Made by a program: the position numbers and the translations under genes. From Longicatena caecimuris (GTDB taxonomy: Bacteria > Bacillota_I > Bacilli_A > Erysipelotrichales > Erysipelotrichaceae), in assembly GCF_004341945.1 (NCBI RefSeq), contig NZ_SMBP01000004.1, positions 1 to 64,000 on the forward strand: 64,000 nucleotides of DNA, written 5' to 3'. Each line of letters starts with the position of its first letter. The first letter of the stretch is position 1. The notes below the pieces were generated by a model, which saw nothing but the letters and a program-made list of their open reading frames with translations, ran no database searches and was not told the origin of the DNA. Shown here piece by piece: positions 1-64,000 of the stretch.

Positions 1-3000
1 GGACAGTTACAGCCGTTTTCTTTTTCTTATAATAAACCTTGATGACATTCTTGGTGTAGTCATCATCTACGATCATAGGAAGTCCATCTGTTTTAGCTAC
101 TTCATACATACCATCTTTTGATTTATCTGGATAAGCAGTTACTGTATCCCCAGTATGAAGATCAGTTAAGATTTCTGTCGCCTCATCATCTTTAACTCCA
201 TCATAGTAGTATTCTACTTTACCGGTTGGTTCAAAGACGGCAATTACATTTAGTTCTGATAACAAATAACTTCTCGCATATGGTGGAAGTAAAGAATCAA
301 CAAGATTACCCTCATAAATTGGTGTTTTTGATAATTCTTCTGTAGACCATATCTCTTTTTTTAATGTATACCAGTTTACGACATTGAAATTCTTTTTTAA
401 GTCGTCAATCGTTCTACCGCCACCTTTGAACAAAGGAACAAAGTAAGGATCTACTTTCCATCCAACAAATCTATATCCTTCATCAGCTTTTGGTATCGGT
501 AACTCTAACGTTTGAAGATATGTATTTATTCCATCATTTTTTATTGTTTTACGTAAATAACCATTTTTGTCAATTAGATTACCATATGACGAAGCATAAA
601 AACGTATTGGAATATCTCTTATTTTTATTTCATACGTGATTTCAGTCACATTATCAGGTATTGTTACGTTTGTTGCCATCATCCCATCTTTATCAATTAT
701 CATAAGGTCATTAAGATAGTGCATCTCCAAAGAATAGTCATAAGTAATGTCTTTACATAATTCAGATTCAATGCCCCCGGGTAATCTCTCCAAGATGTCC
801 GCTAATTTTACATTAACACCTGCGCGCATATATGTTGTATAAGATAAATTACGTCCATTGCCTTGATCCTTCTGAATAGTTACTTTTACATAACCTGGCA
901 TCTCACTTAACGTATCTTTATCGATCCATTGCGCATATAACCTGACTGGTCGTTCTTTATTCTTAATTAATTTTTCAAAAGACTTGTATTCCTCTATAGT
1001 AGCCCAATAAGATAAGAACTCCTTTCCTTTGTTATCTGATGTAGTAGACCAACCTATAAAATATTTATCATCGTGATAAGGCATTTTACATGGAACATAA
1101 AATGGATTAGAAAAAACAGGTATATAATGTTGAAATCCTTCTACATACAAATTTGCATTTTCAATATTCGGATCACATATCACATAATCATCAAGACTAA
1201 TAGAATTATATTTAGGAGTTAATCTTAATACCCCATCTTCGATAAAGTCAAAATATTCATGGACCAACCTTCTCTTGATTCTTCCAAATTCATCCATATA
1301 ATTATATTCTAAATCAACGCCATTACGCGCTACCCAATTGCTAAATCCTTGTCCTTGATACATAAGACCTTCAGAATTCATGTCTTTGATTTCTATATTC
1401 TCACCAATTGTATAAGTTTTAGAATCAATAGGACATTGTATATCATCTGGGCAATCATATATAATATTGAATTTATCTTTTTTTACAAAAACAGGTTTAA
1501 ACTTTATATCTTCTGAATTTTCTAAATAAAATGGTTCACCTGGACCTAATACTTTATCAGAACTGTTTGTATATTTCCAACCAACAAAAACATAATTAGT
1601 ATTATCAAAAGCATCAGAAATATCTGGTAATCTTAACATAGAGTTATCATCTTCACAGAAGATAACTGCTAGTTCATTTAAATTAATTTCTTTTGGTAAA
1701 TCACTAAGATCAAAAAAATCATTGATATTAGAAGGCAAATATATAGGATATAAATATAATATGTCACTATCTTTTTCATATGAAGCTTGTAATTTTTTCT
1801 CTATATAAGAATACGAATAAGATGCACCTTTTTTGAGGGTAATGTTTGAAAAAAACCATCCTAATAACTCACCTGCTTCATACTGTAAAGTGCCTTGATT
1901 AGCTATTTTTATAAGATCCTTTTGCCCTGGAGCATAACCATAAATATTGTTATCAACTGGTGGCTCTCCTTGCAAATCACCTTTTTCGTATATAACTTTT
2001 ATTCCTGTATATTCCCCATACAAATGAATATAACCATATATTAATGTTTCTAATATTATATAATCTGGTATCTCATTTGTGAACTCATATGTTTTTGTTG
2101 GCTCATATTCTGTTCTATATAAATCGTTTTGTGCTTTACTACGAATAGGAGGAGAATTTCTACAAAATCCTGGTATCCATGTATAGACAGATTTGATATC
2201 ATTGATTTTTACTTCTGGCATTGTTACTTCGCCTGTTGTAAATTTATATATTTTACATCCATCTTCCTCTGTTACATAATGATAACTAAATGGTTTTGTT
2301 ATTTCTTTTGATGTAATTAACTTATCGTCTTTTGTTATATAGTCAAAAGACAACGTTACTTGATCTGTTTTATATATCGCATATAATTCTATGGAATATT
2401 CTCCGTTATGAATATACACATACTCTGAAAAATCAACCTTTGTTATATCTTCTTCTGGTTTTATTCTAGGTACGCTTTCATCTATATATGCCGTAATACT
2501 TGCTGCCCAGTAAAGAAATTCTCTTGTTTCCAGTCCAGATTCTCTAAATTCTTCAGGATAATTAATTATATCTGTTCCCTTTATAATTTTTTCCAACCTT
2601 TCATTATTTGCACTATAGTATATAATTTTTATGATTTCTAAATCTTTTGTTCCTTTTGCTTTAATTTCTTTTTTCATAAATTGTGCAACAAAAGTGCTAT
2701 CTTCTTTTATTTCTATCTCTTTCCCAGGCTCATAGACCTTGCTATCTTTTTCATTCTTCCAGCCTGCAAAGACTTCATTCTCATGTTCGCTGTTGCGATA
2801 TACCGGTAATGTTATCTTCCCAGCTTTTGTTTCTTCTTCATGGTATATAGTTTCCTTATCTCCATTTATATCCATGAAATTTACCTTAAAGACTTTCTCT
2901 TTCCAGATTGCATAAACATCTAGTGTTGTTTCGTCTTTCATCACTTCATTCAATTTCGTCTTTTCCGCTATGCGTTTACCTTTGCCATCCGCTTGCAAGT

Positions 3001-3235
3001 TCCATGCTACAAAGGTTCTTCCTTCCCATGTAAAAAGACTTCCTTCTTCGATGGCCTCTTCTTTGCTTGCATATTCTTTGTCTATAATCTCATCTGTTCC
3101 ATCATTCTTATGATAATGCACGGTGAAGCTTTCTTTTGTTTCTTCTGCTTTGATTGTTCCTTGTGATGGCAGTATTGTCAATGCCATCATAAACACCAAA
3201 AACAATACTCCTAATTGTTTCATCCACTCCTTCAT
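1..3235 (-). CDS. Large secreted surface protein with InlB/Listeria-Bacteroides-type repeats, 3' end beyond window
   Basis: An uninterrupted reading frame runs from an ATG at 3235 down to base 1 with no stop, so at least 1078 residues are present and the C-terminus is missing. The start is set by a GGTGAGG ribosome site five bases upstream; an in-frame ATG at 3223 is less well placed. Residues 1-30 form a signal peptide (MKEWMKQLGVLFLVFMMAL, cleavage probably near KA-EE). The rest is made of repeated units with the motif F-x-G-W-K/S (VFAGWK, VFVGWK, YFIGWS, RFVGWK), typical of the InlB B-repeat or Flg_new family of extracellular beta-rich modules found in adhesins of gut Firmicutes. A cell-wall anchor is probably on the missing end. 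Role in adhesion is inferred from the family; no ligand can be named. Confidence 0.85.
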   Translation of the reverse strand, partial: MKEWMKQLGVLFLVFMMALTILPSQGTIKAEETKESFTVHYHKNDGTDEIIDKEYASKEEAIEEGSLFTWEGRTFVAWNLQADGKGKRIAEKTKLNEVMKDETTLDVYAIWKEKVFKVNFMDINGDKETIYHEEETKAGKITLPVYRNSEHENEVFAGWKNEKDSKVYEPGKEIEIKEDSTFVAQFMKKEIKAKGTKDLEIIKIIYYSANNERLEKIIKGTDIINYPEEFRESGLETREFLYWAASITAYIDESVPRIKPEEDITKVDFSEYVYIHNGEYSIELYAIYKTDQVTLSFDYITKDDKLITSKEITKPFSYHYVTEEDGCKIYKFTTGEVTMPEVKINDIKSVYTWIPGFCRNSPPIRSKAQNDLYRTEYEPTKTYEFTNEIPDYIILETLIYGYIHLYGEYTGIKVIYEKGDLQGEPPVDNNIYGYAPGQKDLIKIANQGTLQYEAGELLGWFFSNITLKKGASYSYSYIEKKLQASYEKDSDILYLYPIYLPSNINDFFDLSDLPKEINLNELAVIFCEDDNSMLRLPDISDAFDNTNYVFVGWKYTNSSDKVLGPGEPFYLENSEDIKFKPVFVKKDKFNIIYDCPDDIQCPIDSKTYTIGENIEIKDMNSEGLMYQGQGFSNWVARNGVDLEYNYMDEFGRIKRRLVHEYFDFIEDGVLRLTPKYNSISLDDYVICDPNIENANLYVEGFQHYIPVFSNPFYVPCKMPYHDDKYFIGWSTTSDNKGKEFLSYWATIEEYKSFEKLIKNKERPVRLYAQWIDKDTLSEMPGYVKVTIQKDQGNGRNLSYTTYMRAGVNVKLADILERLPGGIESELCKDITYDYSLEMHYLNDLMIIDKDGMMATNVTIPDNVTEITYEIKIRDIPIRFYASSYGNLIDKNGYLRKTIKNDGINTYLQTLELPIPKADEGYRFVGWKVDPYFVPLFKGGGRTIDDLKKNFNVVNWYTLKKEIWSTEELSKTPIYEGNLVDSLLPPYARSYLLSELNVIAVFEPTGKVEYYYDGVKDDEATEILTDLHTGDTVTAYPDKSKDGMYEVAKTDGLPMIVDDDYTKNVIKVYYKKKKTAVTV

Positions 3236-3283
3236 TTTTTCCTCACCTTTCAGTTTCACTTATTTGTGCAATAAGCATTTTTC

Positions 3284-3297
3284 TGTAACCGTTTACA
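3284..3297 (-). promoter_or_regulatory. Candidate CcpA cre site over the surface-protein transcription start
   Basis: The minus strand reads TGTAAACGGTTACA, which fits the cre consensus TGWAARCGYTWNCW at 13 of 14 positions and is almost palindromic. It lies just downstream of the -10 hexamer at the expected transcription start, a position typical of repression. The repressor itself is not in the window. Confidence 0.6.
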
Positions 3298-3302
3298 TAA
3301 AA

Positions 3303-3331
3303 ATTATAACCGATTTATTTATGAATAGCAA
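3303..3331 (-). promoter_or_regulatory. SigA-type promoter of the surface-protein gene
   Basis: On the minus strand TTGCTA (3331-3326) and a perfect TATAAT (3308-3303) are separated by 17 bases. Transcription would begin near 3296, inside the cre-like site. Confidence 0.65.
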
Positions 3332-3364
3332 TGTAGTTCCTTCGTTATCATACTATTTTGGTTA

Positions 3365-3396
3365 TAAAAAAGCTCTTATAGGATTTCATAAGAGCT
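3365..3396 (-). terminator. Rho-independent terminator of metK
   Basis: A 9-bp stem (AGCTCTTAT / ATAAGAGCT) followed by a U-run on the minus strand, about 20 bases after the metK stop. It separates metK from the surface-protein gene. Confidence 0.8.
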
Positions 3397-3415
3397 TTAT
3401 GGTAAAGTAGTGTGA

Positions 3416-4510
3416 TTAATATTTTAAATCTATAACCTTTTCCCAACGAAATTCATTTCTACCAAAATGTCCATAGCAGGCTGTTGCTTGATAAATAGGT
3501 TTTAACAAGTCTAATTCCTCAATAATGTTTTTCACTTCGAAATTAAAGTTTTTCTTTACAATATCTAATAAATCTTCATCACTCATAGTTCCTGTACCAA
3601 ATGTATCTAATAAAATAGATATTGGTTTTACCTTGCCGATAGCATATGCCACCTGAATCTCACATTTTCTTGCCAACTGATGAGCCACAATATTTTTAGC
3701 AACATAGCGGCAATAATATGCAGCACTGCGATCTACCTTTGATGGATCTTTACTGGAAAAACAGCCGCCACCGATTCTACCCATACCTCCATAAGTATCG
3801 ACAACAATCTTGCGTCCTGTCGTACCACTATCACCAAAAGAACCGCCTACAATAAAGCTGCCACTTGGATTGATAAGATAGCGCGTGTCCTCATCTAATA
3901 ATTCATCTGGAATTACCGGCGTGATGACTTCTTTCATAATCAAATTGGCAATTTCCTGCTGACTCACATCCGGTGTATGTTGGGTCGATACAACGATAGT
4001 ATCAATACGTTTAATTTGATCATTTTCATATTCAACACTTACTTGTGTCTTGCCATCAGGTCTTAAAATCGGATGTGTACGGCGTACTTCACTTAACTGT
4101 TTTGCAAGTTTATGTGCATAAGCAATTGGCGCTGGCATATATTCTTCTGTATCATCACATGCATAGCCAAACATGATTCCCTGATCCCCTGCACCAATAC
4201 TACCATCTTGGACAACTGCCTGGTGTATTTCACTGGATTGCTTATTTACTTTCACCATTACCTGATATTCTTCTTCATATCCAATGTTTTTGATGACCTT
4301 TTTCGCAATACCTTCAAAATCAATCTTAGCTTTTGTGTCAGCTTCTCCATAAATCAACACAAACTCATCTTTAATTGTTGCCTCCACTGCCATCTTGCTA
4401 TTCTTATCCTGACGTAACGCTTCATCTAAGATAGCATCCGCAATCGTATCACAGATTTTATCCGGATGGCCTTCTGTAATGCTTTCTGATGTAAATACAT
4501 AATCTTTCAT
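3416..4510 (-). CDS. metK: S-adenosylmethionine synthetase
   Basis: Makes S-adenosylmethionine from methionine and ATP. Family signatures are clear: GHPDK near the N-terminus, GAGDQGIMFGYA in the middle, TGRKIVVDTYGG, and the ATP-phosphate loop GGGCFSSKDPSKVDRSAAY. The loop keeps the catalytic lysines and aspartate but reads RIGGGCFSS where most bacterial enzymes have xHGGGAFSG. At 364 residues it is shorter than the usual 380-400, mostly through a shorter segment before GAGDQG and a short tail. ATG 4510 is preceded by GGAGGA. It is a single-gene unit with a SAM riboswitch leader upstream and a terminator downstream, so end-product feedback is expected. Confidence 0.97.
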   Translation of the reverse strand: MKDYVFTSESITEGHPDKICDTIADAILDEALRQDKNSKMAVEATIKDEFVLIYGEADTKAKIDFEGIAKKVIKNIGYEEEYQVMVKVNKQSSEIHQAVVQDGSIGAGDQGIMFGYACDDTEEYMPAPIAYAHKLAKQLSEVRRTHPILRPDGKTQVSVEYENDQIKRIDTIVVSTQHTPDVSQQEIANLIMKEVITPVIPDELLDEDTRYLINPSGSFIVGGSFGDSGTTGRKIVVDTYGGMGRIGGGCFSSKDPSKVDRSAAYYCRYVAKNIVAHQLARKCEIQVAYAIGKVKPISILLDTFGTGTMSDEDLLDIVKKNFNFEVKNIIEELDLLKPIYQATACYGHFGRNEFRWEKVIDLKY

Positions 4511-4525
4511 ATCAATTCCTCCATA

Positions 4526-4675
4526 TAAAAAGCCTTCTCAAGCGTCAGAGAAGGCATACGTATCGATTCTTTCTTCTCTTATCGCTGTTAGCTGTACCAC
4601 CTTATATGATTTACCCCATACAGGTTGGTGTGGGATTATCGAGCTAACTCTCTACCCCAACTCTTGATAAAAAAG
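4526..4675 (-). ncRNA. SAM-I (S-box) riboswitch with terminator, metK leader
   Basis: Read on the minus strand, the leader has the S-box order of elements: TTATCAAGAG opening stem, AGAGAG...CTCGATAA kink-turn region, ACACCAACC, then AAGGTGGTACAGC and a closing GATAAGAG that pairs with the 5' TTATC. The loop TTAGCT can pair with the downstream AGCTAA, which matches the S-box pseudoknot. It is followed by a perfect GCCTTCTC / GAGAAGGC terminator hairpin (4532-4555) and U-run just before the metK ribosome site. Binding of SAM would favour the terminator. Some normally conserved bases differ (CCAACC for GCAACC), so this is a divergent member. Confidence 0.75.
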
Positions 4676-4810
4676 GCATCTATATTAAAACATGCATGTA
4701 GTACTTTTGCAAGTAAATCTTATCGAAAAAATATGAGGAAGTATTTACCACCGCTTATATCATAAACATTTCATCTTATTACCGCAAACGTATAAAAGTT
4801 ATTTTCTGGC

Positions 4811-4838
4811 TTGACTTTATGTATAGCTCTGTTAAAAT
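4811..4838 (+). promoter_or_regulatory. Promoter of the MATE gene leader
   Basis: TTGACT (4811-4816) and TAAAAT (4833-4838) with a 16-base spacer, immediately upstream of a structured leader. Confidence 0.65.
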
Positions 4839-4839
4839 A

Positions 4840-4932
4840 GGGTTGCTCGGAGGGCGGGTCATTCAAAGAGAAATGATGAGCTGGATAAGGCGACGGATTG
4901 AGATACCCGTAACCTTGTTCAGCTCTTTTTTT
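4840..4932 (+). ncRNA. Structured leader upstream of MATE exporter, candidate guanidine-IV (mepA) riboswitch
   Basis: Two mutually exclusive folds are visible. Fold A closes GGTT with AACC and CGGGT with ACCCG around a small TCATT/AATGA hairpin. Fold B is a terminator that pairs GAGCTG and AAGG (from 4878) with CCTT and CAGCTC (to 4925), followed by seven U. The AACCTT segment is shared, so ligand binding that favours fold A would allow read-through: an ON switch. A switch of this layout in front of a MepA-type MATE pump matches the guanidine-IV (mepA motif) class as I know it. The class assignment is from context and partial motif memory; the two-state leader is seen directly. Confidence 0.6.
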
Positions 4933-4949
4933 GATTAGGAGGAATTTTT

Positions 4950-6278
4950 ATGGATTTTTTAAAGGGAAATATAAAGACACTTTATTTTAAATATTTAGCC
5001 GCTGCCTTTGGGAGTGCTTTGATTACATCTGTTTACTCGATTGTCGATATGGCAATGGTTGGACAATATCAAGGACCAGAAGGTACAGCAGCATTAGCTG
5101 TAGTTGCGCCGATTTGGAACATTATTTTTAGTTTAGGATTGTTAATGGGAATTGGAGGTTCGGTTATTTTCAGTACTATCAAAGGGAATGGAAAAAGCAG
5201 AACACAAGAAGCGAATGCTTATTTTTCAGCAGCCGTAATAGGAGCCGTCTTCTTAGCGGTAATCACATGGATCCTTATCATCTTGTTTGATCGTCAACTG
5301 CTTATGTTTTTTGGCGCAAAAAGTTCCTTGTTAGCTCTAGCAAGAACCTATTTATTACCAATCAAATTTGTCTTACCTTGTTTCCTGTTTACGCAAGTAT
5401 TAGCTGCTTTCTTACGTAATGATGCTGATCCTACACTTGCGACAATAGGAGTATTAGCCGGCGGTATTTTTAATATGATTGGTGATTATGTCTTCGTCTT
5501 TGTGTTTGATATGGGTATCTTTGGTGCCGGTTTAGCAACGGCGATTGGTTCTATCATCTCCTGTATCGTTATGCTAAAACATTTCTTTTCTAAGACAAAT
5601 ACCTTAAAGTTTCAAATGCCACAACATATACTGCATAAACTCAAAAGAATTACCATTACAGGGTTTTCAACTTTCTTTATTGATATTGCCATGGGAATCT
5701 TGACTATTTTATTCAACCGTCAGATTATGAACTATCTTGGGACAGATGCCTTATCCATTTATGGTATCATCGTAAACATCAGCACCTTTGTGCAATGTTG
5801 TGCATATAGCATCGGACAAGCAGCACAACCAATCATCTCCGTCAATTATGGCGCAAAACTCGGATTCCGTATTAAGAAAGTTCTAAACTATGCCTTAGCT
5901 ACTGTTTTATTCTTTAGTATCTTTTGGACTGCACTGTCTGCATTAGCCCCTAATCTATTTGTTAAATTGTTTATGGCACCCACTAAAGAAATCTTACAAA
6001 TTGCTCCCTTAATTATTCGTACCTATGGATTGTCCTTTTTATTACTACCATTCAATATCTTCTCAACTTATTACTTCCAAGCTTTATTAAAACCAAAAGC
6101 CGCTTTCATTGTTTCCGTAGCGCGCGGACTTATCATTAGTGGTATTCTTATTTATCTATTACCTTTGTTAAGTCCTGAAGCTCTTTGGTATACGATGCCC
6201 CTTACTGAGTTCATTGTTGTTATCTATGCTGGTAGTAAAATGTTTCAATATACAAAGGCATTGGCTGATAAAAAATAG
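4950..6278 (+). CDS. MATE family multidrug or small-cation efflux transporter (MepA-like)
   Basis: A 442-residue integral membrane protein with about 12 hydrophobic segments in two similar halves, as in MATE antiporters that export cationic drugs or metabolites against Na+ or H+. Typical stretches are DMAMVGQYQGPEGTAALAV near the N-terminus, FLRNDADP in the middle and the repeat-half SIYGIIVNISTFVQ. The ATG at 4950 has AGGAGG eight bases upstream. It is a single gene, controlled by the leader RNA described at 4840-4932 and ended by the hairpin at 6348-6387. If the leader is guanidine-IV, guanidinium or a related toxic cation is a possible substrate; this is inference. Confidence 0.9.
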   Translation: MDFLKGNIKTLYFKYLAAAFGSALITSVYSIVDMAMVGQYQGPEGTAALAVVAPIWNIIFSLGLLMGIGGSVIFSTIKGNGKSRTQEANAYFSAAVIGAVFLAVITWILIILFDRQLLMFFGAKSSLLALARTYLLPIKFVLPCFLFTQVLAAFLRNDADPTLATIGVLAGGIFNMIGDYVFVFVFDMGIFGAGLATAIGSIISCIVMLKHFFSKTNTLKFQMPQHILHKLKRITITGFSTFFIDIAMGILTILFNRQIMNYLGTDALSIYGIIVNISTFVQCCAYSIGQAAQPIISVNYGAKLGFRIKKVLNYALATVLFFSIFWTALSALAPNLFVKLFMAPTKEILQIAPLIIRTYGLSFLLLPFNIFSTYYFQALLKPKAAFIVSVARGLIISGILIYLLPLLSPEALWYTMPLTEFIVVIYAGSKMFQYTKALADKK

Positions 6279-6347
6279 TTTGACATTATGATTGAATCAT
6301 TCTTCATCTACACAAAGAAAATCCATTCATCACAAAGCTTCTTATAC

Positions 6348-6387
6348 AAAAAATCTGCATGGTTTTTACATCCATACAGATTTTTTA
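6348..6387. terminator. Bidirectional terminator between convergent MATE and bglA genes
   Basis: AAAAAATCTG-CATGG pairs with CCAT-ACAGATTTTTT, with A- and T-runs on both flanks, so it can act on both strands. It lies between two converging stop codons. Confidence 0.8.
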
Positions 6388-6389
6388 TT

Positions 6390-7838
<1,449 letters not shown>

Positions 7839-7871
7839 TTATCTCATTTTCATATTAATAATCATGTAGCA

Positions 7872-9801
<1,930 letters not shown>

Positions 9802-9804
<3 letters not shown>

Positions 9805-9828
9805 TTAGCCAACTGAATGTAACTACCC
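9802..9828 (-). promoter_or_regulatory. Second RAT (LicT-type RNA antiterminator) site, bglP leader
   Basis: The minus strand reads GGGTAGTTAC-ATTCAGTT-GGCTAAACC, with the paired and bulged layout of a ribonucleic antiterminator bound by the CAT domain of LicT/BglG proteins. It is very like the RAT upstream of licT. No U-rich terminator overlaps it; instead its last bases overlap the stem at 9775-9804. Confidence 0.65.
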
Positions 9829-9882
9829 AAAATTGACGTATGTGTTTTTTTCGATCCTCCTTTTCTTCACATACGGGTTCTT

Positions 9883-10722
9883 CTACTTTGATTTTTTAAC
9901 TAAGCGTTCAATATGAATCGTTAAATATAACTGTTCTTCATCAGAGAGTGTATATGCATAATTCAGCGCGATAAATTCCATGATCTTACGAACACATTGA
10001 TAGGCTTCTTGGTATTGCTTTTTCACCATGGTTAGCAGTAAATCATTTTCATCGCTTTGATATTCTGTATGTGTTAAAAGACGTTGTGCAAAGAATTTCA
10101 AATGGGTAATGAAACGATAATAATATACCGACTCTTCATCAAAAGAAACCTTGCATGTATATTTGATGATATTGATAATTTCCTGCATGACCTTGGTTAA
10201 ACCATACATATCACCAACAGAGTCTTCCATTTGAGCATTTACGATATGCAAAGCGATAAAACCCGCTTCATCTTCTGGTAACAGGATACCGGTTTTTTCT
10301 TCGATGATCGTCAATGCTTGCTTTCCTATTTGAAACTCTTCAGGATAGAATTTCTTAATTTCCCACAACAGCACATTCTTTACAAAGACATCATCCTTGC
10401 TGCGCTCTATGGAAGTGTGGATATGATCGCTTAAGGAGATGATCATACCTTCGTTTAATTTTTTCTGCAGCGTATCAATTGCGGTTTCCATGATTGTCAC
10501 AGCTGCTTCAATCTCCTGAATCGGAATCTCATTCAATAAATCACTTAAATGGGTATTGCCTTCCTGTCCCGACATTGTGAATCGTTTTTCTACCATATGT
10601 TCTTCAACGATATCATTAGGACGTTTCTTAAAACCAATGCCCCTGCCCATAAGAATAACTTCTTTGCCTGATTCATCCAATACCACAACGATATTGTTGT
10701 TAATCAGCTTATGAATTTTCAT
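9883..10722 (-). CDS. licT: BglG/LicT family transcriptional antiterminator
   Basis: An RNA-binding regulator that stabilises RAT hairpins when beta-glucosides are available. The 279-residue protein has an N-terminal CAT domain (about 1-55, MKIHKLINNNIVVVLDESG) and two PRD domains. All four regulatory histidines are visible: SLSDHIHTS, FIALHIVNA, RFITHLKFF and YLTIHIERL. The start at 10722 has GAGGTG upstream; an in-frame ATG at 10755 lies inside the leader terminator and is rejected. It is the first gene of the bgl operon, autoregulated through the RAT-terminator at 10744-10825, with glucose repression probably exerted at the cre-like site. Confidence 0.95.
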   Translation of the reverse strand: MKIHKLINNNIVVVLDESGKEVILMGRGIGFKKRPNDIVEEHMVEKRFTMSGQEGNTHLSDLLNEIPIQEIEAAVTIMETAIDTLQKKLNEGMIISLSDHIHTSIERSKDDVFVKNVLLWEIKKFYPEEFQIGKQALTIIEEKTGILLPEDEAGFIALHIVNAQMEDSVGDMYGLTKVMQEIINIIKYTCKVSFDEESVYYYRFITHLKFFAQRLLTHTEYQSDENDLLLTMVKKQYQEAYQCVRKIMEFIALNYAYTLSDEEQLYLTIHIERLVKKSK

Positions 10723-10743
10723 ACACACACCTCTTCTCAAATG

Positions 10744-10825
10744 AAAAACCTGCACAAAATCAATGGAACAATTCGTTTCATCGTTTCTTATGCAGGTTTA
10801 GCTTGTCTTTAAACAATAACTATCC
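10744..10825 (-). promoter_or_regulatory. RAT site plus overlapping terminator, licT leader
   Basis: The RAT on the minus strand is GGATAGTTATTG-TTTAAAGA-CAAGCTAAACC (10825-10795). Its final AAACC is also the 5' arm of a terminator that pairs AAACCTGCA (10799-10791) with TGCAGGTTT (10754-10746) followed by a U-run. This is the standard mutually exclusive layout of LicT antitermination. Confidence 0.88.
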
Positions 10826-10837
10826 GATAACGCTTAT

Positions 10838-10875
10838 AGTCTACCATAGTTAATTTCACTCTGCAAGCGTTTTCT
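10838..10875 (-). promoter_or_regulatory. bgl operon promoter with overlapping cre-like site
   Basis: TTGCAG (10866-10861), a 17-base spacer and TAGACT (10843-10838) on the minus strand. The plus strand at 10862-10875 reads TGCAAGCGTTTTCT, 13 of 14 to the cre consensus, so CcpA would cover the -35 region. Confidence 0.6.
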
Positions 10876-10961
10876 TACATTTTTACTATCTGTTTTACAT
10901 CCGTTTGTTGGTATGAGTTCACAATAATGAAACATCCAATGATTCGGACATTCCACTTTCC

Positions 10962-12197
10962 TTACTCAATTGTATCTAAAATATCTTTCATTCGTTTTGC
11001 TAAGCCCTTGCATTTCGCAACACTTAAACTACATACAGCTACACGAATCCCTTTATTTACCTTTACGGTATAAATATGCTGTTCCATAAGCTTTTCATGA
11101 TAACTGTCACGTACTTTATTATCTGAAATCGCTACCGTTACAAAGAAGCCTTCCTTGTAAGGATAATATGCCAAGCCACAGGCATCAGCTTCGCTGGTAA
11201 AGATATCACTGCGTTGCTTCAATAGCTTCACATAGCCATCTTTTTCTTTCATATAAGCATCATAGTTTTTGGTTGTTACAAACGTAAAGTTATCCATCGC
11301 GGCATTAGGTACATTGGACCAAGTTGCTCTGGCAGCCTTTTCAAAAACAATTTCAACGCCACGGACAGCTTCTTCACTCTTACCTAACAAAATAGCAGCA
11401 CCGCAACGCAAACCATAAGAAGTTAATGATTTACTGCAGCTGAACGCAATGATGCCAAATACATTATCACTAAACTCATCAAAGGTTTTAATATAGTCAC
11501 GAGAGTGTGGTAAATCATACGCATAGTCAATATACGCAATATCGTTTAATAAAACGATCGGTACTTCTTTGGCACATGCATTTAAGAAAGCAACAACTTC
11601 CTGCCACTCTTCCTTACTTAAAGAATAACCGGTAGGATTATGGCAAGGGTCATTGATGACAATTAACAGTTTCTGCTGTTTTTCCATCACCTGCCGACAT
11701 ACTTGTTTTAAAGATGTTAAATTGAAATGATCTTCTTCAAACAATGCATAAGTTGCGACATTTAGATTATCCATCGTTGCCATCAGCTTATAGCTACCCC
11801 AGGCAATTTCCGGTAAGATAACAGTTTCTCCTTCATCTAAAATTTCTGATAAAGTGATCGCTACAGCACCGGTGCCTCCCGGTGTGGCAATCACACTGTG
11901 TGCCAAGGTAGAACCACTTGGTTTAACGATCCAATCATACACCTGCTGACGATAGCTGTCATTACCGACAAAACTTCCGGCATAGGCTGCCTTTGTTTCC
12001 TTGGCTATATGATCATAAGGTGTAAACACACTTTCAAAGGCTACGATCGTTCCCTCTTCATTGTACAAAGAACCAATGGTCGCATCAACGACCTTCTCTG
12101 CACCGACTGCTGCTTTTGCTTCCTTCGCTTTTTTCACGATCGCAAAAACGGTATCTTCAATTGGTGTCGTATTCACTTTTTCTTTCACAAAACTCAT
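10962..12197 (-). CDS. Class I/II aminotransferase, probably aromatic amino acid aminotransferase
   Basis: A PLP enzyme of 411 residues. The fold-type I marks are NDPCHNPTGYSLS and the lysine motif FSCSKSLTSYGLRCG, which holds the Schiff-base lysine and the phosphate arginine. Its ATG overlaps the pheA stop by four bases (ATGA), so the two are translationally coupled. Because pheA makes phenylpyruvate and the divergent operon ends with tyrA (4-hydroxyphenylpyruvate), the likely job is the last transamination to phenylalanine and tyrosine. Closest family type is the aspartate/tyrosine/aromatic aminotransferase group; the substrate is inferred from the neighbourhood. Confidence 0.88.
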   Translation of the reverse strand: MSFVKEKVNTTPIEDTVFAIVKKAKEAKAAVGAEKVVDATIGSLYNEEGTIVAFESVFTPYDHIAKETKAAYAGSFVGNDSYRQQVYDWIVKPSGSTLAHSVIATPGGTGAVAITLSEILDEGETVILPEIAWGSYKLMATMDNLNVATYALFEEDHFNLTSLKQVCRQVMEKQQKLLIVINDPCHNPTGYSLSKEEWQEVVAFLNACAKEVPIVLLNDIAYIDYAYDLPHSRDYIKTFDEFSDNVFGIIAFSCSKSLTSYGLRCGAAILLGKSEEAVRGVEIVFEKAARATWSNVPNAAMDNFTFVTTKNYDAYMKEKDGYVKLLKQRSDIFTSEADACGLAYYPYKEGFFVTVAISDNKVRDSYHEKLMEQHIYTVKVNKGIRVAVCSLSVAKCKGLAKRMKDILDTIE

Positions 12198-13279
12198 TTT
12201 TCATCCCTGCTTTCTTTTGTATATGCACCTAAGATGCGCACTTCTTCACAAACATCTTTTAACTCCTGTACCAACAACTGTTCCTGTTCCTTTTGGATAT
12301 TACCATCAATTTCAACATAGAAATAATATTCCCATGGTCTGTCTTTTATGGAGCGTGAGATGATGCTTTGCATATTAAAACCATGACGTGCAATGATATT
12401 CATGGCACTGACTAATGCTCCTGCTTTATGCGGTACAATGACAGCTAAGGAAAAGATATTTCCACTTGGTTGCAAATCTCTGCCAATGATGATAAAGCGT
12501 GTCGTATTTTGGGCACTGGTATTGATATCCTCTGCCAACACGGCTAAGCCATACCGTTCTGCATTTTCTTTTGCGGCTATGGCAGCTTTCTTTTTATCAT
12601 TTTGTTTAGCAACATATTCTGCCGCTAATGCCGTATTCGGATACGGTATCAATTCATATCCTCTGCCTTCTAAAAATTGTTTCGATTGATAGATTGCCTG
12701 ATCTTTTGAATATACTTGACGAATATCTTCCAGTTTTGCTCCCGGGATTCCTAGTAAATTCTGTGAGATCTTTAAGTCATAATCCTTACAGACATAGACA
12801 GGATACTTGATTAATAAATCTAATACCTCTCCTACTTCTCCGGTATAGCTGTTTTCAAATGGTACGATACCATAACGGATTTCTCCATCCACAACGGCTT
12901 TAAACACATCTTCAAAAGATGCATACCGTTGTTTTTTATGTTCCGGAAAGACATGTGTGCAGGCGATATGTGAAAAAGCACCCTCCACGCCTTGATAACC
13001 GACAACATCCTGATTCAGAATCATTTTCTGATATTTACGTGAGATTGCCATGATATCCTGCAAAAACTCTTTATAGCTGTCTTGATATTTTTCTTCTTTG
13101 ATATATTGCAGATTATGTGCAATGACAAAGTTCTCACGGCTGCGATCTAATACCGGAAGCCCTTGTTCCTGTTTATAAGCTATGACCTTTTCTACAGCCT
13201 GCATGCGTTTTTCAAACAGCTCTGCCATTTGCGCATCTATCTCATTAATGTCCTTGCGGGCATCATCCAACTTCGTCAT
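12194..13279 (-). CDS. pheA: Bifunctional chorismate mutase / prephenate dehydratase (P-protein)
   Basis: Converts chorismate to prephenate and then phenylpyruvate. The 361 residues hold an N-terminal AroQ-type chorismate mutase (1-90, LDDARKDINEIDAQMAELF and VLDRSRE), a prephenate dehydratase domain (about 100-275, with YQGVEGAFSH and the catalytic-loop NTTRFIII) and a C-terminal ACT domain (about 285-355, HKAGALVSAMNIIARHGFN) that senses phenylalanine. Fusion in one chain is common in proteobacteria and some anaerobic Firmicutes, while Bacillus has a separate dehydratase. A TATAAT at about 13312-13307 gives a short leader without an attenuator, so feedback is probably allosteric. Confidence 0.96.
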   Translation of the reverse strand: MTKLDDARKDINEIDAQMAELFEKRMQAVEKVIAYKQEQGLPVLDRSRENFVIAHNLQYIKEEKYQDSYKEFLQDIMAISRKYQKMILNQDVVGYQGVEGAFSHIACTHVFPEHKKQRYASFEDVFKAVVDGEIRYGIVPFENSYTGEVGEVLDLLIKYPVYVCKDYDLKISQNLLGIPGAKLEDIRQVYSKDQAIYQSKQFLEGRGYELIPYPNTALAAEYVAKQNDKKKAAIAAKENAERYGLAVLAEDINTSAQNTTRFIIIGRDLQPSGNIFSLAVIVPHKAGALVSAMNIIARHGFNMQSIISRSIKDRPWEYYFYVEIDGNIQKEQEQLLVQELKDVCEEVRILGAYTKESRDEK

Positions 13280-13577
13280 ATCCTCACCTCTTATTCATTC
13301 TTTTTTATTATACAATACTTTGATATGAATGAATATAGTTTCAGAAAAGAAATGTAAAGGAAATGAAGCGTTGACCCTCGATTCAGATACTATATCATAT
13401 CCTTTTATATGAATAGCCATCTAAGGTCCTACATCAGAAACCATCTAATTACCAATTATGCAAATGAAAGAAATCAATAATGCGTAGGAATGGCATAGTG
13501 AAGCCATGGTAAGATGCGATTGTTTTCATTGCGTTTACAAGAATTTGAAATTTCTTTCATTTTATGTATGGAATCGC

Positions 13578-13606
13578 TTGAAATTCTTTCTTGATTATAT
13601 TATGAT
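13578..13606 (+). promoter_or_regulatory. Promoter of the aro-tyrA operon
   Basis: TTGAAA (13578-13583), 17-base spacer, TATGAT (13601-13606). Transcription would start about 10 bases before the ribosome site of the leader peptide. The 260 bases between the pheA promoter and this one hold no gene that I can recognise. Confidence 0.65.
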
Positions 13607-13628
13607 ATAGGAAATTGGAGTGATAGCC

Positions 13629-13661
13629 ATGCATAACAAAGGATTTTATTATTATCTTTAA
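13629..13661 (+). CDS. Leader peptide MHNKGFYYYL of the aromatic operon
   Basis: A 10-codon reading frame with its own GGAG ribosome site (13617-13620) that ends in TAA. Four consecutive codons are Phe-Tyr-Tyr-Tyr, the products of the pathway encoded downstream. It sits between a good promoter and a hairpin-terminator pair. This is the layout of ribosome-mediated attenuation, as in the pheA and trp leaders of enteric bacteria. No alternative peptide frame with such bias is present. Confidence 0.75.
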   Translation: MHNKGFYYYL

Positions 13662-13665
13662 TCTT

Positions 13666-13747
13666 CGTTATAAAGCCAAACATGGTTCTTTTTCACTTCT
13701 TTATAACGGATAAAAAAAGCATCTGCAATTCACTGATGCTTTTTTTC
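13666..13747 (+). terminator. Attenuator hairpins between leader peptide and aroB
   Basis: A perfect 10-bp stem CGTTATAAAG / CTTTATAACG (13666-13675 with 13699-13708) begins five bases after the leader stop codon. Four bases further on comes a classic terminator, AAAAAAGCATC / GATGCTTTTTT (13713-13745). A ribosome sitting at the leader stop would cover the 5' arm of the first stem; one stalled at the tyrosine codons would leave it mostly free. The U-rich stretch in and after the leader can also pair weakly with the A-rich 5' arm of the terminator. Confidence 0.75.
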
Positions 13748-13767
13748 TTTATCAGGGAGGAATCGTT

Positions 13768-14769
13768 ATGAAACTACATGTAGATCTAAAAGAAAATGGA
13801 TACGATATTTATATGGAAAAAGGCATCTTATATCGCTTAAACGATCATATTCAACTGAATCGCAAGGTTATGATCATTACCGATACCGGTGTACCAAATT
13901 CCTATGCACAAACCGTTAAGGAACAATGTAAGGAAGGCTATGTACATGTTGTCGAAGCTGGTGAATCCAGTAAGAGCATGGAGGTCTTTCAACAACTGTG
14001 TGAGGATTTGCTGGAACATAATTTCTCACGTAAGGATTGTGTCATTGCGTTAGGTGGCGGGGTTGTAGGAGATTTATCCGGTTTTGTGGCAGCTAGCTAT
14101 ATGCGTGGTATTGACTTTATTCAGATACCGACCACTACGCTCTCACAAATCGACAGTAGTATCGGTGGTAAGGTTGCTATCAATCTGGATGATGTGAAAA
14201 ACATCGTTGGGGCCTTCTATCAGCCTAAAGCTGTCTTCATTGATACAGATACTTTATTAACACTGCCAAAACGGCATTTCTATAATGGTTTAGTAGAAGC
14301 ATTGAAAGCCGGATTGATCTATGATGAAAAACTATTTGCCCTTTTTGAGGAAGAAGATATTCCTGCTCATTTAGAAGAAATCATCTATCGTGCGTTATGT
14401 GTGAAAAAAGCAGTTGTGGAAACTGATGAAAAAGAGCTAGGATTACGCAAGATCTTAAACTTTGGTCATACCATCGGGCATGCCATTGAAAGCTATTATC
14501 ACCTTTCACAATATTTGCATGGAGAATGTGTTGCCATGGGCATGTTGTATTTTATGAGTGAAGATGTTCAAAAACGTGTCTTACCTATTTATAAACGGAT
14601 GCATTTACAAAGTGATGTACCTTATGATAGTGATGAAGTGTTTGAAATATTATGTAAAGATAAGAAAGCAAGCGGCGATCATGTCACCGTTGTTAAGGTC
14701 AATACGATTGGTAAAGCAGAATTAGAAGAATGGAAGTTAAGTGATGTTCGTCACATTTTGAAAGGATAA
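13768..14769 (+). CDS. aroB: 3-dehydroquinate synthase
   Basis: Second step of the shikimate pathway: DAHP to 3-dehydroquinate, NAD- and metal-dependent. The 333-residue protein has the NAD loop GGGVVGDLSGFVAA, the TTTLSQIDSSIGGK substrate segment, and the metal ligands in GLVEALKAG and LNFGHTIGHAIE. Slightly shorter than the usual 350-360. GGGAGG precedes the ATG, which lies about 20 bases after the attenuator U-run. First structural gene of the five-gene aro-tyrA operon, with only a four-base gap to aroC. Confidence 0.97.
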   Translation: MKLHVDLKENGYDIYMEKGILYRLNDHIQLNRKVMIITDTGVPNSYAQTVKEQCKEGYVHVVEAGESSKSMEVFQQLCEDLLEHNFSRKDCVIALGGGVVGDLSGFVAASYMRGIDFIQIPTTTLSQIDSSIGGKVAINLDDVKNIVGAFYQPKAVFIDTDTLLTLPKRHFYNGLVEALKAGLIYDEKLFALFEEEDIPAHLEEIIYRALCVKKAVVETDEKELGLRKILNFGHTIGHAIESYYHLSQYLHGECVAMGMLYFMSEDVQKRVLPIYKRMHLQSDVPYDSDEVFEILCKDKKASGDHVTVVKVNTIGKAELEEWKLSDVRHILKG

Positions 14770-14773
14770 GGTT

Positions 14774-15874
14774 ATGAAGAATACATTTGGAAATCAATTC
14801 AGTGTTACGATCTTTGGAGAAAGTCATGGCGAGGCAATCGGTGTCGTCATTGACGGTTTAGCTGCCGGCATTCATCTGGACATGGATTTTATCAATGCCA
14901 TGATGGATAAACGTAAGGCAAAAGGACGTATCAGCACACAGCGTAAAGAAAGTGATGCGTTGCATATCGTCAGTGGTTATTTTGAAGGCTATACTACCGG
15001 GACACCGTTAACCATTCTGATTGAAAACACCAATATGCGCAGTGGTGATTATACCAAAACCAAGAATCGCTTGCGTCCCTCACATGCCGATTATACCGCT
15101 GATGTAAAATATAGTGGTTATCAGGATTATCGCGGCGGCGGCCATTTCAGCGGGCGCATTACAGCACCCCTTGTGGCGGCAGGAGCAATTGCCATGCAGG
15201 TGTTACAACAAAAAGGCATTTTAATTGGTTCTCATATTGCCCAGTGTCATACCATCAAAGATCAGCCATTTGCCCAAGAGGAAGAACTCCTTGAACAACA
15301 GCTTCGACAAATGAATACCAGCGATCTTGCGGTATTAGATGAAACAGCAGCGCAAGCGATGCGTACACAAATAGAAGAAGCAGCGATGCAAGGAGATAGT
15401 GTAGGCGGTATCTTAGAAAGTGCTATTTTACATTTACCGGCTGGTATCGGAGAACCTTTCTTTGATTCCATGGAAAGTCGTTTAAGCCATTTATTATTCA
15501 GTGTACCGGCTGTAAAAGGTGTCGAATTTGGTTTGGGTTTTGCCTTTTGTGATCGTTATGGAAGTGAAGTCAATGATGCCATTATTTATGATGGCAAAGT
15601 AAAAACCAGAACCAATCATAACGGTGGTATTAACGGAGGTATCAGTAATGGTATGCCGGTACTAATCAAAACAGTTATTAAACCAACGCCATCTATTTAT
15701 AAGGAACAGGATACGATTGATAAGGAAACGCATGAAGCCGTGAAACTAACGATTCAGGGTAGACATGATCCTGCCATCATCCATCGCGCAAGAATCGTAG
15801 TCGATGCGGTTTTGGCTATCGGTATCTTAGATATGCTCATGGAGCGTAGCGCAACTATGGAAATGCAGAAATAA
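14774..15874 (+). CDS. aroC: Chorismate synthase
   Basis: Forms chorismate from EPSP using reduced FMN. The 366-residue sequence carries the family signatures GESHGEAIGVVIDG at the N-terminus, RPSHADYT, the glycine-rich GGGHFSGRITAPLVAAGA and, near the C-terminus, the conserved GRHDP. The gene follows aroB by four bases and precedes aroF by about 58 bases, so it belongs to the same transcript. Shikimate-pathway enzymes AroD, AroE and AroK are not encoded here and must lie elsewhere. Confidence 0.97.
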   Translation: MKNTFGNQFSVTIFGESHGEAIGVVIDGLAAGIHLDMDFINAMMDKRKAKGRISTQRKESDALHIVSGYFEGYTTGTPLTILIENTNMRSGDYTKTKNRLRPSHADYTADVKYSGYQDYRGGGHFSGRITAPLVAAGAIAMQVLQQKGILIGSHIAQCHTIKDQPFAQEEELLEQQLRQMNTSDLAVLDETAAQAMRTQIEEAAMQGDSVGGILESAILHLPAGIGEPFFDSMESRLSHLLFSVPAVKGVEFGLGFAFCDRYGSEVNDAIIYDGKVKTRTNHNGGINGGISNGMPVLIKTVIKPTPSIYKEQDTIDKETHEAVKLTIQGRHDPAIIHRARIVVDAVLAIGILDMLMERSATMEMQK

Positions 15875-15932
15875 AATTAACGATGTGGATACGTCCACCA
15901 ATATAAGATTAGAAACAAAGGAGGTTTCTCAT

Positions 15933-16949
15933 ATGATTATTACGATGAAGAAAGATGCAACAACAAGTGATATTGAACATGTTATGAAGCAATTAAAGGA
16001 GCGCGGCTTACAAATACATGAGAGCATTGGTGAGAATTTCAATGTCTTTGGAGTCGTAGGCGATACCAGTCAAATTGATCCTAAGCGCATTGAGGCAAAC
16101 CCTCATGTGGAAAGTGTTGTGCGTGTATCATCCCCATATAAAAAAGCAAGTCGTATGTTTCATCCAGAAGATACGATTGTCGAAGTCAATGGTATCCGCA
16201 TTGGCGGTAACGAAAAACTAGTTGTTATTGGCGGTCCTTGCAGCGTAGAAGGAAAAGAGATGATCGTGCATCTGGCTCAAGAAGTAAAGGATGCCGGTGG
16301 CTGTATGCTAAGAGGTGGCGCTTATAAACCGAGAACCTCTCCATATGCTTTTCAGGGCATGGGAACAGAAGGTATCCTTGCTTTAGCACAAGCAAGAAAA
16401 CAAAGTGGCTTACCGATTGTCACAGAATTGATGAGTGCTGATAAACTTGATGAATTTGTGGAACATGTCGATATCATTCAGATTGGGGCCCGTAATATGC
16501 AAAACTTTGATTTGTTAAAAGCGGTAGGAAAGACACAAAAACCAATCTTACTAAAACGTGGTTTGGCCAATACGATAGAAGAATGGATCATGAGTGCAGA
16601 ATATATTCTTTCTGAAGGAAATCCAAATGTCATTCTTTGTGAACGAGGCATTCGTACCTTTGAGCCATACACCCGAAATACCTTAGATCTTAGTGTCATT
16701 CCAATCATCAAGAAGAAGACCCATTTGCCTATCATCATTGATCCAAGTCATGCGACCGGTGATTGGGAACTGGTGGAAGCCGCATCTTTAGCTGCGATTG
16801 CGGCAGGTGCAGATGGTCTAATCATTGAAGTCCATGATCATCCGGAATGTGCATGGAGCGATGGTGCACAATCCTTAAAACCGGAAAACTTTAAGCAGTT
16901 GATTCAAAAAGGGAAAGCGATTGCGAATGTCATTGGGAGGGATATGTAA
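15933..16949 (+). CDS. aroF: DAHP synthase, type I-beta with ferredoxin-like regulatory domain
   Basis: First committed step of aromatic synthesis: phosphoenolpyruvate plus erythrose 4-phosphate to DAHP. The 338 residues comprise an N-terminal ferredoxin-like domain (1-70, MIITMKKDATTSDIEHVMK), which in the Thermotoga-type enzymes mediates feedback by tyrosine or phenylalanine, and a TIM-barrel catalytic domain with VIGGPCSVEGKE, LRGGAYKPRTSPY and IIDPSHATG. The start is ATG 15933, after GGAGG; an in-frame ATG at 15885 lacks a ribosome site and lengthens the protein beyond the family. It ends by overlapping the aroA ATG by one base. Confidence 0.95.
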   Translation: MIITMKKDATTSDIEHVMKQLKERGLQIHESIGENFNVFGVVGDTSQIDPKRIEANPHVESVVRVSSPYKKASRMFHPEDTIVEVNGIRIGGNEKLVVIGGPCSVEGKEMIVHLAQEVKDAGGCMLRGGAYKPRTSPYAFQGMGTEGILALAQARKQSGLPIVTELMSADKLDEFVEHVDIIQIGARNMQNFDLLKAVGKTQKPILLKRGLANTIEEWIMSAEYILSEGNPNVILCERGIRTFEPYTRNTLDLSVIPIIKKKTHLPIIIDPSHATGDWELVEAASLAAIAAGADGLIIEVHDHPECAWSDGAQSLKPENFKQLIQKGKAIANVIGRDM

Positions 16950-18214
16950 TGAAAGTTACCATAGCTCCCTCTTTAGGTAAAGGTCATGTGCATATTCCCC
17001 CAAGCAAATCCATGGCACATCGTGCAATTATCTGTGCTTCTCTTGCGAAGGGAAGAAGTGTCATATCCAATGTTGCCTATTCCAAAGATATACGTGCAAC
17101 GATAGAAGGAATGAAACAGCTTGGCGCACATATTGAAATAGCGGAAGATACTGTCACTATTGATGGTATAGCAAACTTTCAAGGTTTAAAAGACAAGGAA
17201 ATTTTTTGTAATGAATCTGGTTCTACCTTGCGTTTCTTTATTCCTATTTTCTCTCTTTGTGAAAAACCAATCACCTTTACTGGCAGCGGACGATTATTAC
17301 AAAGACCGCAAAAAGTATATGAAGACATCTTTCATGAAAATGGATTAGCCTTTCAGCAAGATGCCCATGGTATCCACATTCAGGAGGCACTGCCTTATGG
17401 AGAATATCAGATCAAAGGTGATGTCAGTTCACAATTCATCAGTGGTTTATTGTTTACCCTACCACTGTTAGAAAAGGACTCTACAATTCATATTCTTCCT
17501 CCCTTTGAATCCCGTTCTTATGTGGAACTGACCTTACAAATGCTGGAACATTTCGGTGTCCATGCTTATTTTAAAGATGAAATGACACTTGCTATTCCGG
17601 GTGGACAAACCTATCAAGCAAATAATTATGAGATTGAAGGCGATTATTCACAATTAGCTTTCTTTGCGGTATATGCTGCGATTCATGGAAAGATTACCGT
17701 GACCGGTGTTTCTCATGCATCAAGACAGGGTGATAAAGCGATTTTGGAAATCTTAAAAAGCTTTGGGGCATGCATAGAAGAAGTACCCCATGGCTATACC
17801 TTTTATAAAAGTGAATTAAAGGGCACCTCCATTGATTTAGCAAACTGTCCGGATCTAGGACCTATTCTTTGTGTGCTTGGCATGTATTCCCTGGGAAATA
17901 CGCATATTTACAATGCCGGCAGATTGCGCATTAAAGAAAGTGATCGCATTGCGGCAATGGAAGAAGAACTGCGCAAGTTTGGCGTTACCATAACCTCTAC
18001 AGAAGATGAAATCTTCATTCAAGGCGGGCAAGACTATACATGCAAACAGACATTGCATGGACATAATGATCATCGCATTGTGATGGCCTTAAGTGTTGCC
18101 ACAGCTTGCAGTAATTCCTGTACAACCATAGAGGATGCACAGGCGATTACCAAGAGCTATCCTACCTTCTTTGATGATTTTGCGAAGGTGCAAGGAAAGG
18201 TGGAAAGCTTATGA
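16949..18214 (+). CDS. aroA: EPSP synthase (3-phosphoshikimate 1-carboxyvinyltransferase)
   Basis: Joins shikimate 3-phosphate and phosphoenolpyruvate, the glyphosate-target step. The 421 residues have PPSKSMAHRAIICASLAKG near the N-terminus, NESGSTLRFFIPI (the NxGT-type PEP loop here reads NESGST), SSQFISGLL and NDHRIVMALSVA. The NESGST loop in place of LGNAGT is typical of class II-like or divergent Gram-positive enzymes, which are often less glyphosate-sensitive; that last point is an inference. The start overlaps the aroF stop, and the end overlaps tyrA by four bases. Confidence 0.96.
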   Translation: MKVTIAPSLGKGHVHIPPSKSMAHRAIICASLAKGRSVISNVAYSKDIRATIEGMKQLGAHIEIAEDTVTIDGIANFQGLKDKEIFCNESGSTLRFFIPIFSLCEKPITFTGSGRLLQRPQKVYEDIFHENGLAFQQDAHGIHIQEALPYGEYQIKGDVSSQFISGLLFTLPLLEKDSTIHILPPFESRSYVELTLQMLEHFGVHAYFKDEMTLAIPGGQTYQANNYEIEGDYSQLAFFAVYAAIHGKITVTGVSHASRQGDKAILEILKSFGACIEEVPHGYTFYKSELKGTSIDLANCPDLGPILCVLGMYSLGNTHIYNAGRLRIKESDRIAAMEEELRKFGVTITSTEDEIFIQGGQDYTCKQTLHGHNDHRIVMALSVATACSNSCTTIEDAQAITKSYPTFFDDFAKVQGKVESL

Positions 18215-19059
18215 TAAAAAAAGATACCCGCTTTTTAATTGTTGGACTTGGTTTGATTGGTGGCAGCTATGCCATGGGATTAAAACGCAATGGATTTCAT
18301 GTGGATGCCATTGACATTAACCAGTTAAGCATTGATTATGCCAAGGAACATGACATCATTGATGAAGGAAGTACTTTTGCTATTGAACTGATTCAAAACG
18401 CTGATTTCATCATTTCCGGATTGTATCCCAACATGACGGTGGAGTGGTATGCAACGTATCAAAAATATATGAAGCCCCATGCTTTTCTGACAGATGTAAG
18501 TGGTGTAAAACGCAATATTGTAGAACGTATCCAAAGTATTTTGCGTGAGGATCTAGAATTTTGCGCCTCTCATCCAATGGCAGGGAAAGAAGTCAGCGGT
18601 GTGAAATATGCGGATGATGCTATTTTCCATATTGCTAATTTCATTATCACCCCAACTGCCAAAAACACCCAGACAGCCATAGCTACCTTAAAAGAATTTG
18701 CCAGTATTTTAGGCTTTACGAATATTTCCATATTAACACCGGAAGAACATGATGAAATGGTCGGCTTTGTCTCACAATTGACGCATGTGATTGCCGTATC
18801 GCTAATGAATACCAACGATAATACACATTTGGTGGAATATACCGGAGATAGTTTCCGTGATTTAACAAGAATTGCCAAGATCAATGAAAATCTTTGGAGT
18901 GAATTGTTTTTCTTAAATAAAGATAATTTAATTCGCGAAATCGATGACTTCGTGAAGGAAATCAATCATTTAAAGACAAAGTTGGAACAGGATGATGTTG
19001 AAGGATTAAAAGAATTATTCATTCAATCCACCATTCGTCGTAAACGCTTTGATCGATAA
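18211..19059 (+). CDS. tyrA: Prephenate dehydrogenase
   Basis: Oxidises prephenate to 4-hydroxyphenylpyruvate, the tyrosine branch. The 282-residue protein starts with a Rossmann loop VGLGLIGGSYAMGLKRNG and has the SHPMAGKEVSG substrate motif and the helical dimerisation region. There is no C-terminal ACT domain, unlike the Bacillus enzyme, so feedback by tyrosine is not expected here and may rest with the DAHP synthase and the FYYY attenuator. Translationally coupled to aroA (ATGA) and last in the operon. Confidence 0.95.
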   Translation: MIKKDTRFLIVGLGLIGGSYAMGLKRNGFHVDAIDINQLSIDYAKEHDIIDEGSTFAIELIQNADFIISGLYPNMTVEWYATYQKYMKPHAFLTDVSGVKRNIVERIQSILREDLEFCASHPMAGKEVSGVKYADDAIFHIANFIITPTAKNTQTAIATLKEFASILGFTNISILTPEEHDEMVGFVSQLTHVIAVSLMNTNDNTHLVEYTGDSFRDLTRIAKINENLWSELFFLNKDNLIREIDDFVKEINHLKTKLEQDDVEGLKELFIQSTIRRKRFDR

Positions 19060-19066
19060 TCGCATA

Positions 19067-19093
19067 ACTTCTCTGCTTGTCGGAGAAGTTTTT
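19067..19093 (+). terminator. Terminator of the aro-tyrA operon
   Basis: AACTTCTC / GAGAAGTT stem with an eight-base loop and a U-run, starting 8 bases after the tyrA stop. Confidence 0.85.
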
Positions 19094-19156
19094 GTTTGGT
19101 AAGTTGAATACGCTGTATAATAAAGATAAAGAAGCCTTTTGAAATGAGGTGAGCAT

Positions 19157-19912
19157 ATGCAACAATTCTTACGCTATACTGCCTGGGAAATGGAAAAGCC
19201 TAAACCTTTCGGTCTTTTTCATGTGTTGATGCTACTCGTGGGAATTAGTGTGTGCATAGGGTTTGCTTATCGTTTACGTCATGTTACTAAAAAGCAGTAT
19301 GTTTATGGCATCTTTGGAATCAGTCTTGTATTGCTCATACTAGAACTTTATAAACAACTGTTTCACTTTTATCTGCTTGATGCCCAACAATATGATTGGT
19401 GGATCTTTCCTTTTCAGTTATGCTCCTTACCTATGTATATCGGAATCTTATTTCCTTTCTTAAAAGATAAGTGGCGGATACCATTAGAAACCTTTCTCAT
19501 GGACTTTAGTTTACTAGGAGCTATCATGGCCCTTCTTTTTCCGGATGATTTGATGCATCGTTACGTGATGCTAACGGCACATGCCTTTTTATGGCATTTC
19601 TTATTACTATTCTTGAGTTTATGGATTGGCTTTCATAAACAAGGCGATACAACCACAAAAGGTTTCTTACAAACTTTGCCTTTATTCTTTATGTTTGCCG
19701 GCATAGCAACCTTTTTAAATATTGCTTTTCATACACTGGGAGAGCTTAATATGTTTTATATCAGCCCTTATTATGAAAGCACGCAACCTTTCTTTGACTT
19801 GTTAACACCAATTTTTGGTATTTCTATGCGTAATCTTATTTATCTTTTCTGCATCCTCTTAGGTGCTTGGCTTATTCATCTTATCTGGCGCACACTACAA
19901 AAGCTTTTATAA
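19157..19912 (+). CDS. YwaF/TMEM164-family integral membrane protein
   Basis: A 251-residue polytopic protein with about seven hydrophobic segments. The pattern ELYKQ, then FQLCSLPMYIG, then a long hydrophobic HAFLWHFLLLF and FYISP resembles the YwaF (TIGR02206) family of unknown function. GAGGTGAG precedes the ATG. It is monocistronic and convergent with the next minus-strand gene. The function cannot be told from the sequence. Confidence 0.75.
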   Translation: MQQFLRYTAWEMEKPKPFGLFHVLMLLVGISVCIGFAYRLRHVTKKQYVYGIFGISLVLLILELYKQLFHFYLLDAQQYDWWIFPFQLCSLPMYIGILFPFLKDKWRIPLETFLMDFSLLGAIMALLFPDDLMHRYVMLTAHAFLWHFLLLFLSLWIGFHKQGDTTTKGFLQTLPLFFMFAGIATFLNIAFHTLGELNMFYISPYYESTQPFFDLLTPIFGISMRNLIYLFCILLGAWLIHLIWRTLQKLL

Positions 19913-20005
19913 TTCTGAAATAAAACCATTTGTTGAACTCTGCCCTTTGACAAGGATACAAAAAGAACAAGCTGTCATGTACATAAATGATTTTTGCTGC
20001 ACAAT

Positions 20006-20032
20006 AAAAAAAGACTGCGGTTTGTCACAGTC
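20006..20032 (-). terminator. Terminator after the YcxB-like gene
   Basis: GACTG / CAGTC stem followed by seven U on the minus strand, about 40 bases after the stop of the 20071-20634 gene. Confidence 0.65.
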
Positions 20033-20070
20033 ATTACTACAGCATCACATAGCTTGTTTATCGCACGAAT

Positions 20071-20634
20071 TTAAGATATACGTTTCCAATATACGATGCG
20101 ATCATGAAATATTTCCTTTACTAATTTTAAATAGGTTTCCTCTTTAAAATCAACTCTTGGTACCATGATAAAAGGCTTATGCTTATCCACAAAAAAGACC
20201 ATAATTTCACGTCCGATGACAACTTTTTTGATCACTTCTTGTTTATAGCTCATCATTACATCTTGGCATTCATCACTGATCGTATCCTCGCTTAGTGTTA
20301 CCACTCCATTTTGTTCACGAAGCCCGCAATAACGTTTACGAAATCGCAGTTTGTATATAAATAAGTAACAACCGATGATGCTCCAAAATAAAGCCAAATA
20401 TATAGACAGGGTGAAAATCACCTTATAAAAATCAGAATCTGTTTCTGCCCCAAATAGAATACTTAACATGGATAAAAAAACAGCTGCAAGTGCATAATAA
20501 AAATAATGAAATTTATGTACCACTGCTTTTTTCGTTTTTAATATGTGATTACGTTTTTGCAGGATTTCAAAAAATTCATCACTATAATCATGAACTCTGT
20601 CCTTTTCAAACTGATATTCATATACATATTCCAT
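20071..20634 (-). CDS. Two-TM protein resembling the YcxB family
   Basis: The 187-residue protein has a short N-terminal beta-type segment (YVYEYQFEKDRVHDYSDEF), two closely spaced membrane helices at about 43-90, and a C-terminal soluble part with the pattern ISDECQDVMMSYKQEVIKKVV, then FIMVPRVDF. That order matches the YcxB-like domain of unknown role in Gram-positive bacteria. AGAGGG precedes the ATG. It is separated from the upstream gene by a terminator. Assignment is by overall pattern only. Confidence 0.6.
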   Translation of the reverse strand: MEYVYEYQFEKDRVHDYSDEFFEILQKRNHILKTKKAVVHKFHYFYYALAAVFLSMLSILFGAETDSDFYKVIFTLSIYLALFWSIIGCYLFIYKLRFRKRYCGLREQNGVVTLSEDTISDECQDVMMSYKQEVIKKVVIGREIMVFFVDKHKPFIMVPRVDFKEETYLKLVKEIFHDRIVYWKRIS

Positions 20635-20651
20635 AGTTTTCCCTCTTTTTT

Positions 20652-20683
20652 AAAAAACCTTGAGAATTTCACAAGGTTTTTTT
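20652..20683 (-). terminator. Terminator after the membrane-anchored helical protein
   Basis: AAAACCTTG / CAAGGTTTT stem with flanking A- and T-runs, two bases after the stop of the 20685-21356 gene. Confidence 0.8.
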
Positions 20684-20684
20684 A

Positions 20685-21356
20685 CTAAATCGTGATGTCA
20701 GAACCTAATTTTTCATTTAGCTCATTTACATATTTTTTCGCTAGCTCTACATACATGTTGCCTGGATGAAAACAGCTGATGCTGGAATAGAAATAGGAAC
20801 GAGAACTTTCCCAGTTTTCTAAATAGTAATAAGATAAGCCAATCATATAAGCACTGACGCCCAAGCCAAAGCCCTTCATACGTTTATCTTCAATGGCATC
20901 ATCCATTTCTTTAATTAAATCTGTTCGTTTATTAAAGACAACTTCATAAGACCAATGCTGATACATTTTAAAAGTTTCATCATCAATTGTGTCAATAATC
21001 TCCATCAATTTATCACAATATGCACGATTCTGATTCTGTAAATAAATATGGAAATATAAATCTAAAATTTCTTCTTTATTTTCCATTGTATAATCCTTCG
21101 CCAAGGCCTCTTCCAATGCTTTTTGACGTTCTGCTTCAGGACGGCTACGATAAATAGCTTTTAAGCGATACAATTCACAATTAAATTTGCCAACCGCTTT
21201 CTGATAAGCACCTTTTTCACAAAGCTCAATAACCTTTGCATAATCCTTCCCCTGAATAGCTTTATTTAAACGACCGACAGAGTTTTGTTTATAAATCATA
21301 AAGGCTATAGCAGCCGCAAACAATAAGATAATTACTACATAAGATATTATACTCAT
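20685..21356 (-). CDS. Membrane-anchored protein with TPR-like helices
   Basis: I do not recognise a named family. The 223 residues start with one membrane helix (about 3-22, IISYVVIILLFAAAIAFMIY), after which the chain is entirely helical, with paired-helix spacing (KAIQGKDYAKVIELCEKGAYQKA, IGLSYYYLENWESSRSYFYSS) as in tetratricopeptide repeats. The soluble part should face the cytoplasm or outside depending on helix orientation. It is a single gene with its own terminator, head to head with the ABC exporter gene. Confidence 0.7.
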   Translation of the reverse strand: MSIISYVVIILLFAAAIAFMIYKQNSVGRLNKAIQGKDYAKVIELCEKGAYQKAVGKFNCELYRLKAIYRSRPEAERQKALEEALAKDYTMENKEEILDLYFHIYLQNQNRAYCDKLMEIIDTIDDETFKMYQHWSYEVVFNKRTDLIKEMDDAIEDKRMKGFGLGVSAYMIGLSYYYLENWESSRSYFYSSISCFHPGNMYVELAKKYVNELNEKLGSDITI

Positions 21357-21519
21357 ATTTCTTACCTCTTCTTTTCATTACACCGTTCATATTATAACGT
21401 AATTCACGAAAAATAGGTAGCCTTCCTTTATTTTTTCAATATTTTTTCGGTTGAAAGAGTGGAGGAAACTTAAAAATTGCTTTATAATAAAGCGGTATGT
21501 CAAAGAGGGAGTGATACAT

Positions 21520-23292
21520 ATGCATATTATGAAGAAATTTATGAATTATTATAAACCATATCGTACCGTATTCTTATTAGATATGATATGTGCCTTAGTC
21601 ATTAGTGTTATTGATCTGGCATTCCCCCAGATTTTAAATTACTTAAATAACACATTTTATTTACAGACAAAGGAAGCTATTTTAGATAGTCTGGTTTGGT
21701 TAGGTGTTGGATTATTGATCATGTATATCCTTCGTGCCTTATGTCGCTACTATGTAACAGCACAAGGTCATATTATGGGCGCCCGCATGGAAAGTGATAT
21801 GCGTCAGGATCTGTTTGATCAGTTTGAACGTTTATCTTTTTCCTATTATGATAAAAACAATACCGGAGAAATGATGAGCAAACTGGTTTCGGATTTATTT
21901 GATATCAGCGAATTAGCCCATCATGGCCCGGAAAATGTCTTCATTTCTTTATTAAAAATCTTTGGTTCTTTTATTCTATTGATGTATATTCATGTCGGTT
22001 TGACCTTAATTCTGATCGGTGTAACCATATTAATGTTGATATTCAGTTTATTTCAAAATCGCAAGATGCAGGCAACCTTCATGGATAACCGCCGTAAGAT
22101 TGCTGGTGTAAATGCCAGTTTGCAGGATAGCTTAGCAGGTATTCGTGTCGTGAAGTCCTTTGCGAATGAAGACATTGAACGTGATAAATTTGCCCACAGC
22201 AATCAGATGTTCTTACAGTCAAAGGAAAACAATTATTATCGTATGGGCTTATTCCATGCCGGTAATAATTTCTTTCAGGGTTTGTTGTATTTGACGATTT
22301 TAGTCGCTGGTGGTTATTTCATTGCCATGGGAAATTTAGAACCAGTTGCCTTAGCTACGTATGCACTGTATGTAAATATCTTTGTTGCACCGATTGAAGT
22401 GTTGGTAGAGTTCACGGAAATGTTCCAAAAAGGATTCTCTGGTTTTAAACGTTTCCTTGAAGTAGTAGAAACAAAACCAGACATCGTAGATGCACCAGAT
22501 GCAAAAGAGTTGAAAGAAGTTCATGGTGTCATTGATTATGAAGATGTTTGCTTCTCTTACAATGATGAAGAGAAAGTATTGGATCACATTCACATTCATA
22601 TTGATGCCGGTAAATCCATTGCCCTTGTTGGACCAAGCGGCGGTGGAAAGACAACCATTTGTTCCTTGTTGCCTCGCTTTTATGATGTTACACATGGCTC
22701 TATTAAGGTAGATGGGAAAGATATTCGTTCACTGACCTTGGAAAGTCTGCGCAAAGCGATTGGTATCGTGCAACAGGATGTTTATCTGTTTACCGGCTCT
22801 ATTAAAGAAAACATCGCTTATGGAAAACCCGGAGCAAGTGATGAGGAAATCATTGCCGCTGCTAAAAAAGCAAATATCCATGAATTTATCGTTTCTCTTC
22901 CAGATGGATATGATACCTTTGTAGGAGAGCGTGGCACGCGGTTATCCGGTGGTCAGAAACAACGTATCTCCATTGCCAGAGTCTTTCTAAAAGACCCTAA
23001 GATCTTAATATTAGATGAAGCAACCAGTGCTTTGGATAATGAAAGTGAGCGTCATATTCAAAAAAGTCTGGAAGAGCTGGCAAAGAATCGTACAACCATT
23101 ACGATTGCTCATCGTCTATCAACCATCCGTAATGCTGATGAAATCATCGTCATTTCTGAAAATGGACAGGAAGAACGAGGAACGCATAATGAGTTAATCG
23201 CGTTAAATGGCATTTACGCGAATTATTATCGTTTACAATTTGAAGGTTTAGATTTTGATGAGGATATGACGAAACAAATTCACATGAAATAA
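21520..23292 (+). CDS. ABC exporter, fused membrane and ATPase domains
   Basis: A 590-residue half-transporter of the multidrug/lipid exporter type, expected to act as a homodimer or with a partner not present here. Six membrane helices fill residues 1-310, with the coupling motif FSYYDKNNTGEMMSKLVSD. The ATPase part has Walker A GPSGGGKTT, Q-loop IVQQDVYLF, signature LSGGQKQRISIARV, Walker B ILILDEATSALD and the H-loop IAHRLST. ATG 21520 is chosen because AGGGAG lies 8-9 bases upstream; a longer frame from 21451 has no ribosome site. A TATAAT at 21483 may be the promoter. Confidence 0.93.
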   Translation: MHIMKKFMNYYKPYRTVFLLDMICALVISVIDLAFPQILNYLNNTFYLQTKEAILDSLVWLGVGLLIMYILRALCRYYVTAQGHIMGARMESDMRQDLFDQFERLSFSYYDKNNTGEMMSKLVSDLFDISELAHHGPENVFISLLKIFGSFILLMYIHVGLTLILIGVTILMLIFSLFQNRKMQATFMDNRRKIAGVNASLQDSLAGIRVVKSFANEDIERDKFAHSNQMFLQSKENNYYRMGLFHAGNNFFQGLLYLTILVAGGYFIAMGNLEPVALATYALYVNIFVAPIEVLVEFTEMFQKGFSGFKRFLEVVETKPDIVDAPDAKELKEVHGVIDYEDVCFSYNDEEKVLDHIHIHIDAGKSIALVGPSGGGKTTICSLLPRFYDVTHGSIKVDGKDIRSLTLESLRKAIGIVQQDVYLFTGSIKENIAYGKPGASDEEIIAAAKKANIHEFIVSLPDGYDTFVGERGTRLSGGQKQRISIARVFLKDPKILILDEATSALDNESERHIQKSLEELAKNRTTITIAHRLSTIRNADEIIVISENGQEERGTHNELIALNGIYANYYRLQFEGLDFDEDMTKQIHMK

Positions 23293-23356
23293 AATGGGAT
23301 ATATTCTCCATATCCTAGGCTGCTGTTTTTTGATGTCAGCCAGATCTTTACATATT

Positions 23357-23422
23357 AAAAAACGTATTTCATATTTAGAAGTGAAGAAAATTGCGACACT
23401 TGCTAAAGAAATACGTTTTTTT
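23357..23422. terminator. Long bidirectional terminator between ABC exporter and TauE genes
   Basis: AAAAAACGTATTTC pairs perfectly with GAAATACGTTTTTT across a 37-base loop; both strands end in U-runs. It serves the two converging genes. Confidence 0.75.
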
Positions 23423-23423
23423 A

Positions 23424-24194
23424 TTATTGTAAGAAATTTACAGTCATAATGGCAATACCGAGAACTGTCAAAACAACACCAGTAGCACGATTTAAGGTAA
23501 TCGGTTTTGCCTTATTGGCAAATTTAGCAGCTACTCTTGCCCATAACAAGGTAGATAAGATACAAAACAACATTGCCCACCAGTCTGGTGCTCCTCCAAT
23601 AGTAAAATGTGAAACAGCCCCGGTAAAGGCAGTGAAGGTCATGATGAAGACACTGGTTCCAACAGCTGTCTTTAATTCATATCCTAAAACACTTGTTAGA
23701 ATTAACAGCATCATCATACCGCCACCGGCACCGATGAAACCACAGATAAAGCCAATCAAAATGCCACACAGTACCGATTGCCCAAAGCGTTTTTTGGGTT
23801 CTATATCTCCCATTGATTCTTTTGTCGTCATCACCGGTCGCACAATAAATTTAATACCTAATAAAAACGTCATAAAGACCGAGAAACCGCCCATAGCTGT
23901 GTTCGGCACTAAAGAAGATATCCAACTGCCCACCATTGTGAAGATTAATACCGTCACCATCATAACCAAGCCGTTTTTAATATCCAAATTCTTATTTTTA
24001 CCATACGTGTAGGCACTGACAGCACTTGCTAATACATCACTGGATAAGGCGATGCCAACTGCCTCATATGCCGGCATGCCTAAAAATGTAATCAGCATGG
24101 GACTGATGACTGCCGCAGCACTCATTCCTGCAAATCCCGTACCAAGACCGGCACCAATACCGGCTATAAAACAAACGATAAACTTCATCAGCAT
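23424..24194 (-). CDS. TauE/SafE family sulfite or organic anion exporter
   Basis: A 256-residue permease with about eight membrane helices in two repeats; each half carries the family loop with small residues (GAGLGTGFAGMSAAAVISP and GFICGFIGAGGGMMML). TauE/SafE proteins export sulfite, sulfoacetate or related anions; the substrate here is unknown. The ATG overlaps the end of the upstream MarR gene by seven bases, so the two are one operon, and the MarR protein probably controls the pump. Confidence 0.88.
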   Translation of the reverse strand: MLMKFIVCFIAGIGAGLGTGFAGMSAAAVISPMLITFLGMPAYEAVGIALSSDVLASAVSAYTYGKNKNLDIKNGLVMMVTVLIFTMVGSWISSLVPNTAMGGFSVFMTFLLGIKFIVRPVMTTKESMGDIEPKKRFGQSVLCGILIGFICGFIGAGGGMMMLLILTSVLGYELKTAVGTSVFIMTFTAFTGAVSHFTIGGAPDWWAMLFCILSTLLWARVAAKFANKAKPITLNRATGVVLTVLGIAIMTVNFLQ

Positions 24195-24631
24195 GTTTCT
24201 TCTTCCTCCTTTAAAGCTGCTTTTACATTTTCATTCATCCGCCGAAAAGTGTCTTTCATCCTCTTTAACTCTTCTTCGCTAAAGTTCTTTAACAAACGCT
24301 TTTGAAACCGTTCCTGTGCTTTTCGACCATCGGCAATTACTTTATCAGCCTTTGCTAACATATGCAAATATATCGTCTTATGATTGCCTTCTTGATAATA
24401 TTTTTCAATATATCCCTGTTCCTCTAAAAATTTTAAGGATGTTGAAACATGTGATTTCGTTAATTTACGACGTTGGACGATATCCGTCGCATTTTGACAT
24501 TGTGGATGATTGGCCAGGAATAATAAAATATCGACATCCATTTTATGTAGGTCATAACGTTTGCAAACATTATGCAATTCCTTCTCATACAACCGTTTCC
24601 ATAAATCAAGAATCTCTAAAAATTCCAACAT
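24188..24631 (-). CDS. MarR family transcriptional regulator
   Basis: The 147 residues have the MarR winged-helix order: N-terminal dimer helix, HKMDVDILLFLANHP, recognition helix region LTKSHVSTSLKFLEEQGYIEK, and wing YYQEGNHKTIYLHM, then a charged C-terminal dimer helix. The sequence lacks the cysteines of thiol-sensing members except a C-terminal one and two in the N-terminal half. It is the first gene of the marR-tauE operon. A near-perfect promoter with a palindrome over its start lies directly upstream and suggests autorepression. Confidence 0.9.
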   Translation of the reverse strand: MLEFLEILDLWKRLYEKELHNVCKRYDLHKMDVDILLFLANHPQCQNATDIVQRRKLTKSHVSTSLKFLEEQGYIEKYYQEGNHKTIYLHMLAKADKVIADGRKAQERFQKRLLKNFSEEELKRMKDTFRRMNENVKAALKEEEETC

Positions 24632-24647
24632 GTGATCTCACCTCTTT

Positions 24648-24692
24648 GTTCTATTTAGAACTATATGATACCATGGTTAACTTTTTTGTCAA
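24648..24692 (-). promoter_or_regulatory. marR-tauE promoter with palindromic operator
   Basis: TTGACA (24692-24687), 16-base spacer and TATCAT (24670-24665) on the minus strand. A perfect inverted repeat GTTCTA-TT-TAGAAC (24648-24661) covers the transcription start. A second dyad, ACCATGGT, lies in the spacer at about 24671-24677. Either could bind MarR. Confidence 0.65.
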
Positions 24693-24765
24693 GCTATAAA
24701 TTCATCAGATAAACTATACATGTACATCTGCATATACTTTTTCGTAGCTTCTTCTTTTTGACAAA

Positions 24766-24803
24766 GAAAAAATCCTATTCATGGATAACACCCATAAATA
24801 GGA
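24766..24803 (-). terminator. Terminator of the two-component operon
   Basis: TCCTATT-ATGG / CCAT-AATAGGA stem followed by TTTTTT on the minus strand, about 60 bases after the histidine kinase stop. Confidence 0.75.
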
Positions 24804-24863
24804 CAATTATTAGATTCTCATTGCGAAAAAGACAGTGCACCTTGCGCTATCCTAATCTCTTAC

Positions 24864-26423
24864 TTATGCTATCTTTTCATGATCCGCTATACATAAAGGC
24901 AATGTGAACCAGAACGTCGTACCTTGACCTCGTTTACTAATTACCCCGTATTCAGCCTTATGTAATTCTAAAATCGCTTTCACGATACTAAGACCTAATC
25001 CGCTTCCTATTTTAGAGCGTACATGTGTTTTATCCACTTTATAATAACGTTCCCAGATATAAGGCAGCTGTTCTTTTTCAATCCCTTCACCATGATCCAT
25101 CACTTCAATGCGTACTCGATCTTTTTCAATGAGCTGACGGACATATATCTTATGATCATCTCCACAATAATTAATGGCATTGTTTATCAGATTATATATC
25201 ACCTGATTAATTTTAATGATATCTGCTTTAACAAAAACCGGTTTATCATACTGAAACTGAATTGTAAAATCTTTATTTGTCAGCAGTTTATCATATCGGG
25301 CGATAATATGTTCAATTTCTTCTGTTATATTAAAGCTACTGCTATTAATTTCTTGAGCACCGGCTTGTAACTTAGATAAATCCAACATATCATTTACTAA
25401 ATTGGTCAGCCTTTTCGTTTCGTCAATGATAATCTGCACATTTTCTGCCGTATTTTCACCAGGAATATCTCGCATAACTTCACCATAACCACTAATCATT
25501 GTCAGCGGCGTTCGCAAATCATGACTCATATTTGCGATTAATTCCCTGCGCAAGCTTTCAACCTTTGACAGCTCTTTCGCCGCATAATTCAAGGTGTTGC
25601 TGAGCTCTTCAATTTCCAGATAGCCTTTCCCCTTAAAAGCTACATCATATCGTCCTTTCGCAAGTATCTTGGCGCCATCATTGATTTCAATAATCGGCGT
25701 AGCTATTTTACGAGATAAATACATCGCTAAAAGCGACGCGATTAGAATGAGAATTACGGCAATGATAAGAAACTGTGTCTGAATCGTTTCGATGGTGGCA
25801 TTCACTGGTGTCAGCTGTGCATTGACCACAATGGTTTTTATACTTTTATCTGCCTGCATGACTACACTGATATATGTCATCATTTGGGCATTTTTATTAG
25901 ATGGTAATAGCTTTCGAAGCTTTTTCTCATCATAAGGTGTATTTAAGATACTATGATAGCGATCCGTTAGTTCTACTTCTTCTTTGAAATTAAAATCCTC
26001 TTTATTCGCAGATTCTTCTAATAAAGTAGAAGCAGTACCATCATGTTCCTTCGCCTCTTTTTGTAGCTTAGCAATGATATCCATGTGCTTTTTCATGCTA
26101 AACTCGGTAATGCCACAGCGAGGATCTCCTTTTCCACTACTGGAATATAATGGTGTTTCATTTTCATTCTCATAAACAATGACACAGAATTCATTTTCTT
26201 TGATAATCGCATCAATTTCATCCTTATAATTCTCATTATTTATTACCTGATTGATATCACTTGCAGCATCTTTTACGGAACGTGATTTGATCAACACATA
26301 AAATTTTTCTAAGAAAAAAACCTGAAAAAGCCACAGTACCAAAATGATGATGGCAATAAAGACTAGTAAACTGCCGAAAATTTTCCATTTGATACTGGTA
26401 TCTTTTCTATTGTTTGCCTTCAA
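24864..26423 (-). CDS. Membrane sensor histidine kinase
   Basis: The 519-residue protein has a first membrane helix at about 15-36, an extracellular sensor region of some 175 residues, a second helix at about 213-235, a HAMP linker (MYLSRKIATPIIEINDGAK), a HisKA domain with the phospho-histidine in MSHDLRTPLT, and a HATPase domain with N box (INNAINY), DHGEGI and GSGLGLSIVKAI. The extracellular domain does not resemble PAS or other sensors that I know. The gene overlaps the response-regulator gene by 17 bases. The signal is unknown; by architecture it belongs to the PhoR/WalK-like group. Confidence 0.93.
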   Translation of the reverse strand: MKANNRKDTSIKWKIFGSLLVFIAIIILVLWLFQVFFLEKFYVLIKSRSVKDAASDINQVINNENYKDEIDAIIKENEFCVIVYENENETPLYSSSGKGDPRCGITEFSMKKHMDIIAKLQKEAKEHDGTASTLLEESANKEDFNFKEEVELTDRYHSILNTPYDEKKLRKLLPSNKNAQMMTYISVVMQADKSIKTIVVNAQLTPVNATIETIQTQFLIIAVILILIASLLAMYLSRKIATPIIEINDGAKILAKGRYDVAFKGKGYLEIEELSNTLNYAAKELSKVESLRRELIANMSHDLRTPLTMISGYGEVMRDIPGENTAENVQIIIDETKRLTNLVNDMLDLSKLQAGAQEINSSSFNITEEIEHIIARYDKLLTNKDFTIQFQYDKPVFVKADIIKINQVIYNLINNAINYCGDDHKIYVRQLIEKDRVRIEVMDHGEGIEKEQLPYIWERYYKVDKTHVRSKIGSGLGLSIVKAILELHKAEYGVISKRGQGTTFWFTLPLCIADHEKIA

Positions 26424-27087
26424 AACGATAACCTACCCCACGTAAGGTAACGATTGTAGAACTATAAATTCCCAGGCTTTTTCTTAATAATTTAATATGT
26501 GTATCTAACGTGCGATCGTCACCGTAAAAATCATATCCCCATACATCATGAATCAGCTGTTCTCTTGTTAAGGCAATGCCTTCATTACGCACCATGTAAA
26601 ACAGCAGAACATATTCCTTAGGCGACATTTCGCTTTCTTTCTCATTTATGAATACCTTTCTGGCTGTAAAATCGATACGTAAGCCTTCATATTCATACAC
26701 GTCCTTATGTTTTTTATCCTCTTCTCCATGAACTCTTTTTAAAATCGCATTGACGCGCATCATCAGCTCTTTCGGTGAAAAAGGTTTAACGACATAATCA
26801 TCAATCCCTGTTTCAAAACCATGAATACGATCATACTCTTCTCCACGCGCGGAAAGCATAATAACCGGAGTAGAAGCCTCTTCACGTATCTTTTTCACTG
26901 CTGAAAATCCATCGAGATTAGGCATCATGATATCCATGATAATCAAATCAAACTGATCTTTTCGACATTTCTCAATCGCGTCCATGCCATCCACTGCCTC
27001 AGCGATTTCATATCCTTCAAATTCCCCATATTTCCGAATGATGTTACGTATTTGCGCTTCATCATCAACGACCAACAGCTTGCTCAT
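26407..27087 (-). CDS. OmpR/PhoB family response regulator
   Basis: Partner of the adjacent kinase. The 226 residues contain a receiver domain with the acidic pair VVDDE, phospho-acceptor D52 in IIMDIMMPNLDG and lysine in VVKPFSP, then a winged-helix DNA-binding domain with LTREQLIHDVWGYDFYGDDRTLDTHI and the C-terminal RGVGYRFE hairpin. The sequence before its start shows no strong -35/-10 pair. The regulon cannot be told from this window. Confidence 0.95.
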   Translation of the reverse strand: MSKLLVVDDEAQIRNIIRKYGEFEGYEIAEAVDGMDAIEKCRKDQFDLIIMDIMMPNLDGFSAVKKIREEASTPVIMLSARGEEYDRIHGFETGIDDYVVKPFSPKELMMRVNAILKRVHGEEDKKHKDVYEYEGLRIDFTARKVFINEKESEMSPKEYVLLFYMVRNEGIALTREQLIHDVWGYDFYGDDRTLDTHIKLLRKSLGIYSSTIVTLRGVGYRFEGKQ

Positions 27088-27194
27088 GTTATCACCTCTA
27101 TGTTCATTATAACGTGTTTTTGACGTTGCTGTGTGAATGTTTCATGAATTTCTTACGTTATACAAGTGATAATGAAAGCAAAGGATCATGGATC

Positions 27195-27893
27195 CTATTC
27201 CTCCATAAAATACCAATAAGTCAGTTTCTCAGAAGTTTTCATACCGGCTTTCTTTTGCATCTGTAAGCTGATGATATTGTCTTCAACAATTTCGCCATAA
27301 GGAATACGTCCCTTTAACATTTGTGATTGTACTGCCCGTTGTAATAATGCGGTTGCAATACCTTTTCTTTGATATTCTTGCTTTACTTCTAATAGACCAA
27401 TACTTTCTTCTTCATGCACACCAATAAAGCCACAAAGGATTTCTTTATCAAAGACAGCAAACATGTCATCATTTAGACATTCTTTTATATATTCCACTGT
27501 TGCCAAAGAAGGCATGGAGTGCTTATATAAAGCAATAATTTCTGGTATATATGCTTCTGTCAGCGTTTGCATGGTAAAACCATGAGGAAGCTTAACTTGC
27601 GGTAATGTTTTTTCGATATAAGCACTGTGATAACAACGTAGTTCACAGGTGATATGGTATTGTTGTTGAATAAAACGATCGGTATACATATCATGTGCCA
27701 CCAAAATAGCAAAAGAGGAAGGAAGATGTGCTACAACAGCTTTTGCACTTGCTTCATTCTCGGCAGCACAATATAACATATGTGATTTCGGACTCTCTAC
27801 TAATAATCCATGGCTATCTTCATAATAAATCTTACCTTTCTTTCGTCGACATTCTAACATATCGGCATATAAGATACGATCTTCAAGCTTCAT
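27195..27893 (-). CDS. GNAT family N-acetyltransferase
   Basis: Transfers an acetyl group from acetyl-CoA to an unidentified amine. The 232 residues carry a GNAT domain in the second half: FAVFDKEILCGFIGVHEEES, the beta4-alpha3 CoA-binding stretch LLEVKQEYQRKGIATALLQRAV (Q-x-x-G-x-A) and IVEDNIISLQMQKKAGM near the end. The N-terminal 100 residues are a divergent half-domain, as in tandem GNAT proteins. It is a single gene, downstream of the two-component genes but separated from them by about 100 bases. Confidence 0.85.
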   Translation of the reverse strand: MKLEDRILYADMLECRRKKGKIYYEDSHGLLVESPKSHMLYCAAENEASAKAVVAHLPSSFAILVAHDMYTDRFIQQQYHITCELRCYHSAYIEKTLPQVKLPHGFTMQTLTEAYIPEIIALYKHSMPSLATVEYIKECLNDDMFAVFDKEILCGFIGVHEEESIGLLEVKQEYQRKGIATALLQRAVQSQMLKGRIPYGEIVEDNIISLQMQKKAGMKTSEKLTYWYFMEE

Positions 27894-28028
27894 GCATCTA
27901 ACCTCCTTTTTCCTATGAAATTAAAACCATAGTTCTTTTATACTATCTTTTGATATAGGATATGACATCATTTATTTACCTGTTTTCTGAATAGTGCTTT
28001 CCTTTATCCGTTGGCACACCATAACGAA

Positions 28029-28049
28029 TAAAAAAGTGTCTTCTCACTT
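28029..28049 (-). terminator. Weak terminator after rsmI
   Basis: AAGTG / CACTT stem with a six-base loop and a U-run on the minus strand, about 125 bases beyond the rsmI stop. The rest of the 27894-28171 gap shows no gene. Confidence 0.45.
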
Positions 28050-28171
28050 AAGCTTCCTACTCAAGAATAGATAAATTAGAAGTAAATCATCATATCGTTT
28101 TTGAAATAATGGTAACCCTTTTTTACCTAAGGTGAGTATGGACTTCGCTTCGTGATAAGACACGCATTCCT

Positions 28172-29029
28172 TTAGCTTAAGCCATGGAACTCTTTATATA
28201 AATCGTTCTTAGAAAGACCTCTTTCTTTCGCGACTCTTTTTATTGCTTCATTGGTCGTTAAACCACCATCAATATATGTTTTGATCTGATCGTGGACCAA
28301 AGGCATTGCCTGATCTTCACCGGGGTCTTTTTCTTCTTTGCTGCCTTCGATAATGACAACCATTTCCCCTTTTAATTCCTCGACAACCTCCAGCAATTCC
28401 TCAATCGTGCCACGTAAGAACTCTTCATGCTTCTTCGTTAATTCTCTTGCCAGACACATTTGACGATTCCCCAACACCTCTTTACAGCTTTCCAGCATTT
28501 TACGAATACGGTGGGGAGCTTCATAAAAGACAAGGGTGAAAGGATAATACTTCAAATCATGCAGTTCCCGAATACGTTCTTTTTCGGATGCCTTCAAAAA
28601 GCCGTAAAACAAGAAATGCTGTGTATCTAAGCCACTGCATACCAAAGCATTTAACATAGCATTGCTGCCGGAAACAGGAATAACACTATAACCTGCTTCA
28701 ATCACCATCTTACATACGATACTGCCAGGATCAGAGATCAAAGGATAACCTGCATCTGAAACAATTGCAATGGAATTCCCCTGATCTAGCAAATCCACTA
28801 ACCCCTTAGCACTTTGCAGTTCATTATGCTGATGATGAGAAAGCAGTCTGGTCTTAATACCAAAATGTGTCAATAGTTTCATCGTATTGCGGGTATCCTC
28901 AGCTGCTATGACATCAACGCTTGCTAAGATAGAAATGGCTCTTGGTGTCATTTCTTCAAGATTTCCGATAGGCGTAGCCACCAAATATAATGCCGGTTTC
29001 TTTTGTTCAAAGCTTTTTTGTCTGTTCAT
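28172..29029 (-). CDS. rsmI: 16S rRNA (cytidine-1402-2'-O)-methyltransferase
   Basis: Methylates the ribose of C1402 in the decoding centre. The 285-residue protein has the tetrapyrrole-methylase fold: LYLVATPIGNLEEMTPRA, AEDTRNTMKLL, the SAM-binding AIVSDAGYPLISDPG and VIPVSGSNAMLNAL. The start at ATG 29029 is preferred over a GTG at 29038 because AGGTGA lies seven bases before it. Last gene of the tmk-holB-ricT-rsmI cluster, the same relative order as in Bacillus. Confidence 0.95.
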   Translation of the reverse strand: MNRQKSFEQKKPALYLVATPIGNLEEMTPRAISILASVDVIAAEDTRNTMKLLTHFGIKTRLLSHHQHNELQSAKGLVDLLDQGNSIAIVSDAGYPLISDPGSIVCKMVIEAGYSVIPVSGSNAMLNALVCSGLDTQHFLFYGFLKASEKERIRELHDLKYYPFTLVFYEAPHRIRKMLESCKEVLGNRQMCLARELTKKHEEFLRGTIEELLEVVEELKGEMVVIIEGSKEEKDPGEDQAMPLVHDQIKTYIDGGLTTNEAIKRVAKERGLSKNDLYKEFHGLS

Positions 29030-29038
29030 GTTTGTCAC

Positions 29039-30025
29039 CTACCGATCAGAAAAATCAATGTCCGGCCAAAGTTCTTGGAAGGATAAAAATTGTACATCTT
29101 CCTTATTTTCAATTTTTACCTGTTGTAGTAAAACATTCATACTGGTAATACGATAACGACTGCCTTTATATTCTATCTGGCTGTTCATTTTAGGCAGCCC
29201 TTCTCTTAATTTTTTATATTGTCCATCTTCATATTTTAAACAGCACATCAATTTTCCACATTGGCCGCTTAATTTCTGAATATTCAATGCCAATAACTGA
29301 TTTTTTGCCATATTGATAGATACAACATCAAAATCATTAAGAAACCGTGAGCAACAAGTTTCCATACCGCACATACCCAAACCACCGATAATTTTTGATT
29401 TATTACGAGGTCCGATCTGTCGCAATTCAATACGGCATTTGAAAATACTAGCTAGATCCTTTAATAATTCACGGAAATCTACGCGTTCATCGGCTACATA
29501 AACAAAAATGATCTTACTGCAATCTAACGTATATTCAGCTTCAATTAAATTCATATCCAAGCCTAACTTAGCAATACATTCATTGCAGATTTCCATCGCT
29601 TTTTTTGCCTTTTCTGCATTGATTTCTACTTGTTTTAAGTCTTTCTCCGTAGCTTTACGCAAAATTGGTTTAATTTCCATACCGTTTGGTATGAACGTCT
29701 CTGTTTCCTTTACAATCTTTCCTAATTCCTGTCCGCGAATCGTTTCAACGACAACATCATCACCAACATGGTAGTTATTATCGTTACATCCAAAAGAATA
29801 GACCTTCTTTGATTCTGAAAAAGATACAAAGGCCAAATATTTATATGTACGATTTACGTGTTCTCCATGTTCTTTGCGATGATTATCATAATGATTTTGA
29901 TTGTGTGCTTCTTTTTTATCCTGTCGTGCATCATTGTTCTTATGATTGTCATGATACGTGTTTCGCCCGTTTTGTTTATGCTCATTTTTTGCGTTATTCG
30001 TTTTATTTTGTGTATTCTGATTCAT
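29039..30025 (-). CDS. ricT: RicT/YaaT, PSP1-domain protein with His/Asn-rich N-terminal extension
   Basis: In Bacillus the RicT-RicF-RicA complex binds Fe-S clusters and works with RNase Y in mRNA processing. The core of this 328-residue protein (about 62-328) has the PSP1 domain and the two cysteine clusters CGMETCCSRF and CGKLMCCLKYE expected of cluster binding. The first 60 residues are an extra low-complexity tail rich in Asn, His, Lys and Gln, with eight histidines. The ATG has GAGGTG upstream and overlaps the holB stop by four bases. The tail is in frame and not a start-choice error: the ribosome site fits only this ATG. Confidence 0.92.
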   Translation of the reverse strand: MNQNTQNKTNNAKNEHKQNGRNTYHDNHKNNDARQDKKEAHNQNHYDNHRKEHGEHVNRTYKYLAFVSFSESKKVYSFGCNDNNYHVGDDVVVETIRGQELGKIVKETETFIPNGMEIKPILRKATEKDLKQVEINAEKAKKAMEICNECIAKLGLDMNLIEAEYTLDCSKIIFVYVADERVDFRELLKDLASIFKCRIELRQIGPRNKSKIIGGLGMCGMETCCSRFLNDFDVVSINMAKNQLLALNIQKLSGQCGKLMCCLKYEDGQYKKLREGLPKMNSQIEYKGSRYRITSMNVLLQQVKIENKEDVQFLSFQELWPDIDFSDR

Positions 30026-30999
30026 CGTGTCACCTCTTTCATTTCATATAACAATTGATCTATCAGCATCTGCAGATTTACAGAGCGTAAAAGCATATCC
30101 TTTCCACGCATCAATATCTGCATGATTTTTATGATATCCATATCTTTCTGCTGCATGGTTTCCAGCTGTTTTTTATACCACATATCTTGACATGCACTTT
30201 CTTTTTTCATGCATTCCTTAAAAAACAGCAGCAACATATCTAATACATATTGCAAAGCCTGTTTCCCATATTTTTTTTGTTTTGCCGGGAAACCCTCCAA
30301 CTGCAAGAACAATAAGGCTTGATAGCAAGATTTCTGATACCGTTCCAACATTCCTTTAAATACATATACAGCATGTTGGTAATCTTCACTTTCTACCGCC
30401 TCAAGAATACTTTGTTTCTGATGCAAGATATGAGATAACAAATAGGCATCTAATTCTGCTATTTCTGCTCTGACCTCTTGATAGCAACTAAAAAATCCCG
30501 GTGCTGTAAAAGGTATATTCTGACAGCGTGAAATGATGGTTGGCAGCACTCGATCCATTTGTTCAACAATCAAGATTGCTGTCATATCATTCGTTGGCTC
30601 TTCCAAGAATTTCAATAGAGAGTTTAACGCATCTGGAGTGGCATTTTCTGCATGATCAAGAATATAAATTTTCTTACCGGTTGTTTCTAAACCGGTTTTA
30701 TTAAATTCCTTCTGCAGTTTTACGATATCTTCTTTTTTAATCGAAGTCGTTGTCCCATCAATATATTTTAAATCCGCAAATTCATTTGCCGCTATACGTT
30801 TACAGGTATCACAGCACTCACATGCAAAACCATGCGTAGAACATACCAAACTTTGTGCAAGCAGATAAGCTGCCTCTTTCTTCATTGTCCCAGCAGGCCC
30901 GGAAAACATATAGGCATGCGCAAGCTTATCAAGTTCGAGTGCATGCTTTAAGGTTGTATAAACAACCGGCTGTTGTTCTTTTAATAGTTCCTTAATCAT
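30022..30999 (-). CDS. holB: DNA polymerase III delta' subunit
   Basis: Clamp-loader subunit. The 325-residue protein has an AAA+ fold with a degenerate P-loop (SGPAGTMKKEAA, no lysine-threonine pair), a four-cysteine zinc module (CSTHGFACECCDTC), the sensor region ILDHAENATPDALNSLLKFLEEP and the SRC motif (IISRCQNIPF). The lost P-loop and retained SRC motif mark delta' rather than the DnaX ATPase. It overlaps tmk by eight bases and ricT by four. Confidence 0.93.
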   Translation of the reverse strand: MIKELLKEQQPVVYTTLKHALELDKLAHAYMFSGPAGTMKKEAAYLLAQSLVCSTHGFACECCDTCKRIAANEFADLKYIDGTTTSIKKEDIVKLQKEFNKTGLETTGKKIYILDHAENATPDALNSLLKFLEEPTNDMTAILIVEQMDRVLPTIISRCQNIPFTAPGFFSCYQEVRAEIAELDAYLLSHILHQKQSILEAVESEDYQHAVYVFKGMLERYQKSCYQALLFLQLEGFPAKQKKYGKQALQYVLDMLLLFFKECMKKESACQDMWYKKQLETMQQKDMDIIKIMQILMRGKDMLLRSVNLQMLIDQLLYEMKEVTR

Positions 31000-31627
31000 G
31001 AGCGTTTATAATCTCCAACAGACACTCTATCGTTGCCTTTAACACATCCTCAATGGATTTGGTCGCATCTATCACGTGCATGCGTTCATGAAACATTTCC
31101 CGTATGGTATCATAGCCTTCTGAAACCATCTGATGAAATTTCATACTTTCATTGTCCAGACGATCCTTTTCTCCTCTTGTTTCAATACGGGAAAGTCCTG
31201 TATGCAAATCAACATGAAGAAATATAGTGGCATCTGGCAAATGTCCTTCTATCGCAAATTCATTAATTTTATACACTTCTTCGATACCTATTCCACGGGC
31301 AATTCCTTGATATACCAATGAACTGTCCACAAATCGGTCGCAGAGTACAATTTGATGTTTTGCCAAGGCTGGCAGAACTTTTTCTACCAGATGTTGTCTG
31401 CGGCTAGCGGCATATAATAATGCCTCACAACGCGCATCCATGGCTGTATTTTTAGGATCAAGTATCACATGACGGATTTGTTCAGCAATATCAATCCCTC
31501 CCGGTTCTCTTGTATAAACGACCGGATACCCCATATCCAATAACTTTTCATAAGCCATCTTTGATATTGTAGTCTTTCCACTGCCATCATTTCCTTCAAA
31601 TGTAATAAATAATCCTTTTTTCATCAT
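30992..31627 (-). CDS. tmk: Thymidylate kinase
   Basis: Phosphorylates dTMP to dTDP. The 211 residues contain the P-loop FEGNDGSGKTT, the DRY-type motif CDRFVDSSLVYQG, YTREPGG and the lid ETRGEKDRLD. The ATG follows AAGGAG; an extended -10 (TGCTATAAT, about 31660-31655 on the minus strand) lies upstream, so this is the first gene of the tmk-holB-ricT-rsmI operon. Confidence 0.97.
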   Translation of the reverse strand: MMKKGLFITFEGNDGSGKTTISKMAYEKLLDMGYPVVYTREPGGIDIAEQIRHVILDPKNTAMDARCEALLYAASRRQHLVEKVLPALAKHQIVLCDRFVDSSLVYQGIARGIGIEEVYKINEFAIEGHLPDATIFLHVDLHTGLSRIETRGEKDRLDNESMKFHQMVSEGYDTIREMFHERMHVIDATKSIEDVLKATIECLLEIINAHD

Positions 31628-31791
31628 TAAAACACTCCTTAACCAATCTTCTTTATTATAGCATATTCGCTATATCTATGCATGAAATTTCATGGATTCG
31701 CAACACCAAAGAAGAAACTTGCTAATTAAAAAAACATAATATACCTTACATATAGATCCCATATAAAAGTTTTAATTAAGGAAGGAACCTT

Positions 31792-31848
31792 ATGTATCGC
31801 ATAAATGGTTTATTCAGCAGTAAAAAAAGTGCCGTATTTCTTTTTTAA
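31792..31848 (+). CDS. Possible 18-residue micro-ORF MYRINGLFSSKKSAVFLF
   Basis: ATG 31792 is preceded by a strong AAGGAAGG at the right distance. The frame ends at TAA 31848. The peptide is basic in the middle and ends in a hydrophobic VFLF. It is followed by several hairpins and a terminator-like stem (31947-31968). It lies in an otherwise empty 386-base gap between divergent tmk and yggS. It may be a leader peptide or a small membrane peptide. No family is recognised, and expression is not proven. Confidence 0.4.
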   Translation: MYRINGLFSSKKSAVFLF

Positions 31849-31924
31849 ACAAGAGAAAAACTGCATAATCTGTATAACTCTGCATACGCTATGTATAGGG
31901 AAAATCTTTTCCCTTTCATATACA

Positions 31925-31968
31925 GGTATGTCACATACCACGTTGAGGATAGCAACCGCTATCCTTTT
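31925..31968 (+). terminator. Tandem hairpins ending in a terminator-like stem upstream of yggS
   Basis: GGTATG-TCA-CATACC (31925-31939) is followed by a perfect GGATAGC-AACC-GCTATCC (31947-31964-) and TTTT. The yggS promoter TATAAT lies just beyond at about 31983, so these hairpins close a separate short transcript that could include the micro-ORF. Confidence 0.5.
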
Positions 31969-32013
31969 CGTTTGTTAAATGCTATAATTACTACGTAATC
32001 AGAGGTGAGATTC

Positions 32014-32664
32014 ATGGATAAAAAGAAATTATCAGCAATTCAAAGAGATTTGCCAAAAGATGTGGTCTTAATTGCTGTCAGCAAGACACATACAAAAGAA
32101 GAGATTGATGAAGCTTATGCGAGTGGATGTCGGATATTTGGTGAGAATAAAGTTCAGGAAATTAAGGAAAAATATGATCCTAACTACCATTGGCATATGA
32201 TTGGCCATTTACAGCGCAATAAAGTAAAAGATGTTGTGCCTTTGGTAGATATGATTCAAAGCCTGGATAGTCTGCGTTTAGCTGAAGAAATTGAAAAACA
32301 GTGTGCGAAGATTGAAAAGGTGATGCCTGTCTTAGTCGAAGTCAATATAGCAAGAGAAGCAAATAAGACTGGTATATTATTAGAAGAATGCTTATCCTTC
32401 GTAAAACAATGCATGAGCTTTCCTCATTTGGATGTGCAAGGTTTGATGTGTGTTGGTCCTATGAATGGTACTACTGCCGATATAGAAGCTTGTTTTGAAA
32501 AAATGCAAGTTTTATATCATACATTGCAAAATGAATATGGTGCAGAGCGCATCCGTTATTTATCAATGGGAATGAGTCAAGACTATGCCTTGGCATTAAA
32601 ACATGGTTCTAATATGATACGTTTAGGTACGATCATCTTCGGACAGCGTAATTATAACAAATAA
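32014..32664 (+). CDS. yggS: YggS/PLPBP family pyridoxal phosphate homeostasis protein
   Basis: Binds PLP without known enzyme activity and helps keep vitamin B6 and amino-acid pools in balance. The 216-residue protein is a single alanine-racemase-like barrel, with the PLP lysine K24 in LIAVSKTHT, FGENKVQEIKEK, HMIGHLQRNKVK and SMGMSQDYALALKHGS, followed by IRLGTIIFG. ATG 32014 follows AGAGGTGAG; a GTG at 32005 lies inside that site. TATAAT upstream at about 31983. In many Firmicutes this gene sits with ylm division genes; here it stands alone. Confidence 0.95.
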   Translation: MDKKKLSAIQRDLPKDVVLIAVSKTHTKEEIDEAYASGCRIFGENKVQEIKEKYDPNYHWHMIGHLQRNKVKDVVPLVDMIQSLDSLRLAEEIEKQCAKIEKVMPVLVEVNIAREANKTGILLEECLSFVKQCMSFPHLDVQGLMCVGPMNGTTADIEACFEKMQVLYHTLQNEYGAERIRYLSMGMSQDYALALKHGSNMIRLGTIIFGQRNYNK

Positions 32665-32863
32665 AGCATGTGTCGAAAAAACGCAAAACACCGCGAAACA
32701 ACTAAAAAACCGTCGAATATATTACGCCAGTTAGCTATTTATAATAAATAGTTTCATAAATATATTGCATTTCTGGTGAATTATTTTTACAATAGTATTG
32801 CTGGTATACCAGCACTATCCTATATGTCATAGACAAAGACCATTAACCTTGACATAGGGGGGG
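32665..32863 (+). other. Unexplained structured region downstream of yggS
   Basis: No reading frame is visible. Two dyads occur: a perfect 14-base palindrome GCTGGTATACCAGC (32800-32813) and an imperfect stem CCTATATGTCA / TGACATAGG (32819-32858), followed by a G-run and the terminator at 32864. It may be the folded 3' end of the yggS mRNA or a small RNA with its own promoter. Confidence 0.35.
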
Positions 32864-32890
32864 AAGGGAACCATTACGTTCCCTTTTTTT
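32864..32890 (+). terminator. Terminator after the yggS region
   Basis: GGGAAC / GTTCCC stem with a six-base loop and seven U. Only the plus strand has a proper U-run. Confidence 0.75.
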
Positions 32891-32900
32891 ATATTGGTCG

Positions 32901-33608
32901 CTATATATTTATATCTGCTTTCTTTGCCTGGCGCATAAGCTCACGAACACTCAGATGATAGTATTTCCCATCCTTTCTGAAATTGGTAGAACATTGCCGA
33001 AATTCAAAATGTGTCTGTGTTTCCAAGCACTGTTTTCGGATATCTAAGACCCAGTCATAATCCATAACACGTCCTTGAACATCCGATTCACCACCAACAA
33101 CTAGCAGTTCTACATTTTGCAAATAAGGTTTTATTTTTATCGGCGATAATAATGGCTGACAGATGATATTGCGATGCACAATCGGCAAGGCAGTAAATAT
33201 GGGCAGGCGAATATCTGCCTGTTTCTGATTTTCAATGGTGCAGCCGATAATAACATTGGGATAACCTTCCTGCCAATCCTTAGGAAGACAATTAGCTAAA
33301 CGTTCGATGCGTTTTGTTAAAAAAAGGAAAGTCAAATCTTGACGTTCTTTCATCATATTCCAACATTCCCATCGCCATTCGTCACAATCTTCTAAAAGAA
33401 AATCAGAACGAAAACAAACATATACCAATTGATTGGATTTCATCTTATATTCACCATTCTTTTTCTTTTCAATCGGTGCGTAAAAACGTTTTGTCTTTAC
33501 AATCTCATTCGTATCGATACCACGTTTTGCATCTCCTTTATGTATATAACAATGCTTACACCCTTCACTATAGCGATGACAGCCACGCCATGGATCCCAT
33601 ATTGTCAT
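32901..33608 (-). CDS. DUF5131 (phage Gp37/Gp68-type) protein, radical-SAM-like
   Basis: The 235-residue sequence begins MTIWDPWRGCHRYSEGCKHC, with three cysteines (10, 17, 20) in a C-x6-C-x2-C arrangement, then RSDFLLED, FLFLTKRIERL, the IIGCTIENQ strand and LLVVGGESD. These are the hallmarks of the DUF5131 family, first described from phages and related in outline to radical-SAM proteins; its reaction is not known. I set the start at 33608 after GAGGTGG; an in-frame ATG at 33632 is possible but poorly placed. Monocistronic. A phage origin is possible, but no other phage gene is near. Confidence 0.82.
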   Translation of the reverse strand: MTIWDPWRGCHRYSEGCKHCYIHKGDAKRGIDTNEIVKTKRFYAPIEKKKNGEYKMKSNQLVYVCFRSDFLLEDCDEWRWECWNMMKERQDLTFLFLTKRIERLANCLPKDWQEGYPNVIIGCTIENQKQADIRLPIFTALPIVHRNIICQPLLSPIKIKPYLQNVELLVVGGESDVQGRVMDYDWVLDIRKQCLETQTHFEFRQCSTNFRKDGKYYHLSVRELMRQAKKADINI

Positions 33609-33664
33609 ATGACCACCTCTTTTCTTCATCATTATAACATAAAGAAAACCAGACCTAAGTGATT

Positions 33665-33707
33665 TGTACCCTTCATACTGAATGATTCAGAATGCTAGGT
33701 ACATATC
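33665..33707 (-). repeat. Long imperfect hairpin after tcdA
   Basis: On the minus strand TGTACC-CAT-CTGAAT pairs with ATTCAG-ATG-GGGTACA in order, without a U-run. It may protect the 3' end of the mutSL-miaA-tcdA transcript or stop it weakly. Confidence 0.45.
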
Positions 33708-33719
33708 AAAATAGCCTGG

Positions 33720-34454
33720 TTACTTTTTTAATAGTTGTTTTATGGCATAAGAAGCAATTGCTAAACCAGCAGCGGATGGTACAAAAGGCGAACTGGCCGG
33801 TGGCATCTTTTGTTTACGCGTAATTCCATCTTCATAAATTACCTTTGTCTGCACGGTAGGCTGCTCACTTGACCATACCACCGGAATCTTTCCTCTGATA
33901 TGATGTTTCCTTACCAAACTGCGCATAATCTTTGCAACCGGATCATAACTTGTCTTCATCAGATCACAAATGGTCACACACGTAGGATCCATGCGATTGG
34001 CCATTCCCATGCTAGAGATAAAAGGAATGTTATGTTGCAGACAATATTGTATCAAAGCCAGTTTTGAAGACATGGTATCAATTGCATCAACCACAAAATC
34101 GACAGGTTCTATAAACACTTCCTCATTTTTTGTTGCATCATAGAAAAGATCCTGTGTGATAACCTCACAATCGTTGCGATAGCTTTCAATACGCTTTTTC
34201 ATCACCTTCGTTTTAGATTGACCGATGGTCGCAAAAGTTGCATGTATTTGACGATTCAGATTACTTGGCGCAACCGTATCTCCATCTACTAGTATCAATT
34301 TGCCTATTCCACTTCGAGCGAGCGCTTCTGCAGCATAGGAACCGACACCGCCAACACCAACGATCAATACACTGGCCTGTTTCAATTTTATAATATTATC
34401 TTCACCAATCAACAGTTCCATACGTTGTAATGGTGTCTCTACTGGTGAAGCCAT
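33720..34454 (-). CDS. tcdA: tRNA threonylcarbamoyladenosine dehydratase
   Basis: An E1-like enzyme that cyclises t6A37 of tRNA to ct6A with ATP. The 244 residues have the nucleotide-binding GVGGVGSYAAEALARSG, LVDGDTVAPSNLNRQ and DAIDTMSSKLALI, the SSMGMANRMDPT region and a C-terminal FVPSAAGLAIASYAIK stretch. It overlaps miaA by 16 bases. Together with miaA, another adenosine-37 tRNA modification gene, it ends the mutS-mutL-miaA-tcdA run. Confidence 0.92.
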   Translation of the reverse strand: MASPVETPLQRMELLIGEDNIIKLKQASVLIVGVGGVGSYAAEALARSGIGKLILVDGDTVAPSNLNRQIHATFATIGQSKTKVMKKRIESYRNDCEVITQDLFYDATKNEEVFIEPVDFVVDAIDTMSSKLALIQYCLQHNIPFISSMGMANRMDPTCVTICDLMKTSYDPVAKIMRSLVRKHHIRGKIPVVWSSEQPTVQTKVIYEDGITRKQKMPPASSPFVPSAAGLAIASYAIKQLLKK

Positions 34455-35350
34455 GACTCAACATCCTTCCTTAATTGTTCTTGATAAGAAGCATCTGCTA
34501 TATCATACCAATGCACCTTCATCTGATTGCGAAACCAAGTGTATTGACGTTTCGCAAAGTTACGTGAGTTTTTCTTGATTTGTTCTATGCAAGCTTCTTT
34601 TGGACACTGCTTTTCAAAATAAGCTTTCCATTCTTTATAGCCGATTCCCTGAAAACTTTGTAATTGCCAAACATTCTCATGTGTCGTTACTAATTCGTTA
34701 ATTTCTTCAAACAATCCTTCTTCCATCATCTGATCGACACGTTGATTGATACGTTCATATAATGCATCTCTTTCCATTGTCAAACCAATGATGAAGGCAT
34801 CATAGACCGGTTTATGATCTTGACAGGCAATGACCTCACTCTTTTTTATACCATCATGTGCCATACTTAATGCCCTGATTATACGTTGGCGATTATTATG
34901 ATGAATGTTTTCACATGCCTTAGTATCAACGATTTTCAGCAAGCTCCATAATTCGTCATTACTGCGTTTTTTTAGATAGGTTAAAAATTCCGTATCCTCT
35001 TTCTGATCTAAAAACTGATAATCGTAGATAACAGATTTCACATACAAACCGGTACCTCCTACAATCATCGCAAGTTTCTTTTTCGCATTGATTGCATGTA
35101 TATAGTCTCTCGCCTTTTGTTGAAAAATCTTCACATTATATTCTTCATCAAAATGATATTCATCTACAAGATAATGTGGGATTCCCTGTTTTTCATCCTC
35201 TTTGATTTTCGCTGTTCCTATGCTCATTTCCTGATAAATCTGCATAGAATCGCCACTGATGATTTCTCCATCATATTGCTTAGCCAGCTGAATGCTTAAG
35301 TTTGTCTTCCCTACACCGGTCGGTCCGACGATTACTAATACCTTTTCCAT
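34439..35350 (-). CDS. miaA: tRNA dimethylallyltransferase
   Basis: Adds a dimethylallyl group to A37 of tRNAs that read U-starting codons. The 303-residue protein has the P-loop GPTGVGKTNLS, DSMQIYQEMSIGTAK, the GGTGLYVKSV motif and the C-terminal RNFAKRQYTWFRNQ. I choose ATG 35350 with GAGG upstream; a TTG at 35356 would overlap the mutL stop and is unnecessary. The mutL-miaA order is a conserved pair in many bacteria. Confidence 0.96.
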   Translation of the reverse strand: MEKVLVIVGPTGVGKTNLSIQLAKQYDGEIISGDSMQIYQEMSIGTAKIKEDEKQGIPHYLVDEYHFDEEYNVKIFQQKARDYIHAINAKKKLAMIVGGTGLYVKSVIYDYQFLDQKEDTEFLTYLKKRSNDELWSLLKIVDTKACENIHHNNRQRIIRALSMAHDGIKKSEVIACQDHKPVYDAFIIGLTMERDALYERINQRVDQMMEEGLFEEINELVTTHENVWQLQSFQGIGYKEWKAYFEKQCPKEACIEQIKKNSRNFAKRQYTWFRNQMKVHWYDIADASYQEQLRKDVESWLHQ

Positions 35351-35352
35351 AA

Positions 35353-37419
35353 TCAACCTCTTTCAAAGTCATGAATCAAATCTTTTTCTTCCATACATAT
35401 CAATGTCGGTCTTCCATGTGGACAATGGAATGGTTGTTCACATTTGCCCAAATCTTCTATGACACGGTTCATTTCTTCCATTGTCAGACTGCGATTAAAT
35501 CGAATGGAGCTATGACATGCCATCGTTGCGATAGCGTGCTTCCTTAGTTTTTCCAAACTTAACGCTTTATCTCTTTCCCAAATATCAATCATATCTTGTA
35601 AAAAAGCTGCTTCCTCAACATCCTTCATCCAAACAGGCAATTCACGACAGACAAGTGTCTTCTCTCCAAAGGATTCCAGATGAATACCAAGTTGTTCCAT
35701 GACCTTATTCAGATCTTCTAACTGCATGATTGCAGATACACTTGCCTCAATTGTTATCGGCAACAACAAAGGTTGTGCATCATTTTGTCCGGCTAAGATG
35801 GACTCTCGAATTACTTCATAGTGGTAACGTTCCTGTGCCGCATGTTGATCAATAATGTATAACCCTTTTTCTCCTTCGGCAATGATATAGCAGTTATGGA
35901 ATTGACCGATGACACGCAGTTGGGGAAGGCTTGGATTCCGTGGTTTTTTATGAATCAAATCGGATTGTTCCATTGTTTGTACTTGCTTTTTAGGTACTTC
36001 CAATTTGCTTGTTTCCATATGGGGATGAAATGCCTGCTCTACGTTTGCTGTAGATGGTGTAAGCATTTCTTGTTCCTTTACTTGTTCTTTTTCTTCATTC
36101 CCTGGCTGTTGTTTGATACCTACGTTATGTGTTTGCTTTTGTTTCGTATCGACGGCATCTCTTATTTTATAAATTGTTTCTGTTTCTTTTGTCTCTGTGA
36201 TACATTCTCTTTTTATCGGTTGTGGATATTTGATATGCGCTTCTTCTTTTGACTTTTCTATATCCACCTTTAACTGTTCCATATTTAATGGTGGTACATC
36301 CTTAGGATTCGCAAAGCTTTCATTCACTTCATCATGAAGCTTTTTCACCTTATCATCACGTTCATATGTTAATTGCATTTCAGGCATTTCTACTTTAATT
36401 TTCTTTTCCCGATTTACATTGACCTTCGGTACTTGCAGATGTTCCTTTAATGCATTACTTATCGTTTCATACACTAGTTTTTCCAATTGTTTTTCTTTTG
36501 ATAAGCGAATCTCCCATTTACTTGGATGCACATTCACATCGACTAATTGAGCATCCATTTCCATATTGATAATGGCAATAGGATAACGTTCCTTAGGAAG
36601 ATAAGGCGCATACGCATCCATCACTGCTTTTTGTAAATGATAATTACGGATCATTCGCCCATTGATATACAATAACATATAATATTTGGTTGCTCGATTG
36701 AAATTAGGCTGCATGATAAAACCGCCAATATGATAATCCATATCATTGCCATCTAAAGCAATCGCTGTCTTTGCGCTATCTCTGCCATAAATCTGCATCA
36801 ACACCTCAAGTAAGCTGCCATTCCCTCTTGTTTTAAATACCGTTCTTCCATCATGTGATAAAACAAAACCAATTTCCGGATGTGATAAAGCAAACTTCTG
36901 AACGACATCCGAGATCAAAGAAAATTCATATTGCGGACTTTTTAAATGCTTAAAACGTGCCGGTGTCTTTTGAAATAGGTTTTTTACCTCAATCATCGTT
37001 CCTTTTGGTGTACCACATGGCTTTGCACTTACTAACGTACCATAATTGATTTCCACTTCCGTAGCGTCTGTCCCATTGTTCGTTCGCAAGATCACATGAG
37101 ATACAGAAGCGATAGAAGGCAGCGCCTCGCCACGAAATCCCATCGTATGTATATTCCATAAATCATTTACTTCTTTCAGTTTACTAGTCGCATGGCGTTC
37201 AAAAGCTAATGTGGCATCTTCCGCATCCATTCCGATACCGTCATCAATGATGGTAATCGTATCTATACCACCTTGTAAAATTTGTATTTCCACATGACTT
37301 GCGGATGCATCAATACAGTTTTCTACCAATTCTTTTACAATTCCCATAGGACGTTCTACAACTTCACCAGCCGCAATCATATTTGATAAATGTTCATCCA
37401 AGCGATTAATCTTTCCCAT
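35353..37419 (-). CDS. mutL: DNA mismatch repair protein MutL with endonuclease motif
   Basis: The 688-residue protein has an N-terminal GHKL ATPase (about 1-330: LVENCIDASAS, DDGIGMD, GFRGEALPSIAS, GTPKGTMIEVKNLF), a long Lys/Glu/Gln-rich linker (about 340-490) and a C-terminal dimer domain. The latter carries the endonuclease metal motif DQHAAQERYHYE (DQHAx2Ex4E), ACHSSIRF and CPHGRPT, so this is the nicking form of MutL found in organisms without MutH. Its ribosome site AGGAGGTGAGG is strong. It follows mutS by 38 bases. Confidence 0.96.
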   Translation of the reverse strand: MGKINRLDEHLSNMIAAGEVVERPMGIVKELVENCIDASASHVEIQILQGGIDTITIIDDGIGMDAEDATLAFERHATSKLKEVNDLWNIHTMGFRGEALPSIASVSHVILRTNNGTDATEVEINYGTLVSAKPCGTPKGTMIEVKNLFQKTPARFKHLKSPQYEFSLISDVVQKFALSHPEIGFVLSHDGRTVFKTRGNGSLLEVLMQIYGRDSAKTAIALDGNDMDYHIGGFIMQPNFNRATKYYMLLYINGRMIRNYHLQKAVMDAYAPYLPKERYPIAIINMEMDAQLVDVNVHPSKWEIRLSKEKQLEKLVYETISNALKEHLQVPKVNVNREKKIKVEMPEMQLTYERDDKVKKLHDEVNESFANPKDVPPLNMEQLKVDIEKSKEEAHIKYPQPIKRECITETKETETIYKIRDAVDTKQKQTHNVGIKQQPGNEEKEQVKEQEMLTPSTANVEQAFHPHMETSKLEVPKKQVQTMEQSDLIHKKPRNPSLPQLRVIGQFHNCYIIAEGEKGLYIIDQHAAQERYHYEVIRESILAGQNDAQPLLLPITIEASVSAIMQLEDLNKVMEQLGIHLESFGEKTLVCRELPVWMKDVEEAAFLQDMIDIWERDKALSLEKLRKHAIATMACHSSIRFNRSLTMEEMNRVIEDLGKCEQPFHCPHGRPTLICMEEKDLIHDFERG

Positions 37420-37457
37420 ATATCCTCACCTCCTGTTTTTGATAAACGTATTGTTCT

Positions 37458-39989
37458 TTATTTCATCTTTTGTTTTAATTCATATAACAGCTGCATAGCT
37501 TCTATCGGTGTCATCTTATTTAAATCTATTTTATCCAATTGTTCGATAATTTCTACATGTTTCGGATTTTCTTTTTCAATCACATGCGGTCCGACGATGT
37601 TTTGTATAGGATTATCATTCAATTCCAAATTATCAAGAATCTGTTGTGCACGATCCAACACACTACCTGGCAGATGTGCCAATCTGGCAACATTGATACC
37701 ATACGATTTATCAGCTTTACCTTCTATGACGCGATACAAGAACGTCACCTTTTCATCCTCTTCATGAACATCGACATGAACGTTCAAAATACCCGGATTA
37801 CGTTCTTCCATCTGTGTCAATTCATGATAATGTGTTGAGAATAAAGTCTTCGCTTTGATATTGCGTAAAATATATTCAATCATCGCCTGTGCCAATGCCA
37901 TACCATCATAAGTAGAAGTACCGCGCCCTATCTCATCAAATAGAATTAATGAATTCGCACTTGCATGCTTTAAGGCATTATTGGCTTCCATCATTTCTAC
38001 CATAAAGGTTGATTGTCCTGACATGATATCATCACTTGCCCCAATACGTGTGAAAATCTGATCAAAGATTGGCAATTCCGCTTTGCGCGCAGGCACGTAA
38101 CAACCTATTTGTGCCATAATCACAAGTAAAGCCGTTTGCCGCATGTAGGTAGATTTACCGCCCATGTTCGGTCCTGTAATGATCATGATATCCTGATCCT
38201 CTTGCATCTTAAGATCATTAGAAACATAACGTGTTGTTTTCATGATCTTATCCAAGATGGGATGTCGTGCCTCTTCCATATAAACCGTATGCTCTTTATG
38301 AAAATGAGGTCGGGTATAACCATTTTCACTTGAAATTTCTGCTAAGGCATACAACGCATCAATGGTACTTAACGCAATTGCTAAATCATGTAATTTAGGA
38401 AGATATACACGTATTTTGTCTAATAAATTTTCAAACAATTCATTTTCCAGGCGAATACTTCTTTCCTGTGCATGAACGATTGCATCTTCTTGTTCCTTCA
38501 ATTCTTGTGTGATAAAACGTTCCGCATTTGCCAGTGTCTGTTTTCGCACATAACCAAATTCTTCTTTTATTTGTGAAAGATTCGTTTTCGTCACTTCGAT
38601 ATAATAGCCAAACACTCGATTATAGCCGATTTTCAATGATTTAACTCCGGTGCGCTCCCGCTCCTTATTTTCTAATGCTAAAATCCAATTCTTTCCATTC
38701 TTACCGATTTCTCTTACCTGATCAAGTTCTTCATGATAGCCCTCTACGAAGACACCTCCATCTTTTAATGTAACCGGTGGATTTTCCACGATAGCACCAT
38801 CTATTACCTCATATAATTCCTGACAGACATCAATTGTTTGAAATTCGCTATAAGCATTACAATCTTTGAATAGATCAAAAATCATCGGAGCATGTTCCAG
38901 TGTTTTAATCAAACGTAAAATATCACGAGGATTGGCACTTCCATAAGCTACTCTTGCGCTTAATCGCTCCATATCATATACAAAGCTTAAATGTTCTTTC
39001 AGCTCATCTTTCGTAATAAAATTATCATTTAAATATTCAATAGCATCTAAACGTTTATTGATCATTTTCGTATCAACAAGTGGATACTCAATCCATTTTT
39101 TTAACAAGCGGGACCCCATAGAACTGCGACATTTATCTAAGAAGCTCCATAAAGTCAATGATTTAGAATTGTTGCGAATACTTGCCGTTAATTCTAAGTT
39201 TTGCTTAGTATTGTAATCCATTTGTAAAAATTCATTTTCATAAACCTGTTCAACATGATTCAGATGAGCCATATTACGGCGTTGTGTTTCATCTAAATAA
39301 TTCGTAAGTATACCAAATGCATGGCGTATTCGATCATCTTCAATATCACTGATAAGATGTTCATATGCTTCCTTGATGGCTGCATCTTGATAATAAGAAA
39401 TTGTTATCCGATCCATATCTTCGATCATTTTTACAATTTTCTTATCGAACTTTTCTTCAATGACAATTTCTGCCACATTATTACCAAGCAGTACTTTCTG
39501 AATTGCCATCACCTGCTTATCAATCAACTGTGCGCGCATTTCTCCTGTCGTCATCTCACATAGAACGACCGCTAAGCCAAATTGATAATCATGCAATGAC
39601 GCAATATAAACAGTTGCTTTTTCATCATTCACTTCATCCATGATCGTCCCAGGAGTAACAATTTTAAGAATATCACGTTTTACTAAGCCTTTTGCTGTAG
39701 CGGGATTTTCCATCTGTTCCACGATAGCAACTTTATACCCTTTTTGGATCAAGCGCTGAATGTAGCCATTCGCTGCATGATGCGGAATACCACACATTGG
39801 CACTCTTTCTTCCACACCGGCATTTTTGCCTGTTAACACAAGATCTAATTCCTGACTTGCTATTTTTGCATCGTCAAAAAACATTTCATAAAAATCACCT
39901 AAACGGTAAAAAATAATTTCATCCTTATGTTTCTCTTTTAACTCTAAATATTGTGTCATCATCGGTGTATAGGTATTCTTTTTTGTCAT
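37458..39989 (-). CDS. mutS: DNA mismatch recognition protein MutS
   Basis: Detects mispairs. The 843 residues have the mismatch-reading motif GDFYEMFFDDA near the N-terminus, Walker A GPNMGGKSTYMRQTA, Walker B FDEIGRGTSTYDG and a C-terminal helix-turn-helix dimer region. AGGAGTTG precedes the ATG. First gene of the mutS-mutL-miaA-tcdA run and divergent from the rodA-like gene; about 215 bases separate the two start codons. Confidence 0.97.
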   Translation of the reverse strand: MTKKNTYTPMMTQYLELKEKHKDEIIFYRLGDFYEMFFDDAKIASQELDLVLTGKNAGVEERVPMCGIPHHAANGYIQRLIQKGYKVAIVEQMENPATAKGLVKRDILKIVTPGTIMDEVNDEKATVYIASLHDYQFGLAVVLCEMTTGEMRAQLIDKQVMAIQKVLLGNNVAEIVIEEKFDKKIVKMIEDMDRITISYYQDAAIKEAYEHLISDIEDDRIRHAFGILTNYLDETQRRNMAHLNHVEQVYENEFLQMDYNTKQNLELTASIRNNSKSLTLWSFLDKCRSSMGSRLLKKWIEYPLVDTKMINKRLDAIEYLNDNFITKDELKEHLSFVYDMERLSARVAYGSANPRDILRLIKTLEHAPMIFDLFKDCNAYSEFQTIDVCQELYEVIDGAIVENPPVTLKDGGVFVEGYHEELDQVREIGKNGKNWILALENKERERTGVKSLKIGYNRVFGYYIEVTKTNLSQIKEEFGYVRKQTLANAERFITQELKEQEDAIVHAQERSIRLENELFENLLDKIRVYLPKLHDLAIALSTIDALYALAEISSENGYTRPHFHKEHTVYMEEARHPILDKIMKTTRYVSNDLKMQEDQDIMIITGPNMGGKSTYMRQTALLVIMAQIGCYVPARKAELPIFDQIFTRIGASDDIMSGQSTFMVEMMEANNALKHASANSLILFDEIGRGTSTYDGMALAQAMIEYILRNIKAKTLFSTHYHELTQMEERNPGILNVHVDVHEEDEKVTFLYRVIEGKADKSYGINVARLAHLPGSVLDRAQQILDNLELNDNPIQNIVGPHVIEKENPKHVEIIEQLDKIDLNKMTPIEAMQLLYELKQKMK

Positions 39990-40205
39990 AAAATCAACTC
40001 CTGCTCTCGTTTCTATATTATATCAAAAATGAAGGTTGCTTGGTATAAGTATGCAGAAATCTTTTACATATCTTTCTTATATGAGAAGCATTACATTTTC
40101 CTTAATTTATTCAAATTTGTATGCCGTGCGCAACATAAGGAAGAAAAACCGTGCTATAATAGATACAAGCCTTTAATTAGGCATAGTAATAATGGAGTGA
40201 TGCCA

Positions 40206-41414
40206 ATGAAAGTAGGATTATCCAGGGCGAAGAGTCCGGATAAGTTTGATTTTGTTTTAATGGCTTATTTAATTGTCATGGCAATCACCAGCTTCGTTTC
40301 TATCTATTCTTCTTTCGGAATTGTTGGAGCCCAAGCTGGAATGGGGTATCTTACAAAACAGATCATGTGGTTTATGGCAGGTTTTATCGCCTTAGGTGTA
40401 ATCATGTATTTAGGCAATGACAGTATGTTTCAATTCGCTAAGATTGCCTATTGGATATTAATGGTCTGTTTGATCATCTTATTTTTTGCCAGGATATTAT
40501 ACTCACTGACCGGCAGAGTGATTTCTATCATGCAGCCAACCAATGGTGCTATTTCATGGTTTTTCCTTCCTGGAACTTCCTTTCAGCCCAGTGAGTTTAT
40601 GAAAATTGTATTGATCATCATTACCGCAGGTATTATTGATGAACATAACAAAGAAAAAGTAATTGATTCCTTTGAGATGGATGTTAAACTATTTATAGAA
40701 GTTGCAAAATGGGCTCTGCCACCTATGGTACTAATTCTATTACAGCCGGATACCGGAGTTGTTTTGATTATTGGTATCAGTCTATTGGCTATGCTATTAT
40801 GTTCGGGAATACGCAAAGAATGGATATGGCTATTAGCCGGACTTATCATCATCTTTATTGCCGTCTTTGCTTATCTCTACATATTTCAATTTGATTTACT
40901 AACTAGTATGATGGGAGGAAGCTATAAAATGCGAAGGATCACTTCTTGGCTTGATCCTGAATCTAGCATCAATACGGATAGTTATCAACAATATATGGCC
41001 TTGTTAGCGTTAGGCAGTGCCGGTGTAAGCGGACATGGTATGCAACAGTTTCTAGTACCGATACCCGAAGCACAGACGGATTTCATCTTTGCTGTTATTG
41101 GTCAAAGCTGGGGATTGATTGGTGCAGTATTCATCTTAATACTGTGTTTAGGACTTGATCTTCATTTATGTAAGATTGCCAGCATATCGAAGAATATGTT
41201 TGAAAAATATCTGATTTTAGGTGTTTTAGGAATGTTGCTATATCAGCAAGTCCAAAATATCGGTATGATCATTGGATTATTGCCAATTACCGGTATTACT
41301 CTTCCTTTGATATCGTATGGCGGATCTAGCATGCTATCTTATTTAGTAGCCTTTGGAATCATTATGAATGCCAGTGCGAAAGCTAAAAAATTATCAGACT
41401 ATGTATATGAATAA
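40206..41414 (+). CDS. rodA: SEDS family peptidoglycan polymerase, RodA/FtsW-like
   Basis: A glycosyltransferase of the cell-wall elongation or division machinery with about ten membrane helices in 402 residues. Signatures are QPSEFMKIVLIIITAG, LLQPDTGVVLIIG (the catalytic loop aspartate in this family), GSAGVSGHGMQQFLVPIPEAQTDFIF and the final LPLISYGGSSMLSYLVAFGI. I start at ATG 40206, eight bases after GGAG, rejecting a much longer frame from 39951 and an ATG at 40200. TATAAT at 40155. Divergent from mutS. Choice between RodA and FtsW is not certain; no mreB or ftsZ is near. Confidence 0.85.
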   Translation: MKVGLSRAKSPDKFDFVLMAYLIVMAITSFVSIYSSFGIVGAQAGMGYLTKQIMWFMAGFIALGVIMYLGNDSMFQFAKIAYWILMVCLIILFFARILYSLTGRVISIMQPTNGAISWFFLPGTSFQPSEFMKIVLIIITAGIIDEHNKEKVIDSFEMDVKLFIEVAKWALPPMVLILLQPDTGVVLIIGISLLAMLLCSGIRKEWIWLLAGLIIIFIAVFAYLYIFQFDLLTSMMGGSYKMRRITSWLDPESSINTDSYQQYMALLALGSAGVSGHGMQQFLVPIPEAQTDFIFAVIGQSWGLIGAVFILILCLGLDLHLCKIASISKNMFEKYLILGVLGMLLYQQVQNIGMIIGLLPITGITLPLISYGGSSMLSYLVAFGIIMNASAKAKKLSDYVYE

Positions 41415-41477
41415 GAGGTTGTAATGATATTAGATAGATTTACGAAATGAAATCTTCTATACACTACAACCTCTTTT
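41413..41477 (+). terminator. Terminator of the rodA-like gene
   Basis: AAGAGGTTGTA / TACAACCTCTT, an 11-bp stem with a 41-base loop and TTTT, beginning at the rodA stop codon. Confidence 0.65.
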
Positions 41478-41478
41478 C

Positions 41479-42375
41479 TTACATACAGTCCCAATTATAA
41501 ACAACGTTTGTAAAATCTTTATTTTTAAGATCTTGTTCAGAAACAAAGAAATTTGCGACACCAGAATCTCCCCACATAATATCTTCTACTGTATCTAATT
41601 GAAATAATAGGATATCGCAAGGATTGTCTTTCATATACTCTCTGGGATCATATTGTGTAAAACAAGGATATCCGCCTATTTGTGAAGCAAATGTTTCTAA
41701 TCTATCACATAAGTTATCATATATGACATCATCTAAATCGAAAATAGTGTGTTGATCCTCTTTTAATAAATCTTGACATGACTGAGTAAAATAATCTTTA
41801 AAGCGATAATCATTTATGGTAATTGTCTGAAAATGTTCATGCGGTTGCAGACGGTATTCACAATCCAATGGAAAGGGTAACATTGTTTCTTTATGTGCTT
41901 TCGGTTGAAAGATACGATTGCTTACAGGCTGGTTTGGTATGGATTCATAATAGCGAATTGCCCATCTCTTTTGAAATCTTGGATCATCAAAATCACAGCC
42001 ATAAAGATCATCATCACCACTTATAAAAATCTGTAAAAGCCCTGATGTTGGAAATCCTTCCGGTGCTTTAAACTGCGAAAAATTAATCTGCGCCAACAAA
42101 TACAATGGACTCTTTTCTATTTGATCAATTGGAAGTGTCTCATGTTCAGGAATATAATATGCACCTCCGATTTTACAATCAAATAAAGCTGGTTTATCTT
42201 TTTCAAGAGTAAAGTAAGTAATCGGTTTTTGTGATGTGTTTTTTAAACGTTCATAAAACATTTCAACGGTTGCTTGTATTTTCTCTTGGTTTTCTACTCT
42301 TTCTTCATTTTTTGGTTTTGTTTCATTTTGTGTCTTTACCTCTTGTTTGGCAAATATTTTTTTAAGAAAACCCAT
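41479..42375 (-). CDS. DUF1963 (YwqG-like) protein
   Basis: The 298 residues have a charged N-terminal 60-residue tail and then the DUF1963 pattern: KIGGAYYIPEHETLP, LYLLAQINFSQF, GLLQIFISGDDD and, near the end, QIGGYPCFTQYDPRE, ILLFQLDTVE and MWGDSGVANFFVSEQDL. The family is widespread and lacks a known function. Single gene between a terminator and nadK, on the same strand as nadK. Confidence 0.85.
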   Translation of the reverse strand: MGFLKKIFAKQEVKTQNETKPKNEERVENQEKIQATVEMFYERLKNTSQKPITYFTLEKDKPALFDCKIGGAYYIPEHETLPIDQIEKSPLYLLAQINFSQFKAPEGFPTSGLLQIFISGDDDLYGCDFDDPRFQKRWAIRYYESIPNQPVSNRIFQPKAHKETMLPFPLDCEYRLQPHEHFQTITINDYRFKDYFTQSCQDLLKEDQHTIFDLDDVIYDNLCDRLETFASQIGGYPCFTQYDPREYMKDNPCDILLFQLDTVEDIMWGDSGVANFFVSEQDLKNKDFTNVVYNWDCM

Positions 42376-42425
42376 AGTCTTTTCCTCCAGTTACTTTCAT
42401 TCCGATGCTTCCTACTGCTTGCGAA

Positions 42426-43199
42426 TTAATATAAGTTTTTTAATCGTTTTAAATAACTGTATGCACGATAACGAACAAATTGTACTTTAAGATCTGACAT
42501 ACTGCAAATAATTTCGTGTGTATCCGCTAATGATAAATTCAAATGATCATAACATAATACAGCAGTATCAAATGTCTCACTGCGCATAGTGATGATGCGA
42601 TTTTCCATCATAATGTAAGGTACCCCTAGTGAACGATGTTTGGAATGTTGAATTGGTGTAATTTCAGTCAATTGCATTAACGATATACCACTATCAATGA
42701 CAGCACCTTTTAAGCTTCGATTATATGCAGTAGAGCCTGCCTGTGTACTTAAACATATCCCTGAACCACGGCATGTTTCAAAAAATTCTCCATCTATATA
42801 GATATCCAAAATTTGTGATTTCACGATATTTTCAACACGCATTTCATTTAAAGCATAGCGAGGTACAGGATCATTATCCATCTGTATTTTTAACAAATTG
42901 GAAGTGAAGATGGATGGCTTTTTGTGTAAAAGATCCTGAATGCATTCATCAATTTCCTCTCCTGTATAATCCGTAAAGAAACCCAATGTACCTGTATGGA
43001 TACCGAGGAATTTTATTGTATTAATAATGGGAAGATATTTATGCACCCCATATAATAAAGTGCCATCTCCACCTATACAAATTACCAATTCAGGATTTTT
43101 TTTATCATATATCCATCCATGTTTATTTAATTGACTACACAAATATTGTTCTGTTTGAAATGATTTTTCATCTTTCTTTGCGACAGTTGCATAATTCAT
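42426..43199 (-). CDS. nadK: NAD kinase
   Basis: Phosphorylates NAD to NADP with ATP. The 257 residues have the diacylglycerol-kinase-like fold with CIGGDGTLLYG, ALNEMRVEN (the usual NE/D motif) and STQAGSTAYNRSLKGA. The TAYNRS segment corresponds to TAYxxS in the family. The gene is divergent from the CYTH gene, with a 58-base shared promoter region. Confidence 0.94.
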   Translation of the reverse strand: MNYATVAKKDEKSFQTEQYLCSQLNKHGWIYDKKNPELVICIGGDGTLLYGVHKYLPIINTIKFLGIHTGTLGFFTDYTGEEIDECIQDLLHKKPSIFTSNLLKIQMDNDPVPRYALNEMRVENIVKSQILDIYIDGEFFETCRGSGICLSTQAGSTAYNRSLKGAVIDSGISLMQLTEITPIQHSKHRSLGVPYIMMENRIITMRSETFDTAVLCYDHLNLSLADTHEIICSMSDLKVQFVRYRAYSYLKRLKNLY

Positions 43200-43257
43200 A
43201 AGAAATCACTTCCTTTCTTATTCATACTATTGTATTATAACATTTGGGTGATATAAG

Positions 43258-43803
43258 ATGAATAACAATATTGAAAAAGAGTATAAAGTTCTCGTCACAA
43301 AGGAACAATTTTATAATTTATATCAAAATTTTGCTACACCACCATTTCATGAACAAGTAAATATTTATTATGACACTCAAGATTTAATGATTCGTAAACA
43401 TAAAGGAGCAATGCGTATTCGTGATGTCAATGGTATGCATATTTTCACATTGAAGATGCAAAGTGAAGAAGGTTTATTAGAATTTGAGAAGCCAGTACCG
43501 AAAAATGCTATTACTAGTTTAGAAGATGAAGAAATTCAGGAACTATTACATCGTTATCAATTACAAGGTCCTTTTTTTAAGATAGCCGAACTTCATACGC
43601 AGCGAGCGGTTTATGAAAGTGAGTTTGCTGAGCTATGTTTCGATATCAGCACCTATCATGGAAAAACAGATTATGAAATTGAATATGAATATAAAAAGGA
43701 ACATGATGGTCTTTCCATATTCCAAGACATCATGAAACAAATAAATGTCGTATATGAGAAAAATTGTATTTCAAAAATTCAAAGAGCAATGAACAGTTTA
43801 TAA
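43258..43803 (+). CDS. CYTH-domain protein (triphosphatase/adenylate cyclase fold)
   Basis: The 181 residues start with the ExExK signature (IEKEYKVL, E6-E8-K10) and contain the other charged strands of the tunnel fold: NIYYDTQDLMIRKHKGAMRIRD, HIFTLKMQSEEGLLEFEKP and CFDISTYHGKTDYEIEYEYK. CYTH proteins of Firmicutes, often next to nadK, usually act on inorganic triphosphate or similar. The activity here is not proven. Confidence 0.88.
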   Translation: MNNNIEKEYKVLVTKEQFYNLYQNFATPPFHEQVNIYYDTQDLMIRKHKGAMRIRDVNGMHIFTLKMQSEEGLLEFEKPVPKNAITSLEDEEIQELLHRYQLQGPFFKIAELHTQRAVYESEFAELCFDISTYHGKTDYEIEYEYKKEHDGLSIFQDIMKQINVVYEKNCISKIQRAMNSL

Positions 43804-44004
43804 TTTTTGATTGTTCAAAATGTAACTACTATGTTGCTATGAGAAATGCAATAGAAACAAAGATTCATTTAGAATAACCACGTTTTCTCCATTTCTGTTT
43901 GTGCCTTTAAGTTAGCTTATAGGAATGAGCATATTATAAAATCGTTAGCATCCATCTTTACCATTTCTTTTTATGTTATGTACATTCAAATTCATTTCAT
44001 AAGG

Positions 44005-44946
44005 CTAGTCATCATCGACTAGCCTTTCTTCGTAATTTATATGTAACTGACATAATATCTCTCTGTATTCGTCACTTAGTTTTTGATTAAATAACAGACA
44101 TAATTGTATTGTTGTATTGAATTCACTTTTCTCAATATATGTAGAATAAAACATATAGTGTCCTAACATGTATTGAAACTTTTTCGTAAATTCCAAAGTA
44201 TTCACAATACAAGGAAGATACAAGATGAGTCCCGCTTTCGTATATTCTATAAACTCTGTTTTACTATTGCTGACAAACTGATATTGGTTATGATTCTTCA
44301 TGATGGCAATTGCATATTTATAGAGCATACGAACATCATGCGTACTATACATATCACATGCAATTTTATCATGTATATTATTCACAAGATTTATTTGTGC
44401 ATCAATCATAAAATCATGTGTCTGTTCGTGAAACAAGGATGACCACATATCTGAGCCTATTTCATTCGCTAATTTTAATATTTTTGAAGTAAGAAACATA
44501 TCATCTTTATCAAGATAGATATAACTCTCTACTTTATTTGAAATAGCTACGCCTATTTCACTTAAATAAATGGGAGCTTGAAAAAAGACTAAGTTTTCTA
44601 ATATAAGGCAATTTAAATAATCTGGAAGTTTATGATTTTTTGTTACTTTACGAATTGCTTCCTCTAATGAATCTTTATCTGGATAACCGTTTTTTGTATC
44701 ATAACGATTCCACATTTGTGAAAATGTCAGTGTATAGCTTTTTTGTAGTCTGCCATATCCGATTAGACCTTTTTCTTTATTTTTTCCTTTTTCAGTACCC
44801 TTCGCCAGAAAAAATAATAAATCACCATTATGAAAATCACTGATTTTTTTGGTATTGCTAGGTTTCCAAAAATTGATGGAATGATTGCCATTCAGTCTAT
44901 GATATTCTATCATCTTTTTATCTGTAATATAGGCAATGGAAGCCAT
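44005..44946 (-). CDS. EVE/PUA-like domain protein with helical C-terminal domain
   Basis: The 313-residue protein has an N-terminal segment (1-130) with the pattern NHSINFWKPSN, FHNGDLLFFLAKG, KGLIGYGRL and LENLVFFQAPIYLSEIG. This is the order seen in EVE or PUA-like domains, which bind modified nucleotides or bases. The C-terminal half is all-helical and not recognised. EVE domains occur in modification-dependent restriction and in RNA/DNA base reading; a role of that type is an inference. The last codons form a GC-rich palindrome (GGCTAGTC / GACTAGCC) that includes the stop. The gene is alone between CYTH and recR. Confidence 0.6.
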   Translation of the reverse strand: MASIAYITDKKMIEYHRLNGNHSINFWKPSNTKKISDFHNGDLLFFLAKGTEKGKNKEKGLIGYGRLQKSYTLTFSQMWNRYDTKNGYPDKDSLEEAIRKVTKNHKLPDYLNCLILENLVFFQAPIYLSEIGVAISNKVESYIYLDKDDMFLTSKILKLANEIGSDMWSSLFHEQTHDFMIDAQINLVNNIHDKIACDMYSTHDVRMLYKYAIAIMKNHNQYQFVSNSKTEFIEYTKAGLILYLPCIVNTLEFTKKFQYMLGHYMFYSTYIEKSEFNTTIQLCLLFNQKLSDEYREILCQLHINYEERLVDDD

Positions 44947-45031
44947 CGTACAACACCTCTTTCTCTCTTATCTATTTTATCATGTAATCGAAATTGAAAC
45001 ATAGAAAAATCGTGATTTCTCACGATTTCTT

Positions 45032-45622
45032 TTACATTTTTTTACGACCTTCAATTGCTTTGATTAAAGTGAGTTCATCTGCATAATCTAAATGACCGCC
45101 CATAGGAAGTCCATGTGCAATACGTGTGACTGTAACATCATAGCTTTCTAAAAGCTTTGAGAGATATAAAGCAGTCGTTTCTCCTTCTACCGTCGGATTG
45201 GTTGCGATAATAATTTCTTTTGTATCTTCTTGAATACGTGTCAATAGGCTTTCAATGTTAATATCTTCAGGTAAAATACCTTTCGCTGTGGATATTACAC
45301 CATTTAAAACATGATAAACACCTGCATACTCTTTCGTCTTTTCCATGGCAATTACATCCTTAGGACTTTGAACAACACAGATAATATCACGCTGTCTTGT
45401 TGTATCCTTGCATATATCACACAAGTCTCCTTCAGCCAGATTTCCGCATACCTCACATTTTTTCAGACCGTCTTTCATATCAGCTAAACTTTGTATAAAG
45501 CCATCTAAGGTTTCTTCATCCCACTCTAGTGTTTGAAAAGCATATCGTTCTGCGGTTTTCATTCCTACACCGGGAAGTTTCCGAAAACTTTCTACAAGAG
45601 CCTCAAACTTTTTTGGATACAT
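45032..45622 (-). CDS. recR: Recombination mediator protein RecR
   Basis: The 196-residue protein has a helix-hairpin-helix start (FRKLPGVGMKTAERYAFQ), a four-cysteine zinc finger (CEVCGNLAEGDLCDIC), a Toprim domain (ICVVQSPKDVIAMEK) and the conserved TPTVEGE-type segment NPTVEGETTALYL, ending in RIAHGLPMGGHLDYADE. RecR works with RecF and RecO in gap repair. Its start overlaps the ebfC stop. It ends the dnaX-ebfC-recR operon; recF is in the same window. Confidence 0.97.
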   Translation of the reverse strand: MYPKKFEALVESFRKLPGVGMKTAERYAFQTLEWDEETLDGFIQSLADMKDGLKKCEVCGNLAEGDLCDICKDTTRQRDIICVVQSPKDVIAMEKTKEYAGVYHVLNGVISTAKGILPEDINIESLLTRIQEDTKEIIIATNPTVEGETTALYLSKLLESYDVTVTRIAHGLPMGGHLDYADELTLIKAIEGRKKM

Positions 45623-45930
45623 TAAAATCCTCCAGGCATTTTCACTCCGCCTGTTAAAGCATTCATTTTCTGTTCTTTATCTTTTACGGCTTTACTTAAT
45701 GCATCATTAATAGCTGATTTCAACATTTCTTCTAAATCTTCTTTTCCATCTTTTTCTAATAATGCTTCATCAATACAAATTGTTTCAATTTCCATGCTTC
45801 CTTTTACGGTAACTTTAACAACCCCACCACCCATGGTAGAATCGTATGTCTGTTCATTTAAAAGTTCTTCTGCTTTTGCAAGTTCTTTCTGCATCTTTTG
45901 TGCCTGTTTTAATAAGCTTTGCATATTCAT
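45622..45930 (-). CDS. ebfC: YbaB/EbfC family nucleoid-associated protein
   Basis: A 102-residue DNA-binding protein that forms a tweezer-like dimer. It has an N-terminal helix (MQSLLKQAQKMQKELAKAEELL), the strand GGGVVKVTVKGSMEIE and a C-terminal Met/Gly tail (MNALTGGVKMPGGF). Position between dnaX and recR is the standard one in bacteria. Five bases separate it from the end of dnaX. Confidence 0.94.
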   Translation of the reverse strand: MNMQSLLKQAQKMQKELAKAEELLNEQTYDSTMGGGVVKVTVKGSMEIETICIDEALLEKDGKEDLEEMLKSAINDALSKAVKDKEQKMNALTGGVKMPGGF

Positions 45931-45935
45931 AATAT

Positions 45936-47741
45936 CTATTCCTCCGTTATAATAATATTTTCTTCACCGAATAAATCCAGTATTGTTTCTTCTTGTGTTT
46001 TCTCAACAATCTCTTTTCTTTCTATCTTTACAGTTTCTATCTGTATTGGTTCAGGCAATGTTCCGTTTATCATTCGTTCTTTAAATTCACGAATAATTCT
46101 TGTTTGATGTTCTTTGGAAATAGCAAATATTTTTTTATTTTTATGCAGCAGTTCTTGTATAAATGCATTGAATTCATTTTTACTATCTGCCTCATTGATT
46201 TCATTTGCTTCTGCCTGATTGTCCACACTAATAACGATGTAGTTACTACCACTACCGACAATCATGCTATTTTTTAATAGATTTGCTGACTTTGCCCATG
46301 TTAAATCTAACATATATTCAGCAATTCGATAGAAATCTTTTATGTCTTGCGCCTTTTCTGGTTTATTTGCCCCTGCCAATAGTCCTAAAATAAAATCATC
46401 ATCTAAAGGTTTAATTGTTTTAGATGTATTAGGAACATCTACTGATGAAATCACCTGAGTATGTAATTCAAGTTCTTGGTTGTCTTCTGTTATGGATACA
46501 TCCAAATCATATGGTTCATCATCTTCAGGTATTTCAAGTATTTTCTTTTCCTTTTTAGGTTCAAATGTTTCACGTGAAACATTCTTATTCAAATCTTGTT
46601 TAATAATAGCTTGTTTACTTTCTGATTTTACTGGCAACACCTGTACTGATTCATTTTTTTGTATTACATCATCATCCAACATTTGCAATAAGCAAACCTC
46701 GAAATAAGATCCTACATTCGCTGCACCGCGATATTTATCATATGTTTCCATTAAGAGATGAATCATATCGAAACGTTTCTTGCGACTCAATCTTTCAATC
46801 ATATGATTGACTTCTTCACCGTTTAATATACGTAATAACCCTATATCTTTAGTATATTCGAAAATAATTGATTCTTTTAGAATTTCAATCAGATCTACTG
46901 TCAATCGTTTAATATCTATACCTTTTTCAATCAAAGTGTCTACAATATTTAAAAGATTCACTGCTTCTTTATCGATGATGGCATCAATAATTTCAAGTTT
47001 TTCTGTTATTGTGGTAATTCCATATATTTCGTTAATATGATGCACCTTAATATCATTTTGTGCATATGCAATACATTGATCCAGAATTGATAAAGCATCA
47101 CGCAAACCACCATCTGCTAGTTGTGCAATAATTCTTATTACTTCATCTTCACATGTTAATTGTTCACCCTGTAAGACATCTCGTAAACGATTTTCTATAT
47201 CATTTCTTGGAATCTTAGTAAAATCGAAACGTTGACATCGTGAGATAATTGTAGGTAAAACTTTATGAGGCTCAGTAGTAGCCAGAATAAAAATAACATG
47301 TTCTGGTGGCTCCTCAATCGTTTTTAACAGTGCATTAAAAGCACCAGTGGACATCATGTGAACCTCATCTATGATATACACTTTATATTTTCCTTTTAAA
47401 GGTGCATATTTCACTTTTTCAATTAAGGTACGTACTTCTTCAACACCATTATTACTGGCAGCATCTATTTCAATAATATCTGGATGATTTCCTTCTTGTA
47501 CAGCAATACAATTTTCACACTTTCCACAAGCCTTCGTATGTTCATCTGTACAGTTTATTGTCTTGGCAAATATTTTTGCAATAGAAGTTTTACCAGTACC
47601 ACGTGGGCCACAAAATAAATAAGCATGTGCTATTTTATTTTGTTCAACAGCATGTTTTAATGTTTGGACAATATGTTTTTGACCGTAAACTTCATCAAAA
47701 CTATTAGGTCGATAGGTACGATATAAAGCCTTATAAGCCAT
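45936..47741 (-). CDS. dnaX: DNA polymerase III gamma/tau subunit
   Basis: The clamp-loader ATPase of 601 residues. AAA+ motifs are clear: Walker A GPRGTGKTSIAKIFA, zinc-binding CTDEHTKACGKCENC, Walker B IIDEVHMMS, and SRC in TIISRCQRFDF. After about residue 380 comes a charged linker and a tau C-terminal domain. I found no convincing frameshift site for a shorter gamma form. A perfect parS site is embedded in the coding region and encodes the residues VSRET of the linker. Confidence 0.97.
   Translation of the reverse strand: MAYKALYRTYRPNSFDEVYGQKHIVQTLKHAVEQNKIAHAYLFCGPRGTGKTSIAKIFAKTINCTDEHTKACGKCENCIAVQEGNHPDIIEIDAASNNGVEEVRTLIEKVKYAPLKGKYKVYIIDEVHMMSTGAFNALLKTIEEPPEHVIFILATTEPHKVLPTIISRCQRFDFTKIPRNDIENRLRDVLQGEQLTCEDEVIRIIAQLADGGLRDALSILDQCIAYAQNDIKVHHINEIYGITTITEKLEIIDAIIDKEAVNLLNIVDTLIEKGIDIKRLTVDLIEILKESIIFEYTKDIGLLRILNGEEVNHMIERLSRKKRFDMIHLLMETYDKYRGAANVGSYFEVCLLQMLDDDVIQKNESVQVLPVKSESKQAIIKQDLNKNVSRETFEPKKEKKILEIPEDDEPYDLDVSITEDNQELELHTQVISSVDVPNTSKTIKPLDDDFILGLLAGANKPEKAQDIKDFYRIAEYMLDLTWAKSANLLKNSMIVGSGSNYIVISVDNQAEANEINEADSKNEFNAFIQELLHKNKKIFAISKEHQTRIIREFKERMINGTLPEPIQIETVKIERKEIVEKTQEETILDLFGEENIIITEE
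46566..46581. other. parS site inside dnaX
   Basis: TGTTTCACGTGAAACA is a perfect 16-base palindrome identical to the ParB/Spo0J binding consensus. It lies within the dnaX linker, about 16 kb from dnaA. ParA and ParB genes are not in the window. Confidence 0.93.
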
Positions 47742-47818
47742 AATTCACCTGCTCTCTGTCTTATTTATTATATCATAAAGCAATGTTCTCATATAGTAAA
47801 AAAGCAAATACTTTTCAC

Positions 47819-48292
47819 CTATTTAGGGCTTGTATTTGCTTTTTTTTGTTTCCTTTTTTGCCTAAAGAATTGTTTCAATAATGCTCCACATTCTTCTTCC
47901 AAAATGCCGCCAATAGTTTCGGGATAGTGATTAAAACCGGGTGTCTCATACATTTTCATGCAGCTTTCTATGCATCCACCTTTTGGATCATATGCACCAA
48001 ACACGACAGTTTTCATACGTGATTGGATAATTGCGCCACTACACATAGGACATGGCTCTAAAGTAACATAAAGAGTACAATCCTCCAAACGCCAACTTCC
48101 GATTATATTGCATGCTTTTTCAATTGCTAATATTTCAGCATGTGCAATTGCTGACTGTTTACTTTCTCTTAAATTATGTGCTCTTGCTATTATTTTATTA
48201 TGATAGACAATAACACAGCCAATGGGCACTTCATCGATAGCAAATGCTTTCTCAGCTTCTTTAATTGCTTCAAGCATAAAGTTTTCATGCAT
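47819..48292 (-). CDS. tadA: tRNA-specific adenosine deaminase
   Basis: Converts A34 of tRNA-Arg to inosine. The 157 residues have the zinc and proton-shuttle motif HAEILAIEKA, the PCPMCSGAI zinc ligands and a basic tail (FFRQKRKQKK). The start at 48292 follows AAGGTGAT; a longer frame from 48334 would run through the SRP RNA gene. It lies directly downstream of the SRP RNA gene and upstream of dnaX, a neighbourhood close to that of Bacillus. Confidence 0.95.
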   Translation of the reverse strand: MHENFMLEAIKEAEKAFAIDEVPIGCVIVYHNKIIARAHNLRESKQSAIAHAEILAIEKACNIIGSWRLEDCTLYVTLEPCPMCSGAIIQSRMKTVVFGAYDPKGGCIESCMKMYETPGFNHYPETIGGILEEECGALLKQFFRQKRKQKKANTSPK

Positions 48293-48322
48293 GATTATCA
48301 CCTTCATTTCGGTATAATAAAA

Positions 48323-48401
48323 GCTACTACACATGATAGAGCTCCCTTAAGGCTGCTTTGTTCCCAATCTGACCTGATTCAGTAGATACCATTGTAGTAG
48401 C
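48323..48401 (-). ncRNA. ffs: Signal recognition particle RNA, small bacterial type
   Basis: A 79-base RNA closed by GCTACTACA / TGTAGTAGC. It contains the conserved apical domain: AGGTCAG, then GGGAAC, then AAAGCAGCC, which corresponds to the GGAA tetraloop and the asymmetric loop that binds Ffh. A U-run follows the closing stem. TATAAT (48413-48408) is positioned seven bases before the first base, with TTGCAT 16 bases further up. It is the short 4.5S-like form without an Alu domain. Confidence 0.88.
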
Positions 48402-48436
48402 TTATATATTATAACATATATTCATTTGAATGCAAT

Positions 48437-49068
48437 ATCTGTTTTCAATTTATTGTAGTAACAAAGATGAAAAGGAAACATAAAATAGAGGACATCAATA
48501 TGATAGCTTTTCATACTAAAAAACAATTCATAGAACATGATTTTTTTTTAAAAAAAAGTTGTTTCAATTTTCAGTTTAAATACTATTTAAAGTAAATATG
48601 ATTTTTAATAATACACCATATTTAATATAATTATCTGCAACGTTCTTTATCTGAACCGTATCTATCTTTTTTTCTACATAGCTTCTATGTATCAATAATT
48701 TTTTATACTTCATTTAATTTATTCGTAGTACTCTTTGCAAGATTGTAACACAAGAAAAACATTAACACTTTTCTTTGGTATTTAGATATTTAAATTTAAT
48801 ATTAAAAATCATTTTTCTCATTTTTAAAATTTAGTAAAAAACTACCACAATATTTAAATTCATGTAAAACAATTTTTAAATAATGTTTCACGTGAAACAA
48901 AAAAAGTGGTTAAAATGTAAAAATGATGTGCAGTGAGATATACAACTGCCAATCTCTTAGTATTTCAATGCAAATCACAAGCAGTAAAAGCATTCCATTT
49001 TATTCAAAATAATCCTTTAAATAAAGCTTTTTCTTACTTTTTAAGATTTTTAAAATAATGCCTTGAAA
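48437..49068. other. Very AT-rich gene-free region with parS
   Basis: More than 600 bases between the SRP RNA gene and serS. It is far richer in A and T than its neighbours, with many homopolymer runs, and has no convincing gene. The only clear element is the parS site at 48884. One weak 31-codon frame was considered and rejected. Confidence 0.6.
48884..48899. other. parS site in the serS-ffs intergenic region
   Basis: A second perfect TGTTTCACGTGAAACA, 2.3 kb from the one in dnaX. It lies in non-coding AT-rich DNA. The pair marks the left arm of the origin domain as a ParB loading zone. Confidence 0.95.
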
Positions 49069-49072
49069 ACGC

Positions 49073-49101
49073 AAAAAAAGAGGAAATTAAGTGATTTCCT
49101 C
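49073..49101 (-). terminator. Terminator of serS
   Basis: GAGGAAAT / ATTTCCTC stem followed by seven U on the minus strand, beginning just after the serS stop. Confidence 0.85.
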
Positions 49102-49107
49102 AATGTT

Positions 49108-50394
49108 TTATTTCTTCGGTACTAACTTTTCTGTACCACCCATATAAGGCTGTAACACCTTAGGAATATTTACGCTTCCATCCTCATTCAGATTGTTTTC
49201 TAAGAAAGCAATCAACATACGAGGAGGAGCAACAACTGTGTTGTTTAACGTATGAGCAAAATATTTTCCATCTTTGCCTTTTACACGAATTCCAAGTCTT
49301 CTTGCTTGTGCATCTGTTAGATTAGAACAACTTCCAACTTCAAAGTATTTTTTCTGTCTTGGACTCCAAGCCTCAACATCGACAGACTTGCATTTCAAAT
49401 CCGCCAAGTCACCTGAACAACATTCCAAAGTTCTAACAGGAATATCTAAGCTTCTAAATAAATCAACAGTATTCGTATAAAGTTTCACAAACCAATCTGC
49501 ACTTTCCTCTGGTTTACAAACAACGATCATCTCTTGTTTCTCAAATTGGTGAATACGATAAACACCACGTTCTTCAATACCATGTGCTCCCTTTTCTTTT
49601 CTAAAGCATGGAGAATAACTTGTATACGTATAAGGCAAATCCTTTTCATCTAAAATCGTATCAATGAACTTACCAATCATAGAATGCTCACTTGTTCCAA
49701 TCAGATACAAATCTTCGCCTTCAATTTTATACATCATACCTTCCATCTCCGCAAAGCTCATAACTCCAGTTACAACATTACTGCGAATCATAAAAGGTGG
49801 AACCACATAGGTAAAGCCACGTTCAATCATAAAATCTCTTGCATAAGAAATAACAGCAGAATGTAATCTTGCAATATCTCCCATCAAATAATAGAAGCCA
49901 TTACCTGCAACTTTTCTGGCACTATCTAAATCAATTCCATTAAAACGTTCCATGATTTCGGTATGATATGGAATTTCAAAAGCTGGTACGATTGGTTCCC
50001 CATATTTTTGTAATTCCACATTTTCTGAATCATCTTTTCCAATAGGAACACTAGGATCAATCATGTTAGGAATCTTCATCATGATTTCCTTTATTTCTGC
50101 AGCCATTTTCGCTTCTTTTTCTTCAATTTCTTTCATTTCATCTGCCATGGCCTGCACTTTTGCTTTTACTGCATTTGCTTCATCTTTTAAGCCTTTTGCC
50201 ATCAATCCACCGATTTCCTTGCTCATGGCATTACGCTTTGCGCGCAGATCATCACCACGCTGTTTTAACTGGCGATTCACTTTATCCATTTCGACAACTT
50301 TATCAACTAATTCAAGCTTATGTTCCTGAAACTTCTTTTTCATGTTCTCTTTTACAGAATCTACGTTTTCACGTAAAAATTTCATATCTAACAT
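49108..50394 (-). CDS. serS: Seryl-tRNA synthetase
   Basis: Charges tRNA-Ser. The 428-residue class II synthetase has an N-terminal coiled-coil arm (about 25-110) that contacts the long variable arm of tRNA-Ser. Motif 2 is FRKEKGAHGIEERGVYRIHQF, and motif 3 contains APPRMLIAFLENN; TSEHSMIG is the serine-binding stretch. ATG 50394 follows AGGAGG; an in-frame ATG at 50460 lies inside the T-box and is rejected. Controlled by a serine T-box leader, with a promoter in the end of gyrA. Confidence 0.97.
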   Translation of the reverse strand: MLDMKFLRENVDSVKENMKKKFQEHKLELVDKVVEMDKVNRQLKQRGDDLRAKRNAMSKEIGGLMAKGLKDEANAVKAKVQAMADEMKEIEEKEAKMAAEIKEIMMKIPNMIDPSVPIGKDDSENVELQKYGEPIVPAFEIPYHTEIMERFNGIDLDSARKVAGNGFYYLMGDIARLHSAVISYARDFMIERGFTYVVPPFMIRSNVVTGVMSFAEMEGMMYKIEGEDLYLIGTSEHSMIGKFIDTILDEKDLPYTYTSYSPCFRKEKGAHGIEERGVYRIHQFEKQEMIVVCKPEESADWFVKLYTNTVDLFRSLDIPVRTLECCSGDLADLKCKSVDVEAWSPRQKKYFEVGSCSNLTDAQARRLGIRVKGKDGKYFAHTLNNTVVAPPRMLIAFLENNLNEDGSVNIPKVLQPYMGGTEKLVPKK

Positions 50395-50408
50395 CGCTAT
50401 ATCCTCCT

Positions 50409-50643
50409 TACAAATAAAAAAGAGGTATTGTCCGAAAGGGACGATACCTCGTGTTGCCACCCTTTTTTAATTCATAGCATCACACTATGAATCCTCTCAA
50501 GTGATAACGGTACTACCGGAAGTAACTACTTTATTCACTACTTCACTCCAAGGTTGATTTCATAAAGCTTTGACAATAACTCACACCAGCCGTTATCTCT
50601 CTTTGCTCAAAGACTCTATTACTTATCCTTATCGACGTTTTCT
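50409..50643 (-). ncRNA. T-box leader of serS, specifier UCA
   Basis: On the minus strand the leader holds the AG-rich bulge and GGTG distal loop of stem I, the specifier context GAAATCAACC with TCA (50557-50555), a stem III (ATTCATAG / CTATGAAT) and the T-box core AGGGTGGCAACACG. A terminator GAGGTATTGTCC / GGACGATACCTC with a U-run follows (50415-50450). Uncharged tRNA-Ser (UGA anticodon) would favour read-through. Confidence 0.88.
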
Positions 50644-50648
50644 TATTT

Positions 50649-50677
50649 TTTATATCATTCTTTATTCTCGTTGTCAA
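50649..50677 (-). promoter_or_regulatory. serS promoter overlapping the end of gyrA
   Basis: TTGACA (50677-50672), a 17-base spacer and TATAAA (50654-50649) on the minus strand. The -35 lies in the codons of the acidic gyrA tail and the spacer ends at the gyrA stop. Confidence 0.8.
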
Positions 50678-53189
50678 TTGGTTCCACGGCATCTTTCGCA
50701 GATTCTTCAGTTTCTACTGCTTTTTCAACTGTTTCTGTCGAAACTTCAGCCGTATCTTCCGCTTCCTCTTCTTTATCAACGATAGCAATCTTCGCTACAG
50801 ATTCATCTTCTCCAACATTGATTAATTTTACACCCTGTGTATTTCGGCTATAAATACCAATATTTTCAACAGCAATACGGATTATGATACCTGTATTTGT
50901 AATGATCATGACATCTTCATCACCATTCACTGCTCTTACAGATACTAAATCACCTGTTTTCTGGGTAATGTTAATTGTCTTAACACCTTTTGCCCCACGA
51001 GTTGTTAAACGATATTCTTCAATAGCTGTACGTTTTCCATAGCCATTTTCACTAACGGCTAATAAATGCGTACCATCTCTAGAAGTCGCAACACCTACAA
51101 CAACGGAACCATCGACATTAAAGCCTTTGACACCACTTGCCGTACGTCCCATAGCACGTATACCATCTTCATGGAAACGAACTGCCTTTCCATTAGAACC
51201 GGCAATAATAATTTCATCATCGCCTGTTGTTTCCTTCACACCCATCAATTCATCATCATCACGTAAAGTAATCGCAATCTTACCATTTTGACGAATCGAA
51301 TCAAATTCACTCATTGGTGTACGTTTTACAAGACCATTCTGTGTCACAAACAACAGATATTCTGATTCACTTTCCGGATTTACCGGTACTAAAGCACGTA
51401 CCTTTTCTTCTTTATCCAGATTCAATAGATTAACGACTGGAAGACCCTTCGCCGTTCTACCTGCAGAAGGTATTTTATATCCCTTCATACGATAAACCTT
51501 ACCAAGGTTTGTGAACAACATCAGATAATCATGTGTTGACATGGTTGTTAATAATTCAACGATATCATCCTCATTCACAGACATTCCCTTGACACCACGG
51601 CCACCACGATTCTGTGTACGATAGGTATCAATTGGCATACGTTTAATATAACCATTTGTTGTCATTGTGATAACAACATCTTCCACCGGAATTAAATCTT
51701 CATCTTCCATGGAATAATCTGCTTCACTGATTTCTGTACGTCGTGGATCACCAAAACGATTTTTTACTTCTGTTAATTCATCTTTAATAATCTGAATAAC
51801 ACGGGAATGATTTGCTAAGATATCTTTTAAATCAGCAATTGTCTTTAACAATTCCTGATATTCATTTTCAATCTTATCACGTTCCAAACCGGTTAATCGA
51901 CGAAGACGCATTTCTAAGATTGCATTTGCCTGAATTTCGGTTAATTTAAAACGTTCCATCAAACCGCTTCTTGCTTCTGCATCATTTTGACTTTCGCGAA
52001 TCAAACGAATGATTTCATCAATATGATCCAATGCAATACGCAGACCCTCTAAGATATGCGCACGATCTTCAGCTTTCTTTAAATCAAACTGTGTTCTTCT
52101 GACAACAACATCAATCTGATGATCTACATAATGCTGCAGCATTTCTTTAATGCCCATTTGTTTTGGAGCACCATTGACCAATGCCAGCATATTGACACCA
52201 AAGGATGTCTGTAAAGATGTCAGACGGAACAATTGATTCATCACTACTTCTACCTGTACATCTTTTCTTAATTCTATGACAATACGAATACCGTCACGAT
52301 TCGATTCATCATTCAGATAGGTAATACCATCCACCTGTTTTTCACGAACTAAATCAGCAATCTTACTAATTAGATTTGCTTTATTTACCTGATATGGAAT
52401 TTCTGTGACAACGATACGATTCTTGCCATTGCCCATTTCTTCCACATGATATTTACTTCTTGTGATAATGGAACCTCGTCCGGTTTCATATGCCTGACGA
52501 ATACCACTTCTACCTAAAATAATACCGCCAGTTGGAAAGTCTGGACCTTTGATATAATTATCCATTAATTCCATGACTGTAATATCCGGATCATCCATAA
52601 CCGCAAAGGTTGCGTCTATTGTTTCCGTAAGATTATGCGGAGGAATATTGGTTGCCATACCTACCGCAATACCAACAGCACCATTGACGATCAAATTAGG
52701 AAAACGTGCCGGCATAACTTTAGGTTCTGTTTCCTCACCATCATAGTTAGGTCCAAAATCTACAGTATTTTTATTAATGTCACGCAGCAATTCCATGGCA
52801 ATCTTGCTCATTCTCGCCTCGGTATATCGCATAGCTGCAGCACCATCACCATCCATAGAACCAAAGTTACCATGACCTTGTACAAGCATATAACGGTAAC
52901 TGAAATCCTGTGCCATACGTACCATAGCATCATAAACAGCAGTATCTCCATGTGGATGATACTTACCAATAACTTCACCTACGATACGTGCAGACTTCTT
53001 AAAAGGCTTGCTGGCAACAATACCCAACTCATTCATCGCATGCAGAATACGGCGATGTACCGGCTTTAAGCCATCGCGAACATCTGGTAAAGCTCGGTCT
53101 ACAATAACAGACATGGAGTAATCCAGGAAGGATTTTCGCATCTCTTTTGATATATCAACTTCTTTTAGTTTATCTTTATTCAAATCCAT
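50655..53189 (-). CDS. gyrA: DNA gyrase subunit A
   Basis: Introduces negative supercoils together with GyrB. The 844 residues contain the winged-helix/tower region with the catalytic tyrosine in [11 protein letters not shown], the quinolone region [12 protein letters not shown] (Thr and Asp at the two classic resistance positions) and a C-terminal beta-pinwheel with the GyrA-box-type sequence [10 protein letters not shown] that distinguishes gyrase from topoisomerase IV. The last 45 residues are a strongly acidic tail. AGGAGG precedes the ATG, 19 bases after gyrB. Confidence 0.97.
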
Positions 53190-53207
53190 TCAAAAATACA
53201 CCTCCTG

Positions 53208-56261
<3,054 letters not shown>

Positions 56262-56265
<4 letters not shown>

Positions 56266-56465
56266 GACAATGTTATGATTGTTCCTTCAATGTTAATGAC
56301 ATCACCGGGATAAAGCTTTCTGCCACGACGATTTTCTTTCTCTTTATTTACATAAATTGAAAGCTCTTTTACGGCAAATTTAGCTTCTCCGCCGCTTTGA
56401 ATAAAGTCTGCCATCTTTAACAACTGGCCCAGAGTAACATACTCGCTGCTTAACTTGATATTCAT
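56262..56465 (-). CDS. yaaA: S4-domain RNA-binding protein YaaA
   Basis: A 67-residue S4 domain protein of the YaaA/RlbA type, which lies next to recF in most Firmicutes. The S4 pattern LGQLLKMADFIQSGGEAKFAVKE, VNKEKENRRGRKLYPGD and the final VINIEGT are visible. A role in ribosome assembly is suggested for the family but not established. Its end overlaps recF (ATGA). Confidence 0.93.
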
Positions 56466-56680
56466 TCTAAAACCACTCTCACATTCTTATATATTATATC
56501 ATATTTTAAGGCTTTTTTGTTGGTTTTTTATAAGGTTTGCTATCTTTTTTCAGAAAGTTCCATAAGTATTTTTATATATGCAAATTTAGTAAAAATAATA
56601 GCGAAAATACATTTTAAATATGACAGAATGATGTCAAGATACCTTGTTTATAATGAGGGTACAAAGAAAGGATGATGAAG

Positions 56681-56938
56681 ATGGAACAAGCCATTTGTCA
56701 GAGCTGTGGCATGCCGTTATCTGAAGATGTTTTAGGAAGTAATGCCGATGGTTCAAAGAACGAGAAATACTGCATGTATTGTATGAAAGAAGGAAACTTT
56801 ACAGCAGATTGTACGATGGAAGAAATGATTGATTTCTGTGTAAAACCAATGATGGAAGAGATGCCTGAAAAAAGTGAAACTGAAATAAGAAATATGATTG
56901 CTTCCTATATGCCTCTTTTAAAACGTTGGAAAAAGTAA
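56681..56938 (+). CDS. Small zinc-ribbon protein
   Basis: An 85-residue protein with four cysteines in two pairs (CQSCGMPL and YCMYCMKEG), fitting the putative zinc-ribbon family PF12674 found in many anaerobes, followed by a helical tail (MEEMIDFCVKPMMEEMPEKS). I use ATG 56681 because AAAGGA is eight bases before it; upstream in-frame ATGs at 56672 and 56675 overlap that site. TATAAT at about 56650. It is opposite in direction to its neighbours, and its function is unknown. Confidence 0.75.
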   Translation: MEQAICQSCGMPLSEDVLGSNADGSKNEKYCMYCMKEGNFTADCTMEEMIDFCVKPMMEEMPEKSETEIRNMIASYMPLLKRWKK

Positions 56939-56966
56939 AAGCATTGCTGTTTTCTTAAACTTAAAA

Positions 56967-56988
56967 AAGTTGATGATCAGCTTTTTTT
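56967..56988 (+). terminator. Terminator of the zinc-ribbon gene
   Basis: AAGTTGA / TCAGCTT stem (one G-U pair) with a three-base loop and seven U, ending at the stop codon of the converging ABC gene. Confidence 0.6.
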
Positions 56989-58685
56989 CATACTTCTGTT
57001 AAATTCAGAAAGTGACAAAATTCTTTATCTTTATACAAAGATTCATAAGAGCCTAACTTATAAATTTGTCCTTTTTTCATCCAAATTATTTCATCATAAC
57101 AAGGTAACAAATCAGGATACACATGATGAGCCACTTCAATCAAGATAGCAACATCAAGTGTAAGCAATAAGCTTTCTATTTGGTGTCCCATGATGCCATC
57201 CAATGAGGAACAAGCCTCATCTACAAGTAATACCTTGGATGGATGTAACAAAGCTCTGGCAATCGCAATTCTTTGTTTTTCCCCGCCACTGAAATGAACT
57301 TTATCTTCGATTATTTGATCATGAAGCCGTTTGATGAGATGTGATAAGCCTACTTTTTTCATTATTGTAATTACTTCATCTTCACGAATATCGGTTTGAT
57401 AAAGCGTCAAATTTTGTAAAAGCGTGGCTTCAAAAAGAAAATGATCTTGCGTAATAATATGCATATTTTCATATACATTTGCTATTTGTGATACCTCATA
57501 TTCTCCATTTATTTTTATACTACCTTTATCAGGTGCATCATAGCGCAACAGCATTTTTAAAATACTGCTTTTCCCACTTCCGCTCTCCCCAATCAATAAA
57601 TATTTTTTACCTGTTTTAAATGTTAAATTAATGTCTTGTAAGATTTTATGATGCCGACTGCTATAAAAAACTGATTGTAATGTAATTGATCTTACATCAT
57701 CAATTTTATTCGTATGATCAATCATCGGTAAATCAATCGTATGCAATACTTCCTTCATTACTTTTAGACCAGATTGCCATAAGGATGATCTAGTGAAAAA
57801 GTCTTGTAAAGGTGAGGCTACATTATTATTAAGCTGACTGATTCCCATTAAGGTACCTAAATGAAACGCACCATGAAGCACTAAATAAGCACCAATAAAC
57901 CAAGGTACACATACAGTAACATAGTTTAATAAAAAAATGATCGTATCAGATAAACAAAGGACTGTCTGTAGCTGATATTTACAAGTTTCCTGTTTTTTAT
58001 TCATATCAGAAAATTGTGTATGAATGGCTTCTTCCATTCCATAGAATTTCACCGTATCTGCACCTTTGATGATGTTTTTCATATAGCTTAGGAAAATGGT
58101 ATTCATATGAAGTGATTTTTCGGTTCTTGTCATGATTTTCTTGCGCGTTAAGAAAGGAACACAGATATTCATCAGAGTCATAAGTAGAATGACGCATCCC
58201 ATCATCATATTCAGATAAAAAATACCAAAAACAGCTCCTAAAAATAACAGAATATCATATAACATAGCCTGTAGAGAATCAAAAAACTTTGTTTGTATTT
58301 CCGTCATACATGAAGATAAATATGTTAAATAAGTACTGTCAGGAACTTCATGGAATATAGCAATTTGTTTATTGAAAATAGCTTTCATCAAGAGAGCTTT
58401 CATATATTGAAAAGTTTCTTTTTGAAATTTGGCATAAAGTATCTGACGTAGATATTTACAAACACACATACCGCTAATTACCATGCATGTATAGATAATT
58501 TGTATTTGTAAATCATCAAGCTTCATTGCTGTAATAGCATCTATTAAATTTTGAAAAACTAAGGCAAATAATATTTGTAAAAAAACAAGTAACAAACAAA
58601 AGAATATCCATAAACCTACATATAATTTTTTATGCAATAAAATCGTTAGAAGTATATTTCGATAAAATTGCTTTTCTTTTTTCAT
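56988..58685 (-). CDS. ABC exporter of the peptide/bacteriocin-type fused form
   Basis: The 565-residue half-transporter has six membrane helices in residues 1-310 and an ATPase domain with Walker A GESGSGKSSILKM, Q-loop IITQDHFLFE, a slightly unusual signature FSGGEKQRIAIARAL and Walker B KVLLVDEACSSLDG; the H-loop is VAHHVYP. It has no C39 peptidase domain, so it does not process leader peptides itself. It lies 72 bases after the TPR regulator on the same strand. Both interrupt the usual dnaN-yaaA junction. Substrate unknown; a peptide or toxin is a possibility. Confidence 0.88.
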   Translation of the reverse strand: MKKEKQFYRNILLTILLHKKLYVGLWIFFCLLLVFLQILFALVFQNLIDAITAMKLDDLQIQIIYTCMVISGMCVCKYLRQILYAKFQKETFQYMKALLMKAIFNKQIAIFHEVPDSTYLTYLSSCMTEIQTKFFDSLQAMLYDILLFLGAVFGIFYLNMMMGCVILLMTLMNICVPFLTRKKIMTRTEKSLHMNTIFLSYMKNIIKGADTVKFYGMEEAIHTQFSDMNKKQETCKYQLQTVLCLSDTIIFLLNYVTVCVPWFIGAYLVLHGAFHLGTLMGISQLNNNVASPLQDFFTRSSLWQSGLKVMKEVLHTIDLPMIDHTNKIDDVRSITLQSVFYSSRHHKILQDINLTFKTGKKYLLIGESGSGKSSILKMLLRYDAPDKGSIKINGEYEVSQIANVYENMHIITQDHFLFEATLLQNLTLYQTDIREDEVITIMKKVGLSHLIKRLHDQIIEDKVHFSGGEKQRIAIARALLHPSKVLLVDEACSSLDGIMGHQIESLLLTLDVAILIEVAHHVYPDLLPCYDEIIWMKKGQIYKLGSYESLYKDKEFCHFLNLTEV

Positions 58686-58757
58686 AGTATCACCGCCGTT
58701 TTTAAGATACGATAGAGATACTAGTATGTAAATAAGTCGCTGTTAGCTAATAGAGAA

Positions 58758-59978
58758 TCATAGTTTCGATATGAAATACGCCTGTTCATAATCAGAATGC
58801 TGTTCATGATATTGCATGACGATCGTTTTTAAAAACTTTTTTGTCTGAAAATCATATTCATTCTGTATCCAATCCATCATCTGTTTCATGTCTTTACTTA
58901 CATCCTCACCTTTTATTTGATGTGCACAATAAGAAAACATGAGCTGTAAGATTGGATCTGTGATTGTCTTCATATTAATAAAAGATTCTTTACTTTTTTC
59001 TATATCATGAAGACAAAGATAAGCAAATGCCTGGTAAAAACTAAGGTAGGCAGAATGATAACCTGCCGTTTTGGCTTGTTTTGCGTACAGTAAAAGTGAG
59101 GGATAATCTTGCTGTTCCAAGGCGATAGCACATTTATTATTTAATATATGCAAACATAGTTTATCATCCTGTTCACATTTTTTTAAAATTGTATCTAATA
59201 GTGAAATAGCATCATCATACTGATGTAATAGGGATACTATATTGGCTTTTGTCACTAAATTATAATACATACGTTTTAAATATAAGCCTTTTTTTAGATA
59301 TTCATCCGCTTTTTCACAATATACAAGGCTATGATAGATATCACCCAAATGTAGATTAAGTTCTGCTAAACGAAAATACAGCCATGCATCGATTGCCTGA
59401 TATTTCGTAAATTTATAGTTTTGAATTATTTTATTATATTCTTTTTGCGCTTCTTTCCATGTTTGATTTTTCTCTAAGTTATAGGCATAACATACGGATA
59501 AAAGATGCTGTTCTTCTATATCTAAAATACAGATAAAATTTTTCATAAATACTTCATCAAAGAAAAACGTCTTATGATCTTCAAAAAGATAGGTTAATGT
59601 ATATGCCAAAATGTACTGATGAAATACCGAAGTTTCCATATAAATATCCATGTTATCTTCAATATCAGTATATACTTCATGAAGAAACGACATATCAAAT
59701 TCTAAAATGGCTTGTAGTATAGTAACAATATCAAACTTGCATACATGATTTTCATAGGTTTCCTGATTAATGAAGAGTTCATGAAATATTTTCTTTTTTG
59801 TATATTCCGCAACATCCTTTTTACCATGTTCAATATCACTTAGAAAAGATGGGGTAATTCCAATCATATCTGCAAAATAGTTCAAAGATAGGTTTTGTTT
59901 CTTACGATGATAACGAAGAAAGAAACCAAAGCATTTACTATCATGATGGGATGTATATTCTGTTTCAAGAAAACTCAT
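58758..59978 (-). CDS. HTH-TPR transcriptional regulator, RRNPP-like
   Basis: A 406-residue protein with an N-terminal Xre-type helix-turn-helix (about 15-75: FFLRYHRKKQNLSLNYFADM and GITPSFLSDIEHGKK) and some 330 residues of helical repeats with TPR-like pairs (WLYFRLAELNLHLGDIYHS, ANIVSLLHQYDDAISLLD). This architecture is that of Rgg/PlcR/MutR-type peptide-sensing regulators. GAAGGAGG precedes the ATG. The ABC exporter follows. I found no peptide pheromone gene beside it, so peptide sensing is an inference. Confidence 0.75.
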   Translation of the reverse strand: MSFLETEYTSHHDSKCFGFFLRYHRKKQNLSLNYFADMIGITPSFLSDIEHGKKDVAEYTKKKIFHELFINQETYENHVCKFDIVTILQAILEFDMSFLHEVYTDIEDNMDIYMETSVFHQYILAYTLTYLFEDHKTFFFDEVFMKNFICILDIEEQHLLSVCYAYNLEKNQTWKEAQKEYNKIIQNYKFTKYQAIDAWLYFRLAELNLHLGDIYHSLVYCEKADEYLKKGLYLKRMYYNLVTKANIVSLLHQYDDAISLLDTILKKCEQDDKLCLHILNNKCAIALEQQDYPSLLLYAKQAKTAGYHSAYLSFYQAFAYLCLHDIEKSKESFINMKTITDPILQLMFSYCAHQIKGEDVSKDMKQMMDWIQNEYDFQTKKFLKTIVMQYHEQHSDYEQAYFISKL

Positions 59979-60004
59979 GCAATTACCTCCTTCTATAAAA
60001 AGAA

Positions 60005-60032
60005 AGAAGTGATCAAATGTACAACCACTTCT
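60005..60032 (-). terminator. Terminator after dnaN
   Basis: AGAAGTG / CACTTCT stem with a 14-base loop, then TTCTTTTT on the minus strand. It is only 26 bases before the HTH-TPR start codon. Confidence 0.65.
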
Positions 60033-60046
60033 ATCTAAATTGTTAT

Positions 60047-61165
60047 TTATGCGTAAGTTCTTACCGGTAATACTAGCTGTAAGACAGAATCATCATCAAC
60101 GGATTGGATGATAAAAGGCTTCATTTCTCCACACAGGCTAAATTTTACCAAAGAGCCGCTTAATGCTTTGATTGCATCAAATACGTAACGTCCATTGCAG
60201 CTGATTTCAAGAGCGTTTCCACTAAAACTTGCACTGCTTAAGACTTCTGTAGAGGAACCTACTTCAACAGATTTACTGGATAATACACATTCCTGCTCAC
60301 TTAAATTAAATTTAATAACGGATACACCATCATTTTTAATAAAGCTTGCACGGTCAATGGCATTTAATAAATCATGAGCGTCAATTGTTAATTCATAATC
60401 AAACTGTAAAGGTATCAAACGGCTTGTTTCCGGATAAACACCATCAATCAGACGAGTCTGTACAATGGTATCATGAATGATAAATTGTGCTTTCTTATCA
60501 TTGACAGCAATTTCAACATCGCCTTCCCCTTCTAAAGTTTTTACAACTTCTTGAAGAGATTTTGCCGGAATCGTTATATTAAAGTTTAAAGATTCTTCTA
60601 TTTCTACTGTCTTTTTAGCTAAACGATAAGAATCGGTAGCAACACAATGTAATTGATGTTCTTTACATTGGAAGTTAACACCTGTTAATACTGGACGTGT
60701 TTCTTTATCACTGGTCGCAAAACTAGTTTGTAATATAATTTTCTTTAAAATATCTTCACTTACATTAAAACATTCGTTTGGTTTAGAAAAATCAATCGCA
60801 GGATATTCAGAAGCTCTCATACCATTGATTCGAAATTCTGCGGTATTGCCGGATATCTTTGTTAATGATCCATCTAACATTTCAAATTCAATTTCATCAG
60901 CATCTATCTTACGTACAATCTCTAAAATATATTTTGCTTCAATGACAATAGATCCCATATCGTGAATTTCTAAGACACAATGTTCACTCTTTTTTAATTT
61001 TGTTTGAATGGAAATGTCAGAATCGCTACCTGTTAAAATTAAGCAATCCATGGTAGCTTCAATTTTCACACCAGAGAAAGCTGGTAAAGGGGAAAAGGTT
61101 GAGATAGCTCTGGCAGCTACGGATAATGCGTTATAAAATTCTTTTTTGCTTACTTTGAAGTACAT
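60047..61165 (-). CDS. dnaN: DNA polymerase III beta sliding clamp
   Basis: The 372-residue clamp has three repeated domains (about 1-120, 125-245, 250-372) and typical strands SVAARAISTFSPLPAFSGVKIEA, RPVLTGVNFQCKEHQLHCVATDSYRLA and the C-terminal VDDDSVLQLVLPVR. It follows dnaA by about 150 bases that hold further DnaA boxes, as in Bacillus. Confidence 0.97.
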   Translation of the reverse strand: MYFKVSKKEFYNALSVAARAISTFSPLPAFSGVKIEATMDCLILTGSDSDISIQTKLKKSEHCVLEIHDMGSIVIEAKYILEIVRKIDADEIEFEMLDGSLTKISGNTAEFRINGMRASEYPAIDFSKPNECFNVSEDILKKIILQTSFATSDKETRPVLTGVNFQCKEHQLHCVATDSYRLAKKTVEIEESLNFNITIPAKSLQEVVKTLEGEGDVEIAVNDKKAQFIIHDTIVQTRLIDGVYPETSRLIPLQFDYELTIDAHDLLNAIDRASFIKNDGVSVIKFNLSEQECVLSSKSVEVGSSTEVLSSASFSGNALEISCNGRYVFDAIKALSGSLVKFSLCGEMKPFIIQSVDDDSVLQLVLPVRTYA

Positions 61166-61216
61166 AAGTGGAACTCCCTTCTTTATCTTTTATTTATAAT
61201 GAAATAATAATAAGTA

Positions 61217-61309
61217 TGTGGAAACTGTGGAAAACTTCAGTATATCCCATAACATACGTTTATTTTAACATATTTTTGCTGTGGATGAAACGTTGAAAGA
61301 TGTTGATAA
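61217..61309. other. DnaA-box cluster between dnaA and dnaN, second part of oriC
   Basis: Four close matches to the DnaA box (TTATCCACA or its complement) in 93 bases: TGTGGAAAC (61217), TGTGGAAAA (61226), TGTGGATGA (61280) and TGTTGATAA (61301). A bipartite origin with boxes on both sides of dnaA is known in Bacillus. Confidence 0.65.
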
Positions 61310-61314
61310 CTTTT

Positions 61315-62670
61315 TTATTTTATCCCCAGCTTGTTTTCAATCTGTAATAATGCCTGCTGAAAGGTTTCTTTTTCCTTTAACAATTTTACCATTTTTTCAT
61401 AACTAGCCATTATTGTAGAATGATCGCGGTTACCAAATTCAAAGCCTATTTTTACAAATGGCATTTCTAAATGTTTACGACATAGATATACGGCTATATG
61501 TCTGGCATTGGCGATATTTTTGGTTCTTGATTTGGATTCTATCTGCGTTCTTGTTAATCCATAATATTCACAAACCGCTTTTTTTATTTTCTTAGGTGTT
61601 AATTCATCATCCACTGCAATGACGGGATTTTCTTTAAATATTTCCTGCGTAAATGCTAAATCAATTTTTTCCGGATTATATAATATTGCTTTAAAGAAAA
61701 GTTCATTTAAAGATCCTTCAAGTTTTCTTACATCACTGGAAAACCGTGTTGCTAAATAATCAAGAACTTCATCTTCAATCATGATTTCTTCTTTTCGTCC
61801 TTCCATCTTTTTTTGCAAGATAGCTTTGGCTGTTTCAAATTCCGGAGAACCTACGGAAACAGAAAGACCGCTGGAAAAGCGTGAAATCAGACGATTTTCG
61901 ATACCTTTTAATTCAGTAGGATGAATATCACTGGTAATAACAATTTGTTTATTATCACTAACCAATTTATTGTAAAGGTTAAAGAAGATTTCTTGTGAAG
62001 TACTTTGTTTCAATCGCTGAATATCATCAATTAGCAGATAATCAACAGAACAAATCATTTCTTTGACCTCTTCTACTGTTTTATTTTTCATAGATTCAAT
62101 CAGTAAAGTGACAAAATCTTCACTATATATGTAAAGAACTTTTTCATCAGGTTTATTTTCTTTTACAAAATTACCGATGGCATGTAATAAATGGGTTTTT
62201 CCTAATCCCGAGTTACCAAAGATAAATAATGGGTTATTAAACTTACCGGGATAATGACAGGCGGACATGGCAGCCGCATAGGCTTCACGGTTATTCTTGC
62301 CGACAACAAAGCTGTCAAAGGTATATTCTTTTTTTATTTTATCCTCAAACATGATTTCATTTCTTCTTCTCACCGCTGAGGATGGTTGTAACAAATCGAC
62401 TTCATTTCTTAATAATATTTGACAGGATACTGGCTGATCCAAAACCTGAGATAATTTTTCCTGAATCAGATCAATGGATTCCATCATTATTTGTTTATTA
62501 ATTTTAAATGGAACAATGATGGTTGCCAATTCACCATCTATATCATATAACGATGAATCCTCTTTAAACCATGCATTAAAAACAGCATCATCAAAATGCG
62601 CATTTTCATTTATGAGGGTCAATGTTTTTTGCCAGATCTGATCCAGCTGTATACTAGCAAACTTTGACAT
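61315..62670 (-). CDS. dnaA: Chromosomal replication initiator DnaA
   Basis: Binds DnaA boxes and opens the origin. The 451 residues show domain I (1-85), an AAA+ ATPase with FIFGNSGLGKTHLLHA and LLIDDIQRL, and a C-terminal helix-turn-helix with the box-reading signature FGNRDHSTIMASY. The start is ATG 62670, seven bases after AAGGAG; a TTG at 62676 is in frame but not needed. dnaN follows on the same strand. Confidence 0.97.
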   Translation of the reverse strand: MSKFASIQLDQIWQKTLTLINENAHFDDAVFNAWFKEDSSLYDIDGELATIIVPFKINKQIMMESIDLIQEKLSQVLDQPVSCQILLRNEVDLLQPSSAVRRRNEIMFEDKIKKEYTFDSFVVGKNNREAYAAAMSACHYPGKFNNPLFIFGNSGLGKTHLLHAIGNFVKENKPDEKVLYIYSEDFVTLLIESMKNKTVEEVKEMICSVDYLLIDDIQRLKQSTSQEIFFNLYNKLVSDNKQIVITSDIHPTELKGIENRLISRFSSGLSVSVGSPEFETAKAILQKKMEGRKEEIMIEDEVLDYLATRFSSDVRKLEGSLNELFFKAILYNPEKIDLAFTQEIFKENPVIAVDDELTPKKIKKAVCEYYGLTRTQIESKSRTKNIANARHIAVYLCRKHLEMPFVKIGFEFGNRDHSTIMASYEKMVKLLKEKETFQQALLQIENKLGIK

Positions 62671-63060
62671 AAGCAACTCCTTTTTTCGGTAGTCATATTT
62701 TACTATAAATGGTGGAAAAAAACTATGCGTATTATGAAAATATCAAATTTTCCACAGGAAAAGTAAGTATTTCATTGATAATTAAAGGATAAAAAAAGTT
62801 TTCCACACTTATCAACGTGGAAAGCCTGTGGATTTTTTAATGTGGATAAGTAAAAATGGTGGAAAAGTTGATAAGTACTAGTATAAAAAATAGCTTTCCC
62901 ATAGCTTTTCATATTAAAATAAACTGATAATTAAAGGCTAAATGAATGTTTTCCACGTTTTCCACAATAGGTGGAAAACCTAGCTTAAATTTACTGTGGA
63001 AAGCTTGTGGATAAATAAGAATATTAGAAATTTTAGCTAGAATTCCCCTTTTTTCTTTTC
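62671..63060. other. oriC: Chromosomal replication origin (oriC), main part
   Basis: AT-rich spacer between dnaA and the next gene. Perfect DnaA boxes in reverse orientation, TGTGGATAA, lie at 62841-62849 and 63007-63015; near matches are at 62827, 62996 and, in the other orientation, TTATCAACG at 62809. A DnaA-trio-like run of TAC/TAG/TAT triplets lies at 62876-62893, beside GTTGATAAG. The block TGATAATTAAAGG to GTGGAAAGC-TGTGGAT occurs twice (62776 and 62925 onward). Confidence 0.85.
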
Positions 63061-63288
63061 AATAGGAGTAAAACTTAGAAGTTTTCCACTTTCTTTTATA
63101 AAAGAGGATTAGAATTGTTGAAAACTTTTCTGATTATGAAAACATAGTACCTATATAAACATAAAAATTTTGTTGAAATCTTGAAAGAACAAGATCACTT
63201 TTTATTTTCTGAAAAGAACTATGGGAAAATGTTTTAATCTTCGTTATAATAGATACGATATATAAATTAATAAGAAAGCAGGTTTTTT
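63061..63288 (+). promoter_or_regulatory. Gap between oriC and the membrane-protein gene, with TATAAT
   Basis: AT-rich DNA with no gene. A perfect TATAAT at 63245-63250 is a likely -10 for the 63289 gene; no good -35 is visible. The ribosome site is weak (AAGCAGG). Confidence 0.4.
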
Positions 63289-63684
63289 ATGAATAAAATA
63301 GGAAATATAGTAAAAGAAAAATTACTGAATTATGAAGAAAAGCTAAAGGCCAGCAATCGTCGTAGTTTATCTAGAATATGCAATTGTACAGAAGGAGCTT
63401 TTTTATTGGCCATGACAATCTATGTGGTTGGCAATATGAATGCTTGGACAATTTTGATGTTGGCAATCTGTGTCTTTTTAATATTTAGAATCATACATAT
63501 CTATATAACGATAACAAGCTCATTGGATATTAGATTATTATATTTTGGAATGATTTTTTGTGAAATTGTGCTTTCCGGAATAGGTTTCTTTTATACACCA
63601 ATCCTTCTATTTTTAGGTTTGATATTCGCTATGTTAATCGGATTTCCTTTTTTATTCCATAAACTTTCTTTATTGAAAAACTAA
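63289..63684 (+). CDS. Small membrane protein of unknown function between oriC and rpmH
   Basis: The 131 residues have a charged N-terminal 40 (VKEKLLNYEEKLKASNRRS) followed by about four hydrophobic helices (FLLAMTIYVVGN, ILMLAICVFLIF, YFGMIFCEIVLSG, LLFLGLIFAMLIG). No family is recognised. It is transcribed away from oriC with its own TATAAT and is followed by the rpmH promoter. The usual Firmicutes order puts rpmH directly across the origin from dnaA, so this gene is an insertion. Confidence 0.7.
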   Translation: MNKIGNIVKEKLLNYEEKLKASNRRSLSRICNCTEGAFLLAMTIYVVGNMNAWTILMLAICVFLIFRIIHIYITITSSLDIRLLYFGMIFCEIVLSGIGFFYTPILLFLGLIFAMLIGFPFLFHKLSLLKN

Positions 63685-63722
63685 AAAAAGGAATGCGAAT
63701 TTTCATTTATTTTAAACTTTTA

Positions 63723-63751
63723 TTGACTTTGATAATGAATTTATGTATAAT
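63723..63751 (+). promoter_or_regulatory. rpmH promoter
   Basis: TTGACT (63723-63728), 17-base spacer, TATAAT (63746-63751), close to the SigA consensus. Confidence 0.8.
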
Positions 63752-63803
63752 TTCTTAGCAATGCTCAATTTGTATAAAGAAAAAAGAAGTGGAGGTGGCT
63801 CTT

Positions 63804-63938
63804 GTGAAAAGAACATATCAACCGAGCAAAAGAAAACACCAGAAAACTCATGGATTCAGAGCCAGAATGGCTACTGTTGGAGGACGTAAGGTTTTAGCAC
63901 GTCGTCGTAGTAAAGGTAGAAAAGTGTTGTCAGCTTAA
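63804..63938 (+). CDS. rpmH: Ribosomal protein bL34
   Basis: A 44-residue, very basic protein, [20 protein letters not shown] onward, ending RKVLSA; this is the complete L34. The start codon is GTG 63804, preceded by GGAGGT. It is the first gene of the conserved rpmH-rnpA pair on the plus strand. Confidence 0.97.
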
Positions 63939-63939
63939 A

Positions 63940-63966
63940 AAATCACCTTCGGGTGATTTTTTTGTA
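63940..63966 (+). terminator. Terminator or attenuator between rpmH and rnpA
   Basis: AATCACC-TTCG-GGTGATT with a stable TTCG loop and a U-run, just after the rpmH stop. It may lower rnpA expression relative to rpmH. Confidence 0.8.
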
Positions 63967-63991
63967 GTAAGGTCTGAAAAGGAGCAACGAT

Positions 63992-64000
63992 ATGAAAAAA
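63992..64000 (+). CDS. rnpA: Start of the presumed RNase P protein gene
   Basis: Only three codons (ATG AAA AAA) lie in the window, preceded by AAAGGAG. The identity is inferred solely from the conserved rpmH-rnpA order; the sequence itself cannot confirm it. Confidence 0.55.

Follow-up and report, generated by a model that had tools for sequence, protein, structure and literature searches.

We report that the aroBCFA-tyrA operon of Longicatena caecimuris, located in the 64,000-nucleotide stretch of DNA analysed here (the window), is likely controlled by a transcription attenuator of the ribosome-mediated type, responsive to charged tRNA-Tyr and also tRNA-Phe, and that this attenuator likely is part of a leader-peptide regulon. 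Judged from the sequences, ribosome-stalling control of the aroB operon appears well supported: a short, translated-looking open reading frame (ORF) in which the regulatory codons form a run precedes the operon, and an intrinsic terminator lies between this leader and the first gene. An antiterminator mutually exclusive with the terminator is present in one group of relatives (group 2) and was not found in the group to which the window's leader belongs (group 1). We infer the sensing of tRNA charging and the induction upon starvation from established attenuation. More tentatively, leaders of the window's type may relay stalling to the terminator without an overlapping antiterminator, through a pause-bearing hairpin after the stop codon that would act on RNA polymerase, and may in this way run the aromatic regulon, comprising aroB, aroE and aroF operons, in much of the Erysipelotrichaceae alongside many T-boxes.

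Our data suggest that the aromatic pathway of a T-box-rich Firmicute lineage is served by translated leader peptides, in front of several operons and in two RNA architectures. Specifically, group 1 has a strongly selected hairpin and a pause signal with no antiterminator seen, and this design therefore offers a direct way to test whether a stalled ribosome can govern a distant intrinsic terminator.

Leader region, operon and conservation among relatives

The promoter, the GGAG site, the ten-codon frame MHNKGFYYYL, the 10-bp stem and the terminator named in the original prediction are all present in the sequence (Table 1), and its gene names, aroB-aroC-aroF-aroA-tyrA, agree with the NCBIfam matches. 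Transcription of the aroB leader RNA is expected to start near position 13613; promoter matches occur at chance level (4 found vs 4.5 expected), and several relatives have a TATTATGATA-like -10 box with the same spacing. The stem (A:B) is perfect, begins at the fifth base past the leader stop and encloses a short inner hairpin, CCA-aaca-UGG, and the run TTCTTTTT. The terminator starts a few nucleotides after the end of A:B, approximately 50 nt past the leader stop; the two structures fold together without overlap, and A:B is not an alternative to the terminator. Among the group-1 leaders the terminator stem GCATC/GATGC is mostly kept. AGCATC/GATGCT was considered as an aro-specific terminator and rejected, as four more copies in the genome are located inside genes or close to ordinary gene ends.

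The host genome is 2.95 Mb, and the closest relatives of its AroB in the named collection are from Longicatena and Amedibacillus (66% identity). The divergent neighbour of the aro operon is pheA (chorismate mutase-prephenate dehydratase) together with an aminotransferase gene, and reading the sequence by eye we saw no leader comparable to that of aroB 5' of pheA. A perfect 13-bp inverted repeat, AAATGAAAGAAAT (13462-13474) and ATTTCTTTCATTT (13550-13562) with the arms approximately 75 nt apart, is located between pheA and the aro promoter and is a possible regulatory site.

Table 1. Features of the aroB leader and operon; positions are those of the window.
Feature	Position	Strand	Basis
Promoter TTGAAA-17-TATGAT (-35 13578-13583, -10 13601-13606)	13578..13606	+	sequence
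GGAG Shine-Dalgarno (SD) of the leader ORF	13617..13620	+	sequence; conserved in group-1a relatives
Leader ORF MHNKGFYYYL (ATG 13629, stop TAA 13659-13661)	13629..13661	+	aromatic run one codon before stop
Arm A of stem A:B, CGTTATAAAG	13666..13675	+	covariation (alignment A1); species-swap scan (z about -6)
Inner (predicted pause) hairpin inside A:B	13676..13685	+	conserved in sequence, not covarying
Segment able to pair with leader SD and start codon (13617-13631)	13681..13699	+	minimum free energy fold of naked leader
TTCTTT, match to NusG pause motif TTNTTT	13686..13691	+	directly after hairpin end 13685
Arm B of stem A:B, CTTTATAACG	13699..13708	+	covariation; species-swap scan
Intrinsic terminator, AAAAAAAGCATC (13712-13723) / GATGCTTTTTTT (13735-13746)	13712..13746	+	sequence, covariation
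aroB, 3-dehydroquinate synthase (ATG at 13768)	13768..14769	+	NCBIfam TIGR01357 above cut-off
aroC, chorismate synthase	14774..15874	+	NCBIfam
aroF, DAHP synthase	15933..16949	+	NCBIfam TIGR01361 above cut-off
aroA, EPSP synthase	16949..18214	+	NCBIfam TIGR01356 above cut-off
tyrA, prephenate dehydrogenase family	18211..19059	+	NCBIfam prephenate dehydrogenase models, below equivalog cut-offs

Since Tyr and Phe codons are frequent in AT-rich DNA, the occurrence of aromatic leaders was compared with that in shuffled sequences. The upstream regions of 87 aroB genes, mostly from Erysipelotrichaceae genomes, were searched for ORFs of 6-32 codons that end 60-180 nt 5' of aroB and have Tyr or Phe at ≥4 of the last seven residues. 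Such ORFs are present in 41 of the 87 regions, compared with a mean of 2.8 (maximum 6) in dinucleotide shuffles of the same regions and none on the reverse strand. The encoded peptides include MLFNRYYYS, MHNKGYYYYR, MSKPFSYYYFQ, MRNNAYFYYYE, MHTSKFYYFYYE and MNTNLFSYFYFYF. The 38 group-1 leaders together encode 103 Tyr, 76 Phe and no Trp residues, and in 35 of them the last aromatic codon is positioned exactly one codon from the stop.

Alignment of the relatives, the check that the original prediction had asked for, showed that the Tyr/Phe run and both stems are kept with compensatory changes; a Tyr/Phe leader peptide in an attenuator-like layout 5' of the operon is thus conserved, as had been proposed. 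In alignment A1, which comprises 11 aroB leaders of the same kind as that of the window, 93.6% of the cells in A:B, inner hairpin and terminator are paired, and the covariation score is 0.335 vs 0.169 for shuffled alignments and <0.10 when the structure is slid. Changes on both sides occur in 7/9 pairs of A:B and in 9/20 pairs of A:B and the terminator combined, where the aligned sequences are related and the counts do not equal independent events; group assignments and terminators were partly set by hand.

That the leader is a short AT-rich ORF lying by chance before a normal terminator, without any regulation, is highly improbable. The leader and the Tyr and Phe codons are indeed AT-rich, and the leader is absent from approximately half of the aroB upstream regions sampled, but the excess over the shuffles, the covarying stems and the recurrence in front of aroE, aroF and a transporter gene (see below) argue against it. 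In the close relative L084 (G086:C135), with an AroB that is 70% identical, neither leader ORF nor terminator was seen 5' of aroB, and the switch can therefore be lost; in L083 the aromatic run is diluted (MSVKRFYYNLNFSL). Both cases speak against the proposed attenuation.

Two leader architectures

Leaders of group 2 (e.g. L112, L135 and L144) have the textbook set of helices, 1:2, 2:3, 3:4 and the terminator. Directly after the stop, GGGC pairs with GCCC in helix 1:2, segment 2 can alternatively pair with segment 3 (e.g. AGATAATTGCC with GGCATTATCT), and segment 3 is able to pair with the 5' arm and loop of the terminator. Covariation supports helix 2:3 and the terminator (92% of the cells paired, score 0.369 vs 0.196). 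We also used a species-swap scan, in which each species' own segments are compared with segments swapped in from other species and the helices are not chosen beforehand; for group 2 this gave z-values of -6.3 for the terminator, -3.8 for 3:4, -3.4 for 1:2 and -3.3 for 2:3. Moreover, transcripts were folded as truncated RNAs that end before the 3' arm of the terminator (T3), and the engagement of the 5' arm (T5) with upstream sequence was recorded. In group 2, T5 is engaged upstream at 0.52 when the ribosome sits on the aromatic codons and at 0.24 when it has reached the stop, and the modelled change runs in the direction expected of a classical attenuator. At group-2 loci such as L096, L112 and L135 the GCCC hairpin is followed by RUUUUG, often with UG approximately 10-11 nt past the hairpin, a sequence arrangement resembling a his-type hairpin pause.

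The scan of group 1 gave a z-value of about -6 for A:B, and nothing comparable for pairing with the terminator arms. In targeted tests the complementarity between arm B and T5 was at chance level among the group-1 leaders (mean z 0.1 to 0.2). When the full window leader, T3 included, was folded, the terminator probability was 1.0 in every ribosome state, and in the truncated window transcript T5 was engaged at 0.00-0.06 with the ribosome stalled on the aromatic codons and at 0.40 with the ribosome at the stop, i.e. with a sign opposite to that of group 2. On the basis of the scan, the T5 tests and the folding, a classical antiterminator was therefore tested for and not found in the window leader, and one that includes a terminator arm was found in none of the group-1 leaders.

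Other pairings were considered and rejected. Pairing between the A:B loop (AUG-GUU-CUUUUU) and the 5' arm of the terminator, AAAAAGCAU, is lost in L083 and does not exceed chance, and pairing of arm B with the Shine-Dalgarno sequence of aroB is present in the window and in L083, yet its mean z is -0.4 to -0.6. In subgroup 1b the early leader codons pair with T3 (mean z -1.7; -11 to -16 kcal/mol in four leaders). We do not regard this pairing as a starvation antiterminator, because a stalled ribosome would, from its footprint, mask the early codons; the pairing is also absent in the window's subgroup.

Possible routes from a stalled ribosome to the terminator

The inner hairpin and the sequence that follows it match the consensus (TTNTTT) and the spacing of the NusG pause motif in B. 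subtilis (PMC12288461). In the window the 3' end of the paused RNA is predicted to fall at 13696, which puts the hairpin end at -12 and the pause immediately ahead of the synthesis of arm B. TTNTTT occurs after the leader stop in 19 of the 22 group-1 aroB leaders (8.0 expected), often starting at the base right after the inner hairpin, and is weaker in the aroE and aroF leaders (8/16 vs 4.8 expected). The genome's own NusG contains ...VRNTPGV..., with NT residues as in pro-pausing NusG; these probably correspond to N81/T82 of B. subtilis NusG.

In the mechanism that we propose, RNA polymerase would pause near the predicted site before arm B is synthesized, which would give a ribosome time to load and to translate all ten codons. 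If the tRNA is charged, the ribosome would complete the leader and depart, and the terminator would end transcription. With uncharged tRNA-Tyr it would be held on codons 7-9, and transcription would proceed into aroB. The step that connects the stall to the terminator would in the group-2 relatives be a classical antiterminator; in the window's group no base pairing that would represent this step can be seen.

For the window's group, it is conceivable, although we lean against it, that the stalled ribosome masks arm A and frees arm B for T5, with A:B acting as a protector that permits the terminator to form without a ribosome. A:B sits slightly downstream of the position of the leader-end stem A':3 in group 2, and the aromatic codons abut arm A, so that in many leaders a ribosome on the last of them covers the GC-rich base of arm A; when a footprint of 15 nt was placed on that codon in the window, A:B was largely lost and T5 engagement rose to 0.35. 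However, B:T5 pairing, apart from being at chance level, is weaker than the terminator, and stalls on the earlier aromatic codons leave arm A free. We see as somewhat unlikely the reading that A:B, together with the pause hairpin and U-rich stretch that it encloses, has RNA polymerase as its direct target, through a longer pause or put-like antitermination, such that A:B forming behind a stalled ribosome lets the polymerase pass the terminator. A:B is the sole strongly covarying downstream helix in group 1, the inner hairpin and the UUNUUUU sequence are conserved, A:B forms in the stalled state and TTNTTT comes directly after the hairpin; the effect of such an RNA on termination is however hypothetical, and the motif is, as stated, weaker in the aroE and aroF leaders.

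The naked leader RNA folds more than expected by chance (z -2.7). Its SD and start codon can pair with the A:B loop (mean z -2.3 for the first 11 group-1 leaders, which belong to the window's subgroup), with compensating changes in L004, L008, L026 and L085, and this pairing could limit translation of the leader to the first ribosome. That the leader mainly limits its own translation, with initiation blocked by SD/start:loop pairing in subgroup 1a or by the pairing of early codons with T3 in subgroup 1b and with a minor role for sensing, would be in keeping with these z-values. We nevertheless consider it improbable; it leaves the placement of the aromatic codons one codon before the stop unexplained, and SD:loop pairing is not seen in the aroE and aroF leaders (mean z -0.25). 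In L146, L147, L148, L106 and L109, and likewise in L014, L102, L114, L138 and L153, a -10-like box ends approximately six bases 5' of the leader ATG and no SD is evident, as if several of the subgroup-1b leader peptides were translated from leaderless RNA.

Known leader systems and the aromatic regulon

Leader-peptide attenuation is already known, also in Firmicutes, and the Erysipelotrichales have it for His; among aromatic cases uORFC-13-1 comes closest. The earlier view that a leader-peptide switch for a whole shikimate-tyrosine operon would be unusual in a Firmicute needs qualification: such attenuators are uncommon there, but published cases exist. His leaders are described from Bacillus (PMC2965389) and from six species of Erysipelotrichales (PMC9413887), a Leu leader peptide from S. 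aureus (PMC5794164) and a Phe uORF (uORFC-13-1) before aroF from Acholeplasma (PMC8632094). The Erysipelotrichales His attenuators share the order and the combination of a leader peptide with terminator and antiterminator hairpins; they differ in having His codons and in preceding his operons, and their description covers his genes alone. Compared by description, uORFC-13-1 resembles our leaders in that its uORF contains Phe codon(s) and that an additional stem and a terminator precede a DAHP synthase gene, whereas it is an Acholeplasma motif of a single gene, and the Tyr run, the aroB, aroE and transporter contexts and the two architectures are not described there. No family of the uORFC-13-1 type was among the Rfam matches at the aroB leader. 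In the literature searched, which covered few subscription papers, no description of an aromatic regulon in Erysipelotrichaceae was found.

Like E. coli pheL, trpL and hisL, the window's leader encodes a peptide rich in the regulatory residue, followed by a pause-type hairpin and a terminator before the first gene, and the group-2 relatives share the full set of alternative helices with these systems. In contrast to them, the post-stop stem of the window's group does not overlap the terminator and an antiterminator was not found, the genes controlled are those for shikimate and tyrosine, and in some relatives the RNA looks leaderless at the start codon of the leader ORF. B. subtilis tlrB (PMC6851288) likewise combines a Firmicute leader peptide, a NusG-type pause and an intrinsic terminator with no identified overlapping antiterminator. 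The arrest at tlrB is, however, antibiotic-induced, its pause hairpin forms the top of the terminator hairpin and not of a separate stem as here, and a ribosome near its stop can interfere directly with the terminator hairpin, whereas the aroB terminator begins about 50 nt past the leader stop.

T-box leaders also sense uncharged tRNA 5' of amino acid genes, and the window's leader would do so via a translated ORF. T-box control of the aroB locus was rejected for lack of an Rfam match to RF00230 at 13300-13800, T-boxes being detected elsewhere in the genome. The Rfam Phe_leader (RF01859) scored 20.2 bits vs a gathering cut-off of 55, and all known Rfam leaders at the locus were sub-threshold and rejected.

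A covariance model (R1) was built from aroB leaders only; E-values of the covariance models are rough. The genome that holds the window has one further convincing match to R1 (G000:C1:199917-200065, 62.8 bits; L198, L243), with the leader MHTTTYETFYFYFR and the same stem, hairpin and terminator, in front of a fused shikimate dehydrogenase/shikimate kinase gene (aroE-aroK) and a second DAHP synthase gene (aroF2). The R1 matches in relatives also precede aroE or aroF, with leaders such as MHLATSSVFYFYFQ, MKLHHSFFYYFTFR and MLKFNLNHSYYYYYR, and for A:B in 16 extra leaders, 15 of them before aroE or aroF, the mean z is -2.9. The group-2 model gave a weak match (E 0.001) before a gene for an ABC transporter substrate-binding protein (PF04392) at locus L242 (G045:C91:1500-3200, minus strand), and its leader, MKKDKLAIKTFSANYYYFYYS, suggests that the regulon includes uptake. 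Among 315 genomes of the order all leader matches, except one marginal, are within Erysipelotrichaceae; the sequence matches thus point to a multi-operon aromatic leader-peptide regulon that is nearly confined to this family.

Finally, the T-box covariance model has 21 matches in the same genome, and T-boxes therefore appear to be widely used for other genes. Within the window, Rfam detects a T-box leader at 50434-50644, a SAM riboswitch at 4576-4673 and a small SRP RNA at 48313-48408 on the minus strand.
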